From the NCBI GenBank assembly GCA_017436865.1, contig JAFSCH010000099.1, positions 1 to 33,453 of the forward strand: a stretch of 33,453 nucleotides of DNA, written 5' to 3'. The notes beneath the pieces are model-generated. The model saw only the letters and a list, made by a program, of their open reading frames with translations. It did not search any database and was not told where the DNA came from. The stretch comes from Lachnospiraceae bacterium (GTDB lineage: Bacteria; Bacillota; Clostridia; Lachnospirales; Lachnospiraceae). A program made the translations under genes and the position numbers. Positions 1 through 33,453 of the stretch are shown here, one piece after another. Numbering within the stretch: the stretch's first letter is position 1; every line of letters starts with the position of its first letter.

Positions 1-100
1 CCTGGAAGGTAAAGGAAGAATTGTGGAAGTGAGAATCCGAAAGGATTCCGGAAGTCATTTGATAAAGATTTGTGTGTTCGGTTTTGAAGGAATACGATAA
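1..100 (+). CDS. 3' end of an unidentified gene (partial)
   Basis: An open frame runs in from the left edge (frame beginning at base 2) and stops with TAA at 98-100, giving about 32 C-terminal residues ending in CVFGFEGIR. The residue mix (alternating basic and beta-branched residues, VEVRIRK) looks like genuine protein, and an intrinsic terminator follows 28 bases later, which supports this being the true gene end. I do not recognise the family from so short a tail. Confidence 0.55.
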   Translation, partial: LEGKGRIVEVRIRKDSGSHLIKICVFGFEGIR

Positions 101-127
101 TATTTAAAAGAAATAATATGTAAGTAA

Positions 128-157
128 AGTCTTGTAGTGATTTACAAGGCTTTTTTT
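128..157 (+). terminator. intrinsic terminator after the partial gene
   Basis: AGTCTTGTA (128-136) pairs with TACAAGGCT (143-151) around a 6-nt loop, with one G-U pair, and runs into seven T residues. It separates the partial upstream gene from the phosphohexomutase gene. Confidence 0.8.
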
Positions 158-244
158 GATATAGAGGAAAGAATTCGAATATATTATATTTTCTTATGAA
201 CTTAGCATTTACTATTAAGTATGTATGAACCATAAAAGGAATGA

Positions 245-273
245 TTGTCATAACAGCTTAATTATGATAACAT
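245..273 (+). promoter_or_regulatory. candidate sigma-A promoter for the phosphohexomutase gene
   Basis: TTGTCA (245-250) and TAACAT (268-273) are separated by exactly 17 bases and lie about 45 bases upstream of the start codon, downstream of the preceding terminator. Prediction from sequence only; the -10 box is a moderate match. Confidence 0.45.
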
Positions 274-319
274 TACGGTTGAGACAATTGAAACAAAAGA
301 GTTTTTTTGGAGGATAGCT

Positions 320-1819
320 ATGCAGAATTTAATGAAATTACAAAATGGCAGCGACATCAGAGGAATCGCATGCGAAGGTATTGCTGGGGAATCTGTTAAT
401 TTAACACAGGAGGCAGGTAATCTGATTGGTGGTGCATTTGCTAAATGGCTTGCAGATAAGAAGGGAAAGGCTATTACAGAGCTTAGAATTGGAATTGGCC
501 ATGATTCCAGAATAACAGCAGATAGCTTATATCAGGCTGCCGCAATGGGAATGGTAGCAGCAGGAGCAAATGTATTTTATTGTGGATTAGTTTCAACTCC
601 TTCTATGTTTATGACAACAGTATTTGAAGAATTCACTTTTGATGGTGCAATTATGATTACTGCTAGTCATCTTCCGTTTAACCGTAATGGATATAAGTTC
701 TTTGATCGTGATGGTGGTTTAGAACATGATGATATTACAGAGATTTTAGAGATAGCATCAGGACTTACTTATACAGAAGCTGATTTATCAGGAGTGGAAA
801 AGGTAGATAGCATTTCCGTATATTGTAACTTTTTACAGGATAAGATAAAAGAAAGTATACAGGCAGATAACTATGATAAGCCATTAGAGGGATTACATGT
901 TGTTGTAGACACTGGTAATGGTGCTGGCGGTTTCTTCGTAGAGAAGGTATTAAAACCACTTGGAGCTAATACATCAGGAAGTCAGTTTCTTGAGCCAGAT
1001 GGACATTTTCCAAATCACATTCCAAATCCTGAAAATAAGCAGGCAATGGAAGCTATTAAGAGTGCGGTATTAAATAATAAGGCGGATTTAGGTATTATTT
1101 TTGATACGGATGTAGATAGAATGTCAGCAGTTCTTCCAAATGGAGAGGAAGTAAATAGAGATGCCATAATTGCCATGATGACAGCTATTATCGCAAAAGA
1201 TTATCCAGGAGGAACAATTGTTACTGATTCTGTTACAAGTGATAGACTTACAAGATTTATTGATAGCATTGGTATGAAGCAGCATAGATATATGCGTGGA
1301 TATAAGAATGTTATTAATGAGTCTATTCGTTTGAATAAGGAAGGTATTGTATCTCCGCTTGCCATTGAAACATCAGGACATGGTGCTTTAAGTGAGAATT
1401 ATTTCTTGGATGATGGTGCTTACATGGCAGTAAAGCTTCTCATTGCATTAGCGAAGGCTGCAAAAGAAGGAAAAGCGCTTGCTTCCTTTATAGAGGCGCT
1501 GGAAAAGGGATATGAAGAAAGAGAATATCGTTTTAAGATTCAGGGTGACGATTTTAAGTCCTATGGCTTGAATGCGCTTAATACATTTGAAGAAAGAGCC
1601 AAGGAAAAGGGTTATCAGATAGCACCAAATTCTTATGAAGGTGTAAGAATTACTTTTGATACAGAGGAAGTAAAAGGTTGGTTGTTACTTCGTATGTCAC
1701 TTCATGATCCACAGATGCCATTAAATGTAGAAGGTGTCAGAGAGGGTGATTGTGATCGGTTATATCAGATAGTAACAGAACTTTTAGAAGGCTTTGATCG
1801 CCTTGTAATGCCACAATAA
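320..1819 (+). CDS. phosphoglucomutase/phosphomannomutase family enzyme
   Basis: This 499-residue protein is an alpha-D-phosphohexomutase, a cytosolic enzyme that interconverts sugar 1- and 6-phosphates through a phosphoserine intermediate and feeds cell-envelope or glycogen precursors. The family marks are present in order: the phosphoserine loop TASH with Ser116, the metal-binding loop DTDVDR (262-267), the sugar-binding loop GYKN (327-330) and a later ETSGHGA segment (350-356). The active-site loop reads TASHLP rather than the common TASHNP, which is seen in a subset of the family. A strong ribosome site (TTGGAGG) precedes the ATG by about 6 bases. Substrate preference (glucose, mannose or glucosamine) cannot be decided from these motifs. 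The gene is preceded by its own terminator and promoter, and ispF follows closely enough for cotranscription. Confidence 0.88.
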   Translation: MQNLMKLQNGSDIRGIACEGIAGESVNLTQEAGNLIGGAFAKWLADKKGKAITELRIGIGHDSRITADSLYQAAAMGMVAAGANVFYCGLVSTPSMFMTTVFEEFTFDGAIMITASHLPFNRNGYKFFDRDGGLEHDDITEILEIASGLTYTEADLSGVEKVDSISVYCNFLQDKIKESIQADNYDKPLEGLHVVVDTGNGAGGFFVEKVLKPLGANTSGSQFLEPDGHFPNHIPNPENKQAMEAIKSAVLNNKADLGIIFDTDVDRMSAVLPNGEEVNRDAIIAMMTAIIAKDYPGGTIVTDSVTSDRLTRFIDSIGMKQHRYMRGYKNVINESIRLNKEGIVSPLAIETSGHGALSENYFLDDGAYMAVKLLIALAKAAKEGKALASFIEALEKGYEEREYRFKIQGDDFKSYGLNALNTFEERAKEKGYQIAPNSYEGVRITFDTEEVKGWLLLRMSLHDPQMPLNVEGVREGDCDRLYQIVTELLEGFDRLVMPQ

Positions 1820-1858
1820 TAGAAAATAATGGATAATTGCGAAGGGAGGAGAATTGTT

Positions 1859-2401
1859 ATGAGAATTGGAATGGGATATGATGTGCATAAGCTTGTAGAG
1901 GGAAGGGCAATGATTATTGGAGGAGTAGAAATTCCCTATGAGCTTGGTTTGTTAGGTCATTCGGATGCGGATGTGCTTCTGCATGCGATTTGTGATGCAC
2001 TATTGGGAGCAGCTGCTTTGGGAGATATTGGAAAACATTTTCCGGATACTGACCCTGCATACAAAGGAATCTCTAGCGTTATCCTGTTAGAAAAAGTAGG
2101 AGCATTATTAGAGGAAAATATGTTTTTGATTGAAAACATAGATGCGACCATTATAGCACAAGCACCGAAGATGCGACCACATATTGATTCTATGCGAAAA
2201 AATATAGCAAATGCGCTAAAAATTGATATTACACAGGTTAATGTAAAAGCGACAACAGAAGAGGGACTTGGATTTACCGGAGAAGGAAAGGGTATCTCGT
2301 CACAAGCTATTTGTATGCTTACATCACCAAGAGAGCTATATTCTGAAGATAGAGTGGCTAGAGGCTGTGATGATTGTATAGGATGTAAGAAGATGCAGTG
2401 A
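1859..2401 (+). CDS. ispF: 2-C-methyl-D-erythritol 2,4-cyclodiphosphate synthase
   Basis: IspF cyclises CDP-methylerythritol 2-phosphate to MEcPP in the non-mevalonate isoprenoid pathway, as a cytosolic trimer. The first residues carry the metal ligands Asp8 and His10 (GYDVHKL). His42 completes the site, and the HSDAD segment (34-38) and [10 protein letters not shown] (132-141) are the expected substrate-binding elements. I chose ATG 1859 because GGGAGGAGA lies just upstream; an in-frame ATG at 1829 would add ten residues without a ribosome site. The protein is 180 residues, about 20 longer than typical IspF. The extra C-terminus carries three cysteines in the pattern C-x2-C-x2-C (170-176), which is not part of the known fold and could bind metal or simply be a lineage-specific tail. 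Confidence 0.95.
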
Positions 2402-2543
2402 TAGAAAAACGAAGAAGAATGAAAGAACATACAAGCATGAGTAGGTAATAAAATTCTGATAGAAGTAGATAAGTAAATATATGTAGCGTCATTATTAAAA
2501 AAGATAATTATGTTAATTTATAGAAAGAGGAGAGGTAGAGATT

Positions 2544-3272
2544 ATGGCTATGATTGCAACACCACATATTAATGCAGAAGCAGATGCGTTTGGTAAAACT
2601 GTATTAATGCCGGGCGATCCGCTTCGTTCTAAGTTCATTGCAGAAAATTATTTAGAAAATGCACAACTTGTTAATAACGTTAGAGGCATTCAGGGGTATA
2701 CGGGTACCTACCAAGGCGTTAAGGTAAGTGTTATGGCAAGTGGAATGGGTATGCCTACCATAGGAATTTATTCTTATGAGCTATATAATTTCTTTGGCGT
2801 TGAAAATATTATGCGTGTTGGTTCAACAGGAGCGCTTCAGGAAAAGATAAAGGTAAGAGATATTATTTTCGGAATGGGAGCATGTACGAATTCCAATTAT
2901 GCAAGTCAGTATGAGCTTTCAGGGACCTTTGCTCCGATTGCAAGCTATCCATTGATGAAAGAGGTCATTGCGCAGGCAGATAGATTGAATGCAAATTACC
3001 ATGTTGGAAATATATTGTCTTCCGATAGTTTCTATACAGACAATGGTAAGACTGCTAATGACGCATGGAGAAAAATGGGTGTTCTTTGTGTAGAAATGGA
3101 AGCGGCTGCTTTGTATATGAATGCGGCAAGAGCAGGTAAGAATGCGTTGGCAATTCTTACTGTATCGGATCATATCATTACAGGAGAAGAGACAACTGCG
3201 GAGGAAAGACAGAACTCCTTCACACAAATGATGGAGATAGCATTGAATACTGCTGTTGCTCTTGAAAAATAA
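2544..3272 (+). CDS. deoD: purine-nucleoside phosphorylase, DeoD type
   Basis: DeoD cleaves purine (deoxy)nucleosides with phosphate to free base and (deoxy)ribose 1-phosphate in purine salvage; the family is hexameric and cytosolic. The length (242 residues) matches the family. Visible motifs are PHINA near the N-terminus (His8, subunit-shared site), the phosphate-binding GDPLR (24-28), RVGSTGA (91-97) with the conserved Arg and Ser, VEMEA (183-187) with the ribose-binding Met/Glu, and SD at 208-209, whose Asp is the catalytic acid for 6-amino purines. GGAGAGG precedes the ATG at 2544. The 142-base gap from ispF suggests a separate transcript, but I see no convincing promoter. Confidence 0.96.
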   Translation: MAMIATPHINAEADAFGKTVLMPGDPLRSKFIAENYLENAQLVNNVRGIQGYTGTYQGVKVSVMASGMGMPTIGIYSYELYNFFGVENIMRVGSTGALQEKIKVRDIIFGMGACTNSNYASQYELSGTFAPIASYPLMKEVIAQADRLNANYHVGNILSSDSFYTDNGKTANDAWRKMGVLCVEMEAAALYMNAARAGKNALAILTVSDHIITGEETTAEERQNSFTQMMEIALNTAVALEK

Positions 3273-3288
3273 TGGAAATTTTAAGTGA

Positions 3289-3317
3289 TTGACAAAATCG
3301 AAGAAATTGAATATTCT
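3289..3317 (+). promoter_or_regulatory. sigma-A promoter driving the T-box leader and cysE operon
   Basis: A perfect -35 TTGACA (3289-3294), a 17-base spacer and -10 TATTCT (3312-3317) lie just after the deoD stop codon and upstream of the T-box leader. Transcription would start near 3324, giving a leader of about 500 nt before cysE. Confidence 0.75.
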
Positions 3318-3365
3318 ATATTATGAAAGTAATTTTTTTGAAGAGGAAATTGCTTAATAGAAATA

Positions 3366-3612
3366 AAGGCTTAGAGCGGAAGAGTAAGTGATTGGAAGCC
3401 ATACAGAGAGGAAATGTCACCGGCTGAGAGCATTTCTGTGCAAGAGGATTACCCAAGTGCATCCGGGAGCTGATTTTGTGAGCGTTTATGATAACAGGTA
3501 GCAGAGTACGTTTTGCATGCGTTAAATGTAAGAGGATTGGACTTAGGTCCTTTAGAAGAGTGGAACCGCGGATTAATTCGTCTCTTATGATGAATTAATC
3601 CGCTTTCTTTTT
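3366..3612 (+). promoter_or_regulatory. T-box riboswitch leader (probably tRNA-Cys sensing)
   Basis: The hallmark T-box motif GAGTGGAACCGCGG (3558-3571) binds the acceptor end of uncharged tRNA. It directly overlaps an intrinsic terminator: GCGGATTAATTC (3568-3579) pairs perfectly with GAATTAATCCGC (3592-3603), followed by TTTCTTTTT. Base pairing of the T-box with uncharged tRNA would form the antiterminator instead. The upstream 190 bases hold the Stem I region, including GGAAATG pairing with CATTTC. Cysteine specificity is inferred from the downstream cysE and cysS. TGC triplets at 3439-3441 and 3458-3460 are possible specifier codons, but I could not fold the leader to choose between them. 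Confidence 0.9.
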
Positions 3613-3620
3613 ACTTTATA

Positions 3621-3712
3621 GGAAATTGCTGTAGCGTAGTGGTAGTTAGACAAGAATTTCGCAAGAAATTCTTGCCAAAGTGCGTGCGCTGGCACGCACT
3701 ATTTTCATTAAT
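3621..3712 (+). repeat. double-hairpin repeat, copy 1
   Basis: This is the first of two adjacent, related units of about 92 bases that begin GGAAATTGCTGT and share GTTAGACAAGAATTT. The unit holds two hairpins. CAAGAATTTC (3651-3660) pairs with GAAATTCTTG (3665-3674) around a GCAA tetraloop. AGTGCGTGC (3679-3687) pairs with GCACGCACT (3692-3700) around GCTG. A weak T-run (ATTTTC) follows. The function is unknown. It lies between the T-box terminator and cysE, so it is transcribed in the leader. Confidence 0.8.
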
Positions 3713-3713
3713 G

Positions 3714-3806
3714 GGAAATTGCTGTGATGTAGTAAGCGTTAGACAAGAATTTAGGAAGAAATTCTTGCAAGTGCAAGCTGCTGAGCTTGCACTTTTTATC
3801 TTTATG
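3714..3806 (+). repeat. double-hairpin repeat, copy 2
   Basis: The second unit has the same layout as copy 1. CAAGAATTT (3744-3752) pairs with AAATTCTTG (3759-3767). AAGTGCAAGCT (3769-3779) pairs with AGCTTGCACTT (3784-3794) around the same GCTG loop. Compared with copy 1, the second stem has two compensated base-pair changes plus an extension, so the fold appears conserved rather than the sequence. The second hairpin runs into TTTTTATCTTT and could act as a further intrinsic terminator 16 bases before the cysE ribosome site. Confidence 0.8.
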
Positions 3807-3821
3807 TAGGGAGGCTGGAAG

Positions 3822-4511
3822 ATGGGATGGCTGAAAAGTATACGAAATGAGATAAAGGTAATACGGGAGCGAGACCCTGCAATCCATTCGGATATGGAGG
3901 TGTTTTTATATCCGAGCTTTAAAGTGATGATTCATTATAGAGTGGCGCATAAGCTCTATCAGAAAAAACATTATTTTCTAGCAAGATGGATTTCGCAACG
4001 TGCAGTCAGAAAAACAGGAATTGAGATTCATCCAGGTGCAAAGATTGGAGAAAATTTCTTTATTGACCATGGAAATGGTGTTATTATTGGAGAAACAGCA
4101 ATTGTTGGTAATAATGTAACATTGTATCAAGGAGTAACATTAGGTGGTACAGGTAAGGAGCATGGAAAACGACATCCGACCATTGGCGATAATGTTATGA
4201 TTAGTGCTGGTGCAAAGGTTTTGGGGTCTTTTACGGTTGGAGAAAACTCTAAAATTGGCGCAGGAAGTGTTGTGATTGAGGAGGTTCCCCCAAATTGTAC
4301 GGTTGTAGGTGTTCCTGGAAGAATTGTAAAGAGAAATAATCAGAAGCTAGTGCGAGAAGACATGAATCAAGTGGATTTACCAGATCCGATTGCAGAGGAT
4401 ATAAAGGTATTACAGCATGCCAATTCTCAGATGACGAATCGTATACTTGAGCTTGAACAGGCGTTAAAGCAGTTAAAAAAAGAAGTTGATATGTCGAAAA
4501 CAGATATTTAA
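3822..4511 (+). CDS. cysE: serine O-acetyltransferase
   Basis: CysE transfers acetyl from acetyl-CoA to L-serine, making O-acetylserine, the first step of cysteine synthesis. The 229-residue protein has a short N-terminal helical part and then a left-handed beta-helix of hexapeptide repeats from about residue 66 to 170. It carries the catalytic Asp82-His83 pair in IDHGNGV and a second active-site His118 in KRHPTIG. Its last 40 residues (LELEQALKQLKKEV) look like a short coiled coil, longer than the usual tail, and may serve assembly. GGGAGG precedes ATG 3822. The gene is the first of the T-box-controlled operon with cysS, which fits induction by cysteine starvation. Confidence 0.95.
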   Translation: MGWLKSIRNEIKVIRERDPAIHSDMEVFLYPSFKVMIHYRVAHKLYQKKHYFLARWISQRAVRKTGIEIHPGAKIGENFFIDHGNGVIIGETAIVGNNVTLYQGVTLGGTGKEHGKRHPTIGDNVMISAGAKVLGSFTVGENSKIGAGSVVIEEVPPNCTVVGVPGRIVKRNNQKLVREDMNQVDLPDPIAEDIKVLQHANSQMTNRILELEQALKQLKKEVDMSKTDI

Positions 4512-4593
4512 AAAGAGAAAGTGCTAGTTGGGTGGTAAAAAAGCAATAAAATACAAAGATAAGAATAGATAGAAGAAGAAAGGTAGAATTTGT

Positions 4594-6015
4594 ATGGAAA
4601 ACAAAATGTCATTTTATAACACATTAACAAGAAAGGTAGAGCAGTTTATTCCGAATGAGGATGGTAAGGTTGCCATGTATACTTGTGGTCCTACTGTTTA
4701 TCACTTTGCACATATTGGAAACTTGAGAAGTTATATTATGGAGGATGTTTTGGAAAAAACTTTACGTTATGTAGGTTATGATGTAAAGCGTGTTATGAAC
4801 ATTACAGACGTTGGTCATTTATCCAGTGATGCAGATACTGGTGAGGATAAGATGTTAAAAGGTGCGAAGAGAGAAAAGAAAACAGTTATGGAGATTGCAA
4901 AGTTCTATACAGATGCGTTTTTTGCAGATTGTGCAAAGCTTAACATTAAGACTCCAGATGTGGTAGAGCCTGCAACAAACTGTGTTTCTGAGTTTATTCA
5001 CATGATTGAAGTATTATTGGAAAAGGGATACGCATATGAAAGTGGTGGAAATATTTACTTTGATACTTCTAAGCTTGAGGATTATTATGTATTTTCAAGC
5101 CAGAGTGAAAAGGAGCTTCTCGTTGGTGTAAGAGACGATGTAGATGAGGATGAGAATAAGAAGAACAAGAGTGATTTCGTACTTTGGTTCACAAAGTCTA
5201 AGTTTGATGATCAGGAATTAAAGTGGGATAGTCCATGGGGAATCGGTTATCCGGGCTGGCATATTGAGTGCTCTTGTATTAGTATGAAGCACCTTGGCGA
5301 ATATATGGATATTCATTGTGGTGGTGTAGATAATATTTTCCCTCATCATACAAATGAAATTGCACAGAGTGAGTCCTTTGTAGGTCATAAGTGGTGTAAT
5401 TACTGGTTCCATGTACATCATTTGAATGATAAATCAGGAAAAATGAGTAAGTCAAATGGAGATTTTCTCACCGTTTCCCTTCTTACCGAAAAGGGATATA
5501 ATCCATTAGTATATCGTTTGTTCTGTTTACAGTCACACTATCGTAAGCCGTTAGAGTTCTCTTATGAGGTATTGGATAATATGGTTGCTGCTTATGATAA
5601 GCTGGTAAAGAGAATTGCTTCTTTACAGCAGGAAGGAGCAGTGGAAGAAGAGAAGTATAACGAATATAGAGCAAAATTCGAAGAAGCGTTATGCAATGAT
5701 ATGAATACTTCTATGGCAGTGACTGTTTTATATGATATGTTAAAGGCTGATATGTCAGATGCAACGAAGTTTGCATTGGTAAAGAGCTTTGACGAAGTAC
5801 TTTCCTTGAACCTTGCAACAGCGCATGCCCAAAAAGAGCAAGGTAATGGCATTGATGCTGAACTGGAAAGCTATGTGCTTGCAAAGATTGAAGAGAGAAA
5901 AGCAGCTAAGAAGGAAAAGGATTTTGCAAAGGCTGATGCTATCAGAAATGAGCTGTTAGAAAAGGGTATTGTATTAGAAGATACTCGTGAGGGTGTAAAA
6001 TGGAAGAAAATGTAA
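4594..6015 (+). CDS. cysS: cysteinyl-tRNA synthetase
   Basis: CysRS charges tRNA-Cys with cysteine. It is a class I synthetase with the HIGH-type motif HIGN (40-43) and KMSKS (283-287). The zinc site that gives cysteine selectivity is intact: Cys31, Cys226, His251 and Glu255 occupy the expected spacing (TCGPTVY, HIECS, PHHTNE). The 473-residue length is normal, ending in the helical anticodon-binding region. The start ATG 4594 has GAAAGG upstream. The 82-base gap from cysE holds no terminator, so it should share the T-box leader. Its 3' end overlaps mrnC by 16 bases. Confidence 0.97.
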   Translation: MENKMSFYNTLTRKVEQFIPNEDGKVAMYTCGPTVYHFAHIGNLRSYIMEDVLEKTLRYVGYDVKRVMNITDVGHLSSDADTGEDKMLKGAKREKKTVMEIAKFYTDAFFADCAKLNIKTPDVVEPATNCVSEFIHMIEVLLEKGYAYESGGNIYFDTSKLEDYYVFSSQSEKELLVGVRDDVDEDENKKNKSDFVLWFTKSKFDDQELKWDSPWGIGYPGWHIECSCISMKHLGEYMDIHCGGVDNIFPHHTNEIAQSESFVGHKWCNYWFHVHHLNDKSGKMSKSNGDFLTVSLLTEKGYNPLVYRLFCLQSHYRKPLEFSYEVLDNMVAAYDKLVKRIASLQQEGAVEEEKYNEYRAKFEEALCNDMNTSMAVTVLYDMLKADMSDATKFALVKSFDEVLSLNLATAHAQKEQGNGIDAELESYVLAKIEERKAAKKEKDFAKADAIRNELLEKGIVLEDTREGVKWKKM

Positions 6016-6440
6016 GTGTATTAGCACAGATTCATCAGGTTTTTGGAGAGAGTGAGGTTGATTTACGAACCTACTCTCCTTTAACCTTTGCATATATTGG
6101 AGATGCTGTGTTTGAAATGGTTATCAGAACTTTGATTGTAGAACGAGGTCAGAGAGCAGCTAATACCTTACATAAGCATACGACAAAGATTGTGTGTGCA
6201 GGAACACAGGCTGCTATCGTGGAAGCAATCATGGAAGACATGACGGAAGAAGAGCAGAGTATTTATCGTAGAGGGAAAAATACAAAGATTCATTCCGCTG
6301 CTAAGAATGCTTCTTTGTCCGATTATAGAAAAGCAACAGGCTTTGAGGCTGTGTGTGGGTATTTGTATTTAGCAGATAATACAAAGCGAGTAGTAGAACT
6401 TGTTGATTTAGGAATAAAGAAAGCAGGAATCGAATTATAA
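6000..6440 (+). CDS. mrnC: Mini-ribonuclease 3
   Basis: Mini-III is a small RNase III-family enzyme that lacks a dsRNA-binding domain and matures both ends of 23S rRNA in Bacillota. The 146 residues contain the RNase III catalytic segment SPLTFAYIGDAVFE with Asp35, the RRGKNTK loop and the second acidic helix FEAVCGYLYL with Glu116. The start lies inside cysS with a 16-base overlap, so translation is probably coupled. The gene order cysS-mrnC-rlmB is common in Bacillota and supports the call. Confidence 0.94.
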   Translation: MEENVSVLAQIHQVFGESEVDLRTYSPLTFAYIGDAVFEMVIRTLIVERGQRAANTLHKHTTKIVCAGTQAAIVEAIMEDMTEEEQSIYRRGKNTKIHSAAKNASLSDYRKATGFEAVCGYLYLADNTKRVVELVDLGIKKAGIEL

Positions 6441-6477
6441 AAATTCCAAATGGAAAAGTAAGCTAATCAGTTAGATG

Positions 6478-6533
6478 AACAAATAATATTAGTAACTCTG
6501 AAGACATGGAAATAGTTACTAATATTATTTGTT
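6478..6533. repeat. perfect 20-bp inverted repeat between mrnC and rlmB
   Basis: AACAAATAATATTAGTAACT (6478-6497) is the exact reverse complement of 6514-6533, with a 16-base loop. No T-run follows, so it is not a standard terminator. In RNA it would form a long uninterrupted duplex, a possible RNase III-type processing site; in DNA it could be an operator. Confidence 0.85.
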
Positions 6534-6560
6534 AAATTTGAAGAAAGATATGGTAATCGT

Positions 6561-7298
6561 ATGAGATATGAAGAATTTACAATAGAAGGAAGAAATGCAG
6601 TGATTGAAGCGTTTCGTTCAGGAAAACCAATTGATAAGATTTTTATCCAAGATGGTGTGCAAGATGGGCCGGTGCAGACAATTAAGCGTGAGGCAAAAAA
6701 ACATAATACCATGGTAAAGTTTGTAACCAAAGAGCGTTTAGACCAGTTAAGTGAGACTGGAAAACATCAGGGTGTTATTGCGTATGCAGCAGCTTATGAG
6801 TATGCAGAAGTAGAGGATATTTTGGAAGCAGCAAGACAAAAGGGAGAGGCACCATTTGTTTTTTTGTTGGATAATATTGAAGACCCACATAATCTTGGAG
6901 CAATTATTAGAACAGCAAATCTAGCAGGTGCGCATGGAGTCATTATTCCAAAGAATCGTGCTGTTGGTTTAACTGCTACCGTAGCAAGAACATCCGCAGG
7001 AGCATTAAATTATACTCCTGTTGCAAGAGTAACCAATATGGCAAAGACCATTGAGGACTTGAAAAAGGAAGGTATGTGGTTTGTTTGCGCAGATATGGGT
7101 GGAACGGTTATGTATGACTTAAATCTGACCGGTTCTATAGGTCTTGTAATTGGTAACGAGGGCGAAGGCGTTGGAAGATTGGTGAAGGAAAAGTGTGATT
7201 TTATCGCTTCAATTCCTATGAAGGGGGATATTGATTCTCTGAATGCTTCGGTTGCAGCTGGAGTGCTTGCATACGAAATCGTGCGCCAAAGAGGTTAA
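6561..7298 (+). CDS. rlmB: 23S rRNA 2'-O-methyltransferase, RlmB/TrmH (SpoU) family
   Basis: This 245-residue protein is a SPOUT methyltransferase that uses SAM to 2'-O-methylate a guanosine of 23S rRNA in the RlmB subfamily. An N-terminal substrate-binding domain (1-80) precedes the knotted catalytic domain. The three SpoU motifs are present: motif 1 NIEDPHNLGAIIRTA (about 104-118), motif 2 VIGNEGEGV (about 196-204) and motif 3 SIPMKGDIDSLNASVA (about 217-232). The start ATG 6561 has only a weak ribosome site, and an ATG with better spacing is not available. A long inverted repeat sits between mrnC and this gene and may separate or process the transcript. Confidence 0.92.
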   Translation: MRYEEFTIEGRNAVIEAFRSGKPIDKIFIQDGVQDGPVQTIKREAKKHNTMVKFVTKERLDQLSETGKHQGVIAYAAAYEYAEVEDILEAARQKGEAPFVFLLDNIEDPHNLGAIIRTANLAGAHGVIIPKNRAVGLTATVARTSAGALNYTPVARVTNMAKTIEDLKKEGMWFVCADMGGTVMYDLNLTGSIGLVIGNEGEGVGRLVKEKCDFIASIPMKGDIDSLNASVAAGVLAYEIVRQRG

Positions 7299-7337
7299 AT
7301 CGCAAAAAATATATATAGAAGTTTTGCGAAATGTGGG

Positions 7338-7970
7338 GTGAGACAATTGTATGAGGCATACACTGACGAAGAGTTGATTGACCGTTTGCGGGAAGGTGAT
7401 AAACGGATTACAGATTATATCATGGATAAGTATAAGAATTTAGTAAGAAAAAAAGCAAAATCCATGTATATTTTAGGCGCAGACAACGATGATTTAATCC
7501 AAGAAGGCATGATTGGTCTTTTCAAGGCAATTCGTGATTATGATGCTGGAAGAGATGCAAGTTTTTATACTTTTGCAGATTTATGTGTTTCAAGACAGAT
7601 GTATACAGCAGTTCAGGCATCTAGGAGAGAAAAGCATGCACCACTGAATTCTTATATATCCTTATATGCAGATATGGCAGAGGGAGAACATGATGGTGGA
7701 GAGGCAGAGTTGATACAGATATTAGCCTCACAGACTGAGACGAATCCAGAGGAACTTTTTATTGATAAAGAAAATGTTGCGGATATAGAAGCATTGATAG
7801 ATAAGCAGTTAAGCTTGTTTGAAAAGCAGGTGTTAGATCTTTATATTACGGGAATGACTTATTCTCAGATTGCTAAAGTGTTAGGGAGAGATGAGAAATC
7901 AACGGATAATGCTTTGCAGAGAATGAAGGCAAAGCTAAAGCGGGCTGTGGGAAAAAAAGGAGACAAATGA
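7338..7970 (+). CDS. sigH: RNA polymerase sigma-H (Spo0H-type) factor
   Basis: The 210-residue protein is a sigma-70 family factor closely resembling SigH, which controls entry into sporulation and stationary phase genes in Bacillota. Region 2 is clear (DYIMDKYKNLVRKKAK, GADNDDLIQEGMIGLFKAIRDYD, with the -10 recognition helix near residues 70-90). Region 4 ends in the HTH segment MTYSQIAKVLGR and STDNALQRMKAKLKRA. The phrase PLNSYISL after region 2 is also typical of SigH. The start is uncertain: GTG 7338 has little ribosome-site support, while TTG 7347 lies behind GGGTGAG and would remove three residues. The position after rlmB matches other Bacillota. The stop codon overlaps the next gene by 4 bases. 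Confidence 0.93.
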   Translation: MRQLYEAYTDEELIDRLREGDKRITDYIMDKYKNLVRKKAKSMYILGADNDDLIQEGMIGLFKAIRDYDAGRDASFYTFADLCVSRQMYTAVQASRREKHAPLNSYISLYADMAEGEHDGGEAELIQILASQTETNPEELFIDKENVADIEALIDKQLSLFEKQVLDLYITGMTYSQIAKVLGRDEKSTDNALQRMKAKLKRAVGKKGDK

Positions 7971-9232
7971 AAAAATTTTTAGTAGGTCTTTTGTGTTGTT
8001 TATTGTTTATACAAGGGGTAGATATAAATGCGCAGGAGATAGAAATGACGCAGGTAACATTGGAAGAGGTGGATATTTCGATGATGATTCCAATTACGTG
8101 TTATCTGTTAGGGCAGAATATTGCAGAGAATGATCCGTATTTGGAAAAGGTAGGGGGAGATCGTGAGAAGATTAAGGACTACTATAAGGATGCAGGGATT
8201 ATATTAAATGCAATTGCACAGGATGACAGTTATGAAATAGTAGTGACAATGAATGAAAACAGTAACATTGACTATGTCTATAGTATGCAATCCTTATCGG
8301 AAGAACAGATTAGTGAGTTTGCAGAAACAATTCAGACAGCATACGCATCTTATGGGTATAAAGTTAATGGATATCGGCTATATGATACAGAGGAGGCTTC
8401 CTATGTGTTGTTTCATTTTACACAGCTGTATGATGAAAAGACGGTGGAGTGTTATCAATATTATACCATTCGGGAAAGCAGAATTTATAATATTACATTA
8501 AGAAGCTATCTTGGTGAGATAACAACAGATATGGAAGAGATGATAAGAAAGGTCATCGATAGTATTTCTTTTGGAGGAATGAATCAAGGTACAATATATC
8601 AGGATAAAGAGAGTGGAGTTGACTTTCATCTTGCTGAGGGCTGGAATAAGATAGTGAATACAAGAGAAGAACAATATGTGCAGGCGCAATATATGCATAC
8701 AAATGAGTTAGGGGAGAGTATTCAGTTTTTTTGTATGGATTTGTGGGGGAATATGAATACCTTGCATCAGCTTACTACTACAAGAGAGGAACTGACTATA
8801 ACAGAGAATACTTTACGATATGATAAGAAAAAATACCAATCCTATATTTCAGGTTTTTTTATGGATTATCAAGATGTAACGATGGAGAAAATAGGTAATT
8901 ACTGGTATATAACAAGTGAGAAACCTTTACAGGTTGAGAGCGACAGCATTGATGGTGTTTATCTGCAAAAAAGTGCAGTAACTGTACGAAATGGAATTTT
9001 ATATGCATATCAGTATGGTTATTATGAGGAAGGTAATCTTCATGAAGCTGATTATTTGGAATTGATTCAAAGTGTAACATATCAGGAACCCCAAATTTTA
9101 TTGGAGGATGGACAATATTATAAAAATATTGCAGGATTGCTTTATAAAATGACGCTGATTGCATTGCTGATTTTAACAGCATCAGCAGGTATCGTGTATT
9201 TATATTATAAAGAATGGAAAGAGGAGAAGTAA
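7967..9232 (+). CDS. secreted, C-terminally membrane-anchored protein of unknown function
   Basis: The 421 residues start with a clear signal peptide (MKKFLVGLLCCLLFIQG, cleavage probably near INAQ-E) and end with a hydrophobic segment of about 20 residues (LIALLILTASAGIVYLYY) followed by a basic tail. The large middle part would therefore face outward, held by the C-terminal anchor. The middle contains many acidic, aromatic and beta-rich stretches in two similar halves (IYQDKESGVDFHLAEGW is a natural start of the second), but I recognise no enzyme motif. The ATGA overlap with sigH and the GGAG ribosome site inside sigH indicate translational coupling, so the protein may be co-regulated with this sigma factor. 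I do not assign a function. Confidence 0.85.
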   Translation: MKKFLVGLLCCLLFIQGVDINAQEIEMTQVTLEEVDISMMIPITCYLLGQNIAENDPYLEKVGGDREKIKDYYKDAGIILNAIAQDDSYEIVVTMNENSNIDYVYSMQSLSEEQISEFAETIQTAYASYGYKVNGYRLYDTEEASYVLFHFTQLYDEKTVECYQYYTIRESRIYNITLRSYLGEITTDMEEMIRKVIDSISFGGMNQGTIYQDKESGVDFHLAEGWNKIVNTREEQYVQAQYMHTNELGESIQFFCMDLWGNMNTLHQLTTTREELTITENTLRYDKKKYQSYISGFFMDYQDVTMEKIGNYWYITSEKPLQVESDSIDGVYLQKSAVTVRNGILYAYQYGYYEEGNLHEADYLELIQSVTYQEPQILLEDGQYYKNIAGLLYKMTLIALLILTASAGIVYLYYKEWKEEK

Positions 9233-9265
9233 AGAAGCAGTCTCATTGGGCTGCTTCTTCGTATG
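9232..9265 (+). terminator. weak intrinsic terminator after the membrane protein gene
   Basis: AAGAAGCAG (9232-9240) pairs with CTGCTTCTT (9251-9259) around a 10-base loop. The downstream T content is poor (CGTATGTCTG), so termination may be partial. Confidence 0.5.
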
Positions 9266-9285
9266 TCTGACTATGAGGTAAAGAA

Positions 9286-11193
9286 ATGTATAAAGAAGAA
9301 AAGTATAAGGTTTTAAAACGTTATTTTGGTTACGAATCTTTTCGAGAAGGACAAGAAACGTTAATAGATGCTCTTTTAGAGAAAAAAGATGTTTTTGGAA
9401 TTATGCCGACAGGAGCAGGTAAGTCACTGTGCTATCAAGTGCCAGCTTTAATGTTTTCAGGAATTACGTTGGTTATTTCTCCGTTAATCAGTTTGATGAA
9501 GGATCAGGTAGCTGCATTAAATCAAGCAGGAGTTTATGCGGCATTTTTGAATAGTTCTTTGACGCAAGGGCAGTATTTCAAAGCATTGGATTTTGCAAAG
9601 GCAGGAAAATATAAGATTATTTATGTAGCTCCGGAACGATTGTTGACAGAATCTTTTTTGAGTTTTGCACTACATGCTGAAATATCTTTTGTTAGTGTAG
9701 ATGAGGTGCATTGTGTATCACAATGGGGGCAGGACTTTCGGCCTAGTTATTTAAGAATTATAGAATTTATTCAGAGATTACCGAAACGCCCTGTAGTAGG
9801 AGCATTTACGGCGACAGCAACACAGGCGGTTCGTGATGATGTTATGCGGATTTTGCAGCTACATAATCCAAAGATTGTTACGACAGGATTTGATCGTAAG
9901 AATCTCTCCTTTTCGGTGAAAACGCCTAAGGATAAAAAGCAGGAGATACTGTCGCTGCTTACAGAATATCAGAAAGAAAGTGGAATAATATATTGTATTA
10001 CCCGAAAGCTTGTGGAAGAGATATATGAGTATTTAAAGGAATATGGATTATCCGTTTCCAAGTATCATGCAGGAATGTCAGATCAGGAGCGAGCAAAGCA
10101 TCAGGATGATTTTATTTATGATAGAACACAAATTATGGTAGCGACCAATGCTTTTGGTATGGGAATTGATAAGCCGGATGTCAGATTTGTTATTCATTAT
10201 AATATGCCTAAAAATATGGAGAGTTATTATCAGGAAGCGGGAAGAGCTGGTAGAGACGGAGAGAATTCAGACTGTATTCTTTTATATAGTGCTCAGGATG
10301 TACATACCAATCAGTTTTTTATTGACAATAATCGTGAAAATGAAGAATTAAGTGAGGTAGAGCTAGAGGAGGTCATGGCGAAGGATAGAGAACGATTAAA
10401 AAAGATGACCTACTACTGTTATACGAGCGATTGCCTTAGAGCATATATGCTTCGCTACTTTGGTGAGCAGGCAGGTGACTATTGCGGAAATTGTAGTAAC
10501 TGCTTGAAGAATTATGAAGAAGTTGATGTATCCAAATATGCAAGGATTATTCTTGGTTGTATAGAGGAAAGTAGAGAACGTTATGGTATGACAGTCATTA
10601 TTGATGCTTTGCGAGGAAGTAGAAATGAAAAGATAGAACGATACCGAATGAACGAGAATAGTTATTATGGAACAATTCGTGAAGTAAGCCAGAAACGTTT
10701 ACGAGAGATTATGCGATTTATGTTAACAAAAGGTTTTCTAGCACAGACGGATGACGGATATGCGGTGTTGAAGCTTACCGAGAACTCTTATCACCTGACA
10801 GTTAAGGGTGAGCAACTTTTGATGAAGCTTCCAAAAGAAACAACAGCAGTCATGTTAGAAAGTGCAAAGAAGAATCTAGTTAAGGCACAGACAAATAATA
10901 CAAGGCGTATCATGGTGGATAATCCTCAGCTTTATGAGAAACTTCGAGAGCTCAGAAATGAAACAGCAAGGGCTATGCATGTTCCGGCATATGTTGTTTT
11001 CACAGATAGGACATTATTGGAAATGAGTGGTTATATGCCTGTGACGAGAGAAGAAATGCTTGCGATTACCGGAGTTGCACAGGCAAAATATGAGAAATAT
11101 GGAGAACAGTTCATGGCAGTAATTAGGCGTTATAAGGAGGAACATGGAGAAATAGTTAGTGCTCCGAAAGCAAAGGCTAAAATTCGTTTCTAA
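9286..11193 (+). CDS. recQ: ATP-dependent DNA helicase RecQ
   Basis: RecQ is a 3'-5' superfamily 2 helicase that acts on stalled forks and recombination intermediates. Within the 635 residues I see the Q-like N-terminus (YFGYESFREGQ), Walker A MPTGAGKS (40-47), the DEVH box (139-142) with the aromatic-rich loop SQWGQDFRPSY, TATAT motif III, and motif VI QEAGRAGRDG. The RecQ C-terminal zinc cluster (YYCYTSDCLRA with CGNCSNC), a winged-helix part and a complete HRDC domain (LYEKLRELRNETARAMHVPAYVVF onward) follow. GAGGT lies upstream of ATG 9286. The length and domain order are those of a full-length enzyme. Confidence 0.96.
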   Translation: MYKEEKYKVLKRYFGYESFREGQETLIDALLEKKDVFGIMPTGAGKSLCYQVPALMFSGITLVISPLISLMKDQVAALNQAGVYAAFLNSSLTQGQYFKALDFAKAGKYKIIYVAPERLLTESFLSFALHAEISFVSVDEVHCVSQWGQDFRPSYLRIIEFIQRLPKRPVVGAFTATATQAVRDDVMRILQLHNPKIVTTGFDRKNLSFSVKTPKDKKQEILSLLTEYQKESGIIYCITRKLVEEIYEYLKEYGLSVSKYHAGMSDQERAKHQDDFIYDRTQIMVATNAFGMGIDKPDVRFVIHYNMPKNMESYYQEAGRAGRDGENSDCILLYSAQDVHTNQFFIDNNRENEELSEVELEEVMAKDRERLKKMTYYCYTSDCLRAYMLRYFGEQAGDYCGNCSNCLKNYEEVDVSKYARIILGCIEESRERYGMTVIIDALRGSRNEKIERYRMNENSYYGTIREVSQKRLREIMRFMLTKGFLAQTDDGYAVLKLTENSYHLTVKGEQLLMKLPKETTAVMLESAKKNLVKAQTNNTRRIMVDNPQLYEKLRELRNETARAMHVPAYVVFTDRTLLEMSGYMPVTREEMLAITGVAQAKYEKYGEQFMAVIRRYKEEHGEIVSAPKAKAKIRF

Positions 11194-11210
11194 ATGGAAA
11201 TTTTTTACAA

Positions 11211-11239
11211 TTGACCAAGGGAGGTAGGAACGGTAAAAT
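11211..11239 (+). promoter_or_regulatory. sigma-A promoter for the DUF3048 gene
   Basis: TTGACC (11211-11216), a 17-base spacer and TAAAAT (11234-11239) lie between the recQ stop and the next gene. Confidence 0.6.
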
Positions 11240-11297
11240 ATAGATATCTTATGTAAATGGATAAGATTACATATTGTGGAAAGGTATGGTTTATAAA

Positions 11298-12383
11298 ATG
11301 AAAAAGAAAGAATTAGGCAGAAGTAGTAAGAAGCTGGCAACGGTGGGAATGGCACTTGCGATGACAATTTCTATAATAGGGGGAAGTATAGCGCCAGTAA
11401 TGCATGTTCAGGCAGAAGAGCTTCCGGGATATGTAAGAAGTAAGTATACGAATGAGTGGATACCGGCAGAACAGGCTGCATTAAGACCGCTTGCGATTAT
11501 GATGCCGACAGATAAAAAGGCACAGCCGTCTTACGGAATTGGTAATGCAAAGATTTTATACGAAATTATGGAAGAGGGAGAAATCTCCAGGCAGTTAGCG
11601 ATTATTGATAATTGGCATGGATTATCACAGATTGGAAATATCAGAAGTTGTAGAGCTTATTATATTCCAGAAGCAACAGAATGGGATCCGATTCTTGTTC
11701 ATTTTGGTGGTGTAGTATATATGAAGGATAGAATTACAGCACCGGATATAAATAATCTATCAGGCTCAGCTCAGTATGGTGTAGGCGGTGGTGTAGTTGG
11801 TTCAGCAGCTTTCTTTCGAACAGCAGATAAGAAGGCACCACACAATGCTTATACGAGTGGAAAAGGAGTTATGAATGTATGCACTCAGTTAGGTTATTCG
11901 TTGCATAATCGAGAAGGATACTATAATCATAAGAATTTTACATTTGCAGAAGGTGTGAATACGTTAGAGCAATATGGTGCCGCAGCACAGACAGCAAATG
12001 TGATTGATTTATCACAGATTTTTACCTATACTAAGAGTGCTTTTGCGTATAATCCAGTAGATGGTTTGTATTATAAGACACTTCACGGTACTCCTCAGAT
12101 AGATGCTTTGACAGGGCAGCAGCTTAGCTTTGCTAATGTTATTGTACAGAATACAAAGTGGTGTCAGTTAGATAAAAATGGTTATCTCTATTTCCAAAAT
12201 TATGATACCACAGAAGATGGGTATTTCTTTACAAAGGGAAAATGTATTCATGTGACATGGCAAAAGACAGGAGATTATACACCAACTGTTTTCTACGATG
12301 ATTTTGGAAATGAGATTCAGTTAAATGAAGGTAAAACATATATAGCGGTGGCACAGAAGGGAAGACCAGTGCTTTATAATTAA
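11298..12383 (+). CDS. secreted DUF3048 (YerB-like) protein
   Basis: The protein (361 residues from this start) has an N-terminal basic stretch MKKKELGRSSKK and a hydrophobic segment ending near HVQA-EE, a normal signal peptide without a lipobox cysteine. The mature part matches DUF3048: the N-terminal domain carries RPLAIMM, ILYEIMEEGEISR and GNIRSCRAYYI, and the C-terminal domain carries AYNPVDGLYYKTLHGTPQID and TGQQLSFANVIV. The family (YerB of Bacillus is a member) is extracellular and its biochemical role is not established. ATG 11298 is chosen because it begins the signal peptide. In-frame ATG 11286 and TTG 11274 are alternatives, and the ribosome site GGAAAGG is not optimally spaced for any of them. 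It has its own promoter and a strong terminator. Confidence 0.85.
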   Translation: MKKKELGRSSKKLATVGMALAMTISIIGGSIAPVMHVQAEELPGYVRSKYTNEWIPAEQAALRPLAIMMPTDKKAQPSYGIGNAKILYEIMEEGEISRQLAIIDNWHGLSQIGNIRSCRAYYIPEATEWDPILVHFGGVVYMKDRITAPDINNLSGSAQYGVGGGVVGSAAFFRTADKKAPHNAYTSGKGVMNVCTQLGYSLHNREGYYNHKNFTFAEGVNTLEQYGAAAQTANVIDLSQIFTYTKSAFAYNPVDGLYYKTLHGTPQIDALTGQQLSFANVIVQNTKWCQLDKNGYLYFQNYDTTEDGYFFTKGKCIHVTWQKTGDYTPTVFYDDFGNEIQLNEGKTYIAVAQKGRPVLYN

Positions 12384-12394
12384 TATGAATATTA

Positions 12395-12435
12395 AAAAAG
12401 AAATCGAGTATATTAAAATGACTCGATTTCTTTTT
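12395..12435. terminator. strong bidirectional intrinsic terminator
   Basis: AAAAAGAAATCGAGT (12395-12409) pairs perfectly over 15 bp with ACTCGATTTCTTTTT (12421-12435). T-runs exist on both strands, so it can end the DUF3048 transcript and any transcript from the right. Confidence 0.88.
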
Positions 12436-12519
12436 GTTTCTAGAATGTTAATATTTCAAATGTATTATGTAGGAGAGTAACAAAAACTCTATATAAAAAT
12501 GTTTCTATATGCAAACAAA

Positions 12520-12542
12520 GAAGCCTGATGTTATCAGGCTTC
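12520..12542. terminator. second hairpin between the DUF3048 and VanZ-like genes
   Basis: GAAGCCTGA (12520-12528) pairs with TCAGGCTTC (12534-12542) around TGTTA. The outer AAAC and GTTT could extend it past an internal loop. There is no strong T-run, so its role is uncertain. Between here and the VanZ-like gene I see only a 14-base palindrome (12574-12587) and an A+T-rich 12-bp inverted repeat (12658-12669 with 12686-12697) that overlaps the 3' end of that gene. Confidence 0.5.
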
Positions 12543-12677
12543 CTGTTTGTGTAAAAGGGGAATTCTTCCGGAATTGCTAATTAGCAAGTCTAGCATCTCT
12601 GCTAAACATATATTTATCATACACTGCATATTAAAATTTGTATATATCTATATTGCGTTAAAATAAAACTATATTGA

Positions 12678-13211
12678 TTAATAATGTTTTATTTTAAAGA
12701 TTGGTTCAAAGAAAGATTTTCTTGAAATATAGCCTATAATTCTTGTAAATACAATTCCGGTAAGAGAACCAAAAGAGTCAATTAATATGTCTTTTGTAGA
12801 AGATCCGCGTCCAGCAACAAATAGCTGATGATACTCGTCAAGACAGGCAAAACCAACACATAGAATCAAGGCAGTGAGCATAAGCCATATTCCTCGAATA
12901 CCATATACATAAAGAGGAAGGGAAATGGCAGCGGCTAATATGAAGTATTCCGTAAAATGAGCAGTTTTTCGTATATAGTAATGTATTTTTTCGGCTCCGT
13001 TATCAATCTGTTCTTCAGTCAATTCAAAATCAAAAACTCGATCAATGACATGAATAATTTTATGCGACATGGATGAGCTCAACTGTGAGCTGGTGGGACC
13101 ATCTTGTGCAGAAAAGGAATAAATGAAGTACATAATAAGTAATGCGGGAATAAAGGATAAGGGTCTTAAGAAAATACGTGCCAAGTTTGTAAAAAAGGAC
13201 TGTGCTGTCAT
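12678..13211 (-). CDS. VanZ-like integral membrane protein
   Basis: The 177-residue protein has about four hydrophobic segments and the VanZ-family signature blocks: FSAQDGPTSSQLSSS after the first membrane helix, KTAHFTEYFILA at the start of the second, and the highly conserved DEYHQLFVAGRGSSTKDILID before the last. The family includes VanZ of the vancomycin clusters, associated with teicoplanin resistance, but most chromosomal copies have no known function. The start is taken at complement 13211, where GGAGA precedes the ATG by 7 bases; longer starts lack a ribosome site. It is transcribed away from the small gene to its right. Confidence 0.85.
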   Translation of the reverse strand: MTAQSFFTNLARIFLRPLSFIPALLIMYFIYSFSAQDGPTSSQLSSSMSHKIIHVIDRVFDFELTEEQIDNGAEKIHYYIRKTAHFTEYFILAAAISLPLYVYGIRGIWLMLTALILCVGFACLDEYHQLFVAGRGSSTKDILIDSFGSLTGIVFTRIIGYISRKSFFEPIFKIKHY

Positions 13212-13250
13212 AATGTTTTCTCCATTCTGTATCATAAAAAGATGTTCTTT

Positions 13251-13279
13251 ATTATAATATCCGAAATACAATATCTCAA
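13251..13279 (-). promoter_or_regulatory. sigma-A promoter for the VanZ-like gene
   Basis: Read on the minus strand, TTGAGA (complement of 13274-13279), a 17-base spacer and a perfect TATAAT (complement of 13251-13256) lie about 40 bases upstream of the VanZ-like start codon. Confidence 0.7.
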
Positions 13280-13355
13280 GCAAAAAATATGTGTACTTTT
13301 CTGACAGACATGTTACAATATAAAAAAGAATGTCGTGTGGGAAGGGTGTGATTGT

Positions 13356-13826
13356 ATGCTGAAAAATGAAAAATTATCGAATGAGGAAGTAGTAATTGTA
13401 TATAAGGATGATGTGATAAAACTATTAAGATATGTGAACTGGTTGGAGAAAATGAATGGTCAGGATACATCTGATATTTATAAAGGCGAAGGGATTGAAG
13501 AAACATCAATGCCTGTTCCGGTGTATGATTCAACATTATTAAGCTTTGTTCGTGAGGCAAAGGCTACGGTATTTATGAATCGCAATTATGTTTACACGTT
13601 TTCTCAGTATCGTCTTAAAACGATAAAGGATGAGTATGAGTTCATTGAAGGCAGTACTTTGCAGGATATGAAAGCATTAGGAGATATTTTGTCAAAATAT
13701 GTGCTTAAAGGAGAAGTTAAGGGAGTATATTGGTCTGAAGGGGTAAAGAGTGGTGTGTTTTTAGCGTTGCTTCTGAAAATGAAAGAATTGATAGAACAGT
13801 TTCAGGGTGAAAAATGTGAAAGATAG
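13356..13826 (+). CDS. small conserved-looking protein of unknown function, possibly DUF6508-like
   Basis: The 156-residue soluble protein has no signal peptide or membrane segment. It has a charged N-terminal half and a C-terminal half ending in YVLKGEVKGVYWSEGVKSGVFLALLLKMKELIEQF. The pattern of a KG-x-W-SEGV turn followed by an amphipathic helix reminds me of DUF6508 proteins, but that is from memory and unverified. ATG 13356 is chosen because GGGTG lies 6-10 bases upstream; GTG 13335 is an in-frame alternative. It precedes the TetR-family gene by 35 bases on the same strand, so the two are probably cotranscribed. Confidence 0.7.
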   Translation: MLKNEKLSNEEVVIVYKDDVIKLLRYVNWLEKMNGQDTSDIYKGEGIEETSMPVPVYDSTLLSFVREAKATVFMNRNYVYTFSQYRLKTIKDEYEFIEGSTLQDMKALGDILSKYVLKGEVKGVYWSEGVKSGVFLALLLKMKELIEQFQGEKCER

Positions 13827-13861
13827 ATTGACTTGAATGTGGAAAGGCATGGTAACGGAGA

Positions 13862-14428
13862 ATGGGAAACAAATCGGTACAGAAGAAAAAATATATTGTA
13901 GAGAAAGCAAGAGAGGTATTCTGCAAAAATGGTTATAGAAAGGTAACAATGAAGGATATTGTTGATGCGTGCGATATTAGCCGCGGTGGTTTGTATCTTT
14001 ATTTTCCGGATACAAGGTCTCTTTTTGAGGCAGTATTGCAGGAAGAGCATTCAGATAAAGAGATTTTGGTTACAGTATGTGAGGATGGGCTGACACCAGG
14101 AGAAATGTTACTGGCATATTTGGAAGCGCAAAAAAAGGTGATTTTAAAGCAGGATAGTTTGGTAGCGGCAACCTTTGAATATCTGTTTGAACAGAAGGAT
14201 ATAGTGAAGACAGCGAGAGAAGAGGCAGTGATAGGTTTAGAAAAGTTGATCACAGAGGGAGTAAACGCAGAGTGGATGGTGTGTGAGAATCCTAAAGTGG
14301 CTGCAAGAAATATCACATACGTGTTAGATGGATTGCGTATTTCCGCTCAAGTGGATGAACTTACAGAGGAAGAAATAAATCAGGAAATAGAATACATATT
14401 GGGAACACTTGGACTAGCTGTGGAATAG
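13862..14428 (+). CDS. TetR/AcrR-family transcriptional regulator
   Basis: The 188-residue protein has the TetR N-terminal DNA-binding domain: AREVFCKNGYRKVTMKDIVDACDISRGGLYLYFPD (about 16-50), with the recognition helix ending in the usual YxYF. The C-terminal two thirds are an all-helical ligand and dimer domain without a recognisable ligand signature. It probably represses itself or the gene upstream of it, since no drug pump is adjacent on this strand. The ribosome site is weak (GGAG very close to ATG 13862), which suggests coupling to the upstream small gene. A bidirectional terminator follows. Confidence 0.9.
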   Translation: MGNKSVQKKKYIVEKAREVFCKNGYRKVTMKDIVDACDISRGGLYLYFPDTRSLFEAVLQEEHSDKEILVTVCEDGLTPGEMLLAYLEAQKKVILKQDSLVAATFEYLFEQKDIVKTAREEAVIGLEKLITEGVNAEWMVCENPKVAARNITYVLDGLRISAQVDELTEEEINQEIEYILGTLGLAVE

Positions 14429-14436
14429 GTGTTAAT

Positions 14437-14468
14437 AAAAAGGGATGTATGTGGATACATCCCTTTTT
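14437..14468. terminator. bidirectional intrinsic terminator between convergent genes
   Basis: AAAAAGGGATGTAT (14437-14450) pairs perfectly with ATACATCCCTTTTT (14455-14468) around GTGG. It serves both the TetR gene (plus strand) and the NYN gene (minus strand). Confidence 0.9.
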
Positions 14469-14482
14469 CGATAATGCGGAGA

Positions 14483-15427
14483 TTACTTTAGAGTAATAAT
14501 TTTTCCGAAATTACTCAGCTTACATTCCTTGAAATCACCCAGCATTTTTGATAGCTTGGCGTAGCCATAATTAGAGATATTGAACTCTGGAAATTTTTTG
14601 CAAAGCTTCTGATTCAATTCGCCGACATTCATGGAATGCTTTTCGGTCTGTTTCAGAATGGCAAGAACTTCTTTGTGAATGTCCTCTAAGGTAATGTCTG
14701 CATCTAACAAAAATGCCGTGACCGTTGTTTCTGTATACTTTAAGGAAATGGACTTCTTAAATTCAGCAGCCTCTAAGAACTTGGAGAACTTTGTATATTC
14801 GTAATTTCGTACGTCGAAAGATGGATACATCTTCGAAAGTCGGCTTCCAAGCTCACCAATATCCATAGAAGTTCCATCGTTTCCGTTGTCAGTAATAATT
14901 TTTACAAGAGCCTGTTCGATTTCCGACAAAGGTGTCAGTGCATCCGCAGTAGTTTCCGTAGTTGATTTTGGTGTACTCTTGACAGGAGAATCTACGTTAG
15001 AAACAAGGTCTAATAATACAAATTTTTCACAGGCAGAGCGAAATGGCTCAGGTGTTTTGCGTTCTCCCATCCCGATGACATACATGCCAGATTCGCGAAG
15101 GCGCATAGCAAGACGGGTAAAATCACTGTCGCTAGAAGCAAGACAGAAACCAGTTACATGACCGGAGTATAAAATGTCCATCGCATCAATAATCATGGCG
15201 GAGTCTGTTGCATTTTTTCCACTAGTGTAGCTGTACTGCTGAACTGGATTAATAGAATTGGCAAGTAGGACATCTTTCCATTTATTTGATGTAGAGCGAG
15301 TCCAGTCTCCATAGATTCGTTTATAGGTAACGGTGCCGTATTTGGATAATTCCTGCAAAATAATTTTGATATAGTCGGCACTGATGTTATCACTGTCAAT
15401 TAATAATGCAAATTTCTGGTCTTCCAT
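14483..15427 (-). CDS. NYN-domain (PIN-like) putative RNase with two OST-HTH/LOTUS domains
   Basis: The first ~145 of 314 residues form a NYN/LabA-type PIN-like domain, with conserved acidic residues in LLIDSDN (Asp11, Asp13), ATDSAMIIDAM (Asp75, Asp81) and SSDSDF (Asp100, Asp102). These are the metal-binding carboxylates of this nuclease fold. A Ser/Thr-rich linker (about 146-165) leads into two tandem OST-HTH domains (about 167-240 and 245-314), which contain the repeated pattern L..L.K.(Y/F)P.F(D/N)(V/I).NY.Y.K.SK. OST-HTH domains bind RNA in eukaryotic LOTUS proteins, so a role in RNA cleavage or turnover is likely; the substrate is unknown. ATG at complement 15427 follows a G-rich ribosome site. 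Confidence 0.88.
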   Translation of the reverse strand: MEDQKFALLIDSDNISADYIKIILQELSKYGTVTYKRIYGDWTRSTSNKWKDVLLANSINPVQQYSYTSGKNATDSAMIIDAMDILYSGHVTGFCLASSDSDFTRLAMRLRESGMYVIGMGERKTPEPFRSACEKFVLLDLVSNVDSPVKSTPKSTTETTADALTPLSEIEQALVKIITDNGNDGTSMDIGELGSRLSKMYPSFDVRNYEYTKFSKFLEAAEFKKSISLKYTETTVTAFLLDADITLEDIHKEVLAILKQTEKHSMNVGELNQKLCKKFPEFNISNYGYAKLSKMLGDFKECKLSNFGKIITLK

Positions 15428-15549
15428 AGAAAGACATTTCCCCCTTTCAATAACGTATATAACGGTATTTTAGCATAGAAAAAGTGAATAAAAAAGTAAT
15501 TTGTAGAGATAGAGGCTGATTTTATGCATTTTTTCGTATATTTAGACAG

Positions 15550-15577
15550 TTGAAAAATGTTATAAAAACGATATAAT
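15550..15577 (+). promoter_or_regulatory. sigma-A promoter for purL
   Basis: TTGAAA (15550-15555), a 16-base spacer and a perfect TATAAT (15572-15577) lie 34 bases upstream of the purL start. I do not see a purine riboswitch in the short leader. Confidence 0.7.
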
Positions 15578-15611
15578 AAATTTATTATTAGATTTACGGA
15601 GGACTCATTAA

Positions 15612-18600
15612 ATGGGAAATGTTAAACGTATTTACGTAGAAAAAAAAGATTCCTTTGCTGTTAAGGCAAGAGAGCTGGAAGAAGATATTAAGGGTTACCT
15701 TGGTATTTCCGGTTTAGAAAAGGTAAGAATCTTCATTCGTTATGATGTGGAGAACTTATCTGATGCTACCTTTGAAAAGGCTTGTAATTGTGTATTTTCA
15801 GAGCCGCCAGTAGATGTACTTTTCCATGAGACATTTGAAATGCCTGAAAATGGAAAGTGTTTTTCAGTAGAATTCCTTCCTGGACAGTATGATCAGAGAG
15901 CTGACTCAGCAGTTCAGTGTGTAAGATTCCTGAAAGAAGACGAAGAGCCAATTATTAAGACAGCAGTTACTTACCTTCTGATTGGTAATATTTCCGATGA
16001 TGAGTTCATGAAGATAAAGTCTTACTGTATCAACCCTGTTGATTCTAGAGAGACAGATATGGTTAAGCCAGAGACTCTTGTTACCAACTTTGAAGAGCCG
16101 GATGATGTTGCTATCGTAGAAGGATTTGTTGAGAAGAATGAGGCTGATTTAAAGAAACTTTATAATTCCTATGGTCTTGCTATGACATTTAAGGATTTCC
16201 AGCATATCCAGAACTACTTTAAGAATGAAGAGAAGAGAGATCCTTCTATTACAGAAATCAGAGTTCTTGATACATACTGGTCTGATCACTGCCGTCATAC
16301 AACATTCTCTACAGAGTTAAAGGATGTTACTTTTGAAGATGGCTACTATACAGAGCCAATCAAGACTACATATAAGAAGTATTTAGAGACAAGAGAAGAG
16401 ATTTTTCAGGGAAGAAAGGACAAGTATGTTTGTCTGATGGACCTTGCTCTTATGGCTATGCGTAAGCTTGAAAAAGATGGAAAGCTTAACGATAAGGAAG
16501 TTTCTAACGAAATTAATGCATGCTCTATCGTTGTTCCTGTTGAAATTGATAAGGAAGACGGAAAGGGTGTTATTACAGAGGAATGGCTTGTAAACTTTAA
16601 GAATGAGACACATAACCATCCAACAGAAATCGAGCCATTTGGTGGAGCAGCTACTTGTCTTGGTGGTGCTATCCGTGATCCATTATCAGGTCGTACCTAT
16701 GTATATCAGGCTATGCGTGTAACAGGTGCAGCAGATCCGACTGTTCCTGTAGAAGAGACTATGAAGGGTAAGCTTTCTCAGAAGAAGCTTGTTCGTGGTG
16801 CTGCTGACGGATATTCTTCCTACGGTAACCAAATTGGTCTTGCAACAGGCTATGTTAAGGAAATCTATCATCCAAATTATGTTGCTAAGAGAATGGAAAT
16901 CGGTGCGGTTATGGGTGCTGCTCCAAGGGCAAGTGTTATCCGTGAGGACTCTGATCCGGGCGATATCATTATTCTCTTAGGTGGACGTACAGGACGTGAT
17001 GGTTGTGGTGGTGCAACAGGTTCTTCCAAGGTACATACAGAGGCTTCTATTGAAACTTGTGGTGCTGAGGTTCAGAAGGGTAACGCACCTACAGAGCGTA
17101 AGATTCAGAGATTATTCAGAAGAGAAGAAGTTAGTAAGTTAATCAAGAAGTGTAATGACTTCGGTGCAGGTGGTGTATCTGTTGCTATCGGTGAGCTTGC
17201 TGATGGTCTTGTTGTAGATATGGACAAGGTTCCAAAGAAGTATGCAGGTCTTGATGGTACAGAGCTTGCTATTTCTGAGTCACAGGAAAGAATGGCAGTT
17301 GTAGTAGATCCTAAGGATGTACAGGAATTCCTTGGCTACGCAGCAGAAGAGAACCTTGAAGCTGTTGAGGTTGCTGTTGTTACTGAAGAGCCAAGACTTG
17401 TTCTTAAGTGGAGAGGTACAGAAATCGTTAACTTATCAAGAGCATTCCTTGATACAAACGGTGCTCATCAGGAGACTTCTGTATATGTAGATACTCCAGT
17501 TAAGGAAGACAATTACTTTAACAAGATTGCAATTGATAAGGTTGAAGAAGCACTTAATAAGGGTGATGTTAAGGCAGCAGTGCTTGCTGAATTAAATGAC
17601 TTAAATGTATGTTCTCAGAAGGGACTTGTAGAGAAGTTTGACTCTTCTATCGGTGCAGGTAGTGTATTCATGCCTTATGGTGGAAAGTATCAGTTAACAG
17701 AGACTCAGGCTATGGTTGCAAAGCTTCCTGTTCTTAAGGGTAAGACAGATGTTGTAACCATGATGAGCTATGGTTTTGATCCATATCTTTCTACATGGAG
17801 TCCTTATCATGGAGCAGTTTACGCAGTAACAGAGTCAATTTCCAGAATCGTTGCAAATGGTGGTGATTACTCTAAGATTCGTTTAACTTTCCAGGAGTAC
17901 TTCAGAAGAATGACAGAAGATCCAGCAAGATGGAGCCAGCCATTTGCAGCATTACTTGGTTCTTATGATGTACAGATGGGATTTGGACTTGCTTCTATCG
18001 GTGGTAAGGATTCTATGTCAGGTTCCTTCAATGAGATTGATGTACCTCCAACATTAGTTTCTTTTGCAGTAGATGTAGCAAAGAAGCAGGAGATTATCAG
18101 TCCAGAGCTTAAGGTAGCAGGAAACAAGCTTGTTACTTTTGCATTAAAGAAGGATGAATTTGATCTTCCTGTATACGAAGAAGTTATGAAGCTTTACGAT
18201 GCTATTCATGCATTAATCGTTAAGAAGGCAATCGTATCTGCTTATGCATTAGATTCTAAGGGTATCATGGCAGCTGTTGCAAAGATGGCATTTGGTAATA
18301 AGATGGGTGTTGCGTTCTCTAATGAATTAGAGGCAAATGCATTATTTACCAACAGAATTGGTGATATTATTGCAGAAGTATCAGCAGAAGGTATGGAAGC
18401 ATTACAGGCAAGCGGTGTAGCTTACGAAGTAGTTGGTACTGTATTAGATGAAAATGCAGGATTTGTATATAAGGATGTAACGGTTACTATGGACGAGGCT
18501 TTAAAGGCATGGACAAGCAAGCTTGAGAAGGTATTCCCTACAAAGGCTGTAAAGGCGACTGATCCAATCGAAACAAAGCTTTACAAGGCTTCTGATATTT

Positions 18601-19421
18601 ATGTATGCAAGAATAAGATTGCAAAGCCTACTGTATTTATTCCTGTATTCCCAGGTACAAACTGTGAGTATGATAGTACAAAGGCATTTGAGCGTGCAGG
18701 CGCTAACGTTGTAACAAAGGTATTCCGTAACATGACAGCTTCTGACATCAGAGAGTCTGTTGATGAGTTTGAGAAGGCAATCAGTCAGGCACAGATTATC
18801 ATGTTCCCAGGTGGATTCTCAGCTGGTGATGAACCAGACGGAAGTGCTAAGTTCTTCGCTACTGCATTCCAGAACGCTAAGATGAAGGAAGCAGTTATGA
18901 AGCTCTTAAATGAAAGAGATGGTCTTGCATTAGGTATCTGTAACGGATTCCAGGCTATTATCAAGCTTGGTCTTGTACCTTACGGTGAAATCGTTGGACA
19001 GAAGGAAGATTCACCAACTCTTACCTTCAATACAATTAACCGTCATATCTCTAAGATGGTTTATACTAAGGTTGTTTCTAACAAGTCCCCTTGGTTACAG
19101 AAGGCAGAGCTTGGTAAGACTTATGTAACACCTGCTTCTCATGGTGAAGGACGTTTCGTAGCTCCTAAGGAGTGGATTGATAAGCTCTTTGCTAACGGAC
19201 AGGTAGCTACTCAGTACGCTGACTTCGATGGAAATATTTCTATGGATGAAGAGTGGAATGTAAACGGTTCTTACGTAGCAATCGAAGGTATTACATCTCC
19301 AGACGGAAGATGCTTCGGTAAGATGGCTCACGTTGAGCGTCGTGATGATGCTGTTGCCATGAATATCTATGGTGAACAGGATATGAAGATCTTCGAATCT
19401 GGTGTTGAGTACTTTAAATAA
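15612..19421 (+). CDS. purL: phosphoribosylformylglycinamidine synthase, single-chain large form
   Basis: This 1269-residue enzyme converts FGAR, glutamine and ATP to FGAM in step four of purine synthesis. It is the long one-piece form, with synthetase and glutaminase fused, rather than the PurS-PurL-PurQ set common in Bacillus; the fused form also occurs in Clostridia. Visible parts are the N-terminal PurS-like region (1-170), SDHCRHT (224-230), the glycine-rich ATP region NFKNETHNHPTEIEPFGGAAT and the central second AIRS-like half. The C-terminal class I glutaminase domain begins near KPTVFIPVFPGTN, with the nucleophile Cys1110 in GICNGFQ and His1177/Glu1179 in SHGEGRF. GGAGG precedes the ATG. 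Its codons look strongly biased, as in a highly expressed gene. A mobile element starts five bases after its stop. Confidence 0.97.
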   Translation: MGNVKRIYVEKKDSFAVKARELEEDIKGYLGISGLEKVRIFIRYDVENLSDATFEKACNCVFSEPPVDVLFHETFEMPENGKCFSVEFLPGQYDQRADSAVQCVRFLKEDEEPIIKTAVTYLLIGNISDDEFMKIKSYCINPVDSRETDMVKPETLVTNFEEPDDVAIVEGFVEKNEADLKKLYNSYGLAMTFKDFQHIQNYFKNEEKRDPSITEIRVLDTYWSDHCRHTTFSTELKDVTFEDGYYTEPIKTTYKKYLETREEIFQGRKDKYVCLMDLALMAMRKLEKDGKLNDKEVSNEINACSIVVPVEIDKEDGKGVITEEWLVNFKNETHNHPTEIEPFGGAATCLGGAIRDPLSGRTYVYQAMRVTGAADPTVPVEETMKGKLSQKKLVRGAADGYSSYGNQIGLATGYVKEIYHPNYVAKRMEIGAVMGAAPRASVIREDSDPGDIIILLGGRTGRDGCGGATGSSKVHTEASIETCGAEVQKGNAPTERKIQRLFRREEVSKLIKKCNDFGAGGVSVAIGELADGLVVDMDKVPKKYAGLDGTELAISESQERMAVVVDPKDVQEFLGYAAEENLEAVEVAVVTEEPRLVLKWRGTEIVNLSRAFLDTNGAHQETSVYVDTPVKEDNYFNKIAIDKVEEALNKGDVKAAVLAELNDLNVCSQKGLVEKFDSSIGAGSVFMPYGGKYQLTETQAMVAKLPVLKGKTDVVTMMSYGFDPYLSTWSPYHGAVYAVTESISRIVANGGDYSKIRLTFQEYFRRMTEDPARWSQPFAALLGSYDVQMGFGLASIGGKDSMSGSFNEIDVPPTLVSFAVDVAKKQEIISPELKVAGNKLVTFALKKDEFDLPVYEEVMKLYDAIHALIVKKAIVSAYALDSKGIMAAVAKMAFGNKMGVAFSNELEANALFTNRIGDIIAEVSAEGMEALQASGVAYEVVGTVLDENAGFVYKDVTVTMDEALKAWTSKLEKVFPTKAVKATDPIETKLYKASDIYVCKNKIAKPTVFIPVFPGTNCEYDSTKAFERAGANVVTKVFRNMTASDIRESVDEFEKAISQAQIIMFPGGFSAGDEPDGSAKFFATAFQNAKMKEAVMKLLNERDGLALGICNGFQAIIKLGLVPYGEIVGQKEDSPTLTFNTINRHISKMVYTKVVSNKSPWLQKAELGKTYVTPASHGEGRFVAPKEWIDKLFANGQVATQYADFDGNISMDEEWNVNGSYVAIEGITSPDGRCFGKMAHVERRDDAVAMNIYGEQDMKIFESGVEYFK

Positions 19422-19425
19422 ATAG

Positions 19426-19437
19426 TATGAAAAATCC
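19426..19437 (+). repeat. left copy of the 12-bp flanking direct repeat (target duplication candidate)
   Basis: TATGAAAAATCC lies five bases after the purL stop codon and touches the left 269-bp repeat. It matches 28512-28523 exactly. The last bases (ATCC) also match the beginning of the repeat, so the duplication may be as short as TGAAAA. Confidence 0.75.
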
Positions 19438-19702
19438 CAAGGCACTCCAAATTATCCCGAAAAGGCAAAAAAGAGTAGCCTAAAGATAAGTGAATAAGCA
19501 AGAAAAAATGTAGACCTTGTAGAGGAAAAACCAATCCTCTATGAGGTCTTTTTGCATTCTAGGACCTTGAAAATAGAGGGCTTGAGAGAAAAACAAGAGA
19601 AAAGTAAGGAAGTCGTCTTTTGAGGTAAACCGAGAAAAATCCGAGATTGGGTGAGGATAAAGAAAATTGCCTTTAGAGGATAAAAAGGGTTGCCTTGGTA
19701 TA
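19434..19702 (+). repeat. 269-bp terminal repeat U, left copy
   Basis: This is a non-coding unit with its own terminal inverted repeats. The left end 19437-19457 starts CCAAGGCA and the right end 19678-19698 ends TGCCTTGG; the two 21-bp ends match at 16 positions when one is reversed. A further related site lies in tandem at 19655-19675. The shared motif reads GGATAA, a 7-base variable core, then TGCC(T)T. Left and right copies differ only at 19548 (C here, T there) and 19562 (G here, A there). It contains the terminator described separately. The layout resembles a miniature transposon or a long terminal repeat. Confidence 0.9.
19512..19553 (+). terminator. intrinsic terminator inside the left U repeat, serving purL
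   Basis: AGACCTTGTAGAGGA (19512-19526) pairs over 15 bp with TCCTCTATGAGGTCT (19535-19549), with two G-U pairs and an 8-base loop, followed by four or more T residues. It lies 91 bases after the purL stop and would now end purL transcription, because the element separated purL from the hairpins originally downstream of it (now at 28512-28572). Confidence 0.88.
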
Positions 19703-19712
19703 AGGAGAAATT
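19691..19712 (+). repeat. inner inverted repeat, left (candidate core transposon end)
   Basis: TGCCTTGGTATAAGGAGA plus AATT matches the reverse complement of 28234-28255 at 20 of 22 positions. The outermost bases are TG here and CA at the other side, the usual termini of elements moved by DDE transposases of the TnsB/Mu group. The first bases overlap the end of the U repeat. Confidence 0.65.
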
Positions 19713-19714
19713 CA

Positions 19715-19837
19715 TTTTTGGCAAAACACGTTTTTGGCGATGCCCTAAAATCAAGGGTTTCAGAGGTTCACGTTTTTGGCATTTCCCCAAAAATATCAAA
19801 TTTGGCATTTTGCCAAAAATGAGACTCTATTTTTGGC
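19715..19837 (+). promoter_or_regulatory. array of TTTTTGGC motifs upstream of tnsA
   Basis: TTTTTGGC occurs at 19715-19722, 19731-19738, 19773-19780 and 19830-19837. A partial copy (TTTGGC, 19801-19806) and an inverted copy (GCCAAAAA, 19812-19819) form a hairpin TTTGGCA-TTT-TGCCAAA. No similar array occurs at the right side of the element. The set could be TnsB binding sites of a left end, or operators controlling tnsABC. The stretch has no credible coding frame. Nothing else is evident between it and tnsA apart from the ribosome site GGAAAGGTGG. Confidence 0.6.
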
Positions 19838-19880
19838 GGTTCAATACTCTCAATCCCAGACATAGGAAAGGTGGTATTTT

Positions 19881-20243
19881 ATGCGAAAAAAGAATTACAA
19901 AGGAGCAAAGTGTACAAAACGATATGTAGAGAAGTGTGAGGATGTTTGCAAGACTTATGATGTCATCCAATACGCTTATGCAGATTTACTTTCAAAAGCA
20001 GAGGAAGAACAAAGTTTTAGGGTTAATGTTTTGTTGGAAGGATTGCAAGAGGGAGATTATACATCTGATTTTGTAATTGTGAAAGCAGATGGTGGGCTTA
20101 TGATAAGAGAATGTGTTAGCAGAAGACATTTAACAAAGCCAATGACAACAAAACTTTTGGATGCAAGCAGAAATTATTGGAAGTCTCATGGTGTCAATGA
20201 TTGGGGTATTGTTGTGGAGAAAGAAGGTGTTGCTAATGTGTAA
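19881..20243 (+). CDS. minimal TnsA-like transposon endonuclease
   Basis: TnsA cuts the 5' ends of a Tn7-type element so that it leaves by cut-and-paste. This 120-residue protein corresponds to the nuclease domain only; Tn7 TnsA has about 270 residues with a C-terminal winged-helix part that is absent here. Similarity rests on an acidic helix (AEEEQSF, 40-46), TSDF with Asp63, IRECVSR with Glu77, and the tail LLDASRNYW followed by GVNDWGIVVEKE, a typical TnsA-like ending. Where the PD-(D/E)xK nucleases have lysine two residues after the Glu/Gln, this protein has Val79, with basic residues only at 81-82 and 86, so catalysis needs checking. AGGTGG precedes ATG 19881. It overlaps tnsB by 8 bases. 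Confidence 0.72.
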   Translation: MRKKNYKGAKCTKRYVEKCEDVCKTYDVIQYAYADLLSKAEEEQSFRVNVLLEGLQEGDYTSDFVIVKADGGLMIRECVSRRHLTKPMTTKLLDASRNYWKSHGVNDWGIVVEKEGVANV

Positions 20244-22080
20244 GAATGGATTGAAGAAATATATGCTTCTAAAAAAGGAAGATGGAGAAGAAGTAAGTAT
20301 TTACAGGGTATTGGAACTCGTAGAAGAAAAAGTGCTTGTGATGGATTGTGTGAAGAAAGTTATGCCGGTGTGGAAAGAAGTAGAATTATTTAAGACTTAT
20401 GATGTTATTGAAGAAGATGTAAAGAATGATACCTTATCCACTCTTGAAGATATGGATGCAGAGGATAGGAAGATTGCATATCAAAGATATAACATGATTT
20501 CATCCATTTTACCTTTTATGGCAAATGAAACCATGAGGACAGAAGCAATTAAGAAAGTGGCAAAAGATAATCAGTTGTCTTTACAATCCATACGGAAATA
20601 TCTTTGTGAATATTTGGCGACTATGGATGTTAGGAGTTTAGCACCAAAGCAGAGAGAAACAGAAAAACCACTTACAAAGGATGAAAAGAATATGCGTAAA
20701 TCTCTCAACAGGTGGTACTACACAACGAAGAAAAGAACATTGAAGAATTGCTACACTCTTATGTTACAGCATTTTTATTGCGATGAAGAAGGCAAATTAT
20801 TTGAGGAACATCCATCCTATTATCAATTCAGATATTTTTATCGGAAGTACAACAAGAAGGAAACGGAATACATTAGTCGAAATGGATTGTCCTATTATCA
20901 GAGAAACCAAAGACCATTGGTGGGGGATGGAGTTCAGGCATTTGCACAAACCATTGGAATGGGGATGTTGGATGCGACGGTGTGTGATATTTACCTTGTG
21001 AATGAAGTTGGTGGAATTGTAGGACGCCCTATTTTGACCTTATGTGTGGATGCCTATTCAGGAGTAATTTGCGGATATTCTCTTTCATGGGAAGGTGGCG
21101 TGTATTCTCTTAGAAATCTGATGTTGAATGTGGTTAGTGATAAGGTGGAGCATTGTAAATTGTTTGGTATAGAGATAAAAGAGGAACAATGGCCATCACA
21201 TCAATTACCTTTGAAGCTGGTTACAGACCAAGGTTCAGAGTATAAAGGAGAAACATTTTCTCAGATAATAGACTTGGGTGTGGAACTCTTAAATTTACAA
21301 TCTTTTCGTGCAGATGAAAAAGGACCGGTGGAACAGTGCTTTAATGCTTTGCAAAATTATTTTAAACCTATCTTGAAGGGTAAGGGGGTTATAGAAGTTG
21401 ATTTTCAGGAGAGAGGTTCTCACGATTATAGAAAAGATGCCTGTCTTACTATGGAGCAATTTGAGAAAGTGATTTTAAATTGTATTATTTTCTACAATTC
21501 CAATCGAGTATTGGAGCGATTTCCTTTTACAGAGGATATGCTGGAAGCAGAAGTGAAACCTATTCCATGTCATGTATGGAAATGGGCTTGTGAGCAATTA
21601 GGAGCTAATTTAAGGGATGTAAATAAGGAAGACCTAATAAGAGTGCTATTACCAAGAACTAAGGGCAAATTTGGACGAAATGGATTGTCTGTGAATGGAT
21701 TACATTATCACAATCCACTCTTTAGAGAAGAATATCTGCAAGGCAAGGAATGTGTAGTTGCCTTTGATATGGATAGTTCTAATCATATTTGGCTAATTGA
21801 AAATGGGAAATACATACAGTTTGACTTGATTGAAAGCAGATTCATGGATAAGGGATTGAATGATGTGGCTCTTATGAAATCCAAGCAGAGAGAGCTTGTA
21901 AAAAGGGAAGGTAAGCAGAAGACACAAGCAGAAGTAGATTTGACAAAGGCAATTCAGTTGATAGCAGATTCTTGTATGGTGCAGGTACAACCATCAACAA
22001 AAGGTATTAGAAGTAACAGGCGGAGAGAACAAGTAAAGCAGCATAAAAATTATGTGGGCGAGGTGGTAGCAAATGTATAA
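20236..22080 (+). CDS. tnsB: TnsB-like DDE transposase
   Basis: TnsB binds the transposon ends, makes the 3' cuts and joins them to the target. The 614-residue protein has N-terminal helix-turn-helix-like parts (about 85-140), then the RNase H-type catalytic core. Asp246 lies in the DAT motif that starts the core, CVDAYSGVICGY is the next strand, Asp331 lies in VTDQGSEYKG and Glu366 in EKGPVEQCF, giving the DD(35)E spacing. A C-terminal beta-barrel-like and basic tail (RSNRRREQVKQHK) would contact TnsC or DNA. ATG 20236 is chosen over a longer in-frame start because AAGGTG lies 7 bases upstream inside tnsA. The last 8 bases overlap tnsC. The TniA/Mu-like integrases are the alternative relatives. 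Confidence 0.9.
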   Translation: MCKNGLKKYMLLKKEDGEEVSIYRVLELVEEKVLVMDCVKKVMPVWKEVELFKTYDVIEEDVKNDTLSTLEDMDAEDRKIAYQRYNMISSILPFMANETMRTEAIKKVAKDNQLSLQSIRKYLCEYLATMDVRSLAPKQRETEKPLTKDEKNMRKSLNRWYYTTKKRTLKNCYTLMLQHFYCDEEGKLFEEHPSYYQFRYFYRKYNKKETEYISRNGLSYYQRNQRPLVGDGVQAFAQTIGMGMLDATVCDIYLVNEVGGIVGRPILTLCVDAYSGVICGYSLSWEGGVYSLRNLMLNVVSDKVEHCKLFGIEIKEEQWPSHQLPLKLVTDQGSEYKGETFSQIIDLGVELLNLQSFRADEKGPVEQCFNALQNYFKPILKGKGVIEVDFQERGSHDYRKDACLTMEQFEKVILNCIIFYNSNRVLERFPFTEDMLEAEVKPIPCHVWKWACEQLGANLRDVNKEDLIRVLLPRTKGKFGRNGLSVNGLHYHNPLFREEYLQGKECVVAFDMDSSNHIWLIENGKYIQFDLIESRFMDKGLNDVALMKSKQRELVKREGKQKTQAEVDLTKAIQLIADSCMVQVQPSTKGIRSNRRREQVKQHKNYVGEVVANV

Positions 22081-23365
22081 GAGTAAATGGAATATTATGG
22101 AGAAAATAGAGCCAATGCTTGTGGGGGAGGAACTGAAAAAGAGGATGTTGTTTACTCCTGATTATGAGGAAAGCATAAGGAAAGAAAGTGCAAGTACCAG
22201 ATTGTTGGAACTAAATAAAATAAATGCCTTTTATCTTCCCTCTGATATGAGTGTGGAGATTTACACAAAACTATATCTTGCCATGGTTAGGTCATTGCAG
22301 AAGAAAGAGAGCAAGTTAGCTATTCAGCAGAGGAATCTTAATGGAAAGAATATGAGAGCCTGTGCAAATGGTATAGAGCCATCTTGTGGTGGGATTATTG
22401 GTGGAAGTGATTCGTTTAGTATCATTGGATACAGTGGAATCGGAAAAACAAGTGCTATAGAAAAGGTAATACAACTTATGGGTGGGGGAAATGTAATTGA
22501 AATGGAGCAACCATTTTGTAAAATTATTCCTGTCATTAGTGTGCAATGTCCATTCGATTGTTCGGCAAAGAGTATGTTACTTGCCATATTACAAAAGGTG
22601 GATAATGCACTTGGAACTGCTTATTATGAAAACATGGTAAGAGCAAAGGCAAATATCAATACCATGCTTATTTCAACAGCACAGGTGTTGTTAAATCATG
22701 TGGCGGTTGTTTGTATTGATGAAATTCAAAACCTAATCAAACATAGAGCAGGGATGCAATTAGTTTCCATGCTAACAGAACTTTTGAATGAAAGTGGCAT
22801 CAGTATTGTGTTTGTTGGAACTCCTGAAATAAAGCCATTTTTTGAAAGTGTGGATTATCTGGCAAGAAGAACTTTGGGGCTTGTTTATGGGAAGTGTGAG
22901 TACAATGTGTATTTTAAGAAGTTTTGTAATACCTTATGGAAGTTCCAATATGTGAAACAATATGCAGAACTTACGGAATCTGTCATTAATTGGCTATATC
23001 AACATTCTGCAGGAACATTGGCACATGTGATATTTTTGTTTTACACATCACAAGAGATAAGTATTTTAGATGAAAGAGAAATCATTGATATACAAGCATT
23101 GGAAGCTGCATATCAGAGAATGGAAATGTTACATATGCACATTCAACCGGAAGTGAGTATAAAAAAGATTGCTTCTAAGAGAAAAAAGAATACCTCCATA
23201 AAAATGCTTGGTGAAACCAGTGAGAAGAAAGAAGAAAATGAAATGGCTTCTGATGTGGCATTTGATGTTGTAGAGGAGCATCCGGCGAGTAGAGGGAATA
23301 GTGTGGATTGGTCTTTTGAGGAACTGATGAAAGAAGCCAAAAAATATTATGCTGGTTACGGTTAA
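22073..23365 (+). CDS. tnsC: TnsC-like AAA+ ATPase
   Basis: TnsC-type ATPases form filaments on target DNA and pass target information to TnsAB. The 430-residue protein has Walker A GYSGIGKT (119-126), Walker B VVCIDEIQ (212-219), a sensor-like FVGTPE (247-252) and an arginine pair ARR (264-266) at the expected arginine-finger place. The residues after 350 (KKIASKRKKN and a charged tail) form a separate basic region that could bind TnsB or DNA. The start ATG 22073 overlaps tnsB and has AGGTGG upstream, so A, B and C are translationally coupled. The TniB/IstB relatives are shorter, and the TnsA neighbour favours TnsC. Confidence 0.9.
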   Translation: MYKSKWNIMEKIEPMLVGEELKKRMLFTPDYEESIRKESASTRLLELNKINAFYLPSDMSVEIYTKLYLAMVRSLQKKESKLAIQQRNLNGKNMRACANGIEPSCGGIIGGSDSFSIIGYSGIGKTSAIEKVIQLMGGGNVIEMEQPFCKIIPVISVQCPFDCSAKSMLLAILQKVDNALGTAYYENMVRAKANINTMLISTAQVLLNHVAVVCIDEIQNLIKHRAGMQLVSMLTELLNESGISIVFVGTPEIKPFFESVDYLARRTLGLVYGKCEYNVYFKKFCNTLWKFQYVKQYAELTESVINWLYQHSAGTLAHVIFLFYTSQEISILDEREIIDIQALEAAYQRMEMLHMHIQPEVSIKKIASKRKKNTSIKMLGETSEKKEENEMASDVAFDVVEEHPASRGNSVDWSFEELMKEAKKYYAGYG

Positions 23366-23588
23366 GTGTAATATGAAGTGTGGCAAGGTAGAAGAAGATA
23401 CAGAACCTTGGAGTATAAATATTTTAAAAGAGAAAGCGGAGCAGATTTTATTCCCTTGCACAAATTCCTGTGAGTATGCGATAGATTATCAAGGATATAA
23501 AGTGTGTAAACCTATGTTTGTTAAATATTGTAGGATAAATGAAGAAGATGAAAAATATAAAGGGAAAATAGAATTACAGATGAAATGA
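23349..23588 (+). CDS. small cysteine-rich protein encoded directly after tnsC
   Basis: The 79-residue ORF overlaps the tnsC stop by 17 bases; ATG 23373 would give a 71-residue version that starts after that stop. Neither has a good ribosome site, so translation would depend on coupling to tnsC. Apart from two N-terminal Cys residues (CNMKC), four cysteines in the second half are spaced C-x3-C-x11-C-x7-C, which suggests a small zinc-binding fold. The segment PWSINILKEKAEQILFP looks like an amphipathic helix. I recognise no family. By position it takes the place where Tn7 relatives usually encode a TniQ/TnsD target selector, but it lacks any TniQ motif, so a target-selection role is only a hypothesis. 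Confidence 0.6.
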   Translation: MLVTVKCNMKCGKVEEDTEPWSINILKEKAEQILFPCTNSCEYAIDYQGYKVCKPMFVKYCRINEEDEKYKGKIELQMK

Positions 23589-23646
23589 AACAAAAGTTTT
23601 TGAAAGATAAAGATTAGTTACAAATTAGTGTAGAGGAGAGGAATTT

Positions 23647-23786
23647 ATGATAGATATTGATGAATTTCAGAATATAAGAAAAAACAGGAATTTGAAAGTT
23701 GCCAACGAATACTTGACACAAACGGATTGCACAGTGTGTTTGCAAATGAAGCTGTAGCATGGTACTATTGTAACAGGACTATTTGA
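23647..23786 (+). pseudogene. tiny frameshifted ORF with an A-AAA-AAC slip site
   Basis: A strong ribosome site (AGAGGAGAGG) precedes ATG 23647. In the starting frame, 36 residues end at TAG 23755-23757. Switching to the -1 frame after AAA-AAC (23680-23685) gives a more protein-like continuation QEFESCQRILDTNGLHSVF and then ANEAVAWYYCNRTI, stopping at 23784-23786, 46 residues in all. The switch point is a run of six A and fits the slippery heptamer A_AAA_AAC in phase. It could therefore be programmed -1 frameshifting, a one-base deletion in a remnant gene, or a sequencing error. The family is unknown. It lies between the tns genes and a terminator. Confidence 0.5.
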
Positions 23787-23830
23787 GATGCATAATTATT
23801 ACAAAGGGAAGAATTGATTAAGGATTTGAG

Positions 23831-23865
23831 ACCACCAAGAGTTTGATGGCTTTTGGTGGTTTTTG
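23831..23865 (+). terminator. intrinsic terminator between the tns genes and the cargo
   Basis: ACCACCAA (23831-23838) pairs with TTGGTGGT (23853-23860) and is followed by TTTT. It separates the transposition genes from the KAP/HSP90-type cargo, which should then have its own promoter or rely on read-through; no clear promoter was found in the 38 bases before the KAP start. Confidence 0.82.
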
Positions 23866-23902
23866 CTCTATTAAAAGCGGTTATGGCGAAGGAGAAGGAA
23901 TT

Positions 23903-25228
23903 ATGAGTGACAGAATAGATTTATTAAATCGGAGTAAATTTGTAGAAAATGTAATTAAAGTAGTGAATCAATTATCTGAAAACAAGAAAGGTTGCTGCTT
24001 TGCTATTGAAGGTGGTTGGGGAATTGGAAAAACTTTTGTAATAGAAGAGATTGAACAACAATTAAGAAATATTCAATCAGAGGAAAGTCATCCGGATAGA
24101 TATTTTGTATTTCATTATAATTGTTGGCAGCATGATTATTATGAGGAACCGGCAGTGGCAATTATATCAGCAATGCTTAGTTCTATTGAAAAAGATGATG
24201 AGGTAGTAAGTGAAAAAGTAGATGGAATAATTAAAGTTGGATGGGGAATGGCCAAGGATAAGTTAAAGGAAATAGCAGGATTATACATAGAAAACAAGAT
24301 AGGTGTAAATCTGATTAGTTTATTTGAAGAAGCAGACAAACTTAGAAAAGAAGATAATCAGGATACATTTAAGTTTGATGAGTTGTTCAATTTTAGCCAG
24401 ACTATTGAGCAAGTTAGAGAAAAATTGCAAGAAATAGCAAAAGATAGAACATTGGTACTTGTGGTTGATGAATTGGACAGATGTATTCCACAGTATGCAA
24501 TCAAAGTATTGGAAAGATTGCATCATATTTTCTATGGTTTGGATAACGTGATTGTAATTATGGCTATTGATAGAACCCAGCTAGAACATTCTGTAGAAGA
24601 GATGTTTGGGATTAACGATAATTCTATAGATATTGAGAAGTATTTAAAGAAGTTTATTGACTTTTCTATGGTCTTAGACAATGGAGTTGTAAATGAGTCC
24701 TTTGAAGAAAAGTATAAGTTCTATTTTGGTAAATTTGAAAAAGAATCAAATGATGAGGAAATGTTGAATAAGGTAGTACCATCATTGTTTCAAGGAATTG
24801 ATATTAGAAGGCAGGAAAAGATTATTGAAAAAGCCAACATAGTACATTCGTTGATTTGCAATGAAAAAGTAGATGTGTCTGTTTTGGTTTTTGAAATAAT
24901 GTATGAAGTATTACAAGAATGGCAATTTGGTAATATGGAGTATGTTGTTAAAATTGCGGATTCTCATAATGTTGATTTAGAGAAAAAAATAGGAAAAGAA
25001 AAAATTGAAATTTTGAAGCAGTTAGAGAGTAACGCTCAGAATGGAAATTGTTATGTGAATAATATGAGAAAAAAGAGCATTCTTCCTAATTTATATGGTA
25101 AAGTGTTTTGGTATTTTGCAAATATATTTAATGAAAATTCTTATTATGGAGGAAGTTTGAGTGATGAAGTAATAGAAGAATCAAAAATAGTAAAAAAATA
25201 TTGTGAATATTGTGAAATTATAAAATAA
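23903..25228 (+). CDS. KAP-family P-loop NTPase (cargo, putative defence component)
   Basis: The 441-residue protein begins with a KAP-type P-loop domain. Walker A is GGWGIGKT (37-44), followed by the KAP-specific strand FHYNCWQHDYYEEP (70-83), a helical insertion (about 90-180), Walker B LVLVVDELDRC (184-194) and the sensor region VIVIMAIDRTQLEHSV. No membrane helices are obvious in the insertion, unlike many KAP ATPases that are membrane-linked. The C-terminal 190 residues are helical and unassigned. GAAGGAGAAGG precedes ATG 23903; a start 20 codons earlier would overlap the terminator and is rejected. Bacterial KAP NTPases occur in anti-phage systems such as Qat (QatA), so a defence role is inferred from family and from cargo position. 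The next gene begins 28 bases later. Confidence 0.85.
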   Translation: MSDRIDLLNRSKFVENVIKVVNQLSENKKGCCFAIEGGWGIGKTFVIEEIEQQLRNIQSEESHPDRYFVFHYNCWQHDYYEEPAVAIISAMLSSIEKDDEVVSEKVDGIIKVGWGMAKDKLKEIAGLYIENKIGVNLISLFEEADKLRKEDNQDTFKFDELFNFSQTIEQVREKLQEIAKDRTLVLVVDELDRCIPQYAIKVLERLHHIFYGLDNVIVIMAIDRTQLEHSVEEMFGINDNSIDIEKYLKKFIDFSMVLDNGVVNESFEEKYKFYFGKFEKESNDEEMLNKVVPSLFQGIDIRRQEKIIEKANIVHSLICNEKVDVSVLVFEIMYEVLQEWQFGNMEYVVKIADSHNVDLEKKIGKEKIEILKQLESNAQNGNCYVNNMRKKSILPNLYGKVFWYFANIFNENSYYGGSLSDEVIEESKIVKKYCEYCEIIK

Positions 25229-25256
25229 ATAAAGCAAGGATACAAAGGATAGTGTG

Positions 25257-27956
25257 ATGGAAAAAATTATAAAATATATGAAACAGAGAGCTGAGAACAT
25301 AAGTGAAAATGAAGTAAAAGAATATTATGATATACTAATGAACTATATATTAGTGGATTTTAACTTTATAAAAAGTAATAAAATTACTGTGTTTATGGAA
25401 TATTTTTCTTGTCTTATTTTGGAAGAAATGGGGTATCGAATCGATAATCATGGAAAGAGTTCCGTGTTCAAGGAAAAATATAAAAGAATACAGGATAGAA
25501 TCAGTATAGGTATAGATGAATTAAAATATAAAGAGGAAAAGGATTTTGATTATGAAAATGAGGTTTTAGTTATTGCATTTAGAATTTTAAAGTATTTTGA
25601 ATTAGATAATAATAGATTGTATTTAAATATGGGAAGGACTATTAATAAACAAATTAAAATACATAATGATTATAGGAGTAATGTATATATTTGTGAAGTC
25701 GAGGGAAAAGATATTGATTATGTTTCCTTAAAATTAATTGAAGAGAAAATAAATGATTTAAGAAAAGAAATAGAGTATCTCAATGATTTTATTTTGAATT
25801 ACTATCAAGAATATTATTTGAAAATATTTAGGGTTTCTAAAATTATTTTTGATAAAGAGAGTATAGCAAAGAATTTTATACAGGGGGAAGTTAAGTTTAG
25901 GGCAAGTTTTAAAATTATACAAGAATTGATAGGTCCATTGTATTTGAACAAAGAAAGTTATGGAATGAGAGAATTGATTCAAAATGCAGTAGATGCCTGT
26001 TTGAAAAGTGGAAGCGGAGCAGTTGATATAAGATATTATAATGAGGAAAAACCTTACATAATAATAAAAGATAATGGAATTGGAATGAGTGAAGATATTA
26101 TATGTAATAAGTTTTTTACTATAGGTGAATCAGCAAAAAAAGAGGATGCTAGTATAGGAAAATTTGGAATAGGTGTTTTAGCAGCTTTTTTATTAGCCGA
26201 TGAAATGAAGTTTAAAACATATCATAGTAGTGAAGATTTTATTTATGAATCTGAAGAAATGCCTTTAGAAGCGGTACAAAAAGAAGAAAAATTTATAAAT
26301 ATTAAAAAACATGAAAAAGAAGAAAAAGATGATGAATTTCGGGGTACAGAAATAAAACTTGAACTGAAAGACAGCATTTTAAAAAGTCAAGAAGTTGCCA
26401 ATATTCAAGCTAAAATAAGGGAAGAAGAAAAAGAATGGATGGAAAAGCTTTTTGGACATAATAATAGTTATGGCTCGCTTTGGTATGGATATTCGACTGA
26501 ATTGGCAAAAATAAAATCTGAAATTCCTGCAATGGAAGAATTTAATTTAGAAGCCAATTCAGAAAGAGTAAAAGAAATTATTGAAGAAATAAGAAATTAC
26601 AATAAATATGGAATTAAAGATACAGATGAAAAATGTAAACTGCAAAATAAAGTAAGTGAGTTTTGTGAAAAGGCACGTATTAATCTTGAGAAAAAACAAC
26701 ATTTAGAAGCATATTCAATTCTTGAATTTTTATCTGCAAATAATTGGTATTTGTTAAAAGATGAATCTATAAGTATAAATTTTTGGGATAAAGATATAAA
26801 ATTAGAGTATTTGAAAAATTTTTCCGAAGAAGAATTGCTTAAGGAAGATTTGATGGAAGAACAAGAAGTAAAACACATTGAAACTATTTCAAATGAATTT
26901 GGAATTAGATATTTTTGGAAAAAAGAATTTGCAGGGAATATTTTTTGCAATAATATGTTGATTCCTACAAAATATAATTTTGAATCATCTATAGCAAAAG
27001 TATTTAAGGTATTACCAACTATTTTGGTTGATGAAAGCCAGAACCATAAGCTAGAAATAGATTTAGCAAGAGAGAATTGTAAATTAGTAATTGGTGGTGA
27101 GAACTATGAGGAGTTAATATTAAAAGAAATATGTTCTAAGTGTTTGAAAAATTTAGAACGGTACCACAATATCTTACAGGAATTATCTTGGTTATATTAC
27201 ATAGATGAAAAAAAACAAATAAAAAAAGTAATCAAAAGTCATGCTTGGATATTAGAACATACAGAAAAGAAATATTTGTTAGTTTATGTTCAATGTGAAA
27301 AGGATGAAGAATTATCAAAAGAAAAATTGAATGATGTAATTAAAAAATTAGTTGAAGATTTTGGAAGAAATATAGTAATTGAAATAGTTAGGGGTTGCTT
27401 GAGAATAAATACAACTTTTAATGATAAAGAATATAATGATTTGTATATTGCTGCTAGGTATCAATTACAACTGATTATACATAATCAAGAATATGACATG
27501 CTTAGTGGATTCTCTAACAAGCATCTAAAAGCATTAGTTTTAGCTGCAAAAAATATTTTGGGAGATGTGAATGTAGATGTTGACAATCAATTAAAATTAA
27601 AGCCAGTCAGATTGGAACAATATGATGTTGATGAAAAATATCGGAATTTATTAATCAAAAAGAAAAGTAATAAAGAATTACAATACTTGGATTATAAAGG
27701 GGGATTAAGTAAGTATCCAGATAGTTTGCCAGATAATGTTATGGCAATAATGATTATGGATTTGGAAAAATGTAATATAAGTAATGCGTTTAGGGATATT
27801 GCTAAAGTAAGTTCTGAAAAAAGGGATTCTATATGGAATGGGCTTCAAGAAGGAATATCAGAAGTAAAGTTATTAGAGAATGACGAATTAAGAGAAGTTT
27901 TAATGAAAGAGTATGTGATAAGTGGATATGAAGATAATGTGATTGGTGAGAAATAA
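25257..27956 (+). CDS. large HSP90/GHKL-type ATPase (cargo, putative defence component)
   Basis: The 899-residue protein carries a GHKL ATP-binding domain in the middle of its first half. The N box is ELIQNAVDA (239-247), the G1 box DNGIGM (272-277), the lid FFTIGESAKK and GKFGIG (301-306), and the last motif RGTEIKLEL (362-370). These resemble HSP90/HtpG more than MutL or histidine kinases. An acidic and lysine-rich helical N-terminal region (1-220) comes before it, which is unusual since HSP90 begins with its ATPase domain. About 500 residues after it have no motif I recognise. ATG 25257 is favoured over GTG 25254 by the AAAGG spacing. The gene is extremely A+T-rich. It pairs with the KAP gene without a terminator between them. 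Confidence 0.82.
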   Translation: MEKIIKYMKQRAENISENEVKEYYDILMNYILVDFNFIKSNKITVFMEYFSCLILEEMGYRIDNHGKSSVFKEKYKRIQDRISIGIDELKYKEEKDFDYENEVLVIAFRILKYFELDNNRLYLNMGRTINKQIKIHNDYRSNVYICEVEGKDIDYVSLKLIEEKINDLRKEIEYLNDFILNYYQEYYLKIFRVSKIIFDKESIAKNFIQGEVKFRASFKIIQELIGPLYLNKESYGMRELIQNAVDACLKSGSGAVDIRYYNEEKPYIIIKDNGIGMSEDIICNKFFTIGESAKKEDASIGKFGIGVLAAFLLADEMKFKTYHSSEDFIYESEEMPLEAVQKEEKFINIKKHEKEEKDDEFRGTEIKLELKDSILKSQEVANIQAKIREEEKEWMEKLFGHNNSYGSLWYGYSTELAKIKSEIPAMEEFNLEANSERVKEIIEEIRNYNKYGIKDTDEKCKLQNKVSEFCEKARINLEKKQHLEAYSILEFLSANNWYLLKDESISINFWDKDIKLEYLKNFSEEELLKEDLMEEQEVKHIETISNEFGIRYFWKKEFAGNIFCNNMLIPTKYNFESSIAKVFKVLPTILVDESQNHKLEIDLARENCKLVIGGENYEELILKEICSKCLKNLERYHNILQELSWLYYIDEKKQIKKVIKSHAWILEHTEKKYLLVYVQCEKDEELSKEKLNDVIKKLVEDFGRNIVIEIVRGCLRINTTFNDKEYNDLYIAARYQLQLIIHNQEYDMLSGFSNKHLKALVLAAKNILGDVNVDVDNQLKLKPVRLEQYDVDEKYRNLLIKKKSNKELQYLDYKGGLSKYPDSLPDNVMAIMIMDLEKCNISNAFRDIAKVSSEKRDSIWNGLQEGISEVKLLENDELREVLMKEYVISGYEDNVIGEK

Positions 27957-28244
27957 CTTAAAAAACATATCCTATACAAATCTCCTTTAAGAAGTTTACT
28001 TAGAAACATAATTTCTATATCTTTAGATAGTCTTTAAATGTTGCTGATAAGGATATTTTGAGAGATTTGATTTTAATTGATAATGTATATACAATTATCT
28101 TTTGCTCTGATAAAAGAAATGGGGAAAAAGATAGCTAATTTAGTAAAAGTGATAGGACAAGAAGTGAGTAGCATACAATAGTTTATAGGCTGACAAAGTA
28201 GAGGATTTACGATATAATACCCTTACAAGGTCAAATATCTCCTT
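27957..28244. other. non-coding A+T-rich stretch at the right side of the element
   Basis: No credible gene is seen here; the longest ATG frame with any appeal is 32 codons without a ribosome site. There is no copy of the TTTTTGGC motif found at the left side. The stretch contains the promoter described at 28190-28218 and ends in the inner inverted repeat. Confidence 0.6.
28190..28218 (+). promoter_or_regulatory. outward-facing sigma-A promoter before the right U repeat
   Basis: CTGACA (28190-28195), a 17-base spacer and a perfect TATAAT (28213-28218) point rightwards. No reading frame follows. Transcription would start near 28225, cross into U at 28245 and meet the U terminator at 28323-28364. 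Confidence 0.65.
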
Positions 28245-28255
28245 ATCCCAAGGCA
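28234..28255 (-). repeat. inner inverted repeat, right (candidate core transposon end)
   Basis: Reverse-complemented, it reads TGCCTTGGGATAAGGAGA plus TATT and matches the left inner repeat at 20 of 22 positions. It ends in CA on the plus strand. The 5 bases just outside the two inner repeats (AGGGT and CTCCA) do not match, so there is no simple 5-bp target duplication at the inner ends. Confidence 0.65.
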
Positions 28256-28513
28256 CTCCAAATTATCCCGAAAAGGCAAAAAAGAGTAGCCTAAAGATAA
28301 GTGAATAAGCAAGAAAAAATGTAGACCTTGTAGAGGAAAAACCAATCCTCTATGAGGTTTTTTTGCATTCTAAGACCTTGAAAATAGAGGGCTTGAGAGA
28401 AAAACAAGAGAAAAGTAAGGAAGTCGTCTTTTGAGGTAAACCGAGAAAAATCCGAGATTGGGTGAGGATAAAGAAAATTGCCTTTAGAGGATAAAAAGGG
28501 TTGCCTTGGTATA
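28245..28513 (+). repeat. 269-bp terminal repeat U, right copy
   Basis: This is a direct copy of 19434-19702 at a constant offset of 8811 bases, with no indels and two base differences (28359 and 28373). Its outer right end (28489-28509, ending TGCCTTGG) forms, with the outer left end of the other copy, the terminal inverted repeat of the whole 9.1-kb segment. Confidence 0.9.
28323..28364 (+). terminator. intrinsic terminator inside the right U repeat
   Basis: It has the same 15-bp stem as in the left copy (28323-28337 with 28346-28360). The one base change in the 3' arm turns a G-C pair into G-U and lengthens the T-run, so the function is kept. Confidence 0.85.
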
Positions 28514-28523
28514 TGAAAAATCC
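28512..28523 (+). repeat. right copy of the 12-bp flanking direct repeat
   Basis: TATGAAAAATCC is identical to 19426-19437. Here it is the 5' arm of an intact hairpin that presumably lay directly behind purL before insertion. Confidence 0.75.
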
Positions 28524-28572
28524 ATAAACGGAAGATTTTTCATACGGCAAATTTATGAGGACATAAATTTGC
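28512..28572. repeat. two back-to-back perfect hairpins, the original purL downstream region
   Basis: TATGAAAAATC (28512-28522) pairs with GATTTTTCATA (28534-28544), and GCAAATTTATG (28547-28557) pairs with CATAAATTTGC (28562-28572) around AGGA. Both stems are 11 bp and perfect. There is no clear T-run after either, so they are not typical terminators. They may be a palindromic repeat or the feature that made this site a target. Confidence 0.7.
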
Positions 28573-28591
28573 GGACTTGAATAAAATGTAT

Positions 28592-28637
28592 AACGACCTT
28601 GAAATGAGAGTGAAATCTTGTTTTAAGGTCGTTTTTT
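28592..28637 (+). terminator. intrinsic terminator upstream of the AraC-type gene
   Basis: AACGACCTT (28592-28600) pairs with AAGGTCGTT (28625-28633), followed by a T-run. It shields the resistance cassette from read-through out of the element or purL. Confidence 0.82.
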
Positions 28638-28691
28638 GTATATGATAGAAAAATAGGTTGAATTTTGAGCATTGTGAAATGAAAGGGCAAT

Positions 28692-29543
28692 ATGATAAAA
28701 AACGAAGTAATCAACGAAGCGATAAGTTACATCATGGAGCATATTACTGACGAAATAACGGTAGAGGATGTGGCAGAGCATTGTCATTTTTCCAAGTTCC
28801 ATTTTAGTAGAGTGTTTAAAGAAGAGACAGGTGAGAGTGTGTATGCCTTTATCAAACGAATAAAAATGGAGCAGAGTGCATTTCGACTGAAAGTAGAGCG
28901 GCAAAAAAGCGTAACAGATATTTGTAATGATTATGGATATACTTCGTCCAATTACAGCTCTGCTTTCAGACAACATCACAGCATGTCCCCTGCAGATTTT
29001 CGGAAAAGCATTGCAGAAAAATCGATAGCTACAAATCCCAATTGGGAGATTTACAGTGATATGGTAGCTGACCGGGTGATGTCCTTTGAAGAATGTAATA
29101 AAAATATATCCATTGAGACATTAGAAGATTTCTATGTCATTTATGAAAGACATAAGGGAAATTATCATGACTTGAAGGCAGATTGGTGTGCTTTTACGGA
29201 AAAATATAAAGAGTATATGACAGAGGATACCATTTTGTTAGAAAGTACTTATGATGATCCGACAATTACGGATGTAGATGGTTGTTTGTATGACATCTGT
29301 ATGACGGTGGATAGAAGCTGTAAACTGGAAAACACTCGTATTATGGAGGGTGGAAGATATGTAGTTTATCATTTTGATGGCTATTTGTGGGATATTTTCC
29401 CAGTTCATCAGACGCTATTAAATGTATGGTTTCCAAAAAGTGGTTATGCATTAGATAAGCGATATGGATTTGACATCTATCATTCAGTGGATAGCGAAGA
29501 TATGCATATGGTAATGGACATCTGTATTCCTATTATGCACTAA
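28692..29543 (+). CDS. AraC-family regulator with GyrI-like effector-binding domain
   Basis: The 283-residue protein has its DNA-binding domain first: two helix-turn-helix units, AEHCHFSKFHFSRVFKEETGESVYAFIKRIKME (about 33-65) and VTDICNDYGYTSSNYSSAFRQHHSMSPADFRKS (about 76-108). The last 150 residues resemble the GyrI/BmrR-type small-molecule binding domain (YVIYERHKGNY near its start, GGRYVVYHFDGYLWDIF in the middle). This arrangement is that of SoxS/Rob-like multidrug sensors, Rob itself being the model. AAAGGG precedes ATG 28692. It probably activates the MATE and UvrA-like genes downstream in response to a lipophilic drug. Confidence 0.9.
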   Translation: MIKNEVINEAISYIMEHITDEITVEDVAEHCHFSKFHFSRVFKEETGESVYAFIKRIKMEQSAFRLKVERQKSVTDICNDYGYTSSNYSSAFRQHHSMSPADFRKSIAEKSIATNPNWEIYSDMVADRVMSFEECNKNISIETLEDFYVIYERHKGNYHDLKADWCAFTEKYKEYMTEDTILLESTYDDPTITDVDGCLYDICMTVDRSCKLENTRIMEGGRYVVYHFDGYLWDIFPVHQTLLNVWFPKSGYALDKRYGFDIYHSVDSEDMHMVMDICIPIMH

Positions 29544-29607
29544 AAAAATATAATGATTCAGTATCTTTAGGATTTGAGATAGCACAAATTCAGAAGTTAT
29601 TATTTTT

Positions 29608-29630
29608 TATCCTCCTTATAATACAGGATA
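29608..29630 (+). promoter_or_regulatory. candidate MATE promoter -10 within an inverted repeat
   Basis: TATAAT (29617-29622) lies between TATCCT (29608-29613) and AGGATA (29625-29630), which are inverted copies. The -35 region at the normal distance is poor (AAGTTA), as expected of an activator-dependent promoter. It lies 88 bases upstream of the MATE gene. Confidence 0.4.
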
Positions 29631-29709
29631 TCACATTCAAGGATTGCGGGAGTTCGTAAACACAAGTAATCTGTAGATATTTCAGTATGTTATTTAGGAG
29701 GAGTTTTTT

Positions 29710-31065
29710 ATGGATTTAAAAAACATAAGAGAGAACAAAGGAAAGATGATTTTACAGTTTTCAATACCATCTATCATTGCGATGCTGTTAACTTCATTGA
29801 TTACGGTAGCAGATGGGTACTTTATGGGGAATTATGTAGGTGAGGAAGGACTGGCTGCAGTAAATTTGGGGTTACCAATTGTTTATCTGTATCTTGCCGT
29901 AGGGTTAATGTTTTCGGTGGGCGGTATGGCTATTTCGGGAATGCAGATGGGAGAGGGAGAACTTAAAAAGTGTAATCAGGTATTTATGCAGACCTTGGTA
30001 ACTACCGTGACAGTGTTGGTAATACTTAGCTGTGTCGTGGGATTAGGATTTCAACTGATTTTATGGATTTTGCATGCGGAAGGTGTAGTTGCAGAATATT
30101 TTACAGAGTATTATCGGGTTATGTTGCTAGTGCTTCCGGTCATGATAACGAATTCGGCATTGGGAGTGTTTATACGAGGAGAGGGAAGTCCTCAGTATTT
30201 TATGCTTACGAATTTGCTAAATGTAATTTTGAATATTGTATTTGACTATGTATTTTGTAAGTTTGGTTTTGGTGCAGCAGCGATTGCGTTTGCTTCGCTT
30301 GTGGCAGCAGTGATAACTTTGCTTTGTGATGTATTCTACTTTTTCAAATTGTCTAAGGTATATCGTTTTGGTAGGTTTTCTTTTGATAAGAAAGTGTTTA
30401 TAGACACCGTATTGAATGGAAGTTCTGAGTTTATTGGAGAAATGGCATCTTGCATTTCCATGTTTGCTTATAATTATGTTATTATGAGGAGATTTGGCGT
30501 GGATGGAGTGACATCTTTTACGATAGTTGGATATCTATGCTATACCTTTGAGATGATAGTGACAGGATTTGGAACAGGAATCTTTCCGCTCATCAGCTTT
30601 GTTTATGGAGCAGGTGATACTGCATTGGCAAGAGATATTCGTAAAAAGACGAATCAGCTTGTATTTGGTGCAGGTGTTGCCATGGTTCTTTTACTACTAT
30701 TTGCCGGTGAAAGTTACAGTGCAATGTTTGTAAAAAGTGAAACGGTGAGGAATATGGTACAGTTAGGAACAAAGATATTCATGATTTCATTTCTGTTTTG
30801 TGGAATCAATCAGATATGCTCCTTTTACTTTACTTCGATTGGAAAGGCTAAGGAATCTGCGGTTATTTCTTCGGCAAGAGGACTAGTACTTTTGTTAATA
30901 TGTATTTTTACGCTTCCTGTGTGGTTTGGGATGACAGGAGTATGGCTTGTTGCTCCGGTAACAGAGATGGTAACCTTGTTTATTTGTGCTGTTTATGTAT
31001 ATAGAGACAGCAGAAGTGTGCAGGAGCGGGTTGACTATGCAACGGTTGAAATAGCAGAGCGATAG
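29710..31065 (+). CDS. MATE-family multidrug efflux transporter
   Basis: The 451-residue polytopic membrane protein has about 12 hydrophobic segments in two similar halves. MATE signs include the N-terminal FSIPSIIAMLLTSLITVADGYFMGNYVGEEGLAAVNLGLPI, with the conserved Asp in the first helix, and the corresponding second-half FGTGIFPLISFVYGAGD. MATE transporters export cationic drugs using sodium or proton gradients; the ion cannot be told here. GGAGGAG precedes ATG 29710. The UvrA-like gene starts 12 bases after the stop, so both are cotranscribed. Confidence 0.93.
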   Translation: MDLKNIRENKGKMILQFSIPSIIAMLLTSLITVADGYFMGNYVGEEGLAAVNLGLPIVYLYLAVGLMFSVGGMAISGMQMGEGELKKCNQVFMQTLVTTVTVLVILSCVVGLGFQLILWILHAEGVVAEYFTEYYRVMLLVLPVMITNSALGVFIRGEGSPQYFMLTNLLNVILNIVFDYVFCKFGFGAAAIAFASLVAAVITLLCDVFYFFKLSKVYRFGRFSFDKKVFIDTVLNGSSEFIGEMASCISMFAYNYVIMRRFGVDGVTSFTIVGYLCYTFEMIVTGFGTGIFPLISFVYGAGDTALARDIRKKTNQLVFGAGVAMVLLLLFAGESYSAMFVKSETVRNMVQLGTKIFMISFLFCGINQICSFYFTSIGKAKESAVISSARGLVLLLICIFTLPVWFGMTGVWLVAPVTEMVTLFICAVYVYRDSRSVQERVDYATVEIAER

Positions 31066-31077
31066 GAGGATATAGTT

Positions 31078-33336
31078 ATGAAACAACAGGATAAGATTGT
31101 CATTCATGGTTTAACACAGAACAATTTGAAGAATGTTTCACTTGATATACCAAAGGGGAAACTAGTTGTATTTACCGGAGTGTCGGGATCTGGTAAGTCA
31201 AGTATTGTATTTGACACGATTGCGGCGGAGAGTCAGAGGCAGATGAAGGAGACTTATCCGGCTTTTGTACGTGGGAAATTACCGAAATATGAAAAGCCAA
31301 GAGTGGATAAAATAGAGAACCTATCGGCATCGGTAATTGTAGACCAAAGCAGGCTAGGAGGAAATGCCCGTTCTACGGTTGGAACAATTACGGATTTGTA
31401 TGCACAAATGCGTTTGCTTTTTTCTAGAATAGGAACACCTTATGTGGGAACCTCGTCGTATTTTTCTTTCAACAACCCGAATGGAATGTGCTTGGAGTGT
31501 AGTGGATTGGGAAAGATAACACAGATTGATGTGGAGTCTTTTATTGAACCAGAGAAATCATGGAATGAGGGTTTGATGGATATTACCATGTTTCGTCCGG
31601 GAAGTTGGTACTGGAAACAATATGCGCAGTCAGGGCTCTTTGATTTGGATAAGGCATGGAGTGATTATAGTGTACAGGAAAAGAATCTGCTTCTTTATGG
31701 AGTATATGAAAAGGGCGGAGAGCAGGTTCATCCTAAGGTAGAGGGAATCTATCACTATCTGACAAGAACATTACTGAATAAAGATCGGTCAGATTCATCA
31801 GAAACAATTCAAAAACGACTGGAAAAATTGTTGAAACAGGAGGAATGTCCTTGCTGTCATGGAAAAAGGTTGAATCAGGCAGCATTAGCATGTAAGGTAC
31901 ATGGATATTCCATAGCAGAGCTGTGTGATATGGAATTTTCTGAGCTATATATGGTTATGAAAGAAATAGAAGCTCCTGCTGTCAGTACCATTGTGGAATC
32001 TATGACAGCGACCTTGGAACGAATGATAGATATAGGACTGCCTTATCTGAATCTGAATCGGGAAACGACATCTCTGTCAGGAGGAGAGGCGCAGCGTTTA
32101 AAGCTTGTGCGGTATATGGGAAGCTCGTTAACTGGAATGACCTATATTTTTGACGAACCAAGTACTGGAATGCATCCAAGAGATGTTCACAGAATGAGCA
32201 GACTATTGACCAGTCTTCGGGACAAAGGAAATACTGTGTTGGTGGTTGAGCACGATAAGGATATCATTAGTATTGCGGATGAGGTCATTGATGTAGGGCC
32301 GCTGGCTGGGAAAAATGGTGGTCAGATTTTGTTTCAGGGAAGCTATGAGCAGCTGCTGGTATCGGGTACATTAACCGGAAATGCAATGCGAGAGAAGATA
32401 ACGGTTAAGGAAGCACCAAGAAAGCCGGTTAAGTTTCTTCCAGTCAGAGAGGCAAAGTTACACAATCTGAAAAATGTTTCCGTTGATATTCCGCTAAATG
32501 TCCTGACGGTTGTAACGGGAGTGGCAGGCTCGGGAAAGAGTAGTCTGATTCGTGAGGTATTCGCAAAACAATATGAGGATGAAGTGGTTTTGGTAGACCA
32601 GTCACCGATTTCCGCACGAGAGCGTTCGACACCGGCAACGTTTTTGGGGTTCTTTGACGAAATAAGAAAGCTTATGGCAGCAGAAAACAAGGTAGATGCA
32701 GCATTGTTTTCTTTTAATAGCAAGGGCGCATGTCCGATATGTAAGGGAAAAGGTATTATTGTGACGGAGCTTGCCTTTATGGACCCGATTGTGACGGAAT
32801 GTGAAGCCTGTGAAGGCGTAAGATACAGTAAGGAAGCATTGTCTTATCATTATCAGGGTAAGAATATTGTAGAAATACTTCGTATGTCAGCAGAAGAAGC
32901 GTTGGTATTCTTTGAAGAAAATAAGAAAATTAGAAAATATGTGAAGGCTATGATAGAGGTAGGATTGCCGTATCTTTCTTTAGGACAGCCACTTTCTACT
33001 CTGTCAGGGGGCGAACGACAGAGAATCAAGCTGGCAAAGCATTTGGATAAGAAAGGAAACGTCTATGTTTTAGATGAACCGACCACAGGACTTCATGCCT
33101 CTGATATTAAGAAGGTTATGCGTTTATTGGAGGAACTGGTTAAGCGGGGAAATACGGTTATAGTCATAGAGCATAATACAGATGTGATGAAGCTTGCAGA
33201 TTATCTGATTGATGTTGGGCCGGATGGAGGTAATGCAGGCGGTGAGGTTGTATTTACCGGGACACCACAGGATATGATAGAACAGGCAGAAACGATAACT
33301 GCGAGATATTTAATCTTAACTTCCAGTAGAAGTTGA
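31078..33336 (+). CDS. UvrA2/DrrC-like ABC ATPase, short UvrA paralogue
   Basis: The 752-residue protein has two UvrA-type ATPase halves, with Walker A GVSGSGKS (34-41) and GVAGSGKS (481-488), signature motifs SLSGGEAQR and TLSGGERQR, and Walker B segments YIFDEPSTG and YVLDEPTTG. UvrA proper has about 940 residues. The shortfall lies in the region between the first Walker A and first signature, where the UvrB-binding domain would be, so the protein should not serve normal UvrABC repair. Cys pairs remain (CLEC, CPCC, CPIC, CEAC), of which CPIC and CEAC form the C-terminal zinc module. Such UvrA2 or DrrC-like proteins are linked to resistance against DNA-binding drugs, which fits its place after a MATE exporter. 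GGAGG precedes ATG 31078. Confidence 0.9.
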   Translation: MKQQDKIVIHGLTQNNLKNVSLDIPKGKLVVFTGVSGSGKSSIVFDTIAAESQRQMKETYPAFVRGKLPKYEKPRVDKIENLSASVIVDQSRLGGNARSTVGTITDLYAQMRLLFSRIGTPYVGTSSYFSFNNPNGMCLECSGLGKITQIDVESFIEPEKSWNEGLMDITMFRPGSWYWKQYAQSGLFDLDKAWSDYSVQEKNLLLYGVYEKGGEQVHPKVEGIYHYLTRTLLNKDRSDSSETIQKRLEKLLKQEECPCCHGKRLNQAALACKVHGYSIAELCDMEFSELYMVMKEIEAPAVSTIVESMTATLERMIDIGLPYLNLNRETTSLSGGEAQRLKLVRYMGSSLTGMTYIFDEPSTGMHPRDVHRMSRLLTSLRDKGNTVLVVEHDKDIISIADEVIDVGPLAGKNGGQILFQGSYEQLLVSGTLTGNAMREKITVKEAPRKPVKFLPVREAKLHNLKNVSVDIPLNVLTVVTGVAGSGKSSLIREVFAKQYEDEVVLVDQSPISARERSTPATFLGFFDEIRKLMAAENKVDAALFSFNSKGACPICKGKGIIVTELAFMDPIVTECEACEGVRYSKEALSYHYQGKNIVEILRMSAEEALVFFEENKKIRKYVKAMIEVGLPYLSLGQPLSTLSGGERQRIKLAKHLDKKGNVYVLDEPTTGLHASDIKKVMRLLEELVKRGNTVIVIEHNTDVMKLADYLIDVGPDGGNAGGEVVFTGTPQDMIEQAETITARYLILTSSRS

Positions 33337-33360
33337 CACTCAATCGAAAATAAATGCTCA

Positions 33361-33405
33361 AAACGGGCAGAAAATCAGCGAATTTTCTTGATTTTCTGCC
33401 CGTTT
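33361..33405. terminator. strong intrinsic terminator after the UvrA-like gene
   Basis: AAACGGGCAGAAAATCA (33361-33377) pairs perfectly over 17 bp with TGATTTTCTGCCCGTTT (33389-33405), followed by CTTGTTAT. The T-run is formed mainly by the last stem bases. Confidence 0.8.
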
Positions 33406-33437
33406 CTTGTTATAATAATTGAGTAGGTATACATACT
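33388..33437 (+). promoter_or_regulatory. promoter with operator-like palindrome for the next gene
   Basis: TTGATT (33388-33393), 17 bases and a perfect TATAAT (33411-33416) overlap the 3' arm of the terminator. AGTAGGTATACATACT (33422-33437), a near-perfect palindrome (14 of 16), lies at the expected transcription start, where a repressor would block initiation. The gene it serves is outside the window. Confidence 0.55.
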
Positions 33438-33453
33438 TAATGTTTGAGTGAGA

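Follow-up and report, generated by a model that had tools for sequence, protein, structure and literature searches.

Elements of a gut bacterium and their relatives, including a large phage, may join chromosomes as circular DNA by copying a short repeat, in a manner resembling retroviral LTRs

Several described systems resemble parts of the locus reported here. LTR retroelements have near-identical direct terminal repeats with a short duplication outside them and leave solo repeats behind, the mobile form of IS26-type elements is a single-unit circle, and the DNA of phage Mu is moved by a DDE transposase, not by an integrase. According to the respective sources, cointegrates of IS26-family pseudo-compound transposons yield directly oriented short units that flank a passenger (PMC7885326), TnGBS-type ICEs use a DDE transposase instead of an integrase (PMC3942029), Tn7 relatives without TnsA form cointegrates (review PMC11406308), and homologs of the Tn7-like transposase were reported to be absent from viral genomes (Benler et al. 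2021, PMC8649781). No description of Tn7-like elements bounded by direct repeats, or of phages integrating by TnsABC, was found in the literature searched, which included the available text of PMC10293859, PMC8649781, and PMC11406308.

The DNA analyzed here, referred to as the window, is a stretch of 33,453 nucleotides from a Lachnospiraceae genome. It contains a Tn7-like element directly downstream of purL, in which 2 copies of a repeat, here called U, enclose a core with the following features.

15612..19421, + strand: purL, the target gene
19428..19432, no strand: left copy of the target-site duplication, TGAAA, a 5-bp pattern also seen in relatives
19434..19702, + strand: left U, a direct repeat with inverted ends and a terminator inside
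19513..19553, + strand: intrinsic terminator in the left U (GACCTTGTAGAGG ... CCTCTATGAGGTC TTTTT), from the sequence and from folding the equivalent part of the right U
19703..19880, + strand: left end of the core, separating U from tnsA and carrying repeats of the TTTTTGGC motif, putative TnsB sites or regulatory region
19881..20243, + strand: TnsA homolog of 120 amino acids (PF08722, AlphaFold2 model)
20161..22080, + strand: TnsB homolog, a DDE transposase (Pfam Mu-transpos_C, alignment)
22073..23365, + strand: TnsC/TniB AAA ATPase, adjoining tnsB (Pfam TniB and AAA_22)
23843..25228, + strand: cargo, KAP P-loop NTPase, candidate defense protein PDC-S20
25254..27956, + strand: cargo, GHKL/HSP90-like ATPase protein beside the KAP gene (weak TmtA match)
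28190..28218, + strand: P_R, promoter-like CTGACA-17-TATAAT at the right end of the core, directed into the right U
28225..28232, + strand: leader ACAAGGTC; the U terminator contains its complement, GACCTTGT
28245..28513, + strand: right U, a direct repeat of the left U
28514..28518, no strand: right copy of the target-site duplication, TGAAA, from the sequence

The 2 U copies had the same orientation, were offset by 8811 positions, and were identical at 267 of 269 bases without indels, the mismatches being C at 19548 versus T at 28359 and G at 19562 versus A at 28373. Near-identity over 269 bp rules out chance, and the repeat is real. Both copies lay between unique flanks on a single contig, and no third copy was found by BLAST in the draft host genome of 169 contigs. 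The ends of each U were inverted relative to each other (CCAAGGCA.../...TGCCTTGG), with the terminator between them, and contained repeated AAGGCA-type motifs that are predicted TnsB sites, giving each 0.27-kb U the look of a miniature transposon. No ORF of at least 80 amino acids was wholly inside U, and the ORF with the longest overlap (89 amino acids, 19539 to 19808, minus strand) extended beyond it.

Taken as a whole, the element has direct repeats as its ends. The LTR-like layout claimed in the first-pass annotation was upheld in the window and recurred beyond it, whereas the 12-bp target repeat that it had placed outside both U copies was not borne out. The 12-bp match (TATGAAAAATCC, at 19426 to 19437 and 28512 to 28523) overlaps the U tips, 4 of its bases being inside the left U and 2 belonging to the terminus of the right U, and the true duplication is the 5-bp TGAAA. 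This length follows when the inner copy (TATCCCAAGGCA) sets the tip and ..GGTATA is taken as the right end; the outermost base of the left copy is an A at 19433.

The TnsA homolog matched Pfam PF08722 with an E value of 5e-4, under the cutoff, and 12 of 18 TnsA family members matched with E values of 0.1 or lower. When PDB sequences were searched with TnsA, all matches were unrelated; a fold search succeeded instead, in which the AlphaFold2 model of the window protein matched the Tn7 TnsA structures 1t0f/1f1z (TMq 0.76 to 0.77). In Tn7 TnsA, the catalytic residues are E63, D114, Q130, and K132. Residues D63 and E77 were kept in the TnsA studied here, and the residue following the EC motif was V in 72, I in 3, A in 2, T in 1, and C in 1 of the 79 sequences (out of 81) that could be scored with an anchored motif. 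Lysine occurred in 0 of the 79, by sequence reading rather than residue-level superposition on Tn7 TnsA, which is compatible with weak 5' cleavage. In TnsB, residues D271, D356, and E391 were invariant in all 8 aligned sequences. The TTTTTGGC repeats, probably TnsB sites or a regulatory region, had counterparts in relatives, in the form of similar TTTTTGGG repeats.

No TniQ/TnsD was present among the core ORFs of the window element, and a single TniQ query gave no match in the host genome, a weak negative. Pfam TniQ was found in 6 of 6 relatives tested, and the cargo of the window copy, a candidate defense pair, occupies the place of their tniQ gene. The window copy probably cannot target alone. 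Neither a reverse transcriptase domain nor phage structural genes were found among its 5 core proteins.

With Tn7-like transposons (Tn7, Tn5053, Tn6022, and CASTs), these elements share homologs of TnsA, TnsB, and TnsC, TniQ in the relatives, variable cargo, a 5-bp target duplication (TGAAA in the window), insertion directly downstream of conserved genes, and, in one subgroup, TGT..ACA tips. They differ in being bounded by directly repeated copies of a complete unit of 0.22 to 0.55 kb that has two ends of its own, in the single-unit junctions on viral-collection contigs, and in a TnsA of one short domain (120 amino acids in the window) with no lysine after the EC motif. IS26 pseudo-compound transposons and translocatable units likewise have short units in direct orientation around a passenger; here, in contrast, transposase genes are absent from the flanking unit, the passenger encodes the transposase and (in the relatives) the target selector, and the insertions are site-specific. 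Since the flanking units are not transposase-encoding ISs, the elements were not assigned to that group. The likeness to LTR retroelements is an analogy of layout in a DNA element with a DDE transposase, and membership was rejected because the core encodes no reverse transcriptase. Mu-like phages and TnGBS also combine phage or conjugative-type DNA with a DDE transposase, whereas here the site is chosen by TniQ and the genome lies between duplicated units of 0.2 to 0.55 kb.

The U-core-U arrangement was also found in other species, as the first-pass annotation had envisaged, with cores of 9.9 to 36 kb located 3' of ppdK, guaA, or fba. From a start set of 40 inverted pairs 200 to 330 bp apart, L098, L148, L149, L153, and L155 were dropped because they did not resemble U on visual inspection, as were L104, a tandem, and L158, at the edge of its contig. 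A U with inverted ends was located 292 to 734 bp upstream of tnsB in 33 loci (465 to 582 bp in 28 of them), with arms of 23 to 53 bp overall and 33 to 43 bp in 30 of the 33. Contig breaks fell at U, the contig starting 550 to 850 bp upstream of tnsB in 23 of 92 loci (22 after removal of one duplicate); the 92 include identical tnsB segments in L078/L079/L116, L099/L157, and L103/L159.

Within 12 pairs, G100 having been left out, the U copies were 89% to 100% identical, with at least 99% in 8 (the window, G098, G105a, G109, G113, G116, G118, and G119) and 89% to 97% in the remaining 4. G098 is Falcatimonas sp. MSJ-15, a cultured commensal whose element is intact. Exact 5-bp duplications flanked 8 of the 12 pairs (TGAAA, ATTGA, TAATA, TTAAA, TTTCA, TCTCA, GAAAT, and ATTAT), the placement of tips other than TGT..ACA being free by 1 to 2 nt. 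The duplication required a 1-nt shift in G099, matched at 4 of 5 bases in G106a, and was 4 bp in G105a; none was matched in G103, whose copies are on 2 contigs and uncertain as a pair. In 8 of the 10 elements that could be compared, the U's paired according to element and not according to side. The U's of G099 and G106a were not mutual best pairs, and U's are therefore also exchanged between elements; G106a_R was 99.6% identical to the U of another element in the same genome.

At least 2 separate U places were present in 10 of 25 genomes in the first set (one in 13, none in 2) and in 6 of 10 genomes in a second set. These genomes are mostly draft assemblies, though some may really lack a second U. 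With the U of G112 as query, no match was obtained in G107 and G111, which are too divergent for this to indicate absence. Solo or truncated U's, also anticipated by the first-pass annotation, were met in G030, G136, G121, G135, and G098; in G136, a complete solo U is located beside a truncated one, 3' of ppdK.

Three viral-collection contigs, L160, L161, and L166, contained a single U-like unit between P_R at the right end of the core and tnsA, which is the junction expected of a circle. A script identified clear inverted ends only in L161 (75% over 28 bp); since those in L160 and L166 were only 7- to 10-bp matches, U in these 2 contigs rests on position, terminator, and flanks. All 3 are short contigs without terminal overlap, and the junctions could alternatively represent concatemers or tandem insertions. 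Furthermore, the phage contig G147, of 122,814 bp, begins in the 3' part of U and ends with P_R and the 5' part of U; it encodes TniQ and has terminase, portal, and tail matches.

The U-core-U structure is well supported by these sequence comparisons. The circle, the cointegrate chemistry, the route of excision, the antitermination, and the binding of TnsB to the U tips are inferred. In the model toward which we lean slightly, a single-U circle inserts by Tn7-type cointegrate formation that copies U. U would be a miniature Tn7-type transposon unit of 2 inverted ends around a terminator, and the mobile form a circle with one U between the right (P_R) and left (tnsA) ends of the core. TniQ would aim TnsA-TnsB-TnsC at the 3' end of purL, guaA, ppdK, or fba, and both U tips would be joined to a 5-bp staggered target. 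Replication through U would then give a cointegrate, target-U-core-U-target, with the 5-bp duplications outside; since this replication copies U, the 2 U's would be identical at birth, as in LTRs. If the two then recombined, through RecA of the host or an encoded recombinase, the circle would be freed and a solo U would remain behind. We are nearly evenly divided, with some doubt prevailing, on the broader proposal of a distinct integration mode, in which circular phages, plasmid-like elements, and defense islands with one two-ended mini-transposon of 0.2 to 0.55 kb form site-specific TnsABC-TniQ cointegrates, lie between 2 LTR-like U's once integrated, leave a solo U after excision, and use a leader-RNA switch.

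If true, the machinery of Tn7 would serve as a phage or plasmid integrase, the cointegrate, commonly seen as a by-product, would be its working product, and temperate phages and circular elements would have a further route of chromosome entry beyond site-specific recombinases and Mu-type transposition. Site-specific integration of a whole circle would be of interest for genome engineering, and the U pairs may provide a built-in clock of insertion age.

The whole U-core-U could instead be one ordinary Tn7-like transposon with active outermost tips, in which the U's serve as redundant complex ends and gene conversion maintains their likeness. This we consider unlikely: it accords with 5-bp duplications outside the outermost tips, the U-U exchange seen in G106a_R, the single U of many genomes, and the presence of TnsA, yet single-U junctions on viral-collection contigs would not be expected from it, nor does it explain why a complete two-ended U in direct orientation is kept in many species. 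The retention and strong conservation of TnsA speak against the cointegrate model, and cut-and-paste could therefore still operate.

Among the routes offered by the first-pass annotation, a circle is favored. Its homologous integration into a chromosomal U is possible, with a solo U arriving first at the attachment site as a MITE, in line with the U remnants at such sites and the adjacent U's in G136. This route is improbable, requiring 2 steps per site at several sites in many species, and the U's of 8 of the 10 comparable elements are mutually closest and not resident/incoming mosaics. Transposition from the U tips is preferred because it accounts more simply for 5-bp duplications at several different genes. 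A chance composite of 2 miniature transposons around unrelated genes in this genome only, suggested by the MITE-like U and the lack of TniQ in the window, is highly improbable and was refuted by the same architecture, core-U junctions, and promoter in many species. Least credible of all, and refuted, is the reading that the first-pass annotation had named as its own refutation, with U belonging to the normal sequence 3' of purL or the right U being an assembly artifact: among 30 purL loci (2 with less than 150 bp downstream), 28 others had no U, the U-like 5' half in G030, which has no TnsB match, being the only companion of the window, U lies away from purL in G011 and G001, and the window copies differ at 2 bases between unique flanks.

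Other arrangements were also rejected: a core transposon with U as spacer in an abutted-end circle, because the inverted ends of U face outward and the duplications are found beyond it, and a tRNA attachment site, the window having no tRNA. Small serine recombinases were encoded in 2 cores, L160 and G113 (Pfam-confirmed in G113). A recombinase as universal excision enzyme was set aside: among 17 core stretches or records, a rough motif search matched L160 only, although it missed the G113 recombinase and is therefore no evidence of absence.

P_R was conserved at the right ends of the relatives. In the cointegrate model, the terminator of the U adjoining the target gene would stand in for the native one and shield tnsABC, and in the circle the leader of the P_R transcript would pair with the 5' arm of the terminator and may relieve termination. 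The novel case would be a leader RNA across U that turns the transposition genes on in the circle only. Pairing reached the threshold in 17 of 19 elements (not in G121 and G135c), compared with 22% of shuffles, and 16 of the 17 pairings were on GACCTTG, with L160 pairing elsewhere. Leaders swapped among elements paired almost equally well (mean 7.4 versus 7.9 for their own), so the signal is mostly conservation; covariation was limited to A-T to G-C at one position.

A TniQ search of the viral contigs with one query gave no match. TnsB relatives were encoded by 14 viral-collection records, some of which are probably fragments of bacteria or conjugative elements. A family search identified phage structural or lysis genes in 2 of them, G147 and L166, the latter with a phage endolysin match. 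The 14 records contrast with the absence reported by Benler et al. (2021).

The element in the window lies 3' of purL and consists of a core flanked by two direct copies of a unit that we refer to as U. The near-identical repeats described in the first-pass annotation were confirmed when recomputed, with 267 of 269 bases matching and no indels, and no third copy turned up when the host's draft assembly (G000) was searched. Each U starts with ATCCCAAGGCAC and finishes with GTTGCCTTGGTATA, so that U itself has inverted ends. The 12-bp target repeat previously proposed, TATGAAAAATCC, was found to run into both U tips, and a 5-bp duplication fits the relatives instead.

19434-19702 and 28245-28513: 269-bp direct repeat, U
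19513-19553: intrinsic terminator inside U
19428-19432 and 28514-28518: 5-bp target duplication, TGAAA

We propose that U is the transposon and the remainder the donor circle. Cointegrate formation would then generate target-5 bp-U-core-U-5 bp-target with two identical U's, and reversal by recombination would leave a solo U. The searches suggested in the annotation identified solo or truncated U's in G030, G136 (a complete U adjoining a truncated one), G121, G135, and G098, and 12 elements, including the one in the window, in which both U's were located.

Elements with both U's located (U identity; core length; outer duplication)
Window: 99.3%; 8.5 kb; TGAAA, exact
G098: 100%; 26.8 kb; ATTGA, exact
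G099: 97%; 33.4 kb; matches after a 1-nt shift
G105a: 99.2%; 26.2 kb; 4 bp, next to a tandem element
G106a: 94.4%; 9.9 kb; 4 of 5 bases
G112: 92% (BLAST), 89% (MAFFT); 17.1 kb; TTAAA, exact
G113: 99.5%; 14.2 kb; TTTCA, exact
G116: 547/547; about 21.6 kb; TCTCA, exact
G118: 99.7%; 36.1 kb; GAAAT, exact
G109 (two contigs): 100%; TAATA, exact
G119 (two contigs): 300/300; ATTAT, exact
G103 (two contigs, pairing uncertain): 93%; no duplication

The outer 5-bp duplication was exact in 8 of the 12 elements; the tips were fixed by TGT..ACA in G109, G112, and G113, with 1 to 2 nt of freedom in their placement elsewhere. In 8 of the 10 elements with comparators, the closest relative of a U was its own partner, and the exceptions, G099 and G106a, point to exchange between elements. 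Judged from these sequences, the U pairs evolve in concert, as in LTRs. A search with the G112 U placed U at 2 or more separate sites in 10 of 25 genomes, at one in 13, and at none in 2, and the G099 U gave 6, 3, and 1 of 10 genomes, respectively. These counts speak against LTR-like concerted evolution; most of the genomes searched are drafts. Transposition of the whole element with gene conversion between the U's is a possible alternative to the cointegrate model, as is homologous integration into a resident U. We noted that contig C19 of G106 contains, besides the intact element, a degraded one about 26 kb away. The right U of the intact element shares 99.6% identity with the left U of the degraded element and just 94.4% with the left U of the intact element itself, a sign that U's of different elements have recombined.

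The TnsB profile scan retained 80 of 103 genome loci and 12 viral-collection loci; a second profile raised the viral-collection records to 14. Of 40 inverted pairs, 7 were left out; at the 33 remaining loci, each with an upstream flank, a U-like unit was located 292 to 734 bp 5' of tnsB, and 465 to 582 bp in 28 of them. Contigs started 550 to 850 bp upstream of tnsB at 23 of 92 loci (22 minus one duplicate), and each of the other bins, 250 to 2000 bp wide, contained 0 to 6 starts. We read this cluster as assemblers breaking at the duplicated U.

The possibility that U is ordinary sequence downstream of purL was not borne out. A purL search matched 36 of 38 genus genomes and returned 30 loci, 2 of them less than 150 bp from a contig end, and among these a full U followed purL in the window only. 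In G030, where TnsB had no match, purL was directly followed by a U-like sequence of which just the 5' half is present. The G011 element and its U were located 3' of guaA, identified by eye from its C-terminal peptide, and purL of that genome was followed by a plain terminator. This distribution indicates that U belongs to the element and that purL is one attachment site among others. By C-terminal peptides, the gene 5' of the 33 loci was ppdK-like in 15, guaA-like in 11, and another in 4, with no ORF in 3; family models at the representatives tested identified ppdK at one locus, guaA at three, and the gene of a class II fructose-bisphosphate aldolase (fba) at one. Some of the guaA-like sites were just the last codons of the motif. 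Elements at L131, L145, and on contigs C83 and C87 of G001 followed only the last guaA codons (GAGTGGGAATAA / GAGTTYGAATAR), with no full guaA seen, which suggests that the target selector recognises a very short motif at the 3' end. At L110 (5394-5490), the insertion was 3' of a 28-aa frame with a ppdK-like end, rather than a full ppdK, possibly a target copy on another mobile element.

Besides homologues of TnsA, TnsB, and TnsC, the window core has two cargo genes, one for a KAP NTPase (the PADLOC candidate PDC-S20, E 1.7e-166) and the other for a GHKL ATPase protein. The tniQ gene follows tnsC in relatives, and Pfam TniQ was identified in 6 of 6 proteins tested (G098, G112, G113, G105, G118, and the phage record G147). 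TniQ was not found in the window, and one TniQ query had no match in the host genome. The KAP NTPase and GHKL/HSP90-like ATPase pair (23843-27956) occupies the tniQ place of the relatives; this candidate defence system may have displaced the target selector. The AlphaFold2 model of the window TnsA (mean pLDDT 90.6) matched Tn7 TnsA 1t0f and 1f1z (TMq 0.76 to 0.77, E 3e-6 to 8e-6), and D63 and E77 were invariant in an 18-row alignment. Among 81 sequences, 79 were scored for the residue that follows the EC motif, which was V in 72, I in 3, A in 2, T in 1, C in 1, and Lys in none. Cleavage at the 5' ends may accordingly be weak, and cointegrates would then be favoured.

The right end of the core contains a conserved promoter-like site, P_R (-10 TATAAT, then [A/G]CAAGGTC), directed into U. 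Among 19 right ends or single-U junctions, 17 have a leader after P_R that pairs with U over at least 7 positions (shuffles, 22%), and in 16 of the 17 the pairing falls on the terminator's 5' arm, GACCTTG. We propose an antiterminator that acts from P_R. Some change from A-T to G-C was seen (ACAAGGTC/GACCTTGT versus GCAAGGTC/GACCTTGC). Leaders swapped between elements pair almost as well, so that the pairing mainly reflects conservation.

Upstream of tnsB, 62 loci had 1000 bp or more of sequence. A loose P_R pattern was present in 16 of these and stood directly 5' of a U-like unit in only 4: the tandem L104, which comprises two elements and two U's, and L160, L161, and L166, all from the viral collection, in which P_R and the unit lead into tnsA. 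The junction suggests that this single-U form is circular; none of the three records had a terminal overlap, and the inverted ends of the unit were clear by script in L161 only. L166 matched a phage endolysin and other phage families, and L161 matched nucleotide-metabolism and methyltransferase genes of phage families and no structural gene. L160 encodes a protein that we read as ArdC-like, with no NCBIfam match, and a small serine recombinase (2058-2630, at the core right end just 5' of P_R); another is encoded in the G113 core (L199, 2550-3272), and both are possible resolvases for U-U recombination.

The 122,814-bp record G147 (IMGVR_UViG_2936984999_000001) matched terminase, portal, tape-measure, endolysin, DNA polymerase, and TniQ; its start lies in the 3' part of U, ahead of tnsA, and it finishes with P_R and the 5' part of U. 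It is thus a phage-sized core bounded by U. Apparently the same two ends are present in G124, a 19.3-kb contig. Tn7-like elements are known, as are cointegrates and pseudo-compound transposons; the literature searched described no Tn7-like family whose direct terminal repeat is a two-ended unit, and no phage use of such a family. Benler et al. (2021; PMC8649781) report that they found no homologues of Tn7-like transposases in viruses. The closest TnsB among 50,697 phage records had 22% identity. By Pfam, the G098 core encodes SSB and RadC, and the G105 core contains an actin-like partition-type gene, as if both derived from plasmid or phage replicons. Finally, one end of the 91,344-bp viral-collection record G148 contained tnsABC and the opposite end, as read by eye, a conjugation-type ATPase; the record is perhaps an ICE fragment.
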